Below are positions 1-64,000 of a stretch of 64,000 nucleotides of DNA, in pieces. The DNA comes from Agarivorans albus (lineage in GTDB: Bacteria > Pseudomonadota > Gammaproteobacteria > Enterobacterales > Celerinatantimonadaceae): the NCBI RefSeq assembly GCF_019670105.1, contig NZ_AP023032.1, forward strand, positions 3,528,972 through 3,592,971. Reading direction: 5' to 3'. The notes under the pieces are model-generated. The model ran no database searches and had not been told where the DNA came from. It was given only the letters and a program-made list of their open reading frames with translations. Numbering within the stretch: position 1 is the stretch's first letter; every line of letters begins with the position of its first letter. The translations under genes were made by a program, and so were the position numbers.

Positions 1-929
1 GTAAAACTAATTTTACTGTCGGCTTGCCACTGTTTAAGGTTATCTCGCCATTCTTTAAATGACTCAAGTAAGTGCTGGTTTATCTCGGTAAGATCAACAC
101 TCAAACTCTTACGGCGTTGTTCTTGAGCTTTAAAGGTATTAACAATAAGCGCTTTGTACTCGGTAGGGCTCTTTTCCGGTCGTTGGTAATCTATTTGCTG
201 GTTACTGTGAATGTAAACCAACTCGCCAACATCCTCAAAACCAAAGCTTATTGCTGGCAAATTGGGCGGTAACATCGGGATAGGATCTTTAGCGTGTTCT
301 ACTCGCCAAATAGGCCGGTGATTAATCTGCTCGATAAATTGTTGATTACCGACTCTGGGAGAACCATAAATATATAAACCCGTTGCTTGCGGCACTTTAG
401 CAAAACATAAGCTTGCTAAAGCACCACCCAAGCTATGTCCGGTAAGCCAAATAGGGCGGTCTGGGAAGTCTACTATCTGCTGCTCAATAAACTGCTGTAA
501 GCCTTGCTCGCCACTCCAAACTTCGTCGAGCGCTTTGGCAAAACCTTGATGTACTTTTCCACCCTCTGCAAAAGCTACAGGCATGCTGTCTAAGTCTGTT
601 TTTAACTCGTATAAGGCAGACAAAGATTTAAGCTCTGTGCCGCGAAAGGCAATAATTAAGGCTTCTCGATTACCAGCAGCCATGCATTCTGTGCCGGTGC
701 CCTCAAAAAAAGTAAACTGCTCAAAGCCAGCTAGCTTAAAAGCCATACGAGCAAAACCAGGGTGACAATAAGCAAGCAGTGAACATTCGGCCAACCACCA
801 AGCATTTACCTCTGAGAACTCGGTATTGTTGGGCTGAAACGGATATTGATTAGTACCTTCAAAATAAAGGTAATTCATATCAGGCGGAACAATGTCGTAG
901 TATTTGGCTTCGGGGATTGGCTTCTTCAT
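1..929 (-). CDS. Class 3 lipase family protein (3' end outside window)
   Basis: Partial alpha/beta-hydrolase of the lipase class 3 family, likely hydrolysing ester bonds of lipids. Read on the minus strand from ATG at 929; no stop is met before base 1, so the C-terminus is missing. The nucleophile elbow TGHSLGGAL is visible with Ser near residue 166. Upstream is the family's oxyanion-side segment (IIAFRGTE), and downstream are IYGSPRVGN and the acidic-residue segment KDPIPMLPP. No signal peptide is seen (start MKKPIPEAKYYD), so a cytosolic location or non-classical export is implied. The Shine-Dalgarno sequence is weak, so the start is not certain. The natural substrate cannot be told from the sequence. 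Confidence 0.85.
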   Translation of the reverse strand, partial: MKKPIPEAKYYDIVPPDMNYLYFEGTNQYPFQPNNTEFSEVNAWWLAECSLLAYCHPGFARMAFKLAGFEQFTFFEGTGTECMAAGNREALIIAFRGTELKSLSALYELKTDLDSMPVAFAEGGKVHQGFAKALDEVWSGEQGLQQFIEQQIVDFPDRPIWLTGHSLGGALASLCFAKVPQATGLYIYGSPRVGNQQFIEQINHRPIWRVEHAKDPIPMLPPNLPAISFGFEDVGELVYIHSNQQIDYQRPEKSPTEYKALIVNTFKAQEQRRKSLSVDLTEINQHLLESFKEWRDNLKQWQADSKISF

Positions 930-1215
930 GGCTAAAACTGCTACTGTTAAGCGAACGATTAGCTTAACGCATTTACTAGGGGCTGTTGACCTTTCGAGCT
1001 GATTTTTGCGGCTTATATACAAGGCAAAAGCTTTAATGTGTAGCGAGCCTACATGACAAGCTGAAAACGCATTAGAAATAAGCCACAAGCGCTGCCCGAA
1101 GACTTAGGCTTAGGCTAAAACAGTAACACTCGCCTAGTTTTGAGTTACAAACGTAAGTTAAGCGGTGGCTATCAGTATATAAAACCTAGCTAACAATAAA
1201 ATTGGAGAACAAGTA
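930..1215. other. Divergent intergenic region
   Basis: Spacer of 286 bases between the lipase gene (minus) and the lipoprotein gene (plus). It should hold both promoters. A ribosome-binding site (GGAGA) lies about 8 bases before the ATG at 1216. I see no conserved RNA, repeat or clear operator here. Confidence 0.5.
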
Positions 1216-1932
1216 ATGGCAATGATTGCTGGCAAAACTCGCCTTATAGCAACAATGGCTTTGAGCTCATTATTGTTAGCATGTGTACCTACCATTCAAA
1301 CCGTTTACCTCACACCACAAGTGCAAGGGAAGGTAGTGTTATTTACCCCAGGTGAGAGCGCTAACTTTAGCCCTTTAAGTGGTATTGCTGCTTACTACCC
1401 TTCTTCACCGGAAGCGGCGACACTATCCAATCAGCAAGGTGAATTTCTACTGGAGGCCAGCAGTACAGTGGAAGCCAGTTTATTGATGCCAGGACACTCA
1501 TTAAATTACTACCCAGTAACAGTGGAAACCGAAACATTTAGTTATACAGTGTTAGCGCAAGCCTCAACTAAGATGCTAGATCTAGAAACGGTTAAGCTAA
1601 GCAGTGTAGTTGTTAGCGATGAACTCGACGGTAAACAGCTGTTAGCTGATTCTGGCCCAAACGCACTTAAGTACTGTAATCTGAATTCTGTTAAACAGCT
1701 GCGCAGAGAGCAAGCTGTTCATCAACTGCTCAAGCAATACTATCCAGCGCCAGAGCAACTTGAACAGCCAGTGCTTGGCTATATCAAAGACCAACAGCAA
1801 CAAACCTTAATGTGGTTAGAATATGTAAAGCGCTCATGCAATTGGGAGGATGAAGACGGCTACCCTCGCTACCGTGATATGAAAGACGCCCGTAAGTACT
1901 TTGCTAAATTAGAAACAAGCTTGCTCAACTAA
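1216..1932 (+). CDS. Predicted lipoprotein of unknown function
   Basis: A 238-residue protein with an N-terminal signal and lipobox (LLLAC, Cys near residue 23), so it is probably a lipoprotein in the cell envelope. Residues about 35-125 read like a beta-rich domain similar in style to carboxypeptidase-regulatory-like folds (GKVVLFTPGESANFSPLSG, then NQQGEFLLEA). The C-terminal third is helical and charged, with two cysteines. The start ATG at 1216 has GGAGA upstream. It stands alone and converges on the exonuclease III gene, sharing a terminator with it. I do not recognise a named family. Confidence 0.75.
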   Translation: MAMIAGKTRLIATMALSSLLLACVPTIQTVYLTPQVQGKVVLFTPGESANFSPLSGIAAYYPSSPEAATLSNQQGEFLLEASSTVEASLLMPGHSLNYYPVTVETETFSYTVLAQASTKMLDLETVKLSSVVVSDELDGKQLLADSGPNALKYCNLNSVKQLRREQAVHQLLKQYYPAPEQLEQPVLGYIKDQQQQTLMWLEYVKRSCNWEDEDGYPRYRDMKDARKYFAKLETSLLN

Positions 1933-1949
1933 AGCGCCAAGTAAAAACA

Positions 1950-1982
1950 AAAAACGCTGCTTATAGTAAGCAGCGTTTTTAT
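1950..1982. terminator. Bidirectional Rho-independent terminator
   Basis: Stem AAAACGCTGCTTA / TAAGCAGCGTTTT with a short loop, A-rich on the left and T-rich on the right. It lies between the convergent lipoprotein and exonuclease III genes and can serve both. Confidence 0.8.
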
Positions 1983-1998
1983 TTAGTTCGGGGGAAAA

Positions 1999-2763
1999 TT
2001 AAACCGCAACATCCACTTGCACGGGGCAATGATCAGAGCCCATAACATCATTCAAAATGTCAGCATCACTAACTTGAGCAGCAAAGGCTTCACTCACCAA
2101 GAAGTAATCAATTCTCCAGCCAATGTTTCGGCCACGTGCGCCAGCTCGGTAACTCCACCAGCTGTATTTAACCTCATCCTGTTTCTTTAAGCGGAAGGTA
2201 TCAACAAACCCAGCGGCGGTTAAATTATCAATACCGTCAATTTCTGCCTGCATATAGCCCGCGCTTTTGTTGTAGTTAGGTTTTGGACGAGCCAAGTCAA
2301 TATCTTTATGGGCTACGTTTAAGTCGCCACATACCAACACCGGTTTGCGAGCCTCTAAAGCTTTTAGATAAGCGAGGAAATCGGCGTCCCATTGCTGGCG
2401 GTAATCAAGACGTTTTAACTCACTACCAGAGTTAGGGGTATATACAGTGACCAAAATAAACTCGGCGTATTCGGCCGCAATTACTCGCCCCTCTTGGTCG
2501 TGCTCCTCGATACCCATGTCATATTCAACATTTAGCGGCTTTTCTTTAGTTAAAATGGCAGTACCTGAGTAACCTTTTTTAACCGCCGAGTTGCTGTAAA
2601 TGTGGTATCCCTCTAGCTCACTTAGGGCTTCAAGCACTTGATCATCTTGTGCTTTGGTTTCTTGTAAACACAGCACATCGGTTTGCATTGATTCTAGCGA
2701 AGCCATGAAGTCTTTCTTCATCACTGCTCTAATGCCATTTACGTTCCACGATACTAAACGCAT
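1999..2763 (-). CDS. xthA: Exodeoxyribonuclease III family AP endonuclease
   Basis: A 254-residue endonuclease/exonuclease/phosphatase-fold enzyme of the ExoIII type, expected to cleave DNA at abasic sites and trim 3' ends in base-excision repair. Motifs in order: NVNGIR at the N-terminus, LQETKAQ (metal-binding Glu), the [11 protein letters not shown] catalytic segment, the [10 protein letters not shown] segment and the C-terminal SDHCPV with the catalytic Asp/His. The reading frame stays open 63 bases further upstream, but [10 protein letters not shown] at 2763 is preceded by AAGGAAGGG and matches the family's N-terminus, so I take that start. The protein could equally be the ExoA-type branch of the family; the symbol is approximate. 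Confidence 0.93.
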
Positions 2764-3086
2764 TCGCCCTTCCTTAAGAGAGTAAAGTGTAATATTCAAG
2801 CCCAAGCCTTGCTCAGGCTGAAGCAAATTAGTGCTTCATTGTAGAGGCTAAAACCAAGGAAAAACACCCTTAAACACTAGGGGCTAAGATTAATACTCAA
2901 ATACCAAATTGATAGAATCCTGCTTGATTTCTCTCATCTAAATGAAACTTTCATCAATTACTTGTTAACTTACACCTACACTAAGCTAATAGAAGGGCTT
3001 ACTTTGAGTTAGTTTCTGAAAATTAATGCTTATTAAGGTACAGTAGGCATACAAAATCGCATGGACGTTGTGCTAAATGAGGATGA
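2764..3086. other. Divergent intergenic region upstream of the BCCT gene
   Basis: AT-rich spacer of 323 bases between xthA and the BCCT transporter. It should carry both promoters. A GAGGA ribosome-binding site precedes the transporter start. No other recognisable element is seen. Confidence 0.5.
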
Positions 3087-4661
3087 ATGACTACCAACAA
3101 AGATAAATACAGTATTGATAATACCGATTACACTGTCGGACAAGATAATGTTCAAAAATGGGGCTTTGATGTACATAACCCAGTTTTTGGCATAAGCGCG
3201 TCTTTAATCGGTGTGTTCCTAATAGCCATACTGCTGGTTGATCCAGACGTATCAAAAGCCGCATTAGATGGAATAAAGTGGCAAATTATCGGCGCATTTG
3301 ATGGCTTATTCATGTGGTCAGCCAACATATTTGTGCTGTTCTGCTTAGCAATGGTGGTATCCCCCTTCGGCAAAATACGCCTAGGTGGTGAAAACGCCAA
3401 AACCGATTACTCAATGATGTCGTGGATAGCCATGCTATTTGCCGCAGGCATGGGCATTGGACTTATGTTTTGGGGCGTAGCTGAGCCTGTTGCTTACTTT
3501 ACAGGCTGGTACGAAACACCACTAAATGTTACCGCCAATACGCCAGAAGCAGCTAAATTAGCGCTTGGCGCCACCATGTTCCACTGGGGATTACACCCTT
3601 GGGCCATTTACGGTGTGGTGTCTCTATCACTAGCCTTTTTTGCCTTTAACAAAGGCCTACCGTTGTCTATGCGCTCGGTGTTTTACCCAATCTTGGGTGA
3701 TCGCACTTGGGGTTGGCCTGGACACGTTGTAGATATTCTTGCAGTACTTGCCACGCTGTTTGGCCTAGCAACCTCTTTAGGTTTAGGCGCGCAACAAGCC
3801 GCCAGTGGTTTCCACCATGTATTTGGTGCAGATAACGGCTTGCTGCTGCAAATAGGCATCATTTTCTTGGTGACACTATTAGCCGTGGTATCGGTAGTTC
3901 GTGGTATTGACGGCGGCGTGAAAGTTATTAGTAACGTAAACATGTTGCTAGCGGCAGCCTTGGTAGTATTTGTTGCCTTAGTCACCTTTGCGGTTTCTAT
4001 GGGCACAGTGCCAACCACCGTTATGGGCTACATCGAAAACATTATTCCACTAAGTAACCCGGTTGGTCGTGAAGACTCAGCATGGATGCACGGCTGGACA
4101 GTGTTCTACTGGGCTTGGTGGATTTCTTGGTCACCATTTGTAGGTATGTTCATTGCGCGTATTTCACGTGGTCGTACTATCCGTGAGTTTATCATTGCCG
4201 TACTAATTGTACCTACGGTAGTAACCACTCTTTGGATGTCGGTATTTGGTGGCGTTGCGATTGATCAAATCGTCAACAAAGTTGGTACCTTAGGCGCCGA
4301 CGGCTTAACCGAAGTGCCTTTAGCTATGTTCCAAATGTTTGATGCCTTGCCAATGGGCAGCATCTTATCTTTACTGGCGATCGTTTTAGTATTGGTATTC
4401 TTTGTAACCTCTTCAGACTCTGGTTCATTGGTTATCGATAGCATTACCTCGGGCGGTAAAGTGGATGCTCCGGTTCCTCAGCGTGTATTCTGGGCGACCA
4501 TTGAAGGCGCAATTGCTGCCGCGCTGGTTTGGGTTGGCGGCACCGAAGCTATACAAGCATTACAGGCGGGCGCCATTTCTACGGCCTTGCCATTCACCAT
4601 CATATTGCTGGTGATGTGTGTAAGCTTGTTAATGGGTCTACGTACCGAAAAACGCAGTTAA
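3087..4661 (+). CDS. BCCT family betaine/choline/carnitine transporter
   Basis: A 524-residue inner-membrane secondary transporter of the betaine/choline/carnitine family, which takes up compatible solutes or their precursors with Na+ or H+. About 12 hydrophobic segments are visible. The family signature MGIGLMFWGVAEP lies near residues 122-134, and the tryptophan-rich substrate-site stretch WWISWSPFVGMFIARISRGRT lies near residue 345. The hydrophilic N-terminal tail is short and the C-terminal tail ends soon after the last membrane span, so there is no long osmosensing C-terminal domain of the BetT type. The specific substrate is not readable from the motifs. It is a single-gene unit ended by a strong terminator. 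Confidence 0.95.
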   Translation: MTTNKDKYSIDNTDYTVGQDNVQKWGFDVHNPVFGISASLIGVFLIAILLVDPDVSKAALDGIKWQIIGAFDGLFMWSANIFVLFCLAMVVSPFGKIRLGGENAKTDYSMMSWIAMLFAAGMGIGLMFWGVAEPVAYFTGWYETPLNVTANTPEAAKLALGATMFHWGLHPWAIYGVVSLSLAFFAFNKGLPLSMRSVFYPILGDRTWGWPGHVVDILAVLATLFGLATSLGLGAQQAASGFHHVFGADNGLLLQIGIIFLVTLLAVVSVVRGIDGGVKVISNVNMLLAAALVVFVALVTFAVSMGTVPTTVMGYIENIIPLSNPVGREDSAWMHGWTVFYWAWWISWSPFVGMFIARISRGRTIREFIIAVLIVPTVVTTLWMSVFGGVAIDQIVNKVGTLGADGLTEVPLAMFQMFDALPMGSILSLLAIVLVLVFFVTSSDSGSLVIDSITSGGKVDAPVPQRVFWATIEGAIAAALVWVGGTEAIQALQAGAISTALPFTIILLVMCVSLLMGLRTEKRS

Positions 4662-4683
4662 GACTTTCTAAGCCTTAACAACT

Positions 4684-4720
4684 AAAAGCCGAGTAAGCCT
4701 ATGCTACTCGGCTTTTTTTA
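4684..4720. terminator. Bidirectional Rho-independent terminator
   Basis: Stem AAAAGCCGAGTA / TACTCGGCTTTT followed by a T-run. It lies between the convergent BCCT gene and the exonuclease gene; its right edge touches the stop codon of the minus-strand gene. Confidence 0.88.
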
Positions 4721-5434
4721 TAACCACAGTTTGTTAATGGGTGTATCGGGACTAAAGTGATAATGGATCTGCGCTTGCAGCAATTCGGCGGTGGCAATGG
4801 CGTCGGTAAGTGCGTCATGTGGCGGGTAAACCGGCAAGTTATAACGGCTACGGGTATTAGCCAGCCGAATAGATGTAGGCTTCGGTTTTCTTAGCAAATC
4901 TATTAGCTTTTTAGGTTGAGCGGCTAACATGTCGGCTTCAATTTGCATGGTATCCACCAGTGGGAAAATAATGCCTTCATTAATCAAGCTGCGTAACGTG
5001 TGATGCAAAAAATCTCGTTCAATTCTGCGATAGTGTACAACCACTACTTTACCCGCTAGCTCATCTAGTAGCTGCTCTAAAATCCGCAGTAAACTGGGCG
5101 CGCCCTTTAAATCAGAATGGGTAATGCCGTGAATCACAATAGAGTCTTCTTTAAGTTTATCCTCTGGGGTAACAAACCAATGTTTTGCTTCTCTACAGGC
5201 AATCCGTTGCAGCGTAAATGACACCAAACCAATACTAATAATGCTGTTCTTCTTTGCATCTAAACCGGTGGTTTCAAAATCTAAAGCAACAAACTCAATG
5301 TCTTTGAGTTTGGTATCAGCATGATAAGTGCTGGCGTTGTAAAAGCTGCTCAAACGCTTATCTTTGCTCTCTAAGGCTTTAATCTTAAAGAAGGCTTTCC
5401 AGTTGAGAATTTCTTGCTGATTAAGATTCGGCAT
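4718..5434 (-). CDS. DnaQ-like 3'-5' exonuclease (DEDDh)
   Basis: A 238-residue protein of the DNA polymerase III epsilon/RNase T superfamily. The DEDDh residues can be placed: Asp and Glu in LDFETTG (near residue 52), the HGITHSDL segment, Asp in the IERDF segment, and His and Asp in the ExoIII motif HDALTDAIATAE near residue 207. It lacks the polymerase-binding C-terminal region of DnaQ, so it is a stand-alone exonuclease acting on DNA or RNA ends. Its ATG overlaps the stop codon of the DUF294 gene (TAATG), implying translational coupling. The pairing with a cNMP/CBS/DUF294 protein is known in other gammaproteobacteria. Confidence 0.88.
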   Translation of the reverse strand: MPNLNQQEILNWKAFFKIKALESKDKRLSSFYNASTYHADTKLKDIEFVALDFETTGLDAKKNSIISIGLVSFTLQRIACREAKHWFVTPEDKLKEDSIVIHGITHSDLKGAPSLLRILEQLLDELAGKVVVVHYRRIERDFLHHTLRSLINEGIIFPLVDTMQIEADMLAAQPKKLIDLLRKPKPTSIRLANTRSRYNLPVYPPHDALTDAIATAELLQAQIHYHFSPDTPINKLWL

Positions 5435-7320
5435 TAACTGTTCTGCATACTGTTAGCGGTGTAACGAAACTTCAGAAAGTTTTGCGCGCTGCTTAGTACC
5501 AAAAAGGCATCTTTAAGATTTCGCCTCTCAAAGTCAGACATGTTTTCCGGCTCAATATTATTATCAGGCTCTTGGTTGGCTTCTATATCCAAGGCTTGGT
5601 GGCGAATTCGCACCAAAGAAATAAACTCCATCGCATGTTGTAAGTCTTTACCTTTTGAAGGCGGCAAAATTCCCGCCTCAATAATGTCCTCTAAGCGGTC
5701 AAAAGAGTTCTGAGACTGCGAGCCAATAGCCAAACCATGTACCCGAATAAGATCGGCCAGCGGCGCTGTACCGCGCCGTTTTAGGTTAATTGAGTTTTTA
5801 TGGCGGCCATCTTTTTCCATCACAAAATCTTTAAAAAAGCCCAAGGGTGGCGTGCGATTTAAGGCGTTTCTGGCTAAGCAGGCCAGAAAACGGTTGTTCT
5901 TTTTGGCCTTGCGAAGAATAAAGGCATTAAGCTGCTCAGCCCATTTGGGTCTGCCATACACGCCGTTAAGGTCAAAGAAGATAGAACAATTAAGCAATGC
6001 TTGCGGGTTAGGATTATCAATCCAATCGGCGAAACACTCTTCCCATTGGCTTTGCGTTTTGCGGTACTCCGGGTTTGTTGCCATTATGTCGCCGCTGCAA
6101 TAGGTATAACCACAAGCAGCCAAGCCATCACATACGTAACGCGCAAGCTCTTCAAAATACTTTCCGTGCTCCGCTTCTACATATTGGTTATCAAGAATAA
6201 TCGCGTTGTCTTGGTCGGTCACAATCAGCTGTTCATCTCTCGCCATCGAACCTAAAGCCAAAAAGCAATAAGGTACGGGCGGAGGTCCTAGCTTTTCTTC
6301 CGCTAATTCCAATAAGCGCTGCTTAAAGCTGCGGCCAATTTCCGACATGGCTCGCCCCACCATGTGTGAATTGGCATCTTCGTTAATCATCCTTACAAAA
6401 CAATCTTTAAGTTGATGCGATAGCAGCACCAAATCATCGATACTGTTTTGCTGAAAAATGCTGCTCACAATCAACAAGCTATTTTGGGACTCGTAACGAA
6501 TAATATCGCTAACTTCAATTAAACCAATCGGTTGCTTGCTCTTAAGAATAGGCAGGTGATGCACGTTATAACGCAGCATCAGCAACATAGCTTCGAATAT
6601 ATAAGCGTTGTGATCTAAAGAAATAAGTTCGGTAGACATTACCTCAACGACCTGAGTCTCTACATCTAAACCTTGGGCGATTACTTTGGCGCAAAGATCA
6701 CGCTGAGTAATAATGCCAACAAAGCTTTCACCACCTTCGTCAGACAAATTGGGGTCATTAATCAAGGCGGCTGAAACATTCTCTTCAGACATAATTTTGG
6801 CTACATCTTGAATTGAGGTAGTCGACGCTAACATCACCGGTTCGCTACTAAGAATAGTTTTAACCTTTGATGTGGTTAAGGAGTTGGCGTCATCACTGTT
6901 ATCTTCAACCGCTTGTTGTAAACGAATAGTACCTTCAACTTCCACAAAGTCGGCAAATACATCGTAACGCTCGCAGAACTCTTCAAAGATGTTTTCGGGA
7001 ATACAATATAGCAGTGTGTCTTTAATCGCCTTGGCAGGAAAACGGACTTTGTTGTTGGTTAACAAGCCCATTTGTCCAAACACCCCGCCCTGATCTAAGC
7101 GGTTATATAACTCGCCGGTGCGGCGATAAATTTCTACCACGCCGCTGCGTATCATAAAGAGATCATGAATGTTATCGCCAAACTCGATAATCATATTGCC
7201 TGCGCGGTAATAAGATATCTCAACACTTTTTGCGACTTCGATAATTGCTTCTTCGGGCAATTGGTCAAAGGGAGGGTATTGGCTAATAAAATTGCGAACT
7301 TCGAGTAGCTCTACGTCCAT
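5434..7320 (-). CDS. cNMP-binding, CBS-pair, DUF294 nucleotidyltransferase-like signalling protein
   Basis: A 628-residue multidomain regulator with no membrane segment. Residues about 15-115 form a cyclic-nucleotide-binding domain (FGQMGLLTNNKVRFPAKA is the phosphate-binding-cassette region). Residues about 155-280 are two CBS motifs, which usually bind adenine nucleotides. Residues about 345-480 are the DUF294 nucleotidyltransferase-like domain (ALGSMARDEQ and TDQDNAII, the GlnD-like G-S and D-x-D pattern). The rest is the DUF294 C-terminal helical domain. The family is thought to sense nucleotides; in several genera it lies next to acetyl-CoA synthetase, but not here. It is the first gene of a two-gene operon with the exonuclease. 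Confidence 0.9.
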   Translation of the reverse strand: MDVELLEVRNFISQYPPFDQLPEEAIIEVAKSVEISYYRAGNMIIEFGDNIHDLFMIRSGVVEIYRRTGELYNRLDQGGVFGQMGLLTNNKVRFPAKAIKDTLLYCIPENIFEEFCERYDVFADFVEVEGTIRLQQAVEDNSDDANSLTTSKVKTILSSEPVMLASTTSIQDVAKIMSEENVSAALINDPNLSDEGGESFVGIITQRDLCAKVIAQGLDVETQVVEVMSTELISLDHNAYIFEAMLLMLRYNVHHLPILKSKQPIGLIEVSDIIRYESQNSLLIVSSIFQQNSIDDLVLLSHQLKDCFVRMINEDANSHMVGRAMSEIGRSFKQRLLELAEEKLGPPPVPYCFLALGSMARDEQLIVTDQDNAIILDNQYVEAEHGKYFEELARYVCDGLAACGYTYCSGDIMATNPEYRKTQSQWEECFADWIDNPNPQALLNCSIFFDLNGVYGRPKWAEQLNAFILRKAKKNNRFLACLARNALNRTPPLGFFKDFVMEKDGRHKNSINLKRRGTAPLADLIRVHGLAIGSQSQNSFDRLEDIIEAGILPPSKGKDLQHAMEFISLVRIRHQALDIEANQEPDNNIEPENMSDFERRNLKDAFLVLSSAQNFLKFRYTANSMQNS

Positions 7321-7649
7321 TAATCTCTCGGTGTAGAAGATAGTTTGAGTGGTTGGTGTCTAGTATATGGTATCTACCCGATAGTTGCAGTGCAGCAAAG
7401 TAAGCCTGAGTAGCATTATTACTAAATATTCGCTATTGCACCGCCGCCAAGTAAGATGACAAAGCCTTGGTAACAAACGGATTTAAGAAGCGTTTCGGTT
7501 AGCCGGTTTACACCCCCTCAGCAAGGCCTGTGTTAAGCGCCATGCAGACCGTTTAGAGAGCATAAACCTTTATATTTTCAATAAGCTATTACCGAAACAA
7601 CTTGCCATGGCGTTTTGCTGGAATAAGCAAAACGCCGTAACTTAAGCGC
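7321..7649. other. Intergenic region with a 10-bp hairpin
   Basis: Spacer of 329 bases between two minus-strand genes. It should hold the promoter of the DUF294-exonuclease operon. The only structure seen is the inverted repeat at 7609-7636 (see separate entry). Confidence 0.45.
7609..7636 (-). terminator. Hairpin downstream of the C4-dicarboxylate carrier gene
   Basis: A perfect 10-bp stem (GGCGTTTTGC / GCAAAACGCC) with an 8-base loop, 13 bases past the stop codon of the minus-strand carrier gene. No T-run follows on the minus strand, so it may be a weak or factor-assisted terminator, or an mRNA 3'-end stabiliser. Confidence 0.5.
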
Positions 7650-8951
7650 TTATAAAATAATGCCGGCAAACACAAAGCCGAGTATCACCGAACTGGTAAT
7701 AGTAGCGACACCTGGCACAAAGAAAGGATGGTTAAATACCCATTTCCCAATACGGGTAGAGCCCGTGTCATCCATTTCTACGGCCGCTAATAAGGTTGGG
7801 TAAGTAGGCAATACAAACAGCGCACTTACTGCTGCAAACGAAGCAATGGCCGCTTCTGGACTAACACCTAACATAAAGGCCGAAGGCATTAAGGCTGCCG
7901 TGGTTGCCGCCTGTGAGTACAGCAACATACTGGCGAAAAATAGAATAAGCGCCAACATCCACGGATGATCTTCTAACAAACCACCCGACAAGGCTTTAAT
8001 TTCATCTAAATGGCCTGATACAAAGGTATCGCCCAGCCACGCTACACCTAATACACAGATACAGGCACTCATGCCCGATTTAAAGGTTGCGGCATTAAGC
8101 ACTTCGCCAGTATCAATTTTACAAAACAGTGCAATGGCAGTGGCCGCAGTTAGCATAAACACCATGATTGCTTCATTACGTGGCAAGCTTGGGCTCTCAA
8201 TTAAACCAACCGCATCACTAATCGCCGTTGCGTAAAACACTACCGCTACAATAGCCACTAAAAATATAAGCACTGAGCGCTTAGCACTGGCCGGTAAAGC
8301 TTCACCTTGTTTATCTCGCTGACTCACTAAACCGTGGTCTAAACGTTCTTGATAGATAGGGTCATCTTTAAGCTCTTTCCCCATAAACTGGGCAACAAAG
8401 GCACCCACCATACAAGCTAAAAACGTGGCAGGAATACAAATAAGTAGCAGGCTAATATAGCCAACGCCTTTGTCTTCTAACATGCCGCTCATCAGTACTA
8501 CTGCTGCCGATATAGGCGAAGCGGTAATGGCGATTTGCGAGGCAACAACCGCAATGCTTAAAGGACGTGATGGGCGAATGCCCTGCTCTTTAGCCACTTC
8601 TGCAATCACTGGAAGGGTAGAAAATGCCGTATGCCCGGTGCCGGCAAACAAGGTCATAATATAGGTAACAATCGGCGCAAGAAAGGTAACTTGCTTAGGG
8701 TTACTTCTTAGTACCCGCTCCGCAATATTCACCAAATATTGCAAACCACCAGCTACCTGCATTGCAGCAATAGCAGCAATCACCGACATAATAATTAGGA
8801 TCACTTCAATAGGAATAGTGCCGGGGCTCATACCCAAGCCAAGAGTAAGCACCAATACCCCTAAACCACCCGCAAAACCAATTCCAATGCCACCTAAGCG
8901 CGCACCTAAAAATATGGCTGCTAATACCACCAGCAACTCTATCGTGATCAT
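7650..8951 (-). CDS. dcuA: Anaerobic C4-dicarboxylate antiporter, DcuA/DcuB family
   Basis: A 433-residue inner-membrane carrier, closest by eye to DcuA, which exchanges fumarate, aspartate or malate for succinate. Family stretches are clear: FLGARLGGIGIGFAGG near the N-terminus, MQVAGGL, APIVTYIMTLFAGTGH, ITASPISAAVV, GMSACICVLGVAWLGDTF and SQAATTAALMP. These match the DcuA branch better than the DcuB branch. About ten membrane spans are expected. A TTG 12 bases upstream is in frame, but ATG at 8951 sits after GGGAGG at ideal spacing, so I take that start. No complete FNR box is evident upstream, although such carriers are often FNR-controlled. Confidence 0.93.
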   Translation of the reverse strand: MITIELLVVLAAIFLGARLGGIGIGFAGGLGVLVLTLGLGMSPGTIPIEVILIIMSVIAAIAAMQVAGGLQYLVNIAERVLRSNPKQVTFLAPIVTYIMTLFAGTGHTAFSTLPVIAEVAKEQGIRPSRPLSIAVVASQIAITASPISAAVVLMSGMLEDKGVGYISLLLICIPATFLACMVGAFVAQFMGKELKDDPIYQERLDHGLVSQRDKQGEALPASAKRSVLIFLVAIVAVVFYATAISDAVGLIESPSLPRNEAIMVFMLTAATAIALFCKIDTGEVLNAATFKSGMSACICVLGVAWLGDTFVSGHLDEIKALSGGLLEDHPWMLALILFFASMLLYSQAATTAALMPSAFMLGVSPEAAIASFAAVSALFVLPTYPTLLAAVEMDDTGSTRIGKWVFNHPFFVPGVATITSSVILGFVFAGIIL

Positions 8952-9189
8952 AATTCCTCCCAAGCTCTAATTGCGACGCACTTTACGTGAAAGCCAACAC
9001 CAACAATAGATGATTAAATCAAACTAACGGCAAAAATCAGACAAATAAACCCAAAAATGCAAAATCAACAGAACTTAAATCCATTTAAAATGTAAGGGAA
9101 ATATCATTTGTTTTTAACCTATATGCAGCATTTGTTAGTAAGACTAGCACTAATTATGTCTATGTATTGATTAAATTTTTGACAAAACA

Positions 9190-9708
9190 ATGATAGAAAT
9201 TTGCCATGAAAATCCTAACAACGAACAAAGCAAACAACTGTTAAAAGCCCAAGCCGATTCCTTAATGAAATTAACTGGAAACAGCGCGGTTGAATGTTTT
9301 AATGAAAGCGAGTTCTTAGCTGAAGATGCAGTATTTCTATTAGTTAAACGTAAGGGTGTAGCCCTCGCCTGCGGTGGTTTTAGGTATCTACAACCAGGTA
9401 TTTGTGAAATGAAGCGAATCTACTCGCATCAGGCTGGATTGGGTAAAGTTATTTTGCAAGCTCTAGAACAGTACGCAGTAACTCTGGGTTATCAACAAAT
9501 ATATTTAGCCACCCGTAACTCAAACACTCAAGCCATCCAGTTTTACGCCAAACACGGCTACCGAGCTATCTCGCCTTTTGGTGTTTATAGTCACCATCCT
9601 CATTACTTAAGTTTGGCTAAATCACTCGCCAATGCTGAGCAGACACTAGGCATAAAAAAGCGCAGCTTAGTCACTGCGCTTAATCAATATTACTCACCTA
9701 TCAGCTAA
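9190..9708 (+). CDS. GNAT family N-acetyltransferase
   Basis: A 172-residue GCN5-related acetyltransferase. The GNAT fold is recognisable from the core strand (ACGGFRYL), the acetyl-CoA-binding region (EMKRIYSHQAGLGKVILQALEQYA) and the C-terminal motif LATRNSNTQAIQFYAKHGYR near residues 116-137. The A motif reads AGLGKV in place of the usual R/QxxGxG/A, still plausible. The substrate is unknown. The Shine-Dalgarno sequence before ATG 9190 is weak. Its last 8 bases overlap the 3' end of the convergent GH14-like gene, and its C-terminal codons double as that gene's terminator. Confidence 0.88.
   Translation: MIEICHENPNNEQSKQLLKAQADSLMKLTGNSAVECFNESEFLAEDAVFLLVKRKGVALACGGFRYLQPGICEMKRIYSHQAGLGKVILQALEQYAVTLGYQQIYLATRNSNTQAIQFYAKHGYRAISPFGVYSHHPHYLSLAKSLANAEQTLGIKKRSLVTALNQYYSPIS
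9653..9682 (-). terminator. Rho-independent terminator lying inside the GNAT coding region
   Basis: On the minus strand the stem AAGCGCAG / CTGCGCTT is followed by TTTTTT, about 20 bases past the stop codon of the GH14-like gene. The same bases encode the last residues of the GNAT protein on the plus strand. Confidence 0.82.
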
Positions 9709-12364
9709 TGCGGTTGATCAGCTTTCTTAGCTCACGCATTGGCGTTGGCTCATCATCAAAGAAGTTTTGCATTCTTAACAAGGTTAAACCATCGTAGCCA
9801 GGTGCGCGCGTTAGCGCCCGCGCCATTTGCTTCCAACCCTGCTCGCCATATAACTCACCGGCAAGGGCATTTTCACCCATCAGTGATACTTGGCACTCGT
9901 CTGCAGCATCGGCCATCCAGTCCACTAAATCAGCTGCGCGAGAATAACCTTCATAGTCTTTGTTTATCATTTCTAAACAAGTGAAATGAATCGCGGCACG
10001 CGCTTGCTTGCCTTCTGGCAATAAGGCTTTAAGCAAACCTAAGTACTCTTGCTGGTTATTGCTGCTTAAGGTTGGATGCACTGCAATTAAGCCAGCGGTA
10101 ATCTCGGCTGCACGTGGCAACTCGGGATCGCTTACAACCCAGTGAATCCCCGGAATTTTAATGCCAATAGGCACTTGGCCAAATGAATCATCGTCAAACA
10201 CACTCAGTGCATTTTCAAAAATGCGTCGACCATGAGCAACCAAGGCTTTGTGATACCAGGTTAAAAACTCCCGCGCCCACGCATTATGGATGTAGCGCTT
10301 GTGGCTAAATAACCAATCTGCATCTGGAATTTCGGCTTGCTCAAAGCTTTCCCAAGTAAAACCAAAACTGCCATTAAGCGCTGCAATACTGTGGTACTTC
10401 TCTTTTAAATAACGTAACCAGTCTTGTTTTGCTAAGCGGCTGTAACACTGCAAGGTACCGCGGTTAGGGTAATTACCCCAGTCGTGGGCGTTGTAGCTTG
10501 GATAACGTAGCTCTCCTGCAGGGCCAAGGCTTACGTTGATTTCATCCATCAAGCCAGCTTGGTTAATGTAATGCTGTTTAAAGGCTTCCATAAAGCGCTG
10601 GTAATAAGGCATCACAAACTCATCGGCCCATAACGATACATACTCCATAGAAGCATCGCCGGTTTCCGATACATATTGCAGATCTTGCACCGAGTTAAGT
10701 TGATCGTTGCTTTCCAGTAAACGGCCCCACAACCATAGGGGAATGGCTTGCATAAAGTCATCGTTCACATTGCCGCCCGCCTGGTGGAACGACAAAATAG
10801 GTACCCATTGCAAACCTAAACGTTTAAGCAGGCTTACTACGCGGTCGTAGTAACTCCAATCAAACTTGCCTGGTTTGTCTCCTTCCACCAAGCCCCACCA
10901 AATATCGGTAGAAATGGCGGTAACACCAATACTACGAAGCTGGCGTAATTGCGCCTCAAACTGTTTCCAGTTTTCTTCATCCAGCAGTTGTTTCTGGTTG
11001 GCCACTTTAAGATGCAAAGGCCCCATTACTCGGAACTGCTTTTTACCCAATTGCTTAGTTTCGGCAATTTGATACTTAAACTTATTAAGTTGCGACAAAC
11101 GCCCTTTAACGATGGCCTGCTCATTTAACTGAGACATATCGTTAAAGATCCAGCCTTCAAACCCGCTACCGTGTAATACCGAATGGTAAAGCTGATCCCA
11201 GCCTGGATGGCTAGCCAACGCCTGTGGCTGAGAGTTTTGTACCAAGGCCGGTATTTTTAGCTTACGCATTGCTGTAAGTAAGGCTTGGTTAACGCGAGTT
11301 GCATGGCTTGATTCAGCGCCGCTGGCCACAATCAACAAACGACCGGCAGCTTGCACATGCCAATACTCTAGCTGAGCGATTTGATAATCAAGCAATTGGG
11401 GGCGGTCTAGCCACGGCTGCGGATTAATCCCGGTTAAACACCCTAACCAAGGATGATCGCTTGCGGTAAGCTCTGGCATAGGAATGTTTAAACACAACTG
11501 GCTGTGTGACCATGCATCCGTAAACTGCTGCTCAGCGACTGCCAACACATTACCCACATAAGCTTGCCAATTACTGGCATACCATGCATTAAACTCTTTA
11601 AAACAGGTATTACTTGTTTTGTTCTTGTAACAACGGCTTAGCGTTTCGGCCAATTGTTCTTGCCAAGGTGTATCGCCATTTAACTCCCACAAACTCAACC
11701 AAGCTTGTTGCGAGCCATATTGCTGTTGCATGTCTTCGGCTAAAGCAGCCAAGGCAGTTGGGCTAAAGCTTTGATAGATAGGTTGACCATCACGCTCCCC
11801 CCAAGGAATACATGCCTCACCATTAGGCCCTAAGCCCAGCAGCAAGGCATCACAACGTGGCGCAAACTCAGCCATGTGCTGAGCAAAGCAGCCCATCCAG
11901 TGGCTAAACATTTCCACCAAACCAGCCTCAGCCCATAAACTTGGGCTTTGGGTATTGTCGCGACCATATTGGTTCACGTACTTAATCGCATCGGCGGTTT
12001 GAGTTTTGGGTAATGCCGCCAGCATAGAGCCCCAAAACCAATCAGGAAGACGTTGTTCAGTGCCTTGCTGAGTATCGGAAGAAAAGAACAACTGGTATTG
12101 CAGCTTAAAGCCATGCGACACCAAATGCGCAGACAAGCGCTTAAGGGACGCCCAGCACTCTGCCTGATCTAATTGCTCGGCACTAAACGGTGCTATGTAG
12201 CGCCAATGCACTGGCACTACCAAAGCATCTACACCATTTTGGCGTAAATTACGAAGTTGTGGAGATAAGCTCTGAAGCTGAGCTTGATTACATGAAGCGG
12301 CATACTCAGCCAATGGTAAAGAACCCTTTACCCAAGCTTTGCGTGCTGAAATTGGATTAGCCAT
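9701..12364 (-). CDS. GH14 beta-amylase-like protein with duplicated domain
   Basis: An 887-residue protein whose C-terminal half (about residues 443-887) is a glycoside hydrolase family 14 beta-amylase: TDIWWGLVEG, then SLGPAGELRYPSY with the acid Glu at 618, then KIPGIHW, then FTCLEM with the base Glu at 798. Beta-amylases release maltose from the non-reducing ends of alpha-1,4-glucans. The N-terminal half (about 1-440) looks like a diverged second copy: VDALVVPVHWRY matches the WWG region, LPDWFWG matches PLWLWG, and LGLGPNGEACIP matches the acid-Glu motif with Glu at 183. The base-Glu motif is not recognisable there, so that half may be inactive or may bind substrate. No signal peptide is seen, so it is probably cytoplasmic and could act on glycogen. 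It is a single-gene unit. Confidence 0.88.
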   Translation of the reverse strand: MANPISARKAWVKGSLPLAEYAASCNQAQLQSLSPQLRNLRQNGVDALVVPVHWRYIAPFSAEQLDQAECWASLKRLSAHLVSHGFKLQYQLFFSSDTQQGTEQRLPDWFWGSMLAALPKTQTADAIKYVNQYGRDNTQSPSLWAEAGLVEMFSHWMGCFAQHMAEFAPRCDALLLGLGPNGEACIPWGERDGQPIYQSFSPTALAALAEDMQQQYGSQQAWLSLWELNGDTPWQEQLAETLSRCYKNKTSNTCFKEFNAWYASNWQAYVGNVLAVAEQQFTDAWSHSQLCLNIPMPELTASDHPWLGCLTGINPQPWLDRPQLLDYQIAQLEYWHVQAAGRLLIVASGAESSHATRVNQALLTAMRKLKIPALVQNSQPQALASHPGWDQLYHSVLHGSGFEGWIFNDMSQLNEQAIVKGRLSQLNKFKYQIAETKQLGKKQFRVMGPLHLKVANQKQLLDEENWKQFEAQLRQLRSIGVTAISTDIWWGLVEGDKPGKFDWSYYDRVVSLLKRLGLQWVPILSFHQAGGNVNDDFMQAIPLWLWGRLLESNDQLNSVQDLQYVSETGDASMEYVSLWADEFVMPYYQRFMEAFKQHYINQAGLMDEINVSLGPAGELRYPSYNAHDWGNYPNRGTLQCYSRLAKQDWLRYLKEKYHSIAALNGSFGFTWESFEQAEIPDADWLFSHKRYIHNAWAREFLTWYHKALVAHGRRIFENALSVFDDDSFGQVPIGIKIPGIHWVVSDPELPRAAEITAGLIAVHPTLSSNNQQEYLGLLKALLPEGKQARAAIHFTCLEMINKDYEGYSRAADLVDWMADAADECQVSLMGENALAGELYGEQGWKQMARALTRAPGYDGLTLLRMQNFFDDEPTPMRELRKLINRIS

Positions 12365-12560
12365 GTTTAGCTTACTCTAAAAAAACTGTGCTAGTTATCC
12401 CTAGTCCGCGTCTTAACAGCAAGGCTGCAAAGCTTTTCAGCTGAACAAAAGGAGATCGAGATCACATTACATATTGGCTGTAGTGTAGCCTAAGTGCTTA
12501 ATTTACCAAATTGATCTGGCTTAAAAGTCACTCCGTAAAGTTAAAAAACCTGCACTTTTG

Positions 12561-13031
12561 CTAAAGCCAACGTCGAACATTGCGGCAATATTGCAGGTAT
12601 TGTTCATTAAATTGCTGCGTAAGTAGCTTTTCTTCAGGCTTTATTTGTAAACGATTGATAAGCAGCACAAATACTACGCAGCTTAATAAGCTTAAACCCG
12701 CCTGCAAATGCAAACACCAGGCCGTTAACAGTAGCAGCAAACTTAAATACATTGGATTACGGCTATAACGATAAAGCCCTTCCACAACTAAATGCTTACT
12801 GCGTTCCGGGTGATGAGGATTGATAGTTGTGTGTTTTCTAGCAAAACCAATCAGGCTAGTTACTGCGATAAATGCCGCCAAAAACACCAAAGGCCACTGC
12901 AGCTTTACCAAGCCCAATGGCAGTATTAGCCAACTCCACTGTGTACTTAAGTGCGCCAAGCCGTAAGCTATAGCTACACATAACAATAGCCAAAGGGGAG
13001 GAGGAACCAACAGTTCTAAGCGTTTAAGCAC
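12561..13031 (-). CDS. Isoprenylcysteine carboxyl methyltransferase-like membrane protein
   Basis: A 156-residue integral membrane protein with about four hydrophobic spans. The C-terminal part carries the family pattern of ICMT/phospholipid-methyltransferase proteins: LVVEGLYRYSRNPMYLSL (the G-x-Y-x-x-x-R-x-P-x-Y motif) followed later by EEKLLTQQFNEQYLQYCRNVRRW. It probably transfers a methyl group from SAM to a lipid or membrane-bound substrate; bacterial members of this type mostly have no assigned substrate. It lies 13 bases after the preceding minus-strand gene and forms a two-gene operon with it. Confidence 0.82.
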   Translation of the reverse strand: MLKRLELLVPPPLWLLLCVAIAYGLAHLSTQWSWLILPLGLVKLQWPLVFLAAFIAVTSLIGFARKHTTINPHHPERSKHLVVEGLYRYSRNPMYLSLLLLLTAWCLHLQAGLSLLSCVVFVLLINRLQIKPEEKLLTQQFNEQYLQYCRNVRRWL

Positions 13032-13044
13032 TAAGCCTCTCTAA

Positions 13045-13587
13045 TTAGTTATCGGCGTTATCGGATTTTTCCACTTGCTGATAAATATAGTGCCCTCGGC
13101 CAGTAATTGCAGTATGAAATAGATTCTGGAAAGGAAACAAGCGCTTTTTAAGGTAATAAGTAAAACCGGCAAACATTGCACTTAAGGCTACATTAATCAG
13201 CCCTTCTAGCTGAAAAATATAAGGCAAGCTTTGATAGATCGAATAACCTGAAAACACCATCAGCAACAAATAGCCATTGGCAGCATTTTTGTAAATCATA
13301 AAGATAATTAACAAGGGAACTAAGGCCGGCATCAGTAAGGCCATTAACAACTGGGCACTCACTTGTTCTGCAGCCATAAGGCCAAACACCAATTTACTCA
13401 GCACCATAAACTGCAATACCGCCAACAAAAACGCTTTCTGCTTAGAATATTGCTGCAAAGTGCCGGGCTCGGGTATAGACGCCAAGGCTTTAGTCACCTT
13501 TCGCAAATTCCACTGCTGCTGCTCTGCATGTTCGTAGACTTGTTGTTTGTTTAGCCCTTGAGCTAGTAATTGATCAACTTGTTTCAT
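13045..13587 (-). CDS. Hypothetical membrane protein
   Basis: A 180-residue protein. The first 45 residues are soluble and helical (MKQVDQLLAQGLNKQQVYE...), followed by about four hydrophobic segments and a short basic, polar C-terminus. The reading frame opens 21 bases further upstream, but ATG at 13587 is preceded by GGAGG at good spacing. No family is recognised. It is the first gene of an operon with the ICMT-like methyltransferase, which suggests a membrane-linked role but no more. Confidence 0.7.
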   Translation of the reverse strand: MKQVDQLLAQGLNKQQVYEHAEQQQWNLRKVTKALASIPEPGTLQQYSKQKAFLLAVLQFMVLSKLVFGLMAAEQVSAQLLMALLMPALVPLLIIFMIYKNAANGYLLLMVFSGYSIYQSLPYIFQLEGLINVALSAMFAGFTYYLKKRLFPFQNLFHTAITGRGHYIYQQVEKSDNADN

Positions 13588-14642
13588 TGCACCTCCGTAA
13601 AGGCTCACTTTACCTTAGTAAGCAAATTAGCGACATCTTCAGGCGCACAAATAGCAATTAGCATAAGCAACAAAACAGATCAGATAATCAGCCAAAGATC
13701 CTTAGTATGAATTACCTACAGCTAAGCAAAATTTAGCGCTTTACTCTTGATTATCGCCAAACTTATTCACATAAGCGCAAGTTATTAACATTTAATCGTT
13801 CTACGCAACCAAATCATCTAGAAAATCGAAAAGCCTTAGATTGAGAAAAAACACAATATGCTATTGAGTTACGACCGTTTTACAGTGCTTGTCTCTTAAA
13901 CAAGCTGCTGTGATATCGATCAGCTTGCTTACGCTAACAGCATAAAAGTGACAATTATTGAACATTCCTGCGAAAAAACGCACTTAGACTAGTACAGCAC
14001 TATCAGTAGCTTAGCTTACATATTTGCGATATAGGTCAATATAGGCTTAGTTTTTTAGCCATTACATTCTTAAAACAAGGCTCATGAAACGTTCTATTTT
14101 TGTATTTATTTTAACTAACAGAAAAATGTCAACGCCACGAAACAAAGAAGCAGTAAAAAAGAATTTTTTACTAATTTTAGGTGACATTATTGACGCTAAA
14201 AGCCGATCCGCTGCAAGCCACTAACTTCACTGGATAGAGAATTTTATCCACAGCTTTGTGCACTGTTTCTGTGGGAAAAGCTGTTTGGATTATTCTGCTT
14301 ATTTCAGTGAAATATATTGCGCTAACGGATATAGGCAGTTGTTACTCTCATTGACAAGTAAAAAATCAACTAAGGCTTCTATTTTTATTTGTTAACTAAG
14401 TCTTGTCATCCACATAAATCTAATCTCCCGCGCCAACGCTGGGCTGCGCGTAAGATCTCAAGAGGATCGCAAAAAATTATGATAGATCTTTTTGCTCATT
14501 ATTCTTTGTCACCAAATTTTCACAATTGAATGAAATAATAAGCAGTCGCCCAAGTTGTTGGCGCACAATCATTAAATTGCTTTGCCACTGAATCAAGTCA
14601 ACGTAAACTAATCACCACAGACTCATCACATTTGGTTGCCTG
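13588..14642. other. Gene-free region of about 1 kb
   Basis: No credible reading frame on either strand. The region is AT-rich. It has one perfect DnaA-box sequence (TTATCCACA, 14244-14252), a TTATTCACA (13763-13771), a TCATCCACA (14406-14414), an AT-only inverted repeat (14152-14172) and a few GATC sites near 14453-14490. No terminator hairpin with a T-run is obvious. It must hold the promoters for the flanking genes; I cannot assign another role. Confidence 0.5.
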
Positions 14643-15572
14643 TTGTTTAAACCATCTCCGGTACAGTTGGTACATTTTCAGCGTAAGAAAATCTACGTAA
14701 AGCGAGATGATTTGCTGCACCCGCAGTTTTCTGGCAACAAAGCACGTAAGTTCTACCACTTATTAAATCACCCGCAACCGGGCGTAAGCACACTAGTAGG
14801 AAGTGGATCTGCGCAAGCTAACTCGCTGTATTCTTTAGCTGCATTAGCACAACTTAAGCAATGGAAATGCGAGTTCTACGTTGACCATATCCCCAGCTGG
14901 CTAAAACAAAATCCTTGTGGCAACTATCAAGCAGCGCTAGAGCTAGGCGCACGGATCATTGAGGTAAGTAGTTTACATCGTCAGCAGCAGGCTAACTTAG
15001 ACAGCTTTATGCAAACCATTGTTAAGCCAAGCTTATCGCCGCAACAACTATTTGTCCCTGAAGGTGGTCGCTGTGAATATGCACGCGAAGGGGTGGTTAC
15101 ACTAGCGGAAGAAATTGAACAGTGGCAGCATCAAAACCAAATTGGCCGTTTAAACATAATGCTGCCAGCCGGCACCGGCACCACGGCCTTATTTTTGAGT
15201 GAATACTTTAGCCAAATGAATCCCTGCATAAAAGTGTATAGCTGCGCCTGTGTAGGAGATGAAGACTACCTAAGCCTGCAATTTACCCAACTTAATAGTA
15301 ATACCGCCACTCACCCAATTATTCTACCGCGTACCAAGAAGTATCACTTTGGTAAGTTATATCGCGAACACTACCAAACTTGGCTAGCGCTTAAGCAGCA
15401 AACCAAGCTTGAGTTTGAGCTTCTCTACGACCCTATTGGCTGGCAATGTTTAATGCGCTTTCTTGAAGAACAAACGGATGAAACCCCAACCTTATATATT
15501 CACCAAGGTGGTTTATTGGGTAATCAAAGCATGCTGCCACGCTACAAACGTAAATACCCCGATTTAACTTAA
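14643..15572 (+). CDS. PLP-dependent D-cysteine desulfhydrase / ACC deaminase family protein
   Basis: A 309-residue fold-type II PLP enzyme. The N-terminal signature YVKRDDLLHPQFSGNKARK contains the PLP lysine (SGNKARK, near residue 33). Further family marks are GSAQANSLYSLAALA, NPCGNYQAALELGA, a LPAGTGTTALF phosphate-binding loop near residue 178, and IHQGG near the end. Members convert D-cysteine to pyruvate, sulfide and ammonia, or deaminate ACC; which applies is not readable here. The start is a TTG without a clear ribosome-binding site, and the frame is open back to 14607, so the start is uncertain. The stop codon overlaps that of the convergent secreted-protein gene in a shared TTAA. 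Confidence 0.85.
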   Translation: MFKPSPVQLVHFQRKKIYVKRDDLLHPQFSGNKARKFYHLLNHPQPGVSTLVGSGSAQANSLYSLAALAQLKQWKCEFYVDHIPSWLKQNPCGNYQAALELGARIIEVSSLHRQQQANLDSFMQTIVKPSLSPQQLFVPEGGRCEYAREGVVTLAEEIEQWQHQNQIGRLNIMLPAGTGTTALFLSEYFSQMNPCIKVYSCACVGDEDYLSLQFTQLNSNTATHPIILPRTKKYHFGKLYREHYQTWLALKQQTKLEFELLYDPIGWQCLMRFLEEQTDETPTLYIHQGGLLGNQSMLPRYKRKYPDLT

Positions 15573-16324
15573 CGCCAATCTAGCCAATAACTATAAGGAA
15601 ACTCTTCAGACAAACTCACTGTTTCTTGATAGTGAGGACTAGGGCTATTTAAGCATTCGGTGCCATGAAATTCAGGCTCGGCCCAGCCGGTATTTTCGTC
15701 TAAATATTCGCGGCTATAACCCCAGCGGCCACAAGACAAAATGGTGTCGTAGCTTTGGTCTCGTTGGCACACTACGCAGGTTTCAAACTCCACCATTATA
15801 TCTTGCCCCTCTTTACCCAAAGCATCAGAGACAAACGGCGTATCGTATATCGCCAAGGTCGAAGCCCTGGAAGGAGGCTCACTCCAAGGTTTATCACTGG
15901 TATCGGCAGGCGTTTGATGCACCCCACTGCCATGTTCCAGAGGAGGAGCGTCATAAAAAGGCTCAACAAAGCTTGCTGGCGCATCAATTTGAGCCCTGCG
16001 TTCATCGCCTAATAAACGTCGATTGGTGGTGCGAATTTGCAACATGCGATATTGGTTACACTGGGCTTGGTTGGCTAACTCTAACTCGCCTAAGCGATTG
16101 GCAAATAGGTGGATTTCTAGCCCGACACCAGTGGCGTTATCTCGCGGAATATAGGACGCTTGCTGGCGACTGCTGTGATACCAAGCTTCAGAAAAGACCA
16201 ATACGCCTAGTGTTTGCTGTTGGTAGGTAACTGGACACACTTTACCCACCCATAACTCTTCAGCGACTAAAGCTGAACTTAAGCTGCAATAGCTCAGTGT
16301 TATCCATAAGCAAGCTCGCGTCAT
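15569..16324 (-). CDS. Hypothetical secreted protein
   Basis: A 251-residue protein with an N-terminal signal peptide (MTRACLWITLSYCSLSSALVAEE), probably periplasmic. It has several scattered cysteines, including a CVVC pair near residue 188, that could form disulfides or bind metal. The middle is low-complexity and Pro/Ser rich. No family is recognised. A GGGGA ribosome-binding site is present. It is a single gene between convergent and tandem neighbours. Confidence 0.65.
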   Translation of the reverse strand: MTRACLWITLSYCSLSSALVAEELWVGKVCPVTYQQQTLGVLVFSEAWYHSSRQQASYIPRDNATGVGLEIHLFANRLGELELANQAQCNQYRMLQIRTTNRRLLGDERRAQIDAPASFVEPFYDAPPLEHGSGVHQTPADTSDKPWSEPPSRASTLAIYDTPFVSDALGKEGQDIMVEFETCVVCQRDQSYDTILSCGRWGYSREYLDENTGWAEPEFHGTECLNSPSPHYQETVSLSEEFPYSYWLDWR

Positions 16325-16442
16325 AAGCCATCCCCGCTATCACTATCATGCAAATGTCATTTAAGTGTAGTCGCTATGCCACAAGCTAAAAGTAAGGGGC
16401 GGGTTTTAAATCGATGCAAGCACTAGAATATAGGGCTTAGTG

Positions 16443-17210
16443 CTAGCGTTCTTGAATCGCTTTAGGTAGGTAACTCTCTACAATATCTTGAATTTCGCCA
16501 CTCTCGAGAAGCTGTTGTACGCTCAGTTCAATGTCTTGCAAAATTTGCTCAGCATTGTCGGTATTCGGGGCGATAGAAATAGTGATGTATGATTTCGTAG
16601 ACGTTAAATAAGCAGGCTGAGCAAGCTCTATTTGCATCTCTTGTGCTAGATTCGAAATGATCCCAAGATTACCCGCAAAGCCATCTATTCTCCCTGCTTC
16701 TAACAGCTTAAGCGCCTGTGAGTATGTTTGCGCCGACAATATAGTCACTTGTCCCTGCTCTGCTGCATCATACAACCTTAACCCATAAACCTTGCTAGCC
16801 CCTCTTAACGAGGCCACCCTTTTACCCTCAAAGTTATCCCAGGTAAATGGCTTATCCGCAAGGCTAACCACTGCCGTTTGAAAACTGGCTACAGCAATTG
16901 GCTGGTGAATCGATTGGTCAAACTTTTTGTTAGGAAACAAGCAAGAAATAACCACTCCTTGTTCGTTATGCAGCAGCTCATTTACAATTCGTGGATAAGG
17001 AACCACATTCACTTCGACATCATCTAACTTTAAGCGCTGAGCAACCAGTTTAAGTATATCGACATAATAGCCTTTCGGCTCACCGCTTTCTTTAAAACCA
17101 GCAGGTTTAGAATTCAAGGCATAAAAACGATAGAACTCGCCTGAATGCTTTGCGCTCAAACAGCTGCTACAGCTAAAAATAATTATGGCTATCATAAACT
17201 TAAGTGCCAT
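16443..17210 (-). CDS. Periplasmic solute-binding protein (SBP family 3-like)
   Basis: A 255-residue protein with a signal peptide (hydrophobic stretch MIAIIIFSCSSCLSA) followed by a type-3 solute-binding fold: GEPKGYYVDILKLVAQRLKL, the hinge region WDNFEGKRVASLRGASKVYGL and the lobe-2 segment LLEAGRIDGFAGNLGI. Members usually bind amino acids for ABC uptake. No permease or ATPase lies next to it, as is common for orphan periplasmic sensors of this family in marine gammaproteobacteria. A Cys pair near the cleavage site could also allow lipidation. The ligand is unknown. Confidence 0.85.
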   Translation of the reverse strand: MALKFMIAIIIFSCSSCLSAKHSGEFYRFYALNSKPAGFKESGEPKGYYVDILKLVAQRLKLDDVEVNVVPYPRIVNELLHNEQGVVISCLFPNKKFDQSIHQPIAVASFQTAVVSLADKPFTWDNFEGKRVASLRGASKVYGLRLYDAAEQGQVTILSAQTYSQALKLLEAGRIDGFAGNLGIISNLAQEMQIELAQPAYLTSTKSYITISIAPNTDNAEQILQDIELSVQQLLESGEIQDIVESYLPKAIQER

Positions 17211-17364
17211 AGGCTAATTATGTCCGTCACATTTGGGATAAGTAAGTAAAGCGACAGCAAGGCTTATCTGTCAAGTTAGCCTAGGGTAGATATTTTTGAC
17301 AAATGACTTAGTTTTCCTCAGAAAACAATGGCAAGCTGATGAAATCTCGTAATAGGACTCACTA

Positions 17365-18399
17365 ATGACTCAAATTACCCCGTGTAAATTACAACAAGCC
17401 GTTGACGCTAATATCATCAGCCAGCAACAAGCAGAAAACTTGCTCAGCTTCTTAGAGTTGCCATCAAGCACTACGGCTCAATTCAACTTTAGTCATTTAC
17501 TTTATTACTTTGGTGGATTAATCGCCATTGGCGCTATGACCCTGTTTATGAACTTAGCGTGGGAAGGTTTTGGAGGCTGGGGCATCGTTAGCATTAGCCT
17601 AGTATATGCGGTGTTGGCATTACTTCTTTGTCAACGTTTTAAACGGCAAGGCCATATTATTCCTGCCGGCTTATCTGCCACTTTTGTTATTTGCCTTACA
17701 CCTTTGGCGGTATATGGCTTGCAACAAGCGATGGGTTGGTGGCCTAGCTCTAGCCAATATCACGACTATCACCGCTATGTTCAATGGCATTGGCTATATA
17801 TGGAAATCGCCACCCTAATTGTTGGTTTAATTCTATGCTGGCGCTACCGTTATCCATTTATGTTAATGCCGTTGGCCGTTACCCTTTGGTATATGAGCAT
17901 GGACATCGCCGCCATGTTAGCTGGTGAACGACCCGATTTTCACTTGCGAAGTTTAGTTTCACTATATTTTGGTTTAGCCATGATTTTGCTGGCCTTTTGG
18001 GTTGATCTACGCAGTCGTCACAGCGCCGATTTCGCGTTTTGGTTATATATCTTTGGCGTACTCACATTTTGGTGTGGCCTAAGCTTTCAACAATCCAATA
18101 GTGAGTGGGCAAAGTTTTTGTACTTTCTCACTAACCTAGCCATGATGCTGGCTGGGGTTATTCTGGCCCGCCGCGTATTTGTAGTTTTTGCTGCCATGGG
18201 CTGCTTTTACTATTTTTACCACCTTGCCGATCAAGTATTTAAAGACAGTTGGCTATTTCCAATTTCGCTAACGCTGATTGGATTAGCGATGGTCTACCTA
18301 GGTATTCTCTGGCAGAAGCATCAAGACACAATTAGCCAGCGATTACGCGGGTATTTACCCTTGACTATGCAAGAACTGCTGACCAATAAAAAGCATTAA
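17365..18399 (+). CDS. Multi-pass membrane protein, DUF2157-like
   Basis: A 344-residue protein. The first 45 residues are soluble (AVDANIISQQQAENLLSFL), a helical preface typical of DUF2157-type proteins. Eight to ten hydrophobic segments follow from residue 50 onward, with FGGLIAIGAMTLFMNLAWE the first. The function of the family is unknown. The family assignment is from the layout and N-terminal pattern, not from a catalytic motif. It is a single gene. Confidence 0.65.
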   Translation: MTQITPCKLQQAVDANIISQQQAENLLSFLELPSSTTAQFNFSHLLYYFGGLIAIGAMTLFMNLAWEGFGGWGIVSISLVYAVLALLLCQRFKRQGHIIPAGLSATFVICLTPLAVYGLQQAMGWWPSSSQYHDYHRYVQWHWLYMEIATLIVGLILCWRYRYPFMLMPLAVTLWYMSMDIAAMLAGERPDFHLRSLVSLYFGLAMILLAFWVDLRSRHSADFAFWLYIFGVLTFWCGLSFQQSNSEWAKFLYFLTNLAMMLAGVILARRVFVVFAAMGCFYYFYHLADQVFKDSWLFPISLTLIGLAMVYLGILWQKHQDTISQRLRGYLPLTMQELLTNKKH

Positions 18400-18632
18400 G
18401 CGCTTTACGGAGGATTGCTTAGCTAAACATCCTACTAACCCCTAGTCATTATGTATGACCTACTAGCGAGAAAAAGATAGAGATTTTTAAGCTCTCACTC
18501 AAAAACTAAAAATAATTAACATTTATACAAAATTAGCATTGCTTGCCTACAATTAAGGATTATAACTAAGCTTATATCGCTTTGTTTTATATAAGTTAAT
18601 TATCAGTAAGTTGTTTAATACGGACGGTAACG

Positions 18633-20264
18633 ATGAATGTTAAGAGCTTGAGATTTAAGTATTCGGTAATTTTTGCAGTCAATGCAATGTTATTGATTTT
18701 GGTATCGCTGATTGGTTTCAATGTTGGTAAAAGTACCTATAGCAGTTTACTCACCGTAGAAGAAAACATCTTACCCGCTCTGGCTGCGGTACTAAATGCC
18801 GATCGAGACCTTTACCAAGCCAGAGTGGCCGAACTAGAAGCACTAGAAGCTCCAAGCTCAGCGCTAGCCGGCTTAATGGATGATTACCAGGAAAATGCTG
18901 AGCAAGCGCATCAACGCATGCAAAAATTTAAAGAACTGTTAAGCGACTACCCCGAAGCCACCCAAAGCTTACAAAGCTTTGAACAAAGATTTAATCAATG
19001 GAAAAAACCGAGTACCGAAGTATTTGCCTTGGTTAAAAGCGGCAAAAGAAAACAAGCCATTGAGTTAAGTGCAAACCAAAGTGTGCAAAGTTTTGAAAGC
19101 CTGCGAGAGCTCTACGATATCGCGACTGAAGCCGCCGAAAAACTGGCCGATGATATTGAGCAGGAGTCTTCTGCCGACGTGACCAGTCAACTCAGTATGC
19201 TCGCAGTTGTGGCGAGCATTGCTGTAGTGCTGTCTATTTTGTTGGCTTACTTTGGACCTAAAATTCTAGTTGATTCAATTACTCGCATTACCGCCCGAAT
19301 TAATGACATTTCTCAAGGCGATGGCGACTTAACTCAACGCCTAGAAGTACAACGTAATGATGAAATAGGCGAGCTAGCCACCAGCTTTAACCAATTTGTA
19401 GATTTGCTAGAAGGCTTAATTGGCAATGTAAACAAATTCTCGGCGGAGCTTAACCAGTCTATCGCTGGCATTGCACAGAAATCAGAGCAAACAACCGAAG
19501 TAAGTAAAGAGCAAAACCAATCGGTAGAAATGATTGCCACAGCGGTGACACAAATGGCAGCAGCCATTAGAGAAGTGGCCAATAATGCCAACCACGCTGC
19601 CGAAGAAATCAACACAGTGAATAGCCAAACCGAGCAAGGACAAAACGTTACCAAAGAATCGGTGGAACACATTAGTTTACTCTCAAACACTGTTCAAGAA
19701 GCCGCCAATGTAGTAGAGAACTTATCGCAAGACTCCGACCGCATCGCCTCAGTATTAGATGTTATTCGCGGGATTGCCGAGCAAACTAACTTACTCGCCT
19801 TAAACGCCGCCATTGAAGCAGCCCGCGCTGGCGAACAAGGCCGCGGATTTGCCGTGGTAGCCGATGAAGTAAGAAGCCTTGCTAGTAAAACGCAACAATC
19901 TACCGAAGATATTCAAAAAATGATTGAAGCGCTACAAAGCGGCGTAACCCAAGCAGTAGATGCTATTAATAAAGGCTCCACAGTTGCCGAAGGCACCGTT
20001 GATTTAGCCGGACAAACCTTAGAAGCGCTTAATCAGATCTTAGAGTCTACCTCTAAGGTGAGCGAGGTTTCGGTCTCAACCGCCACCTCAACCGAAGAGC
20101 AAAGCCATGTAACCGAAGACATTGACCGCAACCTTACAGAGCTAGCCGATAAAACCCGCATTAACTTGGAAAACTCTAGTGACTCTTTAGCTGCAGCACA
20201 ATTAGCAATAGAGAAAGCGGAACAATTAAACCAACAACTTAGTCGCTTTAAAGTATCGGTTTAG
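18633..20264 (+). CDS. Methyl-accepting chemotaxis protein
   Basis: A 543-residue chemoreceptor. The first membrane span is at about residues 10-30, a helical periplasmic sensor domain at about 31-190 (four-helix-bundle type), the second span at about 191-215, HAMP at about 216-268, and then the long cytoplasmic coiled coil. The signalling hairpin tip [32 protein letters not shown]-type sequence is intact near residues 385-416. No CheR/CheB pentapeptide is present at the C-terminus (ends FKVSV). The ligand is unknown. A Rho-independent terminator follows, so it is a single-gene unit. Confidence 0.95.
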
Positions 20265-20293
20265 TTAAATAAGTAACCGGCGTTATCTATCAA

Positions 20294-20325
20294 AGAGTAA
20301 GCAACAATGCTTGCTCTTTTTTATT
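20294..20325 (+). terminator. Rho-independent terminator
   Basis: Stem AGAGTAAGCA / TGCTTGCTCT with a 4-base loop and one G-T wobble, followed by TTTTTT, about 30 bases past the chemoreceptor stop codon. Confidence 0.88.
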
Positions 20326-20417
20326 GCTATCTAACCTAATCTTGGGATAAGTAAGTGACCATAACTCTGCAGGCCAGTACTTAATCTAGCTTCATGTTTC
20401 TGGTGAGATAGTTTGGC

Positions 20418-21365
20418 TTATTTATATAGCTGTTGGTAGTTGGGTAAGTGCTCAAGCCAAAATGGTGGAGTACCAATATATTGCTGTACAGCACCTATAA
20501 ACTCTTTCACTAACACCGTTTGCTTGCGATGTGGATACACCGCATAAATGCCAGTATCCATGGTAGAAATTTGGTAGTTGGTAAGCAGTGGCACTAAGCC
20601 AAGCTGCTCTGCTGAACACTCAAGATTAAACAAGTCAATCATGCTGTAGCCTAAACCATCACACACCGCGCCCATTAAGGCTCGTACATCACTCACTTTA
20701 TAATTGCCACGCATGCGATAGCTTTGGTTGGGTTCACCATGTGGGGTTTCACCCAGCTTGATATGATCGAGCACCCGCTCGCCATTGCTATACACAACCG
20801 CGGGTAACGCCAATAATTGTTCTGGTGTTTCGGGCATACCTTGCTGCTTAACAAAGCTTTTAGAAGCAACCAAAGCAAAGTGAGTATTCGCTAACTTTTT
20901 TGCAATCAAGTTAGACGCATTTAACTTACCAATGCGAAATGCTAAATCATAATGGTCGGCAATTATGTCTGAGCGGCGATCTTCCAATACCATGCTAATT
21001 TTTACCTGTGGGTATTGCTTCATAAACTGCGAGACCACGGGTTGTAAGTATTGCTGGCCAAAAAATATTGGCGCGACAATTCTTAAGGTGCCCTTAGGCT
21101 CCAGTTGGTAAGAGTCAGCAATAATCTGAATGTCGCCCAAGGTATCTAACAACTGCAAGGCTTTATCGAAAATCTCTTCACCAGCTGGAGTTAAGGCAAA
21201 GGAACGGGTAGAGCGATTAAGTAGCTGCACGCCAAGTTCAGTTTCTAGCTTTTTAATCTGCTTAGAGAGCAAAGAATTATCCATATTGTGCAAGGCAGCA
21301 GCTTTAACAAATGAGCCTTGTTGCACAACATCAACAAACAAAGACAATTGCTTGGTATTCGACAT
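20418..21365 (-). CDS. LysR family transcriptional regulator
   Basis: A 315-residue LysR-type regulator. The winged helix-turn-helix covers about residues 1-60 (FVDVVQQGSFVKAAALHNMDNS, then LSKQIKKLETELGVQLLNRSTR, a strong family signature). The effector-binding domain covers about 90-300. The start ATG at 21365 has AAGGAGAG at ideal distance. It is transcribed divergently from the RND efflux genes, the usual arrangement when the regulator controls them. The effector is not known. Candidate operator repeats lie between the two promoters. Confidence 0.95.
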   Translation of the reverse strand: MSNTKQLSLFVDVVQQGSFVKAAALHNMDNSLLSKQIKKLETELGVQLLNRSTRSFALTPAGEEIFDKALQLLDTLGDIQIIADSYQLEPKGTLRIVAPIFFGQQYLQPVVSQFMKQYPQVKISMVLEDRRSDIIADHYDLAFRIGKLNASNLIAKKLANTHFALVASKSFVKQQGMPETPEQLLALPAVVYSNGERVLDHIKLGETPHGEPNQSYRMRGNYKVSDVRALMGAVCDGLGYSMIDLFNLECSAEQLGLVPLLTNYQISTMDTGIYAVYPHRKQTVLVKEFIGAVQQYIGTPPFWLEHLPNYQQLYK

Positions 21366-21719
21366 TCCCTCTCCTTAACACAAAACTTTGACTAAACCGC
21401 TCATCCACTTGCAAGTACTCACTTACAAGTACTTACTCAAACAAACAGGCGCTTTCCAACATACCCTATTTGGCCTATTTACCCTAGAGCAACAACTCAG
21501 CTAGGCCGCACAATGGCGCAAACACACACCGCTGTACTTGCACAGAAACAACCTTTGAACAATTCCATCCAGATGCCTTTGTCAGTGTATGTCAATTCCA
21601 AAAATACAAAATCGCCAGTAAGTCGCGACAGTACTTACCGCGAGCAATTTTATACTTTGTGCATTGTAAATCATTAAGCGATTAAGCCCCGTTTCAACAA
21701 TAGATGCCAAGGAGCTTTT
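21366..21719. promoter_or_regulatory. Divergent promoter region with repeated ACTTAC motifs
   Basis: Spacer of 354 bases between the LysR gene and the RND efflux pair. It contains a 12-base near-identical direct repeat, CAAGTACTCACT at 21412-21423 and CAAGTACTTACT at 21426-21437, spaced 14 bases apart. An inverted repeat GTAAGT-N9-ACTTAC lies at 21618-21638. The shared ACTTAC core fits LysR-type binding (dyad with an approximately T-N11-A layout). That these are the operators is inference. Confidence 0.5.
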
Positions 21720-22844
21720 GTGAAAAAACTGGCGATTAAACCCATCTTAATGGCGATAGGCTTATTAGTACTTTCGTTAGCCACCATTGTAATTTTAGAG
21801 CCGCAAGCAATAGAAGATGCGCCCGCGAAGGTCGATTATCTGCCTCTTAGCGCGTTAGTGGTAAGCCCCACTAATTATCAGCCCAAACTGTTATTAAGCG
21901 GCATTAGCAAAGCCCGTTGGTTTAACCAACTTAAAGCCCAAAGCAGTGGCCAAATTATTAACTTTGATGAGCAGTTAACCCCCGGCAGTTTAGTCTCTAA
22001 ACAACAACTTTTGCTTAAAGTCGATCCCATTCATTTGCAAGCCGAACTTAGCGCTGCCTTAAGCCAAATAAAGCTAGCCGAACTTAACTACCAGCGAGAA
22101 AAGCACGAACAAACCGTAGCGCTTAGTATGTTGTCTAGTACAGCCAGTTCGGCCTTTGCTCGACGTGAACCTCAATTGGCGGCAGCCAAAGCAGAGCTGG
22201 CCCAAGCCAAAGGCAGCTACCAAAGTATTCAGCAACGCCTGCACGATAGCCAAGTAGACGCGCCGTTTAACGCCATCATCATTAATAGCTACGTTAGCCC
22301 TAAGCAGCAATTAGATGTGGGCGATCCGCTGTTTGATATAGCCTCAAGCGAAAGCATCGACATTACCTTGCCAGTGTCAGAGCTGCACTGGTCACGGATT
22401 CAAGCCAGTTTAGCCGAGCCACAAATTACCGTTATCGACCGCCAAAATAAAACTTGGCCCGCCAGCGTGCGTTATATTGCGCCACAAGTAGACACCACCA
22501 CTCGCCAACGGCAAGTGGTGTTAAGTGTGGCTAAGCCCTATCAAAGCAAACCTCGGCTATTGCCCGAGCAGCAAGTAAACATTCAAGTCAGTTTAAGTGT
22601 GCAATCTGAGGTGGCCAAACTACCAATGAGCGCATTAACCAAAGATGGCGAAGTATGGACCATCGACAGCAAACAACAATTACAGCTTGAGCAAGTAACT
22701 ATTTTGGATGAGAACGAAAGCACAGTATGGCTAAAGTTTGTCAATCAGCCGGAGCAAACTCGCAGCGTAGTCGTTTATCCCTTGCCCTCATTACTACCGG
22801 GGTTACGCGTTAAGCCAAACCTTGTGCAGGAGAGCCAATTATGA
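21720..22844 (+). CDS. RND efflux system periplasmic adaptor subunit
   Basis: A 374-residue membrane-fusion protein. The N-terminal hydrophobic anchor (about residues 5-27) is followed by the beta-barrel/lipoyl/helical-hairpin arrangement of HlyD/AcrA-type adaptors: QSSGQIINFDEQLTPGSLV is the first lipoyl half, a hairpin covers about 100-165, and DSQVDAPFNAIIINSYVS is the second lipoyl half. It links the inner-membrane pump to an outer-membrane channel, which is not encoded here. GTG start with GGAG upstream. It overlaps the RND pump gene by 4 bases (ATGA). Confidence 0.93.
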   Translation: MKKLAIKPILMAIGLLVLSLATIVILEPQAIEDAPAKVDYLPLSALVVSPTNYQPKLLLSGISKARWFNQLKAQSSGQIINFDEQLTPGSLVSKQQLLLKVDPIHLQAELSAALSQIKLAELNYQREKHEQTVALSMLSSTASSAFARREPQLAAAKAELAQAKGSYQSIQQRLHDSQVDAPFNAIIINSYVSPKQQLDVGDPLFDIASSESIDITLPVSELHWSRIQASLAEPQITVIDRQNKTWPASVRYIAPQVDTTTRQRQVVLSVAKPYQSKPRLLPEQQVNIQVSLSVQSEVAKLPMSALTKDGEVWTIDSKQQLQLEQVTILDENESTVWLKFVNQPEQTRSVVVYPLPSLLPGLRVKPNLVQESQL

Positions 22845-25800
22845 GACAGCTAAGCCATTGGTTTTTGCATAATAGCGTCGCGGCAAACCTCCTTATGCTG
22901 GCAATTATTGTGGCGGGTATGCTCTCGCTAAACCATTTAAGGGTTGAGTCCTTTCCGCAAATTGCGCCGTCGAGTTTGGTTATTAGTGTTGCCTATCCCG
23001 GTGGAACCGCCGAACAAATTGACCAAAGCGTTACCCAGCGTATCGAACAAGCCATTGGTGATTTAACTGGTATTAAACAAATAGTGAGCGAATCTTCAGC
23101 CGGTTTTTCTCAAGTAAGAGTACGCAAAACCTCTGGTACCGATTTAAACCGTTTAATAGAAGATGTTCGCAATCGGGTAAATGCCATTGCTAACTTTCCA
23201 GTACAGGCAGAAAGCCCGCAAATAAGCCGTGATGAATACACCAACCTTGCGGCATTTGTGATTATCTCCGCCCCTCGGCCCGACCAACAATTTCAGCCGA
23301 TTGCTCGCCAAGTAGAGCTAGCCCTGAAGAAGCACCCCAAAATAGCCAAAGTTAGCAATTGGGGGGCGCGTATGCCCCTAATTGTTATTGAGCCAAAATT
23401 AGAGCAGCTTAAAAACTACCGGCTGAGCTTAGAAGAACTGTCGGCACGCATTGAACAAATGTCGATAGAAACCCGCAGCGGTGAACTAAAAAGCGCCCGC
23501 GGCCGCATGGTGTTGCGCGGCGATGGCTACGCCGACAACCTGCAAGAGCTCAAGCAGCTAGGCATTTTATCTAGCCCAACCGGCAGCGTAACACTGGGTG
23601 ATTTAGCCCATGTTTATCGCGATTACGAAGCCAGCGGTTCAATTGTGCGTAATAACGGCGAGTCTGCCATTGCCCTACTCATTAGCACCAGCCAACAAGA
23701 CAACTTACTCGAAGTAAGCCAAGCGGTTAAACAAGTACTTGGCCAACAAGCAGAGCGTTTACCTAATGATGTAAGCCTATCCACCATGGCCGACATGGCG
23801 CCCTATATTGAGGACCAACTCAGCCGATTAGCCGACAACGCCTGGCAAGGTTTGCTGATTGTGTTAATTCTGCTGGGCATATTCTTAGAGCTAAAAGTGG
23901 CAGTTTGGGTAGCCATGGGCATTCCAGTTGCTATCGCAGGTACCTTTGCCGCCATGGGTTTTATGAATTACAGCATTAACGACATCACCCTATTCGGCAT
24001 TATTTTGGTATTAGGAATTTTAGTCGACGACGCCGTAGTGGTGGGCGAAAGCATTCACGAACAACGCAGTAAAAGTAAGCAAGCACTAAAGGCTACCTGG
24101 CGCGGCTTAGAGTCGGTCTCTGTTGCTACGGTATTTGGCGCACTTACCACCATTGCTGCATTTTCGCCGATGTTATGGATAGATAACGAGCTAGCCAAAT
24201 TACTCGCTAGTTTTTCAGCGGTAGTTGTTTTTGCCCTGATCTTTTCCCTAATCGAAAGTAAATTGATTTTGCCGGCCCATTTAGCGGCAATTCGCTACCC
24301 CTCAACAGCCAATAAGCAATCGGCATCGTGGTTTCGCCGAGTACAACAGCTGGCTCAAGCTGGGCTCAATCGCTTTAGCCAAAAAATCTATAGCCCCATA
24401 TTGAGCAAAGCCATTGATAACAAAACCGCTACCCTTATTAGCTTTTTTGCCTTAGTGCTTTTAGCTTACGGCTTTTGGTCTACAGGGCTTATTCGTAGTG
24501 CTATTTTCCCAGAAATTCCCGGCCGTTATATAAGTGCCAACGTAAGTTTGGAAGACGGCGCTCCACTGCCTCTACAACAAAAAACCTTGTTTAAGTTAGA
24601 ACAAAGCGCGCTGCAACTAAACCAGCAAGTTCAAGAGCAATATCAGTTACAGCAACAGCCCATTAGCAACCTACTCATTTGGTCAGACGGTTACGGCTCG
24701 ATAGAAGCCACCTTAGAAATTAGTAATGAAGCGCTTAGCAACTTGCCAAACAACTTATTACTTAATCAGTGGCGCGAACTGAACGGCAGCATAGAAGGCG
24801 CTTACTCCAGTGAGTTTACCGCCGACGATGAACCAGCGGGCGGCACCAGCCTAGCCATTAGCGCAGAAGATCGCCAACTTGCAGTATTAGCCGCTACCAC
24901 ACTAAGCGAACACGTTAGTCGCCTAGCTGGCGCGCAAGATGTGCGCCACGATGCACGTGGCGGTAGCCAGCAATTGCGTATAGAGCTAAACGACTTTGGC
25001 CGCCAGCTAGGCTTAACTCAACGACAACTAGCACTGTTTGCTGGCGGCGCCTTTGGCGAGCGCGAAATCCACCGTTTGTTGCAACAAGGCCAAGAAACCA
25101 AAGTTATCGTGCGTTATAACCACAGCCAAAAAACCACTACTCAACAGCTTCTCGCCACGCCGATTTTTTTAGAAAACGGCGAATCATTAATGCTGGGCGA
25201 CGTGGCTAAGCTGCGTTTTGAGCAACACGCAGAAGTGCTCTATCGACGCAATCAAGAGCAAGTGGTTAACCTGTACTGGCGCCAAGACCGCGGCGTTCAA
25301 TCACCCGAAGAGGTGCTAGCCAAGCTACAACCTATTATCAAAGACATTGAACAACGCTACCCAGGGGTAAGCATAAACCCCGATGGCGAGTTTGAAGAAC
25401 TAGGCGAGGTACAAGCAGGTTTTAAATCGGCCATGATCATGACCCTGCTGTTAATCTACATTTTGTTGGCGGTGCCTTTAAAGTCTTATTGGCAGCCGCT
25501 CATCATTATGGCGGTTATCCCTTTTGGTTTTGCTGGCGCCATATTTGGCCACGGCATCATGGACTTACCCTTAAGCATTTTGTCGATGTTTGGCATGATG
25601 GCCATGACCGGTATCGTGATTAACGATTCACTGGTGCTAATTACCCGCTTCAACCAATATTACCGCGCTGGCATGCCCTTAAAACAAGCATTAATTAAAG
25701 CCGGCACTAGCCGCTTACGCGCAATATTTTTAACCACCATCACCACCGTGTGTGGCCTGCTCCCTTTATTGTTAGAAAGCGCCGAACAAGCGCAATACCT

Positions 25801-25942
25801 AAAACCAGCCGCAGTATCTTTAGTGTTTGGCGAGCTGTTTGCCACAGGCGTTACCTTGGTGATTATTCCTACTTTGCTGGGGGTATTTACTCGCCGCGAT
25901 GTAGCCAGACTCCCGACAAAAGTGGCAGTGTTTAACTCGTAA
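22841..25942 (+). CDS. RND efflux pump, inner-membrane permease
   Basis: A 1033-residue AcrB/HAE1-like proton-driven exporter. The first membrane span is at about residues 12-30 and a large periplasmic loop at about 35-330. The TM2-TM6 block includes the GILVDDAVVVGESI motif (paired Asp in TM4 for proton relay, near residue 395). A second large loop and TM7-TM12 follow. Length and layout are full for the family. Translationally coupled to the adaptor. No outer-membrane factor gene follows. Substrates are not predictable; control by the divergent LysR regulator is likely. Confidence 0.95.
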   Translation: MRQLSHWFLHNSVAANLLMLAIIVAGMLSLNHLRVESFPQIAPSSLVISVAYPGGTAEQIDQSVTQRIEQAIGDLTGIKQIVSESSAGFSQVRVRKTSGTDLNRLIEDVRNRVNAIANFPVQAESPQISRDEYTNLAAFVIISAPRPDQQFQPIARQVELALKKHPKIAKVSNWGARMPLIVIEPKLEQLKNYRLSLEELSARIEQMSIETRSGELKSARGRMVLRGDGYADNLQELKQLGILSSPTGSVTLGDLAHVYRDYEASGSIVRNNGESAIALLISTSQQDNLLEVSQAVKQVLGQQAERLPNDVSLSTMADMAPYIEDQLSRLADNAWQGLLIVLILLGIFLELKVAVWVAMGIPVAIAGTFAAMGFMNYSINDITLFGIILVLGILVDDAVVVGESIHEQRSKSKQALKATWRGLESVSVATVFGALTTIAAFSPMLWIDNELAKLLASFSAVVVFALIFSLIESKLILPAHLAAIRYPSTANKQSASWFRRVQQLAQAGLNRFSQKIYSPILSKAIDNKTATLISFFALVLLAYGFWSTGLIRSAIFPEIPGRYISANVSLEDGAPLPLQQKTLFKLEQSALQLNQQVQEQYQLQQQPISNLLIWSDGYGSIEATLEISNEALSNLPNNLLLNQWRELNGSIEGAYSSEFTADDEPAGGTSLAISAEDRQLAVLAATTLSEHVSRLAGAQDVRHDARGGSQQLRIELNDFGRQLGLTQRQLALFAGGAFGEREIHRLLQQGQETKVIVRYNHSQKTTTQQLLATPIFLENGESLMLGDVAKLRFEQHAEVLYRRNQEQVVNLYWRQDRGVQSPEEVLAKLQPIIKDIEQRYPGVSINPDGEFEELGEVQAGFKSAMIMTLLLIYILLAVPLKSYWQPLIIMAVIPFGFAGAIFGHGIMDLPLSILSMFGMMAMTGIVINDSLVLITRFNQYYRAGMPLKQALIKAGTSRLRAIFLTTITTVCGLLPLLLESAEQAQYLKPAAVSLVFGELFATGVTLVIIPTLLGVFTRRDVARLPTKVAVFNS

Positions 25943-25982
25943 ATAAAAAACCAGTAAAGGCCAAGCCCTCGGCCTTTATTGG
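25940..25982 (-). terminator. Rho-independent terminator between convergent genes
   Basis: A 12-bp stem CCAGTAAAGGCC / GGCCTTTATTGG with one wobble and an 8-base loop. On the minus strand it is followed by TTTTTTATTT, so it ends the YbjQ-type gene, whose stop codon lies inside the stem. In the plus direction no T-run follows. Confidence 0.8.
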
Positions 25983-26293
25983 CTTAACTTAACGGCAGTG
26001 CCAAACACCATAATTTCTGAAGAACCGTCCATAATTGCACTGGTAGTAAAACGGATCCCCACCACAGCGTCAGCACCTTTGTTTTTGGCACTCTCAACCA
26101 TGCGTTGAATCGCCACGTCACGTGCTTCGCTTAGCATCTCGGTGTAACCACGGATCTCGCCGCCCACAATGCTTTTAAAGCCCGCCATAATATCGCGCCC
26201 AATGTGTTTAGACTGCACCACACTGCCAGTCACCACACCTAATACTTCGCGAGTAGGTTTTCCGGCTATTGATTCTGTAGTAGTAAAGATCAT
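25976..26293 (-). CDS. ybjQ: YbjQ/UPF0145 family protein
   Basis: A 105-residue soluble protein of the UPF0145 (DUF74, YbjQ) family. The whole family pattern is present: TTTESIAGKPTREVLGVVTG, the RDIMAGFKSIVGGEIRGYTEML core, and NKGADAVVGIRFTTSAI. Members form pentamers; a role in metal binding was proposed, but the function is not established. AAGGAA lies upstream of ATG 26293. A single gene convergent with the RND pump. Confidence 0.93.
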   Translation of the reverse strand: MIFTTTESIAGKPTREVLGVVTGSVVQSKHIGRDIMAGFKSIVGGEIRGYTEMLSEARDVAIQRMVESAKNKGADAVVGIRFTTSAIMDGSSEIMVFGTAVKLSQ

Positions 26294-26789
26294 CTTGATT
26301 CCTTAGGTGGAGTGACTTGGTTTGTACTTTGGCATGATAGCTTAAAAGCAAAATTGGCCATACTTTCATGCGAGTTACTCTTTGATTGGCTGACAAAGCT
26401 ATACTGCCGGAAAGGCTTGCTATATGTGTTGGCATCCATCAGTAGTAACGTAGAAGTGGATCTCTGATACCTAACTCGCTTTAACCCCAATAGTGATACT
26501 GCTTCCTCATAACTACCCTTAATAAACCCATGTACCTTTCGTTTTTCTAGTCGTGTGAACAAAGCACTGTGGTTATACACATGTAAATTGTGATTCCTTC
26601 TTTCCACAAAGGCTTGCATGCTTTTGTGCTGATATTTTTGTTATTTTTCGAGCTAGGTCGCTGATTTAGCTTAGAAAATGTGATCGTCTGAGTTTTATCA
26701 AATGTATGATATAAGGAAAAATTCCTTGTTTAAACAAGGAATTTTTCCTATTAATAAGCTTTTAGAAGGCAGAAAAGACTGAGGCGTAA
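26294..26789. other. Spacer between ybjQ and the cassette array
   Basis: About 500 bases with no convincing gene. A 109-codon minus-strand reading frame (26290-26619) lacks a ribosome-binding site and any recognisable motif. The distinctive element is the perfect 36-bp palindrome at 26714-26749. The 5' boundary of the first integron cassette must lie here, but no full attC or attI site is seen; GGCGTAAGTG at 26782-26791 is reminiscent of an attC 3' end and may be chance. Confidence 0.45.
26714..26749. repeat. Perfect 36-bp palindrome (possible bidirectional terminator)
   Basis: Bases 26714-26731 are the exact reverse complement of 26732-26749, centred on GTTTAAAC. The transcript would fold with CCTTG/CAAGG flanked by A- and T-tracts on either side, so it could terminate transcription in both directions. 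It sits at the edge of the integron cassette array. Confidence 0.8.
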
Positions 26790-26996
26790 GTGACAAAGAG
26801 ACTTGAGCTGGTATCAGGTAGCAAAAAACTAGTTATCGAACACGATTTACCCGAGGTCGGGTGCTACTTGTATGTTTATGAAGGTGGCTGTTGTATCCAC
26901 GACTCATTGCAAGACACCGAAGAACTTGCGAAAGAAGAAGCCCATGAGAAGTGGGGTGTTGAAGAAAGCGAATGGCCCAATGAACCTACTCGCTAA
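26790..26996 (+). CDS. Integron-cassette hypothetical protein (cassette 1)
   Basis: A 68-residue acidic protein (LELVSGSKKLVIEHDLPEVGCYLYVYEGG, then a helical DTEELAKEEAHEKWGVEE). GTG start at 26790 with no strong ribosome-binding site. Small proteins with this style of beta-then-helix layout are often met in Vibrio-type cassette arrays; I cannot name a function. Its stop is followed about 66 bases later by an attC site, so it belongs to a gene cassette. Confidence 0.65.
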   Translation: MTKRLELVSGSKKLVIEHDLPEVGCYLYVYEGGCCIHDSLQDTEELAKEEAHEKWGVEESEWPNEPTR

Positions 26997-27062
26997 AGCA
27001 CACGTTTTCGCAGGGCATTATTTGGTTCTTCTGGTGATGCGCAAACACCTGGTTGTGCTGCC

Positions 27063-27167
27063 ATCTAACAAGCAAATCAACCGAGCACTCGTCGCTGCGC
27101 TCCTCGCGGGGACAAGTGCCACGACACGGCGGAGCCGCTGCACTTGCCCGTTATTTGGGCGTTATAC
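27063..27167 (+). repeat. attC recombination site 1
   Basis: Begins with ATCTAACAAGC (R'' pattern RYYYAAC) and ends with GGGCGTTATAC (R' GTT core), 105 bases. The interior can fold through GGGACAAGTGC / GCACTTGCCC. The final GTTATAC is the exact complement of the GTATAAC that begins attC 2, as expected for the two ends of one cassette. Confidence 0.82.
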
Positions 27168-27179
27168 GTCAGGATCGAA

Positions 27180-27464
27180 ATGGAACAATCAATTACACTA
27201 AATATCCCTCAAAATTTAACCGACGAACAATGGGAAAAAATTTCTGAAGTTTATCGAAGTATGGATGGGTGGCTAGAAGGCCTGAACTTTCCATATTGGT
27301 ATGGTTCAGAAGGTGAAGAAAAATTTATTTCGGTTTCATTTGAACCAAGTGGTTTTCTTTTTACTGGTAATGTAAGTCATGATTTTTGGGTAGGTTGGAT
27401 GACACAAATTTGTGCGAAACTTTCCTTGGCTTTAGGTCAAGAAGTATATGATGCAACAATGTAA
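27180..27464 (+). CDS. Integron-cassette hypothetical protein (cassette 2)
   Basis: A 94-residue soluble protein, rich in aromatic residues (WYGSEGEEKFISVSFEPSGFLF). The frame extends 36 bases further upstream, but that part overlaps the attC site; ATG at 27180 lies just downstream of GTTATACG, the normal position for a cassette gene. No family is recognised. The base composition is AT-richer than that of neighbouring chromosomal genes, in line with transfer. Confidence 0.65.
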   Translation: MEQSITLNIPQNLTDEQWEKISEVYRSMDGWLEGLNFPYWYGSEGEEKFISVSFEPSGFLFTGNVSHDFWVGWMTQICAKLSLALGQEVYDATM

Positions 27465-27468
27465 AGAC

Positions 27469-27491
27469 GTATAACAAAGCTAATCAAAGAT
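27469..27491 (+). repeat. Vestigial attC site 2
   Basis: GTATAACAAAGCTAATCAAAG matches the first 20 or so bases of attC 1 (ATCTAACAAGCAAATCAA), but the middle and the 3' core are missing and the next gene starts at once. It looks like an attC site truncated by deletion, fusing cassettes 2 and 3. Confidence 0.6.
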
Positions 27492-27971
27492 ATGAATGAA
27501 ATTTATAAATGTCCTAAGTGTTCTGATGATCTTGGTATGTCGGGAGGTAAATATTGCTGTTGGAATTCTGACTGTGATTTTTGTTCTTACCGCCCTTGGA
27601 TTAGTCCTCCTGAAAAAATTGAAGAGTTTGATATTTCTAAAGATCTCGAAAATATTATTGGTGAGTGCCTAAGCGCATCAGGCTATGGACCTTTCTTTGT
27701 AGATGAAGGAGCTAAAGATAACCCATATTGGGAATATGAGACTTTGTTGGGTTTTCCACCAGAGGAGGTTCAGAAAATATCTAAACAGTGGCCAAACGTA
27801 AATATCTCAGATGTGCATGTTTCTGAGCTTATTAGTTTTTGTTTTTGTAATTTAATTAACTACCCGCACAGGTGCGAGAAATACTGGTCAGAGTATTTAT
27901 CAGTGAGTCGAGAGCAATTAATCGAGTTTGCCACTTTCTGGAGAAAATCTAAATATGTGCAAAGCACCTAA
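27492..27971 (+). CDS. Integron-cassette protein with N-terminal zinc-ribbon-like cysteines (cassette 3)
   Basis: A 159-residue soluble protein. The N-terminus has CPKC near residue 7 and further cysteines at CCWNSDCDFC (about residues 22-31), a layout that could bind zinc. The rest is acidic and helical with no recognised motif. ATG 27492 follows the attC remnant directly; its TAA stop lies inside the R'' sequence of attC 3. AT-rich and unlike the flanking chromosome. Confidence 0.68.
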   Translation: MNEIYKCPKCSDDLGMSGGKYCCWNSDCDFCSYRPWISPPEKIEEFDISKDLENIIGECLSASGYGPFFVDEGAKDNPYWEYETLLGFPPEEVQKISKQWPNVNISDVHVSELISFCFCNLINYPHRCEKYWSEYLSVSREQLIEFATFWRKSKYVQST

Positions 27972-28065
27972 CAGGCAATTAAAACGGAACTAAAATAGTG
28001 GGTTAGATTTCGCTTTGCTACACACTAGAACCCACAATTTTAGTCCGCTTATTGCGGCGTTAAGT
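27966..28065 (+). repeat. attC recombination site 3
   Basis: Starts ACCTAAC and ends GCGGCGTTAAGT (R' GTTAAGT fits GTTRRRY), 100 bases. Arms at 27986-28004 and 28029-28046 are complementary apart from one mismatch and one extra, unpaired base. An extrahelical base of this sort is the known strand-recognition feature of folded attC sites. Confidence 0.88.
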
Positions 28066-28071
28066 GTTTAT

Positions 28072-28425
28072 ATGTCCTGTAGCTGCAGCAATCTTTCAAG
28101 CACTTGTTACGCTGAACCAAGTGAGCTGGAGTTCGTCAGGAATTTCGAGCTTATAGAGGTAGATGCTAAGGAATGGCGGCAACTCTATATCTGTAAATTC
28201 TGCAAGCAGATATGGTCTGTTGAGCATGAGGAAATAATGAACAAGCTTCCTCGTCGAGCATTCAAGCTAAAAGATACAGAAGAATTCTTAACTCATGATT
28301 ACCAAGAGGCAATAGAGGCGTTAAAAATTCGTGAGAAAGGTGGTTTATCAGATAAAGAGTGCTTACAAAAAGGCTGCTCAAATAAGGCATTATTAAACTG
28401 TTATCTATGTGCAAAACACTATTGA
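28072..28425 (+). CDS. Integron-cassette hypothetical protein, cysteine-rich (cassette 4)
   Basis: A 117-residue soluble protein with several Cys pairs: MSCSC at the start, an ICKFCKQIW motif (CxxC) near residue 43, and CLQKGC plus CYLCAKHY at the C-terminus. It may bind zinc. The frame opens at 28015 inside attC 3; ATG 28072 just after the GTTAAGT core is the more likely start. The function is unknown. Confidence 0.65.
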   Translation: MSCSCSNLSSTCYAEPSELEFVRNFELIEVDAKEWRQLYICKFCKQIWSVEHEEIMNKLPRRAFKLKDTEEFLTHDYQEAIEALKIREKGGLSDKECLQKGCSNKALLNCYLCAKHY

Positions 28426-28429
28426 AATC

Positions 28430-28513
28430 ACCTAACAAGCGGCGGCAGCCTCGGCCCTACGGGCCTGGACTCACAAAGCTACGCTTTGTTCGCCGCTGCG
28501 CCGGGCGTTAATA
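28430..28513 (+). repeat. attC recombination site 4
   Basis: Starts ACCTAACAAGCGGCGGCAGC and ends GCCGCTGCGCCGGGCGTTAATA, 84 bases. Two internal mini-hairpins are present (GGCCC-TAC-GGGCC and ACAAAGC-TAC-GCTTTGT). It closes the array: no further cassette gene follows before the hut genes. Confidence 0.87.
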
Positions 28514-28553
28514 CTAAGTATGTCTAGCTTGGGTGACTCAAACATCAAGGCAT

Positions 28554-28584
28554 AAAAAAAGCTGCACCAATACTAGTGCAGCTA
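28554..28584 (-). terminator. Rho-independent terminator downstream of hutZ
   Basis: On the minus strand: stem AGCTGCACTAG / GTGCAGCT-type pairing (28560-28583) followed by TTTTTTT. It lies about 100 bases past the hutZ stop codon and separates the hut genes from the cassette array. Confidence 0.8.
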
Positions 28585-28684
28585 CAGTCTAATAAGACCC
28601 AAGGTTTCAGCTTTCGCTGAGTGTGGAGAGAGTACTTACGTACAAGGGCAGCTAAGCCCCAACGGGTGTAAAACCCACGGGCAA

Positions 28685-29197
28685 TTAAGCCCGCTTTTTA
28701 TGCCCTTCCTTCAAGTGCACAAAATCGACATCGTCTAGGCCTTTAATATCAAAGGCTTGACCAAATCCTTTTACATAACGTCCTTTAATCGGTTCTAAAG
28801 CAAACAGGCTAAAGTCGGCTAGTTGGCGTAAGTTGCCAACAATTTCGCCGTGGCGTTGTTCGAGTAAATCAATCACTTTTTCGCGCGGTTCGTCGTCTAC
28901 TTGCTTGGCAACAACGTCGTAACTTAGGCGTTTACGGGCATAAATTTGCTTAGTATCGGCTTCGTCGTCAATTAACATTACAGCGGCTTTGTTGTGAGCG
29001 CGCAAGTAATCGGCATGCTTGGAAATATCGCTAATTAAAATGTAAAACGCCCCTTGGTAACAAATAAATGGCGAGTACGAGCTATGTGGGAATTCATCTT
29101 CCCCCAGCGAGGCAATCAAAATACTCTGCTTGCTAGCTACAAACTCTGCTATTTCGGGCCCTAGGCGCGATGCCAAGCGTGCTTTTTTATCAATCAT
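28685..29197 (-). CDS. hutZ: Haem utilisation protein HutZ
   Basis: A 170-residue split-barrel flavin-reductase-fold protein of the HugZ/HutZ type, a haem-binding protein that degrades haem in Vibrio. Visible stretches are FVASKQSILIASLGEDEFPHSSYSPFI, KAAVMLIDDEADTKQIYARKRLSYD and the C-terminal ALEPIKGRYVKGFGQAFDI. Its ATG overlaps the hutX stop codon region (end-to-end at 29197), so the two are coupled. The gene lies opposite tonB-exbBD-hutBCD, as in the Vibrio hut locus. Confidence 0.92.
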   Translation of the reverse strand: MIDKKARLASRLGPEIAEFVASKQSILIASLGEDEFPHSSYSPFICYQGAFYILISDISKHADYLRAHNKAAVMLIDDEADTKQIYARKRLSYDVVAKQVDDEPREKVIDLLEQRHGEIVGNLRQLADFSLFALEPIKGRYVKGFGQAFDIKGLDDVDFVHLKEGHKKRA

Positions 29198-29712
29198 TAC
29201 TGTTGGTTCTCTAGTTCCGTTAGTGCCATGTTTTGCTTTAGCAATTCAAAGCGTTCTACTTGTTCTGGCAACAATACGCGTTTGCGATCTCGCCCTAAAT
29301 AAATCTTAAATATAGTGCTGCCATTATCATCAAAGAACTGAAAACAGTAACTTTGGGTGCCGCGCAAGGGCTTACTAATTAAGGCAATGCTAGCAATGTT
29401 GTCTAACTTTAAATGGCCATGTAAATGGCTTTGCTTATCCATTAAATTGTAATAACCGTGGCCTGGTTTACCACAAGGAAAGTTATCTTTTATTTCAAAT
29501 ACTGAACCAGCCACTTGAATGATGGTGGTCATTGGTCCCCAACTTGGGAGGTCGTACATTAGCCATTGCAGCTGCTCGTTAGGTAACCAACAGGCCCATT
29601 CTTCCGGCAGAAGTTGTACAATTTCTGCTTCGCTGCATTGCGCTTTTTCTGCCAATTGAGCCACACTTAATTCGCTGTGCTGCTCTACTACTTCGGCTGG
29701 CGTTAAGGCCAT
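29197..29712 (-). CDS. hutX: Cytosolic haem carrier HutX
   Basis: A 171-residue protein of the HutX/ChuX family, which accepts haem in the cytosol and passes it to HutZ. A short helical N-terminal region (AEVVEQHSELSVAQLAEKAQCSEAEIVQLLP) precedes the ChuX-like barrel with GHGYYNLMDKQSHLHGHLKLDNIASIALISKP. AGGAGAG stands before ATG 29712. In many Vibrio loci hutW, a radical-SAM protein, precedes hutX; here there is no room for it before the divergent promoter. Confidence 0.92.
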   Translation of the reverse strand: MALTPAEVVEQHSELSVAQLAEKAQCSEAEIVQLLPEEWACWLPNEQLQWLMYDLPSWGPMTTIIQVAGSVFEIKDNFPCGKPGHGYYNLMDKQSHLHGHLKLDNIASIALISKPLRGTQSYCFQFFDDNGSTIFKIYLGRDRKRVLLPEQVERFELLKQNMALTELENQQ

Positions 29713-29806
29713 TTAACTCTCCTATCTTGCTTGCTATTAGCGGCTTGTTTGGACAATAGGCCAAACTGCTTAACTGTTTGCCACCTTAACCTAGCAACAA
29801 ACCAAA

Positions 29807-29827
29807 TGCAAATCATTATCATTTGTA
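29807..29827. promoter_or_regulatory. Fur box between hutXZ and tonB-exbBD-hutBCD
   Basis: Near-palindrome TGCAAATCATTATCATTTGTA, with a core close to the Fur consensus (repeats of GATAAT/ATTATC). It lies in the only spacer between two divergent haem operons and would repress both when iron is plentiful. The identity of the binding protein is inferred from motif and context. Confidence 0.8.
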
Positions 29828-29892
29828 TTTACTTATTTTTTATTTGCCAGTATCCTAGGCCCAATGTCGAGTTAATGGTGTAAGGGTAAAAG

Positions 29893-30720
29893 ATGGGGAA
29901 GCTTAGTTTGGCCGTGCTAATTTCAGCGGCTATACATGGCTACTTTATGTATATGCAGCCCAACATCAAAGAGATGACACAAAGCAGTGGCGGCCAAACG
30001 GCAGCGCCAAGTTTAAGTGTTGTGGCTATAAATACCTCGGTGGTGGCAGCAGAACAAGCTGAAGCACCTTTAGAAAAGGCCCTGCCCGCTGAGACTCCGC
30101 CACCAGTTAAGCCCTTATCAAAACCAGAGCCGGCAAGCCCAAAGGCGCTAACAAACACGCCTACACCTCGCCCAGTTGAGCAAAAAACAGCGGAAGTAAA
30201 ACCTGTAGTAAAGGACACACCGAGTGAAAAACAGCCCCCTAAACCTAGAGAGCAAAATCAACTTGCCCAGCATAAACCGCCGCAGCCGGAGCAAGTTAAA
30301 AAGACGCCTACAGAACCCCTTAAACCCGCAGCAAAGCCTGATCCTAAGCGCGAGCCTGTTGAAGAGTTAGACACCGCTCAAGCAAGTGCTAGCCAAGTTA
30401 ATAGTCAGGCGCAAACCGAGCAAGGTTTGTCTAAATTGCCGCGCATTAATACCCAGCCTCGCTTTGCTCAACCACCTACTGCGCCAGTGTATCCACGGGT
30501 GGCTAAAAAACGCGGTTTAGAAGGCACAGTAATGGTAGAAGTTTGGTTAGACCCAACAGGTCGACAAACTAAACGTGAAATAAACAGTAGTTCGGGCGTA
30601 AAAAGCTTGGACAAAGCGGCATTAAAGGCGGTGAAGCGCTGGCAGTTTAAGGGCCTGATTGTAGATGGCCAAGCTCAAGCTTCGCGCGCGCTTATCCCTA
30701 TTCGTTTCAATTTGAGTTAA
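29893..30720 (+). CDS. tonB: TonB family energy-transducing protein
   Basis: A 275-residue protein: an N-terminal membrane anchor (about residues 1-22, with SAAIHGYF resembling the conserved His-containing TonB span), a long Pro/Lys/Glu-rich periplasmic linker (about 55-165), and a C-terminal TonB domain (about 190-275) with YPRVAKKRGLEGTVMVEVWLD and LDKAALKAVKRWQF. It transmits proton-motive energy from ExbB-ExbD to outer-membrane receptors, here probably for haem. First gene of the operon tonB-exbB-exbD-hutBCD, preceded by the Fur box. Confidence 0.95.
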   Translation: MGKLSLAVLISAAIHGYFMYMQPNIKEMTQSSGGQTAAPSLSVVAINTSVVAAEQAEAPLEKALPAETPPPVKPLSKPEPASPKALTNTPTPRPVEQKTAEVKPVVKDTPSEKQPPKPREQNQLAQHKPPQPEQVKKTPTEPLKPAAKPDPKREPVEELDTAQASASQVNSQAQTEQGLSKLPRINTQPRFAQPPTAPVYPRVAKKRGLEGTVMVEVWLDPTGRQTKREINSSSGVKSLDKAALKAVKRWQFKGLIVDGQAQASRALIPIRFNLS

Positions 30721-30724
30721 GTTT

Positions 30725-31462
30725 ATGCAAATAATATCTTCTGAACAGCTTGGTGCGCTAAGCAACATTTTAACGTCGGAGCAATTGGGCGACTTACGCT
30801 GGCCAATTGTACTTTGCTCGGTATTGGCCTGCGCCATCATCATTGAGCGCATCGCCAGTTTAGCCTTTACTCACATTGCTATTCACCAACGCAACTGGCT
30901 TAAACTTGCCACCCATTTACTTACCAGTAAAAAAGCCCCCTGCAAAAATCAAAAGCAGTGCTTTTCGCAATCTCGCAGTTTGGCGCGCAAAGCCATTTGC
31001 TTGTTATTAGTACATAAAGATCAAGCTAAGAACCTACGTGAAGAAATCGCCGCAGTATGGCTACGCCAACAGCAGCAAAAACTGGCTAGAGGTTTAAAAG
31101 CCTTACACATACTGGCCTTAATTAGCCCTTTGTTGGGCTTGCTAGGCACGGTACTCGGCTTAATAGAAATGTTTGATGCGCTGGCAGTAAGCGAGCAAGC
31201 CGTTAACCCCGCCATGTTATCGCAAGGTTTAGGCACGGCCATGTATACCACTGCCGCAGGCCTATTAGTTACAGTGCCAGCACTGGCTTTTGCTCATGGC
31301 TTAAGCCTTTGGAAAGACCGGATTATTCATGAGTTAGAAACCACTATTAATCAAGCAAATCTAATGATTGAAGGGGTGAACACTCTCGCCGATGATGCTC
31401 GCACCTTGGCGGCATTTCAGCCTGAAGCGAAGACTAAAGAGTTAGAGCACGCGCCAGCATGA
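30725..31462 (+). CDS. exbB: ExbB biopolymer transport protein (MotA/TolQ/ExbB proton channel)
   Basis: A 245-residue inner-membrane protein with three membrane spans. The family core is clear in the last two: LISPLLGLLGTVLGLIEMFDAL and LGTAMYTTAAGLLVTVPALAFAHG. The preceding cytoplasmic loop is basic and Cys-containing. It forms the proton channel with ExbD and energises TonB. It starts 4 bases after tonB and overlaps exbD by 4. Confidence 0.94.
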   Translation: MQIISSEQLGALSNILTSEQLGDLRWPIVLCSVLACAIIIERIASLAFTHIAIHQRNWLKLATHLLTSKKAPCKNQKQCFSQSRSLARKAICLLLVHKDQAKNLREEIAAVWLRQQQQKLARGLKALHILALISPLLGLLGTVLGLIEMFDALAVSEQAVNPAMLSQGLGTAMYTTAAGLLVTVPALAFAHGLSLWKDRIIHELETTINQANLMIEGVNTLADDARTLAAFQPEAKTKELEHAPA

Positions 31463-31881
31463 TCCGCATCGAACAACAGCATAATAGTTTTAGCATGGTG
31501 CCCGACTTAACCGCCCTACTCGATATTATTTTTATTGTATTGGTGTTTTTGCTACTCACCGCTAATAGCCGGGTTTACCAAATGGATATGGATTTACCCA
31601 GCACCAGCCAAGAGCAAAGCAGCGTAGCCAGTGAACCTGCCGAGCTGCAGCTTAGTTTGTTTCAAGATAACCCTATTTGGGGCTTGGATGAGCAGCGTTA
31701 TCAAACGTTTGCCGACTTTGAACAAGCCATAAAACAACAAACTAGTCAGCAAAGCGATCCCAGCGTGAGCTTAGCTAGCGAGCGCCAAGTGCCCGTTGAA
31801 CACCTATTAAAAATGTTAGAGCTGTTGCAACAGCTAGATATTAAAACCACCCAAATACTCATGGATAAGAACAATGATTAA
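31459..31881 (+). CDS. exbD: ExbD biopolymer transport protein
   Basis: A 140-residue protein with a single N-terminal membrane span (PDLTALLDIIFIVLVFLLLTA) holding the essential aspartate of the ExbD/TolR family, and a periplasmic domain. It overlaps exbB by 4 bases and hutB by 8 bases, so the operon is tightly coupled. Confidence 0.94.
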   Translation: MIRIEQQHNSFSMVPDLTALLDIIFIVLVFLLLTANSRVYQMDMDLPSTSQEQSSVASEPAELQLSLFQDNPIWGLDEQRYQTFADFEQAIKQQTSQQSDPSVSLASERQVPVEHLLKMLELLQQLDIKTTQILMDKNND

Positions 31882-32728
31882 GCGCCATCTCTCCCCGCTG
31901 TTTTCTGCCTGTTTAGGGCTAAGCCTTATTGCCAGCACAGCGCTGCAAGCTGAACCACTAAAACGCGTAGTAAGCGCTGGCGCTAACATCACTGAAATCA
32001 TAATTGCCTTAGATGCCGAGCAACAGATTGTTGCGGTAGATTCTACCAGCCAGTTACCCAGTAACCTTTCGCTGCCTGTAGTGGGCTACCATCGCCAACT
32101 TAGCGCCGAAGGTTTGTTAGCTCTTGCGCCCGACGCAGTAATTGGCAGTGATGAAATGGGCCCCGACAGCAGCCTTAATCAGCTGCAGCAAGCTGGCGTG
32201 CAGATCCACCGATTAAATAGCCAATCTACAGTTGCCAGCCTTGAACAGCGTATTGATGCCCTAGCCAAACTACTGGGTCACCCAGCCAAAGCCACGGAGT
32301 TGCATCAAAAGCTAAAACAACAGCTAACTCAGCTAGACGAATATTCACAATCGGCCAAGCCAATGAATACTCTGTTTTTTATGAGCCACGATGCGAAAAA
32401 ACTACTCACAGCGGGCAGCGATACAACTGCCAATAGCATTATGGAGCTAGCAGGTGCGGTAAACCTGGCCAAACCACATTTAAACAGCTATAAGCCGCTA
32501 TCAGATGAAGCGATACTTTCTATGCAACCAGAGCTCTTGCTGTTTAGCCAACGCAGCTTAGATAAATTAGGTGGTGTACAAGGTGTGTTAAGCAGTTTTC
32601 CGGTATTAGCTGCGACCCCTGCTGGAAAAACCAAGGCAATTTATGCGATTGATGGACATGCACTTATTGGTGGCTTAGGCTTGGCAAGCATAGATGAAGC
32701 GGTGCGCCTAAGCCAACGCTTGCAGTAA
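31874..32728 (+). CDS. hutB: Haem ABC transporter periplasmic binding protein HutB
   Basis: A 284-residue periplasmic protein with a signal peptide (about residues 1-25, cleaved after STALQA) and the helical-backbone fold of class III binding proteins: RVVSAGANITEIIIALDAEQQIVAVD and VGYHRQLSAEGLLALAPDAVIGSDEMGP. The Tyr in VGYHRQLS is the usual haem ligand in this family. It delivers haem to HutC-HutD. Confidence 0.93.
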   Translation: MIKRHLSPLFSACLGLSLIASTALQAEPLKRVVSAGANITEIIIALDAEQQIVAVDSTSQLPSNLSLPVVGYHRQLSAEGLLALAPDAVIGSDEMGPDSSLNQLQQAGVQIHRLNSQSTVASLEQRIDALAKLLGHPAKATELHQKLKQQLTQLDEYSQSAKPMNTLFFMSHDAKKLLTAGSDTTANSIMELAGAVNLAKPHLNSYKPLSDEAILSMQPELLLFSQRSLDKLGGVQGVLSSFPVLAATPAGKTKAIYAIDGHALIGGLGLASIDEAVRLSQRLQ

Positions 32729-32790
32729 ATCGTTAACCCCTTACTGGCGAAGGCTCAAGCCTTCGCCATTGTAATTACTAGGTTGTATTA

Positions 32791-33858
32791 ATGTCTCTAT
32801 TTTCTCAGCATTCGGCTAACCCCAATGCATTGTTTTCAGGATGGCTGCTGCCCGTGGCTCTGCTGGTATTGTTAGCCACCGCGCTGTTGTCTGTCACCCA
32901 AGGGCCAATGAGTATTCCGGTGAGTGATGCCTTAAGTGCCTTGCTGCCCTTTAACTTTGAAAGCGACGCACCGGCGCATTATCAATTGGTGGTTACCGGT
33001 ATTCGTTTACCCCGCACCTTATTATGTATTGCGGTTGGCGCAATATTGGCAATGTGTGGCGCGGTAATGCAAGGGCTATTTCGCAACCCGCTGGCCGACC
33101 CCGGCATTATTGGTGTGTCTAGCGGTAGTGCAGCTGGTGCAGCCATTGCGATTGTATTGCTGGGCTTGGTGAACTGGCAACTGCCTGAATTTATTAGCGC
33201 TTTAGCGGTGCCACTGTTCGCCTTTATTGGCGGCTTTGTAACAACGGTATTGGTATATCGTTTAGGCACCACACCTAACGGTACTTCGGTAGTAATGATG
33301 CTATTAGCCGGTATTGCTGTTGGCGCATTATCTGGCGCGGGCATTGGCTTACTAAGCTATTTAGCCAATGACCAAATGCTACGTGATTTAAGCTTGTGGC
33401 AAATGGGGTCGTTAGCTGGCGCCACCTGGAGCAACATAGTATTAGCCTTTGTCACTTTAGCTATTTTGCTAGTGGTATTTATGCGCAAAGCCCAAGCCTT
33501 AAATGCTTTGCTGTTAGGCGAAGCCGAAGCTGGCCACTTGGGTATTCAAGTTCAAAAGCTTAAAAGCCAATTAATTTTCTTTACTGCGCTTGGCGTAGGC
33601 ATAGCGGTATCGGTATCTGGTCTAATTGGTTTTGTAGGCTTGGTAGTTCCGCACTTAATTCGCATGCTGCTAGGGCCTAATCATCAACGCTTAATTCCTT
33701 ATAGCGCATTATTGGGCGCAGCCTTATTGTTACTGGCTGATTTGCTTTCTCGCTTAGTGATAAGCCCTGCCGAGCTGCCTGTTGGCATTGTTACAGCCTT
33801 GGTTGGCGCACCGTTTTTCATCTTCTTGCTGTTACAACAGCGCCAGCGAATTGCTTAG
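32791..33858 (+). CDS. hutC: Haem ABC transporter permease HutC (FecCD family)
   Basis: A 355-residue inner-membrane permease with about ten spans. The FecCD family marks are RLPRTLLCIAVGAILAMCGAVMQGLFRNPLADPGIIGVSSG (N-terminal half) and the C-terminal ISVSGLIGFVGLVVPHLIRMLLG-like stretch, here VSVSGLIGFVGLVVPHL. It pairs with HutD and receives haem from HutB. Confidence 0.93.
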   Translation: MSLFSQHSANPNALFSGWLLPVALLVLLATALLSVTQGPMSIPVSDALSALLPFNFESDAPAHYQLVVTGIRLPRTLLCIAVGAILAMCGAVMQGLFRNPLADPGIIGVSSGSAAGAAIAIVLLGLVNWQLPEFISALAVPLFAFIGGFVTTVLVYRLGTTPNGTSVVMMLLAGIAVGALSGAGIGLLSYLANDQMLRDLSLWQMGSLAGATWSNIVLAFVTLAILLVVFMRKAQALNALLLGEAEAGHLGIQVQKLKSQLIFFTALGVGIAVSVSGLIGFVGLVVPHLIRMLLGPNHQRLIPYSALLGAALLLLADLLSRLVISPAELPVGIVTALVGAPFFIFLLLQQRQRIA

Positions 33859-33865
33859 GGTTTCT

Positions 33866-34648
33866 ATGTCGTCTTTATCAAACAGTATTCAACTGCAAGG
33901 CTTAGATTTTTCGCTAGGCAATAAGCAGCTTTTTAAGCAACTTTCATTAAGCTTTGCCGCTGGCCAACACACTGCATTATTGGGTGCGAACGGTGCTGGT
34001 AAGAGCTCGCTACTAAAACTTATTTGTGGAGATCGCCAACAACAAGCCGGCGACATCCAAATTTTAGCTAAGCCGCGCAGCGAATGGGATAAGCCCCAAT
34101 TAAGTCGTCATTTAGCCGTATTGCCGCAAAGCTCGGAATTAAGCTTTGCCTTTAGCGTAAGCGAAGTGGTTGGTTTGGGCTTAATTAACAGCCGCTTAAG
34201 TTATCAAGATCAACAGGTAATTATTAAGCAACAGCTTAAGTTGATGGATATTTGGCACTACAAAGATACCCCCTACCCGCAGCTTTCTGGCGGTGAAAAA
34301 CAACGCGTGCATTATGCACGAGTGACTGCGCAGCTAGCCACCACGCCCATCGAGCAGCAGATTTTATTGTTAGATGAGCCGACCAGCGCCTTAGACTTAA
34401 GTCACCAGCAAGTGCTAATGGAACACGCAGAAAAGCTCAGCCAGCAAGGCGCTACAGTCATTAGCGTGGTGCACGACTTAAACCTTGCCTCTCGTTACTG
34501 CCAGCGCATTTTGTTGTTAAAAGACGGTGAAATTTGCAGTGACGGAACGCCAGAAAAAGTACTTAATCAAGCCAACATTAAGCATGTATTTGATTACCAA
34601 GCCGAGATAATGCGCCACCCAGAACAAGACTTTCCGGTGATTATTTAG
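33866..34648 (+). CDS. hutD: Haem ABC transporter ATP-binding protein HutD
   Basis: A 260-residue ABC ATPase: Walker A LGANGAGKSSLLKLI, Q-loop in LAVLPQSSEL, signature QLSGGEKQRVHYAR, Walker B QILLLDEPTSALDL and the H-loop in SVVHDLNL. The frame is open 84 bases further up, overlapping hutC, but ATG 33866 follows the hutC stop by 7 bases and begins at the family's N-terminus. Last gene of the haem operon. Confidence 0.93.
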   Translation: MSSLSNSIQLQGLDFSLGNKQLFKQLSLSFAAGQHTALLGANGAGKSSLLKLICGDRQQQAGDIQILAKPRSEWDKPQLSRHLAVLPQSSELSFAFSVSEVVGLGLINSRLSYQDQQVIIKQQLKLMDIWHYKDTPYPQLSGGEKQRVHYARVTAQLATTPIEQQILLLDEPTSALDLSHQQVLMEHAEKLSQQGATVISVVHDLNLASRYCQRILLLKDGEICSDGTPEKVLNQANIKHVFDYQAEIMRHPEQDFPVII

Positions 34649-34687
34649 CAGCCCTGCTAGCTTTTATTTCGAAAGCTGGCTGGGCTG
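34649..34687. terminator. Hairpin between convergent hutD and AraC genes
   Basis: A 16-bp stem (34649-34664 / 34672-34687) with one mismatch and one wobble. It includes the AraC-gene stop codon. No clear T-run, so termination efficiency is uncertain. Confidence 0.45.
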
Positions 34688-35556
34688 TTGCCAGTTAGTT
34701 GCTTAAAGCGAGCACTAAAATGGGCTTGGGAGGAAAACCCGGTTTGATAAGCCACTTCTGCCAAACTTAATTCGCCTGTAAGCAATAAGCTTTTAGCCCG
34801 CTCGATACGGCGCTTACTTAGGTATTGATGAGGGCTTAACCCGCTGCTTTGTTTAAACATACGGGCAAAGTGATAGTCACTTAAATCCACCAACTGGGCT
34901 AATTGATTCAAGCTAAGTTTGTCGGCTAAATGCGCCTCTATAAACTCTTGGCAACGGGCAAGCTGAAATGGCGCAAGTCCACCACTTAAGGTTGGTTCAG
35001 TTAACTGTTTAGTTAGGTAGTGTTTGCTTATATGACCAAGCAGCAGTTGGCTAAGTTGGTCCAAAGCTAAACGGTCGGCATCGTCTTGCCAATTAAGCTT
35101 AAGTAACCACTGCTGAATAAGGCTGCTTACGGCGAGATCGTCTGCAAATGTAAGATCTTGCACGTCAAAACCAGTGCTACTTTTATCCCAAATTTGCTCA
35201 ATGCTTTGGCTTAGATCTTTATCGCTAAAATATAAGTGCACAAAGGCCAAATCGCCATCCACTTGCCAACGAGATTCATGGCCTGCAGGCATTAAACAAA
35301 GTTTCCCCGGAGCGCCGCCACTCACCAATTCTGAGCCAATTAGCCGCTTAGTTTGATAACCACCAGCAAGGTAAACACTTAAGGTGTGATGCTCTGGGCG
35401 ATGATAAGAAGTGCGGTCATTTTGATTAGACCAACGGGCAAAACCTAACTGCTCGCCAAGGCTAACGCTATTATGTAACACTGCCCGCGCTTGATTAAGC
35501 CGTTCAAATACATGGCTACCTTGAATAAGGCGATGATCGGTTAAGTTGCTGCTCAT
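34657..35556 (-). CDS. AraC family transcriptional regulator
   Basis: A 299-residue regulator. The N-terminal cupin-like sensor domain covers about residues 45-130 (GGAPGKLCLMPAGHESRWQVDGDLAFVHLYF), and the C-terminal AraC DNA-binding domain covers about 195-299 with two helix-turn-helix motifs (LNQLAQLVDLSDYHFARMFKQSSGLSPHQYL and LAEVAYQTGFSSQAHFSARFKQLTG). A strong ribosome-binding site (AAAGGAGG) precedes ATG 35556. The gene is divergent from the four-gene envelope operon, which may be its target; this is inference. Confidence 0.94.
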   Translation of the reverse strand: MSSNLTDHRLIQGSHVFERLNQARAVLHNSVSLGEQLGFARWSNQNDRTSYHRPEHHTLSVYLAGGYQTKRLIGSELVSGGAPGKLCLMPAGHESRWQVDGDLAFVHLYFSDKDLSQSIEQIWDKSSTGFDVQDLTFADDLAVSSLIQQWLLKLNWQDDADRLALDQLSQLLLGHISKHYLTKQLTEPTLSGGLAPFQLARCQEFIEAHLADKLSLNQLAQLVDLSDYHFARMFKQSSGLSPHQYLSKRRIERAKSLLLTGELSLAEVAYQTGFSSQAHFSARFKQLTGNSPASFRNKS

Positions 35557-35851
35557 ACCACCTCCTTTTGGTGTAGCGCATTAGCTTAGAAAGTATCACC
35601 AACATTCCCACTTAAGCAAGCCTACTAATAACAGTAATTGCTTGCCTTAGAGCAGATACTCAAATAAAATTACCCCGATTACTATAAGCACTGAACCTGA
35701 ACGCATCTCAGGCTATGTAGCGCATTCTTAATAACTCTTCTAAGCGCTGCCCTCCAAACCACACGGACGTAGACACTCTGCCTTTGCAAGCGGGGTGGTA
35801 TTGGCGATCGTTGCTTAATTATTTACACGCAAAATTGAGACAAGTTCGTAC
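35557..35851. other. Divergent intergenic region AraC / envelope operon
   Basis: A 295-base spacer that must hold both promoters. No clear direct or inverted repeat for an AraC-type operator is visible by eye, and the ribosome-binding site for the downstream operon's first gene is weak. Confidence 0.4.
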
Positions 35852-36727
35852 ATGAAACTACCTAATTTTCTGCCGGGATTTAGCGCTTTAATGCTATTGG
35901 CTCCCTTATTTAGCTTTGCAGAAAACTCACCGCAGCCCACTGATGACAGTGAGCAATACCAGGCTTTTTTCCCCATTTGGGCGCAAGAGGCCATCGATTT
36001 GGGCCACAAACTGCCAAAGCCTTATGGCTTTAGCATTAACTACATGAGCATGTCGCAGCCACTCATTGTGGATAGCGTGGCCTTTTCTGGCCTTGGTAAC
36101 GCCATCGACAATCTGGTTGGTGTTAGTGGTAGCCACGCTATTCAAGACTCAGAAACCCTTACTCTGCGCGGAGATGTTTGGGTTTTACCCTTCATGAATG
36201 TATATGGGGTACTTGGGCAAACCAAAGGCAGCAGTGTTGCCAATGTTCAAGTAGATCTCGCCGGCATGCCTATCGGAGACCCCTTCGATTTTAGCTTAAA
36301 CTTTAGCGGTATAACCTACGGTGCAGGCACAACAATAGTGGGCGGCGTGGGGAACTGGTTTGCTTTGCTTGATGTTAACTACACCAATACCGATCTCGAT
36401 ATTTTAGACGGGGAAATCAGCACCATTGTGGTCACCCCACGCGCAGGTTACCGCTGGGAAGTGGGCGGGCGTGATATTCAGGTTTGGGGCGGTGCGATGT
36501 ATCAAAACGTTGAGCAAACCTTTAGCGGCAACCTAAACGACATAGGTATTAATCTTCCACCACCGCTGCCTAGTGGCGGTAAGTTTGTGGTTACACAACA
36601 CCTAGAAGAAAAGTGGAATGCCTTAGTGGGCGGACAAATGTCGCTTACCGAGCATGTAGATGCTTTGCTGGAAGTAGGCTTTGGCAAACGCAGTAGCTTT
36701 ATGCTTGGTCTAGGCTACCGCTTCTAA
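35852..36727 (+). CDS. Predicted outer-membrane beta-barrel protein
   Basis: A 291-residue protein with a signal peptide (about residues 1-23, SFAEN) and many amphipathic strands with alternating aromatic residues. It ends in a C-terminal phenylalanine (LGLGYRF), the usual signal for the Bam machinery. The mature N-terminus has FPIWAQEAIDLGHKLPKPYGFSINY. No named family is recognised. First gene of a four-gene coupled operon: its TAA stop shares a base with the next ATG. Confidence 0.72.
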   Translation: MKLPNFLPGFSALMLLAPLFSFAENSPQPTDDSEQYQAFFPIWAQEAIDLGHKLPKPYGFSINYMSMSQPLIVDSVAFSGLGNAIDNLVGVSGSHAIQDSETLTLRGDVWVLPFMNVYGVLGQTKGSSVANVQVDLAGMPIGDPFDFSLNFSGITYGAGTTIVGGVGNWFALLDVNYTNTDLDILDGEISTIVVTPRAGYRWEVGGRDIQVWGGAMYQNVEQTFSGNLNDIGINLPPPLPSGGKFVVTQHLEEKWNALVGGQMSLTEHVDALLEVGFGKRSSFMLGLGYRF

Positions 36728-37656
36728 TGAGCATAAAGAATGTGTTTCCCCGCTGGTTGCTCGGCTTGGCTTTACTGTTAAGCCTAAGCGGCTGTTCTGC
36801 CCTAGCGGTTAAAGAGCAATTAGATGCCAAGCAACTGCAAAATGCGCAGTTTACCGAAAGTGAACTCAGTTTGGCTGAAGGCGGTCAGCTGCGTTACTGG
36901 GTGGGCGGCCACGGTGAGCCATTGGTATTGCTGCATGGCTTTGGCGGTACAGCCACCACAACCTGGTTGCCAATGATGCTAGAACTTAGCCAACACTATC
37001 GAGTAATAGCCCCAGATTTAGCGTGGTTTGGTGACTCTTATAGTCAAGGCGACGCGAACATTAGCACCCAACGTGAAGCGGTCAATCAACTCTTGGCGCA
37101 ATTACGCGTAGAGCAATTTAGCTTGGTAGGCATCTCCTATGGGGGGCTAGTCGCTTACGACATGATGGCCCAGCAAACAGGTATTAAAAAAGCGGTAATA
37201 CTCTCTAGCCCAGGCACCTTTATCAGTGACCAAGAGCTGCTTGAACTTAGCCAGCGTTTTGAGCGAGAGCAGCCAGCCGATATTTTTGTACCAGAAAATC
37301 GCCAGCAAATGCGCCATTTACTAAAAGGCGTATTTAGTCATTTTCCACCGCTGCCCCATGCTATCGATGAGCAAATTTATCAACGCTACTTTGCTCTATG
37401 GCAGGCTCAGAAACGCCAATTAATAGAAACCTTGCCCGAATACCGAGACCAACTCTCCCCGCAAGTAGAACCACAAAAGATGCCACCTACCCTGGTTATT
37501 TGGGGAGAGAACGATCGAGTATTTCCCTTACAGCAAGGCAAACAATTGGCGCGCTATTTAGATGCCCCCATGATGGTGATACCAAACGCCCCGCATAACA
37601 TTAGCAATGAACATCCCAGCACTGTTAGCCAAGCAATAACGCTTTTTATTGAATGA
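36727..37656 (+). CDS. Alpha/beta-hydrolase lipoprotein
   Basis: A 309-residue hydrolase with a lipoprotein signal (LLSLSGCSA, Cys near residue 23). The fold's landmarks are present: oxyanion motif HGFGG, nucleophile elbow GISYGG (Ser near residue 140), acid in GENDRVFP and catalytic His in PNAPHNISNEHP. It would act in the envelope on an ester or amide substrate not identifiable here. It overlaps the preceding gene by one base and the next by four (ATGA), so it is translated as part of the operon. Confidence 0.87.
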   Translation: MSIKNVFPRWLLGLALLLSLSGCSALAVKEQLDAKQLQNAQFTESELSLAEGGQLRYWVGGHGEPLVLLHGFGGTATTTWLPMMLELSQHYRVIAPDLAWFGDSYSQGDANISTQREAVNQLLAQLRVEQFSLVGISYGGLVAYDMMAQQTGIKKAVILSSPGTFISDQELLELSQRFEREQPADIFVPENRQQMRHLLKGVFSHFPPLPHAIDEQIYQRYFALWQAQKRQLIETLPEYRDQLSPQVEPQKMPPTLVIWGENDRVFPLQQGKQLARYLDAPMMVIPNAPHNISNEHPSTVSQAITLFIE

Positions 37657-38963
37657 GAACCATGAACAAACTTTGCACTGCCAATACAACTCACAACGGT
37701 CGCTTAATTAACCCGCTGGCTTTGTTAGCTTTAATCGCCCTATTAACAGGCTGTTCAAGCAATAATTGGCAAACTCGCAACCAACCAACAACGGAAGCAG
37801 TGCAAAGTGCGCTAAGCGAGCAACCTGATTTGCAGCTACTTAGCCAACAAACTCCGCAACAATTTAGCTTAGCCAGAATGCCAGAAGACGTAAGACCTTG
37901 CTGTGCTTTTGGCAACGCCCACAAGGTTAAAGTAGGCAGCGTACAGGTACCTTTTTTCCGTTATGCCAATACCTTATCGCTGGATGAAATTGGCCCACAC
38001 GCCTATGAAGCGGGCACCTGGAGCTTTCAACGTGGCGAGCCTAAGGGTCGCCGCAGCGGCGAAAACAACGGCCAACTTTATACCTTACGTGGTGGCTTTA
38101 TCGACTTAGCCCATGTTCGCGATACAGCCGACAACACCGTGGCCTTGTTTCAGCGCATTTACCCACAGTTAGGCCAAGCATTTACCATTGAACTACTTGC
38201 GGAAATCGGCCCCAGAGAAATTCGCATTAAAGCCTTTAAGGTTGAGCATTTAAGCCACCAGCAACGCTGGGAGTTAGCCGCGCAATTAGCAGCGAGAATG
38301 GCGTATTCAATGGCCGAAGCACACGAAATTGCCCAATGGCATGGTTACCGTAGCTGGCGCCCATGGTCTGAAGAAGTATCGGCCTATTCGCCAGAAGATC
38401 TCTACTCAAACATGCTAGGTGCAAAAATTGGTTTAGCGTTGGTGGTAAACAACCTAAGCATGACCAGAGAGCTCTATAACCAACACATGAGCCAATGGTT
38501 AAGCGCGTCTATTGCGCAATTGGAACCAGTATCAAAGCAGCAGACTAATGCCATGTTTGATGCTATAGACGGCCACTGGTGGGATTCAAATCAAGCGCTG
38601 CCCAGTAAGTTTATGCTACTAAAACGCCATTATCGCTTAGGCAAAGAACAGCATCCGTACTTAGTGCCCGAGCAGCTTGCTCAGCAAGATGCTAACTGGC
38701 CATTGCTTGAACCGCTGTTTACCAAAACAGCTAGCCCTATGCCACTTTCGCTGCCCGCGATTGTTCATGGCATCGATATGGGCGGCGTTGCCCAACAGTG
38801 GCTAGAAGTAGCCCCCAAGTACCAAGCAAGCTTTAGCCATATACCCAAGCACCTTTGGCAAAACGGTTTTAGCAACCGCAAGTTTTTAGCGATATCTGCC
38901 TATAACCAGCTGCAAGATGAGTTAGAGCTGCAAGCCCATATTGGCGGCCAATTAAATGATTAA
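37653..38963 (+). CDS. DUF4056-like lipoprotein
   Basis: A 436-residue protein with a lipobox (ALLTGCSS, Cys near residue 34). The region RMPEDVRPCCAFG, with paired cysteines, and the stretch FFRYANTLSLDEIGPHAYEAG match my memory of DUF4056-domain proteins; the family has no known function. The rest is helical with conserved-looking WHGYRSWRPWSEEVSAYSPEDLYSN. It overlaps the next gene by 8 bases. The family name is given with moderate certainty. Confidence 0.65.
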   Translation: MRTMNKLCTANTTHNGRLINPLALLALIALLTGCSSNNWQTRNQPTTEAVQSALSEQPDLQLLSQQTPQQFSLARMPEDVRPCCAFGNAHKVKVGSVQVPFFRYANTLSLDEIGPHAYEAGTWSFQRGEPKGRRSGENNGQLYTLRGGFIDLAHVRDTADNTVALFQRIYPQLGQAFTIELLAEIGPREIRIKAFKVEHLSHQQRWELAAQLAARMAYSMAEAHEIAQWHGYRSWRPWSEEVSAYSPEDLYSNMLGAKIGLALVVNNLSMTRELYNQHMSQWLSASIAQLEPVSKQQTNAMFDAIDGHWWDSNQALPSKFMLLKRHYRLGKEQHPYLVPEQLAQQDANWPLLEPLFTKTASPMPLSLPAIVHGIDMGGVAQQWLEVAPKYQASFSHIPKHLWQNGFSNRKFLAISAYNQLQDELELQAHIGGQLND

Positions 38964-40107
38964 ACTGGTTTATTTTATTGCCGCTGTAAGTGGCGGTGCC
39001 TTGGCTTCAGCAGATTTAGCCGAACAGCAGCAAAGCCAAGCTGATGGCAGCTTTATCGATAACATTCTAGAAAAGCTTGGTGCCGACGGCGGTTACGATA
39101 GCAGTAAAGCCATCGACTTTAGCGTACTGCCCGGGCCATTTTATAATCCAGAGCTGTCTTTAGGGGTGGGCATATCCGCCATTGGTTTATACCAAATTGA
39201 TGAAAGCGACCAAGTAAGCCAAACCTCTTCTTTGGTGATTAACGGCTTTGCTTCAATTAATGGCTCAATCGGTATGACCATCGACAACCGCAGCTTTTTC
39301 AAAGAAGACCAGTGGCGCCTTTATATTGATGCAGATATCGCCGATGCTCCCGATGTTTTCTACGGCGTGGGATATCAGCAAAACCATCAAGACAATAACC
39401 GGGTTGATTTTAATCATCGGGAATTTTCGTTACGCCCTATGTTACTTGGTCGCGTGGCTGACTCAGCCTTTATTGGCGCAGGCTTTGACTTTAGCTACGC
39501 GAAAGCCAGCGAGATCGACCCATCTCAAAGCGAAGTAGATAGCAGCATTCTTGAATCCAGCTCTAGTGCCGTGGGCCTTACCCTCCAAGCGAACTACGAC
39601 ACCCGAGACGTGGTACGTAACCCCTATGAAGGAAGATTATTGCAACTAGATGCTGGCTGGTATCACCCGCATATTGGTAGCAACGATAGCTTTCAAACTC
39701 TTAGCTTTAATTACAGCGAGTATTACCGCTTAGGCCCGCGAGATAGCGTGCTTGCTTGGCAATATAAAAGCCGCTTTAGCTATGGTGATGTACCTTGGCA
39801 CATGCTTTCTACCGTAGGTGGAGGCTCGGCCTTACGTGGCTATACCACAGGCCGATATCGTGACAAACAAATGATGATGAGCCAAATAGAGTATCGCTGG
39901 GATTTACCCAGACGGCACGGCTTAGTGTTTTGGCTAGGTGCCGGCGCCGTAGCCCCCACATTGGATGAATTTAGCAGCCAAGAAATACTGCCTAACGCCG
40001 GCTTTGGCTACCGCTTTGAAGTAAAGAGCCGAGTGAACTTGCGCTTAGACATGGGCTTTGGCGACGGTGAAAGCGGCTTCTACTTTAATGTAGATGAGGC
40101 TTTTTAA
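38956..40107 (+). CDS. Omp85/BamA-type outer-membrane barrel without POTRA domains
   Basis: A 383-residue protein with a short signal (AVSGGALASA) and an Omp85-superfamily C-terminal barrel: ANYDTRDVVRNPYEGRLL, GGGSALRGYTTGRYRDKQMM (the VRGY-like loop signature of the superfamily, here LRGY) and a final FNVDEAF. It is too short to contain POTRA repeats. Relatives are annotated as surface-antigen/BamA-TamA-like. The fourth gene of the envelope operon; it may help place or translocate the operon's other products, but this is conjecture. Confidence 0.82.
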   Translation: MIKLVYFIAAVSGGALASADLAEQQQSQADGSFIDNILEKLGADGGYDSSKAIDFSVLPGPFYNPELSLGVGISAIGLYQIDESDQVSQTSSLVINGFASINGSIGMTIDNRSFFKEDQWRLYIDADIADAPDVFYGVGYQQNHQDNNRVDFNHREFSLRPMLLGRVADSAFIGAGFDFSYAKASEIDPSQSEVDSSILESSSSAVGLTLQANYDTRDVVRNPYEGRLLQLDAGWYHPHIGSNDSFQTLSFNYSEYYRLGPRDSVLAWQYKSRFSYGDVPWHMLSTVGGGSALRGYTTGRYRDKQMMMSQIEYRWDLPRRHGLVFWLGAGAVAPTLDEFSSQEILPNAGFGYRFEVKSRVNLRLDMGFGDGESGFYFNVDEAF

Positions 40108-40217
40108 ACCATAAAGGCATAACCACAAACGATTTACGATTAGGAATTGCTTTGCATTTGGTATAATGAATTTATACACTTCGCCCTCGCCATAAGCTGT
40201 AGTAATGGAGCGCTTAA

Positions 40218-40853
40218 ATGAAATCAGCAGAAAAACTAAGTAGTATTCGCACTCGCGTCCCCTTTCAGGTGGGCCGACGTAGCGATATTCCTGCTGAAAT
40301 GCTCTCATTTACCGACCTAAACAGCGACAAAGAACACGTTGCTTTGGTATTTAAAAATGCCGATAGCCAACAAACTACCCCATTGGTGCGGATCCATTCA
40401 GAATGCCTAACCGGCGACGTATTTGGCTCATCTCGCTGTGATTGTGGCGAACAGCTAAACGAAGCTATCGAAAAAATGGCTGAGCAAGGTGGCATTATTT
40501 TATATATGCGCCAAGAAGGCCGCGGCATTGGTTTGTACAACAAGCTAGATGCTTACGAATTACAGATTAAAGGCGTAGATACTTACTCGGCGAACAATCA
40601 ATTGGGCTTTGATGACGATTTACGCGACTTTAGTGAAGCGGCACAAATGCTTAAAGCTATGGGTGTGTCGGAATTAAAGCTACTTAGCAATAACCCCAAA
40701 AAACAAGCCGCTTTAGAGCAAAATGGTATTGCAGTAAAAGAGCTGCAAAGCACCGGTGTATATCGAAAAGTAGATAACCACTACTACTTAGAAACCAAAG
40801 CCAGCCGTGGCAAACACCGCTTAAAACTTACCAAAGACATGCAACCGTCTTAA
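40218..40853 (+). CDS. ribA: GTP cyclohydrolase II
   Basis: A 211-residue enzyme that opens GTP to start riboflavin synthesis. The zinc-binding cysteines are in [21 protein letters not shown], followed by the GTP-binding [17 protein letters not shown] and [11 protein letters not shown] and the LLSNNPKK motif. The C-terminal stretch ([22 protein letters not shown]) differs from the usual ERVPLVVG segment, so it may be a second, diverged RibA rather than the housekeeping copy. Its neighbours are unrelated to riboflavin synthesis. Confidence 0.9.
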
Positions 40854-40960
40854 AAAGCGCAATAATCTATAAAAACGACTAGCGCTGCGCAATAATCTGA
40901 AATACTTCCTAACGACCACCTGAGACACTACGCTTTTAGTGACACCAGCAGGAGGCTGTA

Positions 40961-41869
40961 ATGATAGGCTTTATTTATTTCGCAACCGTATTTATATGGG
41001 GCACCACTTGGTTAGCCATTGCCTATCAAATTGGCGACGTGCCGATTGCCAACTCTATCATGTACCGCTTTGCCCTTGCCTCCTTGGTATTGGTGCTGTT
41101 TCTGCTTATTACCAAACGCCTACAAAGGCTTAGCTTAAAACAACATGGCAGCTGCTTATTGCTGGGTTTATGTTTGTTTAGCTGTAATTTTATGCTGTTT
41201 TACCATGCTGCCCAGTACATCCCAAGTGGCTTAATCTCAATAGTATTTTCCATCGCGACCATTATGAACATGGGCAACAGCTGGCTGTTTCATGGGCAAA
41301 AACCTAGCTTGCGTTTAATCTGCGGAGGCATATTGGGTATAAGCGGCATTATCCTGTTGTTTTACCCTGATATCAGCCATAGCGAAACCGCCAGCCAACA
41401 ATTGCTTGGTTTAGTAATGGCGCTAGCAGGAACCTACTGTTTCTCGCTGGGTAACATGCTCTCGGCCAAACAACAAAAACAAGGTTTATCGGTACTCTCG
41501 GTCAACGCTTATGGCATGGCTTATGGCGCAGCGCTGCTATTAGTTTGGGGCTTGTTAAGCGGCCAAGAGTTTGGTTTTAGCACCGAGCCGCTGTACTTAG
41601 GTAGTTTGATATATCTGGCAATAATTGGCTCGGTGTTAGGCTTTAGCTTTTATTTGGTACTAGTGGGGAAATTAGGCCCGCAAAAGGCCGCCTATGCCAC
41701 AGTGCTTTTCCCAGTAGTGGCGCTAGGTTTATCAACCGTTTTCGAAGGCTACCAATGGACATTAGTAAGCTTAAGCGGCGTTGCAATAGTGTTACTTGGC
41801 AACTTACTGGTATTTACCAAAGCCAGCCCATGGCAAAAGTGGCGCTTAAAACTCGCTAAAGTTGAATGA
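40961..41869 (+). CDS. EamA/DMT family transporter
   Basis: A 302-residue inner-membrane protein with about ten spans arranged as two EamA repeats (FIWGTTWLAIAYQIGDVPIANSIMYRFALAS at the start of the first; ALAGTYCFSLGNMLSA at the start of the second). Members of the drug/metabolite transporter superfamily export small metabolites. ATG 40961 follows GGAGG. The substrate is unknown. Confidence 0.9.
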   Translation: MIGFIYFATVFIWGTTWLAIAYQIGDVPIANSIMYRFALASLVLVLFLLITKRLQRLSLKQHGSCLLLGLCLFSCNFMLFYHAAQYIPSGLISIVFSIATIMNMGNSWLFHGQKPSLRLICGGILGISGIILLFYPDISHSETASQQLLGLVMALAGTYCFSLGNMLSAKQQKQGLSVLSVNAYGMAYGAALLLVWGLLSGQEFGFSTEPLYLGSLIYLAIIGSVLGFSFYLVLVGKLGPQKAAYATVLFPVVALGLSTVFEGYQWTLVSLSGVAIVLLGNLLVFTKASPWQKWRLKLAKVE

Positions 41870-42009
41870 ATGGACAACATTTTTGAGCATCCCTGCACTT
41901 TAGTAACATACAAATGTGAGCATTAGCAGAATACACCAATAGTATTATTAAATATCACTTACAAGTTGTTCTATACTGATTAAGTTATTAATTTGCAAGG
42001 ATAGCTTTC

Positions 42010-44055
42010 ATGCTCAAATCTATATCGATTCGTAAAAAACTCTTTGTTCTTCCTTTGCTGCTGGCAGCTGCAATGATGGGTGAAGTAATCCTTGTAACCA
42101 GCTCTCTGCAACAAAACCATGACGACGCACAAATAGTAAATATTGCCGGTCGCCAACGCATGCTTACTAAGAAATATTCTGCTGAAGAGTTGCATAGAAG
42201 CTACTTAAAAGAACAAGAATTTCCAGGCATTCTTAGTGCCGATAACACGGTAAAGCTATATGAAGCTTCACTCAGTGCGTTAATGAGGGGCGGTCAAACC
42301 TACGCAGATTTAGGCCTCAAACAGCCTATTAACTTACCCGCTCCTAGTTACCAACCCTTCATCGACCAACTTCAACTCGTTGAACGTTTATGGAAACAAC
42401 AATTAACTGCAGCACATAAACTGGAAAACGACCCTACAGGCGCTAATGCCAACGCTTTTTTGGAAATAAACCACAAGAGCATGGCGGCCATGAACAAAGC
42501 AGTACTCATTTACGCAGATTACGCCGAACTTAAACTAAACAATCTCGTTAATAACAGTATCGGACTCGCTGTTATCATGGTGATTTTGGCCTCGCTAGTA
42601 GCTTGGATTGTCATTAGAGACACTACTCAGCCAATTAATCTATTGGTAGGAATTAGCCGAAAAATTAGCCGCGGTGATTTAAAGTCATCTGCTGAACTTA
42701 CCCAAATTATCAGCAAAAATGAATTAGGCATGTTGGCGCACCACATCGAATTAATGCGTGAGTCGCTGCAAGAAGCATTAAACGAAATTCAACAGGCTTC
42801 TAGCAGCATTAACTTGTCGTCAAACCAGGTGTCGGAGTTATCCAGTCAAATTAGCCAAGCTAACCGCAACGAGCAACAACGCTTTAGCAATATGTATGAA
42901 AACTCACAAACTCTTGAAGAATCCACCGCTCGCTTAAGCGAGATTGCCGCAGAAACCTTAACCATGGTGACCCAGTGTAACGAGTTATCCACTAACGCCT
43001 CTGCCTTAGTGGGCGAAAACATCACCATGATGACCACCACCTCGGAAGAAACAGTTAAAGCCAGCAGCTTTATTAAAGATCTAAGCAACACTGCTGAGCA
43101 AGTTTATGGCATTGTGGATGCTATTCGCGCCATTTCAGAACAAACCAACCTACTTGCACTAAATGCCGCCATCGAGGCCGCCAGAGCCGGCGAACAAGGC
43201 CGTGGATTTGCCGTAGTTGCCGACGAAGTACGCAGCCTTGCAGCCAGAACAGGAAGTTCCACCGATGAAATTGCCAAGTTAATTACCCAGCTTACCGAAG
43301 GGGTACAGCAAGTCGTTAATAGCATGGGAGAGGTAACAGAAAAGGTTGAGCTAAGCCGCGAAACCTCGAAGCAAACCGAACAAGGCATTCTCCAGGTAAC
43401 AGATAAAATTCAATCTGTGGCGCAAGCGCAGCAAAGCATCGACGAACAAGTAGACCGCCAAAATCAGCAATTAGACATTTTAAAAGAAACCCAACGAGAG
43501 CTGCAGGAAATTATCGAAGATAGCCACAATAAGTCGGAAACCTCATCACTGGTTGCCGGGCAATTGGCGAGAGTATCTAGCAATGTCACCGACTTACTAC
43601 AGCGCTTTTCTATCGAAGCGTCGCTTAAAGCAGAAACTAAACACGAAGACGAGAAACGCAGTCATCCACGCGTACCTACTGGCTTACATTTTTCACTAAG
43701 CCAAGGGCACTTAAAAACCCAAGGCTTAACCAAAGACATTAGTAAAGGTGGTGTAAAACTGGTTATTCCTGGCAGCATGCATTTAAACAACAAGCAATCA
43801 ATTGTGCTCAATTTGGCTTACTTATATAAAGGAACCAACAAGCAATTTGATATAGCCGGTAAAGTGATGGATGAAACCAAAGACGAATCTGGAAAACTTC
43901 AGTTGCACATCCGTTTTGAACAAGCAAATACAGAGCAAAACAAAGCGTTAGACGAAATTTTTGAAGAGCATGGCCTGCAATCAAACTTCAATAACAATGG
44001 AACAAAACAGCGCTACCTAGACCCACACACCGATACAGTGCAATACAGCTCTTAG
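42010..44055 (+). CDS. Chemoreceptor with PilJ-type sensor and C-terminal PilZ domain
   Basis: A 681-residue methyl-accepting protein. The first span is at residues 13-33. The periplasmic domain starts with the PilJ/nitrate-sensor motif [13 protein letters not shown]. The second span is at about 180-200 and HAMP at about 201-255. The signalling domain carries an intact tip ([19 protein letters not shown]) near residues 376-394. Residues about 545-655 form a PilZ domain: R550-S-H-P-R554 gives RxxxR, and D576-I-S-K-G-G581 gives the D/NxSxxG motif, both needed to bind c-di-GMP. It should link chemotaxis signalling to c-di-GMP. Single gene, ended by a terminator. Confidence 0.93.
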
Positions 44056-44069
44056 CTACTGCTAAACTA

Positions 44070-44113
44070 AAAAAGCCAAGCCTTACTGCAAATAGTAATG
44101 GGCTTGGCTTTTT
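44070..44113. terminator. Bidirectional Rho-independent terminator
   Basis: Long stem AAAAGCCAAGCC...TTACT / AGTAA...GGGCTTGGCTTTTT between the convergent chemoreceptor and DUF1513 genes, with A- and T-tracts on its two sides. Confidence 0.88.
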
Positions 44114-44128
44114 CACATCTTAGGGAGT

Positions 44129-45235
44129 CTACAGCGCTAAAACGCTTAAGTGGTTATCCCACTGCCAAGCGGTTTGTTGGCGCTGCAGTTTATTGCTTGG
44201 CTGAATAAGCTGGCCTTGTCCGGTTGAGGCGAACCACGAATGTTGGCTAGCAGCTAAGCCACACACATCATCAATTTGCATAAGCTGCTCAAGCTCTCGG
44301 CTTTGTTCTGACCATACAGCCAATTTAGCACCGCGTGGAGAACTGGCGATAAGCTTGCCATTGCTGCTTACTATGCTGCCAATATATTGATTAAACAAAG
44401 CCCAATAATCGGCATCAGCACCCAGCGCTTGGCATAGCTGATTGCCTTTGTGGGAATATATGAGCGAGGTAACTTCTTGCTCAGGGTTTTGTCCTTGGCA
44501 AGCTAACCACACGGTATCGCTGGCTTTAGAATAACTTAGATGGCGAATACTTAACTGCGGGTTGTTGAGTTCTCGGCGTTGCAGCACTTTTCCGCTTCGG
44601 CTATCCAAATACAATAGGGCTGGCTGCATGCTGTCGAGATTAAGCTTTTCTCGTCCTTGGGTATGAATGCCCCCCACCGCAACCACCAAACGCTGCTGTG
44701 GCAATAACATTAACTGGTGTGGGCCTAATCCGCCCAATGACCACTGTTCGCTTAAACTCCACCCGGAATCTTGCTGGTGATATACCAAAATCTGCCCTTC
44801 ACTGCTAGCACTTAGCCCCGCGGTCACGTAAAGCTGTGTGGCGTCTTCCGAAAAAACCGCATGCCCAAAAAAGTGCATCCCTTGTGGCGGTGAAAGCTGT
44901 TGAATCACCTCACCAGACTCTGGCGAAAACAACATGATGTATTTGCCCGGCCGGCGAGCAACACAAGCGGCTAGAGCCTGCTTAGGTTTGGCCAAGGCAA
45001 CATAGTGGCCCCGAGCAGGCAAAGCTAACTGGTAACGCAGTTCGCCTTGTATATTCATGGCTGCGACATAGTGCTTATTTGCTTGTTTGGCACAAGCAAT
45101 CAGCAAACTTTGTGGGCTTAGGTCTGGCTCATTGCTTAAGCCTTTTGCTAAGGTGGGTAAGCTTAAGCAACTAGCCGAAGCCCCAAAACCCAGCAGCTGA
45201 AATAACACCTGTCGGCGATTAAACTTAGTCGCCAT
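44129..45235 (-). CDS. DUF1513 family protein with Tat-like signal
   Basis: A 368-residue exported protein. The frame opens 54 bases earlier, but ATG 45235 begins MATKFNRRQVLFQLLGFGASA, a twin-arginine-like signal (RRxxL), so I take that start. The mature part has beta-propeller-like repeats (GHAVFSEDATQLYVTAG; LGPHQLMLLPQQRLVVAVGG), typical of DUF1513. In other proteobacteria the family accompanies imelysin and di-haem genes in iron-regulated operons. It overlaps the preceding gene by 11 bases and is last in the operon. Confidence 0.85.
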   Translation of the reverse strand: MATKFNRRQVLFQLLGFGASASCLSLPTLAKGLSNEPDLSPQSLLIACAKQANKHYVAAMNIQGELRYQLALPARGHYVALAKPKQALAACVARRPGKYIMLFSPESGEVIQQLSPPQGMHFFGHAVFSEDATQLYVTAGLSASSEGQILVYHQQDSGWSLSEQWSLGGLGPHQLMLLPQQRLVVAVGGIHTQGREKLNLDSMQPALLYLDSRSGKVLQRRELNNPQLSIRHLSYSKASDTVWLACQGQNPEQEVTSLIYSHKGNQLCQALGADADYWALFNQYIGSIVSSNGKLIASSPRGAKLAVWSEQSRELEQLMQIDDVCGLAASQHSWFASTGQGQLIQPSNKLQRQQTAWQWDNHLSVLAL

Positions 45236-46202
45236 CGTTATTGTTAAAGCCCAGTTCAATCGATAAAGCTTGAGGAATTTGGTTAGCAAACAAGCTATCC
45301 AGCTTGGCTAAGTGAGGTTCGGCTTGCTGCCAAACGGCAAGTTCAACTTTTTCATCACTGGGCTCTTGGCCTGGCATAAGTGGTATTAAGGCAGTAAATT
45401 GCTCACCCACCTGTTTTGCTAACTTACTGTCACTGCTGGCTAAAAATGGCGCTAAATCCTGCTGGTAACGCGTTTGCAACAGGCTTAACTGCTCGGCTAA
45501 TAACTCAGCGCTAATGTTAGCTCGCCATGCCTCGCCTTGGTATGGGCGCAAGCGTTGGTGCTTGGCTGAATACATCGCGCGAAACTTTCGCAGCATAGTA
45601 CTAGTTTGTAAGCGGTAGCTATTTAGCACATCACTGCGCAGCTGCTCTACTTTCAGTTTTTCCAATTCAGCGCTTTGTAGGCCGCTACTCACTAGCTCAG
45701 TTGCACTCACATAACGGTTCACCGCACCCGGCAATAGTGAACAGCGTTGTTGGTCACTTAAGGTTTCAAACAGTAAATACTCTTGAACCCTTAGGTTACT
45801 GTGGGTATCGCTTAGTGGCATAGGCGCATTAGATAAAGCCGCTTTTACCTTGCGCCCAGTGGTATCTTTCTTGTCGGGCCAATAGCTAATCGCCCAGTTG
45901 AGCTTAAGATCAACCAAAGGACCAAGGGCGCTAGACTGCAGCGGCAAATAGGCCAAATAGTTTTGCTTCCATAGCAATTGGCTAGTTATTAGAGCCTCTG
46001 GGCTAGGATCATTACAGTAGCTCTCGATATGTTGCTGATAACTACGCGCCTGTTCAAGCAGCTGCGCGCTAACCTTAGCAATTGACTGCTTTTCTTGCTC
46101 AAGCCATTGCTGTTGAGAGGTGTCGGCGCTGGCATTAGCAGAACTTAAACCCAGTACTCCCAGCAAACCCATGGTTAGGCCACGCAAAAACTGCTTCTTC
46201 AT
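45225..46202 (-). CDS. Imelysin-like periplasmic protein (second copy, altered motif)
   Basis: A 325-residue protein with a signal peptide (cleavage near ANASAD). The helical imelysin (M75) fold is recognisable from LVDLKLNWAISYWPDKK and RVQEYLLFETLS. In imelysins the GxHxxE motif stands at the latter site; here the Gly and His positions are replaced (SNLRVQEYLLF), keeping only the Glu. Metal binding may therefore differ or be lost. Third of four genes in the operon. The biochemical role of the family in iron uptake is not settled. Confidence 0.82.
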   Translation of the reverse strand: MKKQFLRGLTMGLLGVLGLSSANASADTSQQQWLEQEKQSIAKVSAQLLEQARSYQQHIESYCNDPSPEALITSQLLWKQNYLAYLPLQSSALGPLVDLKLNWAISYWPDKKDTTGRKVKAALSNAPMPLSDTHSNLRVQEYLLFETLSDQQRCSLLPGAVNRYVSATELVSSGLQSAELEKLKVEQLRSDVLNSYRLQTSTMLRKFRAMYSAKHQRLRPYQGEAWRANISAELLAEQLSLLQTRYQQDLAPFLASSDSKLAKQVGEQFTALIPLMPGQEPSDEKVELAVWQQAEPHLAKLDSLFANQIPQALSIELGFNNNDGD

Positions 46203-46211
46203 ACTTCGTCC

Positions 46212-47615
46212 TTACAATGAATTCACAAAAGCCACTAGCGCTTCGCGCTGCGACTGATTCAAGTTAGCAAAAGCTTGTTTTGCTGCTTCGGCTTCGCCGC
46301 CATGCCATACAATCGCTTCGGTAACATTACGCGCACGCCCATCATGTAATAATTGGCTGTGGCCATTTACCGTTTCGGTAAGCCCTACGCCCCATAGCGG
46401 AGGGGTTCGCCATTGCTGGCCATTAGCCAAATACTCGCCACGACCATCGGCCAAGTCTGGCCCCATATCGTGCAACAGCATATCAGTATACGGGTAAATA
46501 AGCTGCTCACTTAATGCCGGCAATTGTTCACGTTTTGCCGTGGTAAAACTGCGTTTGTGGCAACTGTCGCAGTTAACTTGGCTAAACAGTTTATCACCTA
46601 ATTCAACTTGTTCAGCATCCTTAATGCGGCGCTTGGGCACCGCCAAATGCTGGGTATAAAACTCAACAAAACCAAGCAGTTTATCACTCACTTCCGAACC
46701 ATCGGGGTCGACTCCAGAGGTCGCGTTTAAACAATCCTGTTGCGCAGCAGTACAGTGATCTTTAGTGAACATTAAACTGGTAATGCCAATGTCGCCGTTA
46801 AATGCTGCAGCGTTTTGCTGCATCAAGCTAGGCTGTCCTGCTTTCCAACCAAAGCGGCCTAAATTAAAGGCTTGTAGTTGAGTGTCCCACACTTGGTTAG
46901 CAACACCACGAATACCGTCGTTATTGCTATCCTCAGGATCGGCATTGGCTAGAATGTCTTCGGCACTAATACTTTCAAGTAAACCTAAACCTATCATGGG
47001 TGAAGCAATACGCGGAGAAAACATCGTATTGGGGTGCATCTCGCCATAGCCTAGCTGGTCAACAATCAACTGAGGCTTGCGTAATACAATACTGCTGCCG
47101 TCGGCAAACTTAAAAGGCTTATCGGTATAGGCAAAACGAACCCGCGCTTCTGCGGCAACACCGGGTATGGCTTGGTCTTGAATTTGCCCGCCATAAGTAG
47201 GCTCTGGCACTAAGCCGTTTTGAGCTTCTAGGGCTTTTTGTTGCTCTGTTTCTGCAGGAATGCTAATCCGCACCAACATCGATACAGCATTGTTTGCCCC
47301 AACCGGTGCAGGGTGGCCTCGACCATCTTTAATGTGGCAGTTTTGACAACCATTGGTATTAAACAAAGGACCTAAGCCATCTCGGGCGATAGTGGTAGCT
47401 GGAGCTACAACCCAAGGGTTACGGAAAAAGCTGTTACCGGTACTAAAGTTAAGCCGACCTTCAAAACCTAAATTCGCTGCCGGCATAGAAAACGCGTTGG
47501 CATCAGTTTGGGTCGTTGTTGTATCACCGCCCGGTTTTTTGGGGTTGGCTAACACCGCCGAACAAAACAGAGCCGCTACAGTAATTATTATTGTTTTTGT
47601 TGGGTTTAATTTCAC
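46212..47615 (-). CDS. Di-haem oxidoreductase family c-type cytochrome
   Basis: A 467-residue periplasmic protein of the di-haem oxidoreductase family (DHOR, often labelled thiol oxidoreductase-like). The two haem-c sites are NGCQNCHIKDGRGHPAP near residue 85 and VNCDSCHKRSF near residue 355. The frame opens further up, but GTG 47615 lies correctly after GGAGAG and begins a good signal peptide (KTIIITVAALFCSAVLANP). It lies between two imelysin genes; electron transfer to reduce iron during uptake is a reasonable inference, not shown. Confidence 0.88.
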   Translation of the reverse strand: MKLNPTKTIIITVAALFCSAVLANPKKPGGDTTTTQTDANAFSMPAANLGFEGRLNFSTGNSFFRNPWVVAPATTIARDGLGPLFNTNGCQNCHIKDGRGHPAPVGANNAVSMLVRISIPAETEQQKALEAQNGLVPEPTYGGQIQDQAIPGVAAEARVRFAYTDKPFKFADGSSIVLRKPQLIVDQLGYGEMHPNTMFSPRIASPMIGLGLLESISAEDILANADPEDSNNDGIRGVANQVWDTQLQAFNLGRFGWKAGQPSLMQQNAAAFNGDIGITSLMFTKDHCTAAQQDCLNATSGVDPDGSEVSDKLLGFVEFYTQHLAVPKRRIKDAEQVELGDKLFSQVNCDSCHKRSFTTAKREQLPALSEQLIYPYTDMLLHDMGPDLADGRGEYLANGQQWRTPPLWGVGLTETVNGHSQLLHDGRARNVTEAIVWHGGEAEAAKQAFANLNQSQREALVAFVNSL

Positions 47616-47691
47616 ACTCACTCTCTCCATAAAATGGTACTTCAGAAAGCACAAAAGGGAGCCTAAGCTCCCTTAAATAAACAAGCCCAAA

Positions 47692-48933
47692 TTAGAACTC
47701 GTGATCTGCAGTATCTGGGTTTAGGTTGTCTATACCTAATACTTTGGCGCTAGCTTCAATAGCGCGGGTTTGTTCAACCAAGGCTAAAATGGTTCCATTT
47801 ATTAGTGCATGGCCATCACTATTGCTAACAGCAATAAGTTGGTCGAAGTATACGCCTTGTTGCTCGGCGCTCGCTACCAATTTGGCTGTTTCTGCCATAG
47901 ATTGCTCAAACATCTTCTTATTGCTTTTTGCAACACTTGGGGCTTTTTGGGCAACTAACTCAGCTAAGCTTGGGCCAGTTAAGGTTGAGCCATCTAAACG
48001 CTCAAAGCTACCAAAGTAAACATTGCTAATACCTTGGTTATTGTAGAAGTGAGAGTTGTGCGTATTGTCGCTGAAGCAATCGTGCTCGTCTTCGGTTGAA
48101 TTAGCTTCTAAGGCTACCTTCATACGCTCGCCAGCTAGCTCGCCTAAAGACAAGCTGCCCATGCCAAACATCATACGGCGTAGCGCTTGTTCACTTGGTT
48201 CTGCCACTAGCTGCTGCTGGTATTCGCCACCTTTAGCCCACTGCTTGCTCATCCAAGCCAAGTCATCAACTAATAGCTGAGTTACAGCGCTTAGATATGC
48301 AGCGCGGCGCTCACAGTTCCCATTAGTACAAGCATCGCCTTTAGCAAAATCGGTGTAAGCACGTTCGCCTGCACCTGCTTTAGTGCCGTGAAGATCTTGA
48401 CCCCACAATAAAAATTCTACCGCGTGGTAGCCAGTAGCAACGTTAGCTTCTGAGCCCGCTAACTCATTTAAAGAAGCCAATAGCTCTGGAGTGATGTTGC
48501 TTAAATCAACCTTATCTTCACCTACTTGCAGGCTGGTGTTAGCAACAATATTTGCCGTAGCGCCAGGGTTACCAAGCTCGTATTGGTAATCGGCGGCAAC
48601 GTAATCGATTAAGCCTTCATCTAAAGGCCAAGCATTAAGCTGCCCTTCCCAGTCGTCAACAATTGGGTTACCAAAACGAAATACTTCACTTTGCTGGTAA
48701 TACACGCGAGCCACTTTCCAAGCGTCTTTCGCTGCTAATAAGCTTTTTTCTGAAGGCGCTTCAATAAGCTGCTGCGTTGCTTGCTGTAGCTGTAAAGCAC
48801 TGGCGTGCGAATCACTAAACACTGCATGAGCTAACTCTGCATAATGCTCTACTACTTGATCTTGTTTTACATCTGCAAACGATGCGTTTGCCAACAATAC
48901 TGTTGAACCTACTACTACTTTAAATAAGCGCAT
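47692..48933 (-). CDS. Imelysin family iron-regulated protein (IrpA-like)
   Basis: A 413-residue periplasmic protein of peptidase family M75 (imelysin). The GxHxxE motif is intact (GYHAVEFLLWGQD, near residue 170) and the N-terminal helical repeat AKDAWKVARVYYQQSEVFRFG is typical. An upstream ATG at 48984 would overlap the Fur box; ATG 48933 after AAAGGG starts the signal peptide (MRLFKVVVGSTVLLANASFA), so I take that. First gene of the operon imelysin - di-haem - imelysin - DUF1513. Confidence 0.9.
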   Translation of the reverse strand: MRLFKVVVGSTVLLANASFADVKQDQVVEHYAELAHAVFSDSHASALQLQQATQQLIEAPSEKSLLAAKDAWKVARVYYQQSEVFRFGNPIVDDWEGQLNAWPLDEGLIDYVAADYQYELGNPGATANIVANTSLQVGEDKVDLSNITPELLASLNELAGSEANVATGYHAVEFLLWGQDLHGTKAGAGERAYTDFAKGDACTNGNCERRAAYLSAVTQLLVDDLAWMSKQWAKGGEYQQQLVAEPSEQALRRMMFGMGSLSLGELAGERMKVALEANSTEDEHDCFSDNTHNSHFYNNQGISNVYFGSFERLDGSTLTGPSLAELVAQKAPSVAKSNKKMFEQSMAETAKLVASAEQQGVYFDQLIAVSNSDGHALINGTILALVEQTRAIEASAKVLGIDNLNPDTADHEF

Positions 48934-48957
48934 TGCCATCCCTTTCAAAATACACAT

Positions 48958-48996
48958 GATAATTATTCTCATTATCTTTATCATTGATAATAAGTA
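48958..48996. promoter_or_regulatory. Fur box(es) upstream of the imelysin operon
   Basis: On the minus strand GATAATGAGAATAATTATC (48958-48976) is close to the 19-bp Fur consensus, and a second overlapping copy (CTTTATCATTGATAATAAG, around 48976-48994) lies next to it. They begin about 25 bases upstream of the imelysin start. Motif match is by eye. Confidence 0.78.
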
Positions 48997-49086
48997 AACA
49001 AAAATATGTCATTTTGTAAAAATTAATAAAAAGTAGCGCCATTTAACAAAGCACAAAATCACCATATTGATGTAATTAAGTTGTCA

Positions 49087-49092
49087 TATAAT
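49087..49092 (+). promoter_or_regulatory. Candidate -10 box for the small HTH gene
   Basis: Perfect TATAAT; a weak -35 candidate (ATATTG) lies 17 bases upstream. A transcript starting here would have a leader of about 130 bases containing the hairpin at 49138-49180. Confidence 0.4.
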
Positions 49093-49137
49093 TCTCGTTA
49101 AATACCCGCGCATGAGAAATTCAGCATCTGGTGAGTA

Positions 49138-49180
49138 GGAAAGGTTGCCAAGCCTTTATGAACTATTTGGCAACATTTCC
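49138..49180 (+). other. Leader hairpin upstream of the small HTH gene
   Basis: GGAAAGGTTGCCAAG (49138-49152) pairs with TTTGGCAACATTTCC (49166-49180) over 15 positions with one mismatch and one wobble. No T-run follows, so it is not a standard terminator. It lies about 48 bases before the gene's start and may control stability or translation. Confidence 0.55.
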
Positions 49181-49227
49181 CGTTCTAATGACTTAGTTCA
49201 CACACTTAAATGAGGGTAAAAAAGAGT

Positions 49228-49395
49228 ATGAGCACGCTTAATGGAAAGCAGTTTTGGAAAGCATTACGCAAAAAAGGAATCCCACCTTCGGTATTTGCGA
49301 TGAAAGCCAATTGTTCGTTAAACAGTGTCTATAACTTGAAAGAGCGCAACCAAATCCCAGAAAAATTTGCGCTGGTACTAGATAGAATAAATTAA
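49228..49395 (+). CDS. Small Cro-like helix-turn-helix protein
   Basis: A 55-residue protein: KQFWKALRKKGIPPSVFAMKANCSLNSVYNLKERNQIPEKFALVLDR reads as a compact lambda-repressor/Cro-type DNA-binding domain (helix-turn-helix around residues 15-38). An in-frame ATG 18 bases upstream (49210) is possible. It stands alone, divergent from the Fur-linked imelysin operon, without phage genes nearby. Function unknown. Confidence 0.65.
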   Translation: MSTLNGKQFWKALRKKGIPPSVFAMKANCSLNSVYNLKERNQIPEKFALVLDRIN

Positions 49396-49519
49396 GACAT
49401 TCTGGCGAGTTAATCAGTACCCAGATTAACTCGCTTACTAAAGTTGTGTCACCAGCTATGCCCTTATCAGGCTCACTTCTTTAAGCTCAGCCTTGTTCTC
49501 AAAGCTAACTTACCGCTGA

Positions 49520-49867
49520 TTAAACGGCTGCAGTTACCGACATCTCAACCAGTATCTCTTCTCGCGCCATATGGGCTTGCACACATGCTCGTGCTGGCGG
49601 AGTAACATCGGCTATCCAAGCGTCCCACACTTTATTCATTTCGGCAAAATCATCCATGGTGCGCACGTAAATAGTCACGCTTAGTAACTTCGACTTATCG
49701 GAGCCAACCGTTGCCAACAGCTCTTCTACTTTTTCTATAGTGGTACGGGTTTGTTCGGCTATCCCTTGGCTGGTGTCTTTAGCCACTTGGCCACATAGAT
49801 AAACGGTATTGTTATGCACCACTGCGCGACTCATTCGCGCTTTGCTCTCGAAATGTTGAATAGACAT
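49520..49867 (-). CDS. RidA family protein
   Basis: A 115-residue member of the RidA/YjgF/UK114 family, which hydrolyses reactive enamine/imine intermediates from PLP enzymes and amine oxidation. Family marks: [34 protein letters not shown] and [23 protein letters not shown], with the conserved Arg (ARACV) and Glu. It lies just downstream of an FAD-dependent oxidoreductase gene, a pairing in which it could clear imines made by the oxidase. AAGGAG precedes ATG. Confidence 0.92.
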
Positions 49868-49878
49868 GTTTGCTCCTT

Positions 49879-49905
49879 ATAAAAAAGGCTAGCACCGCTA
49901 GCCTT
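49879..49905 (-). terminator. Terminator between the FAD oxidoreductase and ridA-like genes
   Basis: On the minus strand AAGGCTAGC-GGT-GCTAGCCTT is followed by TTTTTTAT and then immediately by the ribosome-binding site of the ridA-like gene. It probably lowers or isolates ridA-like expression relative to the oxidoreductase. Confidence 0.78.
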
Positions 49906-49926
49906 CACATTATTAAATCATAGCGC

Positions 49927-51378
49927 TTAACGCGCCAAAGACAGTGGATAGTTACGTTGTTCCGCTAACTGTTCCGCTAATGTTAACACCTGTTGATAGG
50001 CTAAACCTTGAGTACTCTGTAAGGTATTAAGATCGCCGCAAGCGGCTGGGCTAAGTAGGCCTAGCTCTCGTATGTTTTCAATAATTTGCTCGGCAGCACT
50101 TAAGGCCGAAGAGAACTTTACAATCTCGGTACGGGCATAGTGGGCCTTATCGAAGGAAACGCTAGCTGCGCGTAAACTTGGGTCACTGCCTGGTATTTGC
50201 TGGGCACCAAATAAAGGCCGACCAGCCACCTTGGCATTGCTAAAGCTTGGTAAGTAGCGCGACATATGTTTTACCGCCTCGGCAGTGCGCTGTTCTACTT
50301 CTTCAGCTTGCCAACCTTGGGTTAACTTGCGACTTAAGCTTGCATCTAGCTCTGGTTGGGCACTGCTTTCGCTGGAGCTAACCAAGCCGCCTTTAAACAA
50401 GGTTACGGTGTCGGTCATACCATGCAGCTGAAACAAGCCATCGGGATAGGGCGTTAACTGCGCCATACCATTGGGTGTGCCGCGCTCTCCATGAACAATA
50501 AGCTCTGGCCAGCGCCCTTGTGGATTTGGCCAAGTGGCCAAATACGCAGCTTTAAACTCAACCATTCGGCTACGGCTCAGCTTGGCCATATCGTCAATAC
50601 TGCCACTGCGATATCCACAAGCGTTAATGAGGTAATCCACCTCTGTGCTATGGCTACCCTGCGGGCTACTGTAATCCACCCGCCAACGCGGTGTAGCACC
50701 TGGCAGTAGCTCTATGTGCGTGACTTTAGATTGGGTAAACACTTGGCAATTGGGCAAGCGCTCACTGGCTAACTTAACCGTGGCGGCAATACGCAACAGG
50801 CTTAAGCCGTATTCCTGCACCTGTACAAAGGGAAACTTAAAGGCCGATAAATCTAAGTTTTTGGCAACCGGAATCATCCACTCGTCTGGGCTTTGTGGCT
50901 GAGCCACTAACTCTTGCTCGGCCAGTGCCTCTAATTGTTCACGGCTGTAAAGGCGATAATAATCTTCGGCTGGGCCTAGTTTTTGATTGGCAGGGTCTTG
51001 TTCAATAAGTGCAGCGTAATGGGCTTGCACCTTGCGTAAACGGGGAAGTAATGCTTCGGGCTCGCCGGGGTCATTTAGTGGCACACTAATAACCGTAGGG
51101 CGCTGGTTAACAGCATGCGGAAATACCCGCAAAGTATGAATGGATTGCTCAAGCAGCTTTAAACATTGCTCATCGGAGATTTCTCGATACAGATTACCAC
51201 CGGCATGTAAATGACAAGCTGGCGGCCCGTTCACTAAACTGGGCCCTGCTTCAAACAGGCTAACCTTGGCGCCAAGCTCAGCCAGCTTAAGGGCTGCTGC
51301 GCTGCCGGCAATTCCACCACCTACTACGGCGACTTGAGGCGAAACAGAAGAGGTCGCCGTCACTGGGTGCATTTGCAT
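49927..51378 (-). CDS. FAD-dependent oxidoreductase
   Basis: A 483-residue flavoprotein of the DAO-like fold. The N-terminal dinucleotide-binding motif VAVVGGGIAGSAAALKLAELGAKVSLFEAG is near residues 16-45. The C-terminal part has AGRPLFGAQQIPGSDPSLRAASV. No membrane span is present. The ATG at 51378 follows an in-frame GTG; the ribosome-binding site is weak. The link to a RidA-like neighbour suggests oxidation of an amine or amino acid, giving imine products. The substrate is unknown. Confidence 0.85.
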   Translation of the reverse strand: MQMHPVTATSSVSPQVAVVGGGIAGSAAALKLAELGAKVSLFEAGPSLVNGPPACHLHAGGNLYREISDEQCLKLLEQSIHTLRVFPHAVNQRPTVISVPLNDPGEPEALLPRLRKVQAHYAALIEQDPANQKLGPAEDYYRLYSREQLEALAEQELVAQPQSPDEWMIPVAKNLDLSAFKFPFVQVQEYGLSLLRIAATVKLASERLPNCQVFTQSKVTHIELLPGATPRWRVDYSSPQGSHSTEVDYLINACGYRSGSIDDMAKLSRSRMVEFKAAYLATWPNPQGRWPELIVHGERGTPNGMAQLTPYPDGLFQLHGMTDTVTLFKGGLVSSSESSAQPELDASLSRKLTQGWQAEEVEQRTAEAVKHMSRYLPSFSNAKVAGRPLFGAQQIPGSDPSLRAASVSFDKAHYARTEIVKFSSALSAAEQIIENIRELGLLSPAACGDLNTLQSTQGLAYQQVLTLAEQLAEQRNYPLSLAR

Positions 51379-51549
51379 CACTAAAATTTCATCCGCTAAA
51401 GAAAAAAACTATAACGTGAATATTCTAACTGCCGATCAGTAACAATGAAACAGAATTTGCCCTAATAGAGCAGAGCTAAACTACAGATAAATCGAGAAAA
51501 GAGGTTCGCATCGCCAAACAGGAGGTATTGAGGTTTAAAGAACTAAGAC

Positions 51550-51679
51550 CATTTTGCTTTAACCAAGTAACATAGGCTCGCATATCTTCGTCATTGGCAA
51601 AAATAACTTGCCGATTATTACCACGCTGAATGAGGTGCTCCGCCACACCGGGCTAGGAAAAACGAAGTTTTCGAGCCAT
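51550..51679 (-). pseudogene. Remnant of a REP-associated tyrosine transposase (RAYT, IS200-like)
   Basis: From ATG 51679 the frame reads MARKLRFS, then an in-frame TAG stop, then PGVAEHLIQRGNNRQVIFANDED, the unmistakable N-terminus of TnpA_REP/RAYT proteins (usually FSLPGVPQHVIQRGNNR). Similarity stops near 51554 and the catalytic HUH and Tyr regions are gone. It lies 35 bases downstream of a 23-bp repeat (51722-51744), the normal position for the element's end. Confidence 0.85.
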
Positions 51680-51721
51680 TTCACCACCTAAAGCAATATG
51701 TATACTTAAGTATAGAAAATA

Positions 51722-51744
51722 TAAAGTGACTCTGACCCCTTTTA
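51722..51744 (+). repeat. 23-bp inverted repeat, left copy
   Basis: TAAAGTGACTCTGACCCC followed by TTTTA. It is the exact reverse complement of 52645-52667. The same sequence, as I recall, flanks RAYT/IS200-like genes in several gammaproteobacterial genomes. Confidence 0.88.
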
Positions 51745-51784
51745 TTTCAGATCTGGGTGTCCTATGTTTTTAAGCTTTTGCTAC

Positions 51785-52387
51785 TCAAATATAATTAAAC
51801 TTCCACAAGTTTAAACCATCACTATCCCAATACACTTCATCTGCTGGGATAAACCAACTAAAATCAGCTGACTTAGCTTTCCAGTTATTTGGAGCTAATA
51901 CTTCGTGACTCCTGTCCCAGTCCATATGCATATATATTTTTCTGTCAAAGTTCATATAAAAAATCGGTAGCTTTGACACAATTTGATTAACCAATCTAAA
52001 ATCATCGCTAGATAACGTTGTTCCAAAAATCAAATGATTCTCAACTTTATTATATAGAGCTTTTTTCTCAGCCAAGGTTAATCCAGTGTTGAAATATGCC
52101 GCTAACTCTTGTTTTGAAGTTATCGCTACTGATTTAACTTTTATATAATCCAAAAAATTATCTGCTGTCAGTTGTAAGAATCCATATCGAAAGTCACGGC
52201 AATAACAAGAGAACTGTTCTTCATTAATTCTCCCGTTCTCCAAATTTGCCTTTAGTTCCGGCTCAGCATCAATACAAAAGTGCTCTTTATAATCGATAAC
52301 CCAATAAACTCCTCCATCATGAATAAAGAGGCAGATGCTTCGCTCTCCATTCCATAAATCTGAATCTATACTCTTGTCAAATATCAT
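51785..52387 (-). CDS. Hypothetical protein, putative immunity protein
   Basis: A 200-residue soluble acidic protein (SICLFIHDGGVYWVIDYKEHF..., C-terminus FSWFIPADEVYWDSDGLNLWKFNYI) with no recognised family motif. It starts in an ATGA overlap with the end of a truncated toxin-like gene upstream. Immunity genes of polymorphic toxins typically follow their toxins this closely, so that role is inferred from position. It is AT-rich compared with the neighbouring chromosome, and lies between 23-bp inverted repeats. Confidence 0.6.
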   Translation of the reverse strand: MIFDKSIDSDLWNGERSICLFIHDGGVYWVIDYKEHFCIDAEPELKANLENGRINEEQFSCYCRDFRYGFLQLTADNFLDYIKVKSVAITSKQELAAYFNTGLTLAEKKALYNKVENHLIFGTTLSSDDFRLVNQIVSKLPIFYMNFDRKIYMHMDWDRSHEVLAPNNWKAKSADFSWFIPADEVYWDSDGLNLWKFNYI

Positions 52388-52646
52388 TGGCCAAACTCCT
52401 TTAAAAAATCTTCTTGGCTTAAAACTCGTGCTCCAGAGGCATTCTGCTCAAGTAATGACTCCCAAACTTTCGGAAGCTCTAAAGCTGTTCCAGGTACCTT
52501 AAACTGTATCATCAACTATCTTAGGCGCGCTTGGGTCTCGAGGAGTACCTCGAGGAAGATGCTGAGGAGTAGCCTTATCCATAATATCATTGTGAAGTTT
52601 TGCATCGACTTCAAACACAACCACGGTGCCATCTGGTCTTTTAATA
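52384..52646 (-). pseudogene. Truncated, frameshifted C-terminus of a toxin-like protein
   Basis: The minus strand reads RPDGTVVVFEVDAKLHND...PSAPKIVDDTV and stops at TAA (52499). Removing one T from the TTTAAGG run joins it in frame to KVPGTALELPKVWES...SQEDFLKEFGQ, which ends at the ATGA shared with the next gene. The 5' part is cut off exactly at the 23-bp repeat. The style (a C-terminal fragment followed by a coupled small gene) suggests the end of an RHS/CDI-type polymorphic toxin. Alternatively the second part is a separate 42-residue ORF from ATG 52512. Confidence 0.55.
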
Positions 52647-52667
52647 AAAGGGGTCAGAGTCACTTTA
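52645..52667 (-). repeat. 23-bp inverted repeat, right copy
   Basis: TAAAAGGGGTCAGAGTCACT followed by TTA; perfect reverse complement of 51722-51744. Together the repeats bound a 946-bp segment holding the toxin fragment and the putative immunity gene. No transposase remnant is seen next to this copy. Confidence 0.88.
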
Positions 52668-52855
52668 ATCTAGCTAACAAGCTTTCGCCACTCTTTACGC
52701 CTGCCTCGAATGCCTTCTGTTGTCCGCCGCACCACAAGCCTTGCAACTACCTTTTGTCTAGTTACACAATAAACTGAAAAGGAAGCCTTAATAAAAGAGA
52801 GGTTTAAAAATTGATAGCGGCAGCTTGAGAGAAGCGTATGAACAACGCAGAAACG

Positions 52856-52883
52856 AAAAAGGCCAGCTAATTAGCTGGCCTTT
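52856..52883 (-). terminator. Terminator of the tRNA-Trp gene
   Basis: A perfect 20-bp palindrome (52861-52880, GGCCAGCTAA / TTAGCTGGCC) followed on the minus strand by TTTTT, just past the tRNA 3' end. Confidence 0.88.
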
Positions 52884-52889
52884 AAAATT

Positions 52890-52965
52890 TGGCAGGGGCG
52901 GAGAGATTCGAACTCCCAACATTCGGATTTGGAATCCGACGTTCTGCCATTGGAACTACGCCCCT
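52890..52965 (-). tRNA. tRNA-Trp (anticodon CCA)
   Basis: 76 bases including an encoded CCA end. The acceptor stem AGGGGCG pairs with CGCCCCT, the T-loop GTTCGAATC is normal, and the anticodon stem-loop TCGGATTCCAAATCCGA places CCA in the loop. Very like E. coli tRNA-Trp. Confidence 0.96.
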
Positions 52966-53174
52966 GCAACGGAAGCGAATTATACATAAGCCAGTTTAAA
53001 GGTAAAGGGTTTATCGTGTGCTTTTGTTCAAGCGCACAAAGAACCAACAATTTGCAGATAAAACCCGCTAAAGTGTCGAAAATTCAAACAAAAATGAGCT
53101 TGTTTATTTTTTAACTCACGCACAGTTCTTTTTTTAGCATGTTGCAAAGTTGTTAAACCAAGGGCAGCATCAAA

Positions 53175-54668
53175 GTGGACAGACCTGTTAAGGATAACAA
53201 GAGCCTAATTATGCTAAACCCAGTTGAGATATTTGCCAGTATCTTTAAACCTAGAACAAAGGTTAAAGACGAACACCTACAAACGGTAAAAACCTTGCTG
53301 TTTTACTTATTTTTTGGCTTGTTAGTAGGAATATATAGCGCATTTAAGTGGCAAAAATATGCCCATAGCGATCTTATAATCAGTTCCTTAGCTTTAATCG
53401 CTAGCACCCTACTCGCCAGCACTATGTTACGCGCTGGTTGGCACTACCTTGTAGTAGCCAATATTGCGCTAGCCGGCATGGCGCTGCATGCCATGAACAT
53501 TGTTTATCAATCTGGGGGCTTATTGCACTCGCCGCATATCTTTTGGCTACCTACCCTGTCCTTATTAAGCTATTTGGCAAGTAATCGTTTTTGGGGAAAT
53601 CTTTGGACTGGCGTTTTATTTAGCATTGGCTTGGTGATGTTATGGGCCGACTATACGGGGATTCAGTTCCCGCAAATGCAATTACCAGCGCGTGCTATGA
53701 CCATTGAGCTATTCTCTGGTTTCTTGCTTCCCTTGATATTGTTATGGCTAGGACAAAACTATGCGCTAGGTTTACGTGACCATGCCTTTGAGCAAGCAAA
53801 GCAAGCGCAATTAAGTAATCAAGATATGATGCAGGCTTCAGAGCAATCCAAACTACAACTTCAACAAGTGGTTGAACATGCTAGTGATAGCTCTACACAA
53901 TTGGTTAGCTCTGCCAGCGATATGTCGAACACCGTACAACAGATGAACAATAAAGCAGCTCAAATTGCCCAAAGCTCTGCCCACCAGCATCAATCAATTT
54001 CTCAAATTAATCAAAATTTGGCGCACATGGAACAGGTGTTAGCGCAAGCTAATCACTCAACGTCGCAGCTATTGTCGCTCTCACAACAAGCTTCTGGCAA
54101 TGCAGAACAAAGCGCTCTGGCGATTAATCAAACTGAACAGTCGATGCAAAAAATTCTTAGTAGTAACCAGCAAATAAACAGCGTCACCGACTTGATTAGC
54201 GACATTGCAAATAAAACTAACCTGTTAGCTTTAAACGCTGCTATTGAGGCTGCTAGAGCCGGTGAGCATGGCAGAGGGTTTTCTGTGGTGGCTGACCAAG
54301 TTCGCGAGCTTAGCCAGCGTAGTAGCCAGTCGACCCAACAAATTCGTGGTTTGTTGGAAACCTGCTCTGCCGACGTTCAGCAAGGTTATAAGGTGGTTGA
54401 GCAAAGCGGTGAAATTCTGCATAGCATCATTGGCTTGGTGCAGGATATTTCTGATGGAGTGGCTCAGATGGCTGCGGTAATGCAACAACAAGCAGAAACC
54501 GTAGCAGAGGTAATTAATGCCAGCTCAGAGGTGTCGAGCTTTAGTCAGCATAATTCACAGAGCAGCTCGGCATTATTAGACAATACCGAACAACTTACCG
54601 GCATTGCCACTCAATTAGAGGGCATGGCTGAGCAGCTTCATCAAACCGTTGCTCGCAGCGAGCTTTAA
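53175..54668 (+). CDS. Methyl-accepting chemotaxis protein with six-span membrane input domain
   Basis: A 497-residue chemoreceptor. Residues about 40-205 form about six closely spaced hydrophobic segments in place of the usual two spans and periplasmic sensor, so the input is probably within the membrane or lipid phase. No HAMP domain is obvious. The signalling domain begins near residue 215 and carries an intact tip ([18 protein letters not shown]) near residues 345-362. GTG start at 53175 is weakly supported; ATG 53211 is an alternative. Terminated by a strong hairpin. Confidence 0.9.
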
Positions 54669-54675
54669 TGCTCTA

Positions 54676-54716
54676 TAAAAAACTCATACCAACAATAACT
54701 AAGTATGAGTTTTTTG
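54676..54716 (+). terminator. Rho-independent terminator
   Basis: Stem AAAAACTCATAC / GTATGAGTTTTT with a 12-base loop and T-run, just past the chemoreceptor stop codon and ahead of the convergent terB-like gene. Confidence 0.85.
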
Positions 54717-54742
54717 GCTTAATTGAATGCCGCTTTGGGCCG

Positions 54743-55186
54743 TTAAGCAGAAGGCTGAGCCGACATTTTGGCTTTTAAAAAGTCACTATGGCTAAGATAG
54801 ATTAGATCGGACACCTGGCGAATAAGCGCCTCTTCTTGCGGATCGATAACGCCGTCTGCGTAGGCCACCTTCCAAAGTGCCTCGGTAAACTGGTAACGCA
54901 ATTGGTAGTCCAACTCTTTAACATGACGGGTGAAGTCAAATACCGAGATGGCTTGATTAGCTTGAGTTTGCGCCTGCAAAAATAAATTCTCAGCTTCTTT
55001 GTCATCTAGCTCAAAAAGCCGCTTTATTTTACGTAGTATCACCGCATTTTCGGCATTACTTTGTTGGTTATCGCTCTGGCTTAATTGCACTAGTAGGGTA
55101 GTTGCTGCGAGTTCTACATTGGGTAACTCACCCTCACTGCTAGTCTCTAGCGTGGCCTGTAAGAACTCTTTAAGGGCTTTAAGCAT
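54743..55186 (-). CDS. TerB-like protein
   Basis: A 147-residue helical protein of the TerB-like (tellurite resistance/DjlA-N) family: LAATTLLVQLSQSDN (first helix pair) and LWKVAYADGVIDPQEEALIRQVSDLIYLS (the acidic ADG-x-x-x-x-E-E motif that binds metal in TerB). GAGGAAGG precedes ATG. No ter operon lies around, so tellurite resistance is not implied; stand-alone TerB-like proteins are of unknown role. Confidence 0.86.
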   Translation of the reverse strand: MLKALKEFLQATLETSSEGELPNVELAATTLLVQLSQSDNQQSNAENAVILRKIKRLFELDDKEAENLFLQAQTQANQAISVFDFTRHVKELDYQLRYQFTEALWKVAYADGVIDPQEEALIRQVSDLIYLSHSDFLKAKMSAQPSA

Positions 55187-55273
55187 GCGCCTTCCTCTTT
55201 ACACTCTTGAAGAAAAGCAGAATAAACTAGCCCAAGCAAAATGCCAAATAACCAACAAGCAAGCGTTAGAAAT

Positions 55274-55304
55274 GAAAAAGCCCCGTCATTAGACGAGGCT
55301 TTAA
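55274..55304 (-). terminator. Terminator of the tRNA-Thr gene
   Basis: Stem AAAGCCTCGTC / GACGGGGCTTT (one mismatch) followed on the minus strand by T-rich sequence, 6 bases past the tRNA 3' end. Confidence 0.8.
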
Positions 55305-55309
55305 AAGGA

Positions 55310-55385
<76 letters not shown>

Positions 55386-55509
55386 ACACTGTTGGTACTG
55401 CTGATACGCTGTATCAAGCGAGCGCTATTAAACGGATTTTCACAGTGCTTGTCAACGGCCAGAGTGAAAAAATTTTTAATCCGCGCACAACTGCCAATTT
55501 AATAACCAA

Positions 55510-56325
55510 TTAAGCTACTTTTTCAGCACTTAGTACTTGAGGCTCAGCAAGGTTAATCGATTCAAGTTCTACTGTCGTTTTCAAACGATCATCCCAGCGG
55601 CGTAATTGCAGCTGACCATCCATGGTTTCACACAATAAGGTGCAGTTTTCAATCCAATCACCATCGTTAGCATATACAACGCCCTGTTGCTCACTTAGCT
55701 CAGGGTGATGAATGTGCCCACATATCACCACATCTACTCCTTGGCGCACAGCCTCATTCACCACTGCTTGGCGATAGCGAGCGATAGCCTCGGTGGCTTT
55801 GGCAATTTTAGACTTGATATACCCCGCCAACGACCAATAGGGATAACCCAGCGCATGGCGAATTTTGCTCGAAGAGCGGTTTAGAAATAGTAAGAAGTCA
55901 TAAAGGTGATCGCCCAACTTGGCGTAAAAACGGCCAAAACAGACTTCTTCGTCGAACTGATCACCATGCACCATCAAAATTTGTTTACCGGTAATGCTGG
56001 TATAGCGGTACTGTTTGCTCACTTTCACATCGGCGAGATCCATGCCGTGATAAGCCTTAAACAGTTGGTCGTGATTGCCGGGAATGTACACCAGTTCACA
56101 ACCAGATTTAGCCAAACTCATCAAGTATTGCAGCACTTGGTTATGAGACTCTGGCCAATATACCCGGCGCTTTAACGCCCATACATCAACAATGTCTCCC
56201 ACCAAAAAAATTCGCTTGGCTTTAGTTTGTTGTAATAGCTGCAGTAGCATTTCTGCCTTGCAATCTTTACAACCCAGGTGAATATCTGAAAGCCATAGGC
56301 TTTGATAGATCTGTTTTGTTGTCAT
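55510..56325 (-). CDS. UDP-2,3-diacylglucosamine diphosphatase-like metallophosphoesterase
   Basis: A 271-residue calcineurin-fold phosphoesterase. Metal-binding motifs in order: SDIHLG near residue 14, GDIVDVWA near residue 43, GNHD near residue 84, HGDQFD near residue 119 and GHIHHPE near residue 203. The order and the RSSSKIRHALGYPYWSLAGYIK region resemble LpxH-like proteins involved in lipid A synthesis. The length exceeds the usual LpxH (about 240), so it is a paralogue type rather than certainly LpxH. Confidence 0.87.
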   Translation of the reverse strand: MTTKQIYQSLWLSDIHLGCKDCKAEMLLQLLQQTKAKRIFLVGDIVDVWALKRRVYWPESHNQVLQYLMSLAKSGCELVYIPGNHDQLFKAYHGMDLADVKVSKQYRYTSITGKQILMVHGDQFDEEVCFGRFYAKLGDHLYDFLLFLNRSSSKIRHALGYPYWSLAGYIKSKIAKATEAIARYRQAVVNEAVRQGVDVVICGHIHHPELSEQQGVVYANDGDWIENCTLLCETMDGQLQLRRWDDRLKTTVELESINLAEPQVLSAEKVA

Positions 56326-56537
56326 TACTTACGCCACATCATCCCTGTTATGGCTAATCTAAAAGGCATATTTGACCAAAAAGTGACGCTTTGATGTCAA
56401 GACCATGACAGAATTATCATTGCTAAGCTAAGAGGCTTTGTTTAGTGTACTAAACTCAATTAGGCTAGTGAGAGTACTTAGGATTTAGTAGCGCTTAATC
56501 TAGTTAATTGGAATGCATAACCATCACGGAGTAGATA

Positions 56538-57575
56538 GTGAGATCGAATTCCCCACAACGCCCATTATCAATTGCCACCATTGGCGGCGGAAGCGGTCAC
56601 TTTGTATTGTTATCGGCTCTTAGAGATGCAGATCACCTAGCGATTAGCGCCATTGTATCGATGACCGACAGTGGCGGAAGCACCGGCCGCCTGCGTGATG
56701 AACTAGGCATTTTGCCACCTGGGGATATTCTTAAATGTGTATTAGCCCTCTCTCCCTATCGAGAATTAGCCCGTAAGCTTTTGTTAAAACGATTTACCAA
56801 AGGCAAGCGTTTGTCTGGTCATAGTGCCGGTAACATGCTGCTTACCATGCTCTCGCAATACAGCGGTTCTTTTTCGGAGGGTATTCAAGGCTTAGCGCAA
56901 ATGCTTGATGTTGAAGGTGAGATTTTGCCGGTCACTATTGATAAGTCCACCTTAGTGGCGGAACTTACCAGCGGTGAACGTATTTTTGGTGAGAGTGCCA
57001 TCGATTTGCCTCGCGGCGATCAACGAGAAAAAATAGCCAATGTATTTTTAGTTCCTCATCACGCTGAACAAGTGCGAGTTTATCCACCAGTGATTGAGCG
57101 CATCAACACCGTTGAGGCGATTGTATTAGGCCCTGGCGATCTATTTACCAGCATTATTCCTAATTTATTAGTACCGGGCGTTAAGGAAGCGATAAAAAGC
57201 AGCAAAGCTAAGCTTGTGTATGTAAGCAATATTATGACTAAGTTTGGTGAGACCGACGGTTATAATCTAGAGCACTTTATTTCGGATTTAGAGCACTACT
57301 TAGGTCGCCCTCTAGATGCTGTTGTGGTGAATAACCATATACCCAGTGACGAAATGATAGCTAACTACAACTTGGAGCGCGCGCAAGTAGTAGCGGTTGA
57401 TGATCTAGAAGCTATTGGTAACAAGTATCAGCTTATTTATGCCGACTTAATTGATGAAGACAGCGACATAGTGCGCCACGATTCAGAGAAACTTGCCAAC
57501 GCCTTGCTGCCCTACCTTAGTAGTTTAGACAGCCAAACCTTATCGCTGGTAAAGGCTAGCGGAACTGAGGGTTAA
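56538..57575 (+). CDS. yvcK: YvcK/CofD-like UDP-sugar-binding protein
   Basis: A 345-residue Rossmann-type protein of the YvcK family (gluconeogenesis factor, CofD-like). Family marks: IATIGGGSGHFVLLSALRD (N-terminal), VSMTDSGGSTGRLRDELGILPPGDILKCVLAL, LSGHSAGNMLLT, GPGDLFTSIIPNLLVPGV. In Bacillus it binds UDP-GlcNAc and affects cell-wall metabolism under gluconeogenic growth. GTG start at 56538. Its 3' end overlaps the convergent hypothetical gene by 20 bases. Confidence 0.93.
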   Translation: MRSNSPQRPLSIATIGGGSGHFVLLSALRDADHLAISAIVSMTDSGGSTGRLRDELGILPPGDILKCVLALSPYRELARKLLLKRFTKGKRLSGHSAGNMLLTMLSQYSGSFSEGIQGLAQMLDVEGEILPVTIDKSTLVAELTSGERIFGESAIDLPRGDQREKIANVFLVPHHAEQVRVYPPVIERINTVEAIVLGPGDLFTSIIPNLLVPGVKEAIKSSKAKLVYVSNIMTKFGETDGYNLEHFISDLEHYLGRPLDAVVVNNHIPSDEMIANYNLERAQVVAVDDLEAIGNKYQLIYADLIDEDSDIVRHDSEKLANALLPYLSSLDSQTLSLVKASGTEG

Positions 57576-58065
57576 TATTGGCTCCGCCCGCTAAGGCTGA
57601 GTCAGGCATTCTGCGCATCAAATCATCCAGCTGAGTAAATACCGGACGTAATGACGGGTCGTATTTATCCTGCCAACGCCACTGCCATTCATTGTCACCT
57701 TGTGTCCAACGTATCAGCTTTTCTGAACGGTGCTCTCCCGAGTATGGCGAAGCCAGTTGCTTGGGTACTTGCTGCAGTAGCGCATAAATATCTGAGCAAA
57801 CCAACATCGACAGCTGTTGCACCGCTTCACTAGCATTGTCCTGCTTATGATAGGTTTGACGAATAGAATAATGCAGATTTTCACAATCTACATTCACGGT
57901 AGTCATTCCATCAGGGCGATGGAACATGAAGCTTAGCTGGTAAGAAGGAGCAGCTTTGTCAAACAACGCTACCCAAGTGGTTGCGCCGCTTACTAGAACA
58001 ATAACTGCGCCTAGTACAATACTTCCCCAATAGCGTGACTTTTTCGCCATAGCTTGCTCGCTCAT
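57556..58065 (-). CDS. Hypothetical protein with N-terminal membrane anchor
   Basis: A 169-residue protein: one membrane segment (YWGSIVLGAVIVLVSGATTWVALF, about residues 12-35) followed by a soluble, probably periplasmic domain with two cysteines. No family is recognised. An internal ATG (58050) is a possible start. Its 3' end overlaps yvcK by 20 bases in convergent orientation. Confidence 0.65.
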   Translation of the reverse strand: MSEQAMAKKSRYWGSIVLGAVIVLVSGATTWVALFDKAAPSYQLSFMFHRPDGMTTVNVDCENLHYSIRQTYHKQDNASEAVQQLSMLVCSDIYALLQQVPKQLASPYSGEHRSEKLIRWTQGDNEWQWRWQDKYDPSLRPVFTQLDDLMRRMPDSALAGGANINPQFR

Positions 58066-58386
58066 TCCATGTGCCTATGGTTTATCAACAAAACGCAAAA
58101 ACGCTTTATTTAGCCACCAATCTTTCTTTTCTCACTTTAAAGGTAGGGCAGATTTAATCGCTTGCAAAGCTCTTTTTTGATAATTAAATCAATTTAAAGA
58201 AGAGTGCCCTTGTGGATAAAATTGATTAGTTCAGTGAAAAGAGTTGCTTAGTAAAAAGCACCAGTTTGGGGCTAGAATATTTGCATTCGAAAAAACATAA
58301 AAAAAACTTTTTATACTGATATGACCACCCTTCTATTAATATTTGCTAAAATCGCCGCTCGCCGCATCATGCAAAGAAAGTGAGTT
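58066..58386. other. Divergent intergenic region
   Basis: An AT-rich spacer of 321 bases between the anchored hypothetical gene and the DUF3581 gene; both promoters must lie here. One DnaA-box-like TGTGGATAA occurs at 58211-58219, isolated and probably chance. No other element is seen. Confidence 0.4.
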
Positions 58387-59103
58387 ATGAATTTAAACCA
58401 ATATTTTAGTCGCGAAGATCAACAGTTTGTATTTAGCAGACAACAAGCTTGTGATTTTGCCAAAGGCGTCGCCAACGACTTTAATGCCATTCACGATGCA
58501 GACTCTTCGCGTTTCTGTGTTCCTGGTGATTTGTTATTCTCAGTTATGCTAAACGAGCTTGGTTTAAGCCAAGACATGCAATTTACCTTTGCCGGCATGG
58601 TCACCGATGGCGTACCACTAAGTATTGAACAACAAGAACAACACTGCTTACTCGTAGATAACAACGGCAAAGAATATCTGCAATTAGAACGCAGCGGTGA
58701 AAACCTAAAAGATGCTGAGATTATTGGCGATATTATTGCTGACTATGTGCGTTTCTCTGGGCGTAACTTTCCGCACATATTAGTCCCCCTACTCGAAGAA
58801 CAAGGCTTAATGCTAAATCGTAAGCGCCCACTAGTGATTTACGAAAACATGAGCCTGCATTTCGAGCAATTACCAACTCGCTCTCCACATTTAGAGTTTG
58901 TTGGCGGTGAGTTTATTCCCAATGGAAAACGCGGCGTAGCCTTGCTTAAATTTACTATCAGCGAAGATGGCCAAGTTATCGGCAAAGGTCAAAAACGCAT
59001 GGTACTAGGCAGCTTGCTCCCGTACGAAAAAGCCGAAAGTGACATGCTAATTGATAACTACGAAGGATGCCGCCAGGCCTTCTTAAAACGCCAACAAGCG
59101 TAA
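58387..59103 (+). CDS. DUF3581 family protein
   Basis: A 238-residue soluble protein that matches the DUF3581 family over its length, with the strong N-terminal block FSRQQACDFAKGVANDFNAIHDADSSRFCVPGDLLFSVML and FAGMVTDGVPL. The FNAIHDAD and GDLLFSVML stretches resemble MaoC-like hot-dog hydratase patterns, but the function is unknown. AAAGTGAG lies before ATG. Followed by a terminator. Confidence 0.88.
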   Translation: MNLNQYFSREDQQFVFSRQQACDFAKGVANDFNAIHDADSSRFCVPGDLLFSVMLNELGLSQDMQFTFAGMVTDGVPLSIEQQEQHCLLVDNNGKEYLQLERSGENLKDAEIIGDIIADYVRFSGRNFPHILVPLLEEQGLMLNRKRPLVIYENMSLHFEQLPTRSPHLEFVGGEFIPNGKRGVALLKFTISEDGQVIGKGQKRMVLGSLLPYEKAESDMLIDNYEGCRQAFLKRQQA

Positions 59104-59107
59104 ACAA

Positions 59108-59133
59108 CTAAAGCGCCAATCGGCGCTTTTATT
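59108..59133 (+). terminator. Rho-independent terminator
   Basis: Stem AAAGCGCC-AATC-GGCGCTTT followed by TATTTTAT, between the convergent DUF3581 and Lrp-family genes; its right edge reaches the end of the regulator's coding region. Confidence 0.82.
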
Positions 59134-59602
59134 TTATCTGCGATAAAGGCAAGGCTGTGTGGCTAAACACCTGCTGCAGCACAAAGCTAGAGCGCACGCC
59201 AGTAACCCCTTCTATCCGAGTTAGTTTGCCCAACAAAAACGCCTGATAATGCTCCATATCTCTTACTACAACTTTAAGCTGGTAATCTGCATCGGTGCCA
59301 GTAACTAATGCGCACTCCATCACTTCTTCATAGGCACTAATAATTTTTTGAAAATTTTCGAAGCGCTCTGGGGTATGCCTATCCATAGAGATATGAATAT
59401 AAGCGGTAAGGTTTAGGTTGAGCTTTTTTTCGTTAAGTAAGGTAACGTGTTTAGCAATGAGCCCGGCATCTTCCAAGGCTTTTACCCGCCGTGAACATGG
59501 TGACGGAGATAAACCAACTTGCTCAGCTAACTCTAAATTGCTAATTCGCCCATTGTTCTGCATCAAATCTAAAATCTTTCTATCGGTGCGATCAAGGCGC
59601 AT
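59129..59602 (-). CDS. Lrp/AsnC family transcriptional regulator
   Basis: A 157-residue regulator. Helix-turn-helix: DRKILDLMQNNGRISNLELAEQVGLSPSPCSRRVKALEDAGLI (residues about 6-48). The C-terminal RAM ligand-binding domain includes VMECALVTGTDADYQLKVVVRDMEHYQAFL. Such proteins usually sense an amino acid and often control a nearby amino-acid gene, but no such gene is adjacent. Convergent with DUF3581. Confidence 0.95.
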   Translation of the reverse strand: MRLDRTDRKILDLMQNNGRISNLELAEQVGLSPSPCSRRVKALEDAGLIAKHVTLLNEKKLNLNLTAYIHISMDRHTPERFENFQKIISAYEEVMECALVTGTDADYQLKVVVRDMEHYQAFLLGKLTRIEGVTGVRSSFVLQQVFSHTALPLSQIK

Positions 59603-60032
59603 TACTTACCTCCAAGTTTAAGCATCATTTCAACCTTGGTTTATTTCACCCCAAATAAATCCAAACTACAACAATCATTGCCAATAAACTCTAAAAATAA
59701 GCAATATAGACAAACACTCACCCTTTTATATTAAATATACTTATTACAGTGAAAAATACTCGGGAACGGCAACAAATATACCCATTTGCTAGCCAATAGT
59801 TTGCTCACCACGTTAACTAGCCCCACTCTAATCGGCATTTACCCTTTGCCAGTACAGAGAACAGTGAAACCCATCACTTAAGTATCCAAACTATCTAAAG
59901 GTGGCTTAGGCCACCTTTTTGTTTATTCTTTTGCCAGTTATTGTGCGCCATTTAATCGAAGCTCAATTATTTCATTTTTTTTACTGATTTCGGTTGACTT
60001 AAACCGGCAAAATTCGTTTAATAGCGCCCGTC
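59603..60032. other. Intergenic region with an orphan terminator
   Basis: 430 bases between the Lrp-type gene (minus) and tRNA-Phe (plus). No protein gene is seen. It holds a strong plus-strand terminator at 59896-59921 that ends no annotated gene, so a short untranslated transcript may start in the region around 59680-59760. The tRNA promoter must lie close to 60000. Confidence 0.5.
59896..59921 (+). terminator. Orphan Rho-independent terminator
   Basis: Stem AAAGGTGGC / GCCACCTTT-type pairing with a 4-base loop, followed by TTTTTGTTT. No plus-strand gene upstream lacks its own terminator, which suggests a small RNA. Confidence 0.7.
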
Positions 60033-60108
60033 GCCCGGATAGCTCAGTCGGTAGAGCAGAGGATTGAAAATCCTCGTGTCGGTGGTTCGATTCCGCCTCC
60101 GGGCACCA
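60033..60108 (+). tRNA. tRNA-Phe (anticodon GAA)
   Basis: 76 bases with encoded CCA. GCCCGGA / TCCGGGC acceptor stem, D-arm AGCTCAGTCGGTAGAGC, anticodon stem-loop GAGGATTGAAAATCCTC, T-loop GTTCGATTC. Matches bacterial tRNA-Phe. Confidence 0.97.
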
Positions 60109-60113
60109 CCTTT

Positions 60114-60142
60114 AAAAAGCCTGCATTTATGCAGGCTTTTTT
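60114..60142 (+). terminator. Terminator of the tRNA-Phe gene
   Basis: Stem AAAAAGCCTGCA / TGCAGGCTTTTTT with a 4-base loop, 5 bases after the tRNA. Confidence 0.92.
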
Positions 60143-60255
60143 CGTTTTAGCTTCCCATACTAAATACCGCAAAAGGCTATCGCTTTAGTTGGCGAATAGC
60201 TAAACTCTAACTAAGTGTTTGATATCACATTGCCCACTATTTCAAGGAATGAAAT

Positions 60256-61410
60256 ATGCGCCTTTCTTCTTTAGCCCTAGTTTTACCGCTAGTTCTTTCT
60301 TCTGGACATAGCCAAGCTGATTTTTTTGAACAGTTTGTTGACCCTACCGACGGCCGTATGGATGCTAGCCAATGGCTTATGGATAACGCAGTAGGTTTTC
60401 TGCCGGTACCAATTATTATTACCGACCCCGCGGTGGGTTACGGCGGCGGTTTAGTATTAGCTTTTTTTCACGAAAACGAAGAACTGCAAAATGAACAGCC
60501 GGATGATCCCAATGCCCCGCTAAAACTTACACCTAGTGTGTCGGGTTTATTAGGGCTAGCGACAGAAAACGGCACGCGAGGTGCGGGGGCGTTTCATATG
60601 GGCATATGGAAGCAAGACAGTATTCGCTACATCGGTGCAATTGCGGGTGTAGATGCCAATATTGATAGCTTTCGCTTGCCCAGCGAAGGGGCAGTTGGCG
60701 ACATTCCCATTAGAGTTAATCTAAAAGGTACTTACTTACTGCAACAAATCCGCTTTCGCTTAGGCGATAGCCCGTGGTTTGCTGGAGCCAAATACACCTT
60801 TTTAAATAGTGACAGTGAGTTTTCTATTGGCAACCTGCCTGATTACTTAAAGCCTCAGTTGAGCATGAAGGATGGCGGAGTAAGCCTGCTGCTTAACTAC
60901 GATACTCGAGATAACTCGTTTAGTCCTAACCAAGGTCTGTATGGCAACATTAGTTATGCTAAACACGCTGATTACTTTGGCGGCGACAATGATTATTCAA
61001 TCGCCTCTGGTGAGTTTTCTGGCTTTAGTTATCTAGGCAATAGCTTCCAAGGCTCTATGCGTTTATCGGCCTCCAGTGCCCATGGCGATACGCCTTATTA
61101 TGCCCTGCCCTTTATTGATATGCGCGGCATACCAGCCATGCGTTACCAAGGCGAGCGCATGGCAACCTTGCAAGGTGAGCTGCGCTACGACTTTGATGCT
61201 CGCTGGTCTGCGGTTGTATTTGGCGGTGTTGGGCAAGCATTTAGCTCAGAGCAAAACCTAGGTGACACACCTAACCGCTATGCTAAAGGCCTAGGTTTTC
61301 GTTACCTAATGGCTAGGCGCTTTAATTTACGTACCGGGATAGATGTTGCCAGAGGCCCAGAAGATACCACCCTGCACTTTATTGTGGGCGCTGGTTGGTC
61401 AGATTTTTAA
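60256..61410 (+). CDS. Omp85/BamA-type outer-membrane barrel without POTRA domains (second copy)
   Basis: A 384-residue protein with a signal peptide (about residues 1-21, SGHSQA-D). The N-terminus of the mature part (FLPVPIIITDPAVGYGGGLVLAFF) and LNYDTRDNSFSPNQGLYGNISY are typical of surface-antigen/Omp85-like barrels. Further landmarks are MRYQGERMATLQGELRYDF and GLGFRYLMARRFNLRTGID near the C-terminus. It ends in phenylalanine (GAGWSDF). There is no room for POTRA repeats. The layout resembles the barrel at 38956-40107, but no hydrolase or DUF4056 gene accompanies it. Function unknown. Confidence 0.83.
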   Translation: MRLSSLALVLPLVLSSGHSQADFFEQFVDPTDGRMDASQWLMDNAVGFLPVPIIITDPAVGYGGGLVLAFFHENEELQNEQPDDPNAPLKLTPSVSGLLGLATENGTRGAGAFHMGIWKQDSIRYIGAIAGVDANIDSFRLPSEGAVGDIPIRVNLKGTYLLQQIRFRLGDSPWFAGAKYTFLNSDSEFSIGNLPDYLKPQLSMKDGGVSLLLNYDTRDNSFSPNQGLYGNISYAKHADYFGGDNDYSIASGEFSGFSYLGNSFQGSMRLSASSAHGDTPYYALPFIDMRGIPAMRYQGERMATLQGELRYDFDARWSAVVFGGVGQAFSSEQNLGDTPNRYAKGLGFRYLMARRFNLRTGIDVARGPEDTTLHFIVGAGWSDF

Positions 61411-61485
61411 TCCGCCAAACAACAAATGTTGACTTTTTGTTAACAACAAGCTCTACTGGTAAGACCTCTTAAACAAGGAAAAGTT

Positions 61486-61962
61486 ATGCTTCCCAGTGTT
61501 CGTAAAGCCAACTTGATGTTGAGTTTGTTTGGTATGTTCAAAGTACCCTTAATTTGGTACTGCCGTCCTAAGATCCTTGAGATGGATGAACAGAAGGTTA
61601 TTGTTAAAATTCCCCTTAAACGCCGAACCAAAAACCACCTTAACAGTATGTACTTTGGAACCTTAGCGGTTGGCGCAGACGTAGCCGGAGGCTTCTTAGC
61701 GATAGCTAAAGCCGAACAATATGGCAAAAAAGTATCGCTAGCGTTTAAGGCGGTTGAAGGGCAGTTTTTAAAGCGCCCGGAAGCAGACGTTATCTTTAGT
61801 TGTACCGACGGCAAACTCATTGACCAAATGCTCGAGCAAACCATGCAAAGCGGCGAGCGAGTAAACCAAGCCGTAACGATAAATGCTACCTGCCCCTCTA
61901 TTAGCGGCGACGAAGTAGTGGCCAAGTTTTCTCTAACCCTCTCTTTAAAAGCCATCCAATAA
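61486..61962 (+). CDS. DUF4442 family protein (hot-dog thioesterase-like)
   Basis: A 158-residue protein with a hot-dog-like pattern: KNHLNSMYFGTLAVGADVAGGFLAI contains the N/H-x-x-x-x-x-G segment of thioesterase-like folds, and the C-terminal strands (VNQAVTINATCPSISGDEVVAKFSLTLSLK) finish the fold. Members are assumed to act on acyl-CoA-type substrates; the substrate is unknown. AAGGAAAAGTT precedes the ATG. A single gene. Confidence 0.82.
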   Translation: MLPSVRKANLMLSLFGMFKVPLIWYCRPKILEMDEQKVIVKIPLKRRTKNHLNSMYFGTLAVGADVAGGFLAIAKAEQYGKKVSLAFKAVEGQFLKRPEADVIFSCTDGKLIDQMLEQTMQSGERVNQAVTINATCPSISGDEVVAKFSLTLSLKAIQ

Positions 61963-62158
61963 ACCAATAGTCGGCTGTATTCAGCCGGCTTTTGCAATTT
62001 GCAAACAGCTAAGTGCAGCTCGCTCCATAAAGCTAGAAGCAAGCAATTTTTGGCTCTAAACCTTTGTAATAAAAGGCACTATAAACATTGGCACGAAACT
62101 GGATATAACACCTTAACTACGCACTAAACAGTGCTTAAATTTAGTTGTCGAGGTTTAT

Positions 62159-62872
62159 ATGAAATCTATATCGCATGCTTTATTCATCACTGCTTGTATT
62201 AGCTTCTCAAGCCATGCTGGCATTATTTACACTATTGAGGCTCCAGGCATCCAAACTTCACAAATTAGTGGGCCTAGCTATACAGAAAACTTCGACAACT
62301 TAACGTCATCCCAACTCAGTAATGGCTACCAAAATGCCTTTGGAGAGTACTCGGTAGATAAAGGCCAAGCCAAAGTGGCTGATTTTGGCGTTTATGGTGG
62401 AGCACATGGCGAGGGTAAATACTTATTTATTCCAAATAAAAGTGCCGTTCAGCTCATTTTTGACCAGCCTGTAGGCTACTTTGGTTTTTGGTGGAGTGCC
62501 GGAGACAATGGAAACCAACTTAGTATTACCACCCAGTCTGAGCAGTTGTCCTTTAAAACCAACCAAATTCTTGATGCTGCTGTGCTAGAACCTGGCCATT
62601 ACGGTAGCCCTACTAGCGTTAAAGGCAACAAACGTGAACCCTATGGTTACGTTAATCTATTCGCCGAAAGCAATGCTGACAAAATTACCGCTATCCGCTT
62701 TTTTGGTCGCAACTTCGAGACAGATAACCACACGGTAAGTATTCAACGCGAAGCACTAACCGGCCGCTCATTAGCACCTGTAACAGTGCCGGAGCCGAAG
62801 ACTTGGTGGTTAATTAGCTTAGGGCTTGTATTGCTTTTATTGAGCCAGCGACGCTCAAAGCGAACCGCTTAA
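62159..62872 (+). CDS. PEP-CTERM exported protein
   Basis: A 237-residue secreted protein: signal peptide (about residues 1-20, SSHAG), a beta-rich body (TENFDNLTSSQLSNGYQNAFGEYSVDKGQ; VQLIFDQPVGYFGFWWSAGDNGNQLS), and at the C-terminus VPEPKTWWLISLGLVLLLLSQRRSKR: a VPEP motif, one hydrophobic span and a basic tail, the PEP-CTERM sorting signal recognised by exosortase. No exosortase is encoded in the window. The body domain resembles those of other PEP-CTERM surface proteins; its function is unknown. Confidence 0.85.
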   Translation: MKSISHALFITACISFSSHAGIIYTIEAPGIQTSQISGPSYTENFDNLTSSQLSNGYQNAFGEYSVDKGQAKVADFGVYGGAHGEGKYLFIPNKSAVQLIFDQPVGYFGFWWSAGDNGNQLSITTQSEQLSFKTNQILDAAVLEPGHYGSPTSVKGNKREPYGYVNLFAESNADKITAIRFFGRNFETDNHTVSIQREALTGRSLAPVTVPEPKTWWLISLGLVLLLLSQRRSKRTA

Positions 62873-63095
62873 GCTTAGAAGATCATTGAACGCCTATTCC
62901 CCTCCCCAACTGGATAACCAATTATTAAGGTAATCTTGCGAGATTTAGTAAAAAAGCGCGGCAAAAACGAGACTTAAGCAGAAACACTTAGGTTAATAAC
63001 TTGTATTCTTTGAATCACAGCAACAAAATGGAAAACCAATTTAACAAATTAGTTAACCAGAAGTATTTATTGCTCATCATATAAAGGAATACTAA

Positions 63096-64000
63096 ATGAG
63101 AACTGCCTTTGTTTTAGCCGCTAGCTTGCTTGCTAGCGCTTGTTCAACTACCTCTGATCAACTCTCCATCGCCGATGCAGCGGAAACAACCGGCTCAATC
63201 GAGTTGATTAACCCACAAGCAAAACAATTTATTGCGGCAGACGCCAAGATTAGTATTCGTGGAAAGGGCTATCGCTGGACAGAAGGACCAGTATGGATTG
63301 AGCAACATGGCTTCTTGCTATTTTCCGACATCCCCAACAACACCATCGTAAAGTATCAACCTAATAAAGGTACCGAGCTTTATCTAGAAAACTCTGGTGC
63401 TACAGGCCTAGAAGAAGGAGACTACGGACAAGGCTCTAATGGTTTGTTATTAAACCCACAGGGACAGCTGGTGCTACTTCAACAAGGTGACCGCCGTGTA
63501 GCACTCATGGATGCCCCATTAAACGAACCTCAAAGTAAATTTGTTACGCTGGCTGGCGAGTACCAAGGCAAGCGCTTAAACAGTCCAAATGATGCGGTTT
63601 ACCACAACGATGGCAGCTTATACTTTACCGATCCTCCTTATGGACTAAATTCAGGCATGAATGACTCGCGTAAAGAATTAGACTTTCAAGGGATCTATCG
63701 TCTAAGCCAAGATGGCGAGCTTGAGTTACTAGACAACAGCGTCAACTTCCCAAATGGCATTGCCTTAACGCTTGACCAAAAAACCTTAATTGTGGCGGTG
63801 TCTGATGACAAACATCCACGCTGGTTAGCTTATGATGTAAACCCAGACGGCAGCATTAGCAACAAGCGGATATTTCACAACGCTAAAGCGTTACTTGGTG
63901 TAGCTGGAGAACAAGGTTTACCAGATGGAATGGCGGTTCATTCTAGCGGTAATATCTTTGCCACAGGGCCAGGTGGAGTGTGGTTGTTCTCCCCACAAGG
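63096..64000 (+). CDS. SMP-30/gluconolactonase family lipoprotein (3' end outside window)
   Basis: 301 codons are visible; the gene continues past the window. The N-terminus is a lipoprotein signal (LLASACST, Cys near residue 16). The six-bladed propeller of the SMP-30/gluconolactonase/LRE family is evident: RWTEGPVWIEQHGFLLFSDIPNN (metal-binding Glu), GQGSNGLLLNPQGQLVLLQQGDRRV, LNSPNDAVYHNDGSLYFTDPPYGL (metal-binding Asn in NSPND) and VNFPNGIALTLDQKTLIV. Likely an envelope lactonase hydrolysing sugar lactones. ATG 63096 follows AAAGGAA. Confidence 0.92.
   Translation, partial: MRTAFVLAASLLASACSTTSDQLSIADAAETTGSIELINPQAKQFIAADAKISIRGKGYRWTEGPVWIEQHGFLLFSDIPNNTIVKYQPNKGTELYLENSGATGLEEGDYGQGSNGLLLNPQGQLVLLQQGDRRVALMDAPLNEPQSKFVTLAGEYQGKRLNSPNDAVYHNDGSLYFTDPPYGLNSGMNDSRKELDFQGIYRLSQDGELELLDNSVNFPNGIALTLDQKTLIVAVSDDKHPRWLAYDVNPDGSISNKRIFHNAKALLGVAGEQGLPDGMAVHSSGNIFATGPGGVWLFSPQ

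Follow-up and report, generated by a model that had tools for sequence, protein, structure and literature searches.

Arrays of integron cassettes without a nearby integrase gene (CALINs) occur in sequenced genomes in numbers similar to those of complete integrons (2961 CALINs vs 2760 complete integrons), and the usual view of them is that they are degraded integrons (PMC9024848). Passages of PMC9229058 report many CALINs in Shewanella, and passages of PMC12444791 describe those of Xanthomonas as conserved secondary loci that are mobilisable in trans; the same passages of these two papers make no mention of an attI site at the head of a CALIN. The promoters of intI genes are under SOS control (PMC3108266). 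As IntegronFinder 2.0 does not detect attI sites outside class 1 integrons (PMC9024848), platforms that are headed by attI and lack intI would go unseen. A partial search of the literature found no report of such solitary attI platforms, which does not prove priority.

Here, we describe a cassette array in a window of an Agarivorans chromosome (the window being the whole 64-kb stretch of DNA that was analysed). With two or more attC sites in close proximity and no nearby intI, the array would qualify as a CALIN for IntegronFinder, and the preliminary description of the window had classed it as one. That reading stands as an operational definition, since no intI adjoins the array, but not beyond it: a full attI/Pint leader is found at its start, cognate to an intI (IntI-A, with an attI of matching type) elsewhere in the genome. 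The attI, the leader with its SOS box, the one-way cassettes, the extrahelical base of attC and the complementarity between crossover and R'' are all shared with sedentary chromosomal integrons, from which the window platform differs in having no functional intI in cis and in being one of several attI platforms per chromosome rather than the only one. It is also the mirror image of In0 (intI without cassettes), each being half an integron, with attI and cassettes but no intI in the present case. The Delta-attI unusual cassettes of class 1 and 2 integrons (PMC12901181) similarly have attI sequence away from its usual place on the intI side; there, however, attI fragments serve as a cassette 3' site in mobile resistance integrons, whereas here whole leaders head separate chromosomal arrays. 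Finally, cassettes inserted at attG likewise lie outside a canonical integron, but do so without an attI, in contrast to the full leader of the window array.

Results

Cassettes and attC sites of the window array

The cassettes of the window array are found in one orientation, with attC sites and R'/R'' complementarity. Their features are listed below, with covariance-model scores from the search of the 64-kb window.

26762..27161, + strand: cassette 1, 5' end vs R'' of its own attC with 1/7 mismatches
26790..26996, + strand: cassette 1 ORF, 68 aa, no known family
27063-27167, + strand: complete attC 1 (model span 27060-27170, 41.7 bits, E 2.5e-7)
27162..27491, + strand: cassette 2, attC incomplete
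27180..27464, + strand: cassette 2 ORF, 94 aa
27466-27491, + strand: attC 2 remnant, with R'' and the beginning of L'' present and the right half gone
27492..27971, + strand: cassette 3 ORF, 159 aa, N-terminus cysteine-rich
27966-28065, + strand: complete attC 3 (model span 27963-28068, 32.9 bits, E 2.9e-5)
28072..28425, + strand: cassette 4 ORF, 117 aa, ATG at 28072
28430-28513, + strand: complete attC 4 (model span 28427-28516, 36.0 bits, E 5.2e-6)

The covariance model comprises two pairs of arms (R''/R' and L''/L'), 3-nt spacers and a single extrahelical base, and was built from 49 attC training sites, all outside the window locus. The variable loop was trimmed from the training alignment to give 60 gapless columns, a full-length MAFFT alignment having misaligned the attC loops. 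Because the training sites were picked partly on arm pairing, the covariation counts are biased towards structure; the sites of the window are not in the training set. The model finds exactly the three complete sites that had been placed there, all inside 1.5 kb and at 32.9-41.7 bits, with the next-ranking match at 11.8 bits. A strict motif and fold-energy scan had missed attC 1 and attC 3, and was replaced by an arm-pairing scanner and then by the covariance model. The scanner gives the three complete sites scores of 21.0, 22.3 and 16.5; a score of 20 was reached in 0/120 shuffles of the window, from which scores of 16 or more are expected by chance 1.3 times per strand. The value of 16.5 is within this chance range, so the third site rests on the covariance model and on its position. 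An Rfam scan of the window returned tRNAs only.

The bottom strand of the 27966 site adopts the canonical attC fold with an extrahelical base, as had been claimed for it, whereas the full canonical fold was not seen for the other two complete sites (27063 and 28430) by minimum free energy alone. The left part of attC 3 is found also in Pseudoalteromonas and Catenovulum. The truncation of the fourth site is borne out, as its R'' (GACGTATAAC, 27466) is complementary at 10/10 positions to the 5' end of cassette 2 (GTTATACGTC, 27161) and its right half is missing. This loss has fused cassettes 2 and 3 into one unit; the 5' end of cassette 3 is deleted, and the complementarity stated above refers to the other cassettes.

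None of the four ORFs matches a Pfam or NCBIfam family, and comparison with PADLOC and PHROG gave marginal matches only, in agreement with the earlier statement that they lack recognisable function. Distant relatives of the cassette 2 product (33-37%) are encoded on Butyrivibrio and Ruminococcus plasmids, and hypothetical proteins from Streptomyces and Tistrella match the cassette 3 product at 30-33%. The weak PADLOC matches between the cassette 4 protein and the candidate defence family PDC-S02 (E 0.006-0.013) are far from convincing. All four genes had been described as AT-richer than their neighbours; three of the ORFs are indeed AT-richer than the window average, but the first (46% GC) is not.

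A solitary attI/Pint leader at the head of the array

The absence of an integrase from the window, as previously described, was confirmed by tblastn, which found neither intI nor an intI remnant in the 64 kb. The accompanying statement that the window holds no attI proved incorrect, as the array is preceded by the following elements.

26490..26764, + strand: attI/Pint leader, type A, solitary, with no intI on its left (match to the intI-A attI and to solitary copies)
26567..26582: SOS (LexA) box with one mismatch, CTGTGGTTATACACAT
26647..26677, + strand: most conserved motif of the leader, TTCGAGCTAGGTCGCTGATTTAGCTTAGAAA (motif search)
26714..26749: perfect 36-bp palindrome, AGGAAAAATTCCTTGTTTAAACAAGGAATTTTTCCT, directly before the attI core
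26761..26763, + strand: attI crossover triplet TTT (alignment of leader copies)

Positions 26589-26764 match the leader that separates intI-A from the first cassette of its integron with 85% identity over 176 bp (BLAST, E 1.7e-51), the match stopping at the crossover, and 26469/26518-26765 is 79-87% identical to further solitary leaders of congeners. The attI regions that adjoin intI in other genera of the order often end in the core of this leader, TAATAAGCTGTTA, which there too follows a palindrome; this shared core provides independent support for the identification of the leader as attI. Palindromes, judged by eye, also occupy the equivalent position in several other attI sites. A small ORF to the left of the leader (26290-26619, - strand) was considered as a possible replacement for intI and not accepted as a gene, as it overruns the SOS box and has a 1-base frame change in a solitary copy (by eye).

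The window attI core reads ATTAATAAGCT-TTT-A. Nearly all other copies have GTT as the crossover triplet, and it is kept in the orthologues of the window locus in two other genomes (G001 and G003). The change from GTT to TTT has probably inactivated the core, and with cassette 2 lacking half of its attC, the window platform may be frozen or dead.

Integron integrases of the chromosome

The preliminary description had proposed a search for intI elsewhere in the genome. In the single contig of 4.79 Mb, this search yielded two intact integron integrases, IntI-A at 3,343,913 and IntI-B at 3,897,618 (TIGR02249, 443 and 434 bits, cut-off 265). With 320 aa and its integrase motifs intact, IntI-A adjoins a type A attI and, at 211 kb from the window array, is the nearest intact intI; it is intact and ~97% identical in three congeners. 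IntI-B belongs to a second complete integron (L010, 3,894,880-3,897,354) with 5 cassettes, in which the palindrome AGGAAGCACGTGCTTCCT precedes the attI. Two further genomes (G005 and G006) have loaded leaders and no IntI-A, and G001 has a C-terminal intI-A fragment only (L080/L145, 3,228,584), yet at least six leader copies; the fragment in a genome that retains leaders points to a recent loss of the integrase.

Type A leaders are dispersed across Agarivorans chromosomes

The first search for the leader gave 3-5 copies per congener. A 32-base leader motif (up to 3 mismatches) occurs 46 times in 8 genomes, against 0 occurrences of the reversed control motif: there are 6 in the window's genome, 6, 8, 10, 6, 5 and 4 in six congeners and 1 in a related genus (the genomes compared included Agarivorans sp. 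Toyoura001 and Alginatibacterium sediminis). Further diverged type A copies were found in two genomes, and the total for the window's chromosome is ~8. Only four type A copies are near intI-A, two of them adjacent and two ~1.4 kb away with other DNA between. An exact SOS box (CTGT-N8-ACAG) is present in 18/45 type A leaders, most of these without an adjoining intI. The left ends of solitary copies lie just left or just right of the SOS box, and many solitary copies have a common left extension that is absent from intI-adjoining copies. At the other end, nearly all aligned leader copies stop at one base, beyond which the sequences are fully divergent.

For each of the 39 copies in which the core is clear, the ten crossover bases were compared with every AAC-ending decamer downstream. 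The match between crossover and downstream R'' is perfect (7 variable positions) in 15/39 copies and has at most 1/7 mismatch in 30/39, compared with 1.3% and 14.5%, respectively, when the crossover was paired with the downstream DNA of other copies as a control. These matches indicate that cassette logic operates at the dispersed attI sites.

The type A leader was not found in plasmids and viral contigs, and a search, not exhaustive, for terminal repeats or a transposase of the attI unit found none. A clean empty allele was not obtained for L046, where the window's genome carries different DNA, nor were a duplication or terminal repeats. Directly left of this and four other leaders (L046, L047, L055, L069 and L071) lies a dispersed, partly tandem repeat of ~250 bases (GTTGAAGTAACTCGCTACGCTCAAACAG...), and a 55-base attC-like site (AACRAATAAGAATA...CTTATTCGGGTGTTGAA) recurs in several arrays (L050, L051, L052 and L058). 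The leader, crossover and first R'' of an Alginatibacterium copy (L072) are nearly identical to those of L129 in G002, a likeness across two genera that suggests transfer of a whole platform between them; L072 also bears a type B attI, and its genome has no full intI.

Type C leaders and solitary attI sites in other genera

In the window's genome (G000), the arrays at 388k and 1124k are headed by a second leader family, type C, of which there are 3 copies in this genome, 2 in G001, 1 in G003 and 4 in G004. An intI-C gene adjoins one of the G004 copies (L085), and G000 has none. The type C leaders of G000 are as follows.

387962-388242: L165
1123730-1124020: L166
2088652-2088869: L178

One locus, behind a porin-like gene, has a type A attI in G003 (L136) and a type C attI in G000 (L166); the two share 0.96 kb of flank, and their similarity stops 5 bases after the SOS box. 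With 150 of 1333 attC candidates scored, every multi-attC array found in the window's genome is headed by an attI leader, and the single attC sites at 1187k and 1509k lack leaders of all three types.

For other taxa, sets of genomes were each searched with 13 attI regions taken from further genomes of the order. A solitary attI with a crossover-matched downstream attC was found in 7/13 genomes (G017, G064, G083, G115, G139, G151 and G163), solitary here meaning that the flank examined contains no full intI; copies near contig ends (G009 and G126) and most extra G197 copies, which lack a clean core, were not counted. In another genus, a 38-aa intI start is kept beside a solitary attI (L222), which identifies loss of intI as one origin of solitary platforms.

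Cassette turnover between shared flanks

The window locus (locus 1) lies between a ybjQ-like gene and hutZ, and its flanks are 94-98% identical in G000, G001 and G003. In all three the leader is present and intI is absent; G001 has different cassettes and G003 one other cassette. The question of whether the four ORFs are conserved core genes, raised in the preliminary description, was thereby decided in favour of that description, as relatives carry different cassettes at the equivalent spot. The right flanks of the window and G003 are identical from GGCGTTAATACTAA onward (1 mismatch/197 bases), and the identity starts at the crossover end of the last attC, which is a different site in each of the two. 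In the window it begins at 28504, and R' of attC 4 (28507) is part of the original right flank.

At locus 2 (2,408,751 in the window's genome), the left flank together with the leader (5,373 bases) shows 93-96% identity among the three species in a match that ends at the crossover, and the right flank starts with TTAATAAACAATAG in G000, G001 and G003 (with one mismatch in G001). The variable segment between these shared flanks consists of 0.84, 2.76 and 10.4 kb of different DNA. As the intI-less flank and leader are shared and the cassettes are different, the intI-less state predates the species split and the exchange of cassettes came later. By comparison of the three genomes, cassettes were therefore exchanged at both loci without an integrase in cis. 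Whole arrays could possibly have been exchanged between strains by homologous recombination via the shared flanks, a route that would still require integrase loading of such an attI somewhere.

These comparisons bear on the main alternative, decay in situ, according to which the solitary attI is the leftover of a complete integron that captured its cassettes in cis, then had its intI deleted, with nothing moved since. The intI start kept at L222 and the intI-A fragment in G001 are what this process would leave behind, and the window itself has marks of decay in its TTT core and incomplete attC 2. At locus 2, however, the collinear intI-less flank and leader (5.4 kb) with cassettes that differ in all three species place turnover after the intI-less state was reached; moreover, the left extension of many solitary copies is missing from the copies beside intI, and the window contains no remnant of the gene. 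Decay in situ is thus an unlikely, though not negligible, account of the window array.

Discussion

We define a satellite attI platform by a cognate intI in the same genome, cassette turnover at the orthologous platform without intI in cis, and recombination by IntI in trans; the first two were found for the window locus, and the third is proposed for it. Taking up the observed attC sites, the leader that ends at the crossover, the crossover/R'' complementarity, the multiple leader copies and the cassette differences between shared flanks, we consider it probable that the window holds a satellite integron platform whose four cassettes were loaded at attI by attI x attC recombination, most likely by IntI-A acting in trans. 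Turnover without intI in cis is most simply explained if IntI-A acts in trans. Counting against this reading are the loaded leaders of G005 and G006, which lack IntI-A, the presence of no more than an intI-A fragment in G001, the mutated crossover of the window and the intI remnant at L222, which shows that some satellites are integrons that lost the gene. In the proposed mechanism, SOS-induced IntI from one locus would recognise attI copies elsewhere in the chromosome, and circular cassettes would be inserted between the G and the TT of their attI cores. The cassettes of the window array would have entered successively, each by recombination of its attC with the attI crossover. Catalysis in trans is ascribed to IntI-A, rather than to an earlier integrase, as the probable enzyme, since its gene, at a distance of 211 kb, adjoins an attI of the same type, and the cassettes are presumed to be expressed from the leader.

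Two further explanations fare far worse than decay in situ. The first holds that stray cassettes were inserted at a non-attI genomic site (attG), leaving the array unrelated to any attI. Such insertions are documented for integron cassettes (in passages of PMC12444791), and the leaderless single attC sites at 1187k and 1509k could be examples of them; for the window array this origin is refuted, and we give it next to no credence, as the 176-bp attI match ends at the start of the array and an equivalent junction recurs at ~40 loci. The second, which takes the leader for a dispersed repeat of an ordinary kind (MITE- or REP-like) that arrays adjoin by accident, is in keeping with a leader that is dispersed, bears a palindrome and has no known transposase, but is highly improbable for an element that lies between intI and the cassettes in complete integrons (L007 and L060), terminates exactly at the crossover, shares its core with the attI of other genera and is followed by a crossover-matched attC in 30/39 copies.

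The interpretation of the window array as a satellite platform loaded in trans extends beyond this locus. Judged from the genomes compared, there are up to ~10 platforms per Agarivorans chromosome, mostly far from the recombinase, with platforms also in some bacteria of other genera. More tentatively, at a confidence that falls a little short of even, we propose that integrons of this order are distributed systems in which the attI/Pint unit (~200-300 bp, with its left end at or next to the SOS box and its right end at the crossover) is a proliferating element that founds capture loci, with a single SOS-induced integrase, or a few of them, serving all these loci in trans, and that many marine gammaproteobacterial CALINs are active satellite arrays rather than degraded integrons. 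The results suggest that many of the cassette clusters described as 'integrase-less' are satellite docking stations and not debris. A rule usable in any integron survey follows, namely to search each genome for attI leaders homologous to the one beside its own intI. If many CALINs begin with an overlooked attI, a distant integrase could load cassettes into them; a single SOS-controlled enzyme would then direct cassette capture at several places in the chromosome, which differ from one another in neighbouring genes and promoter context.
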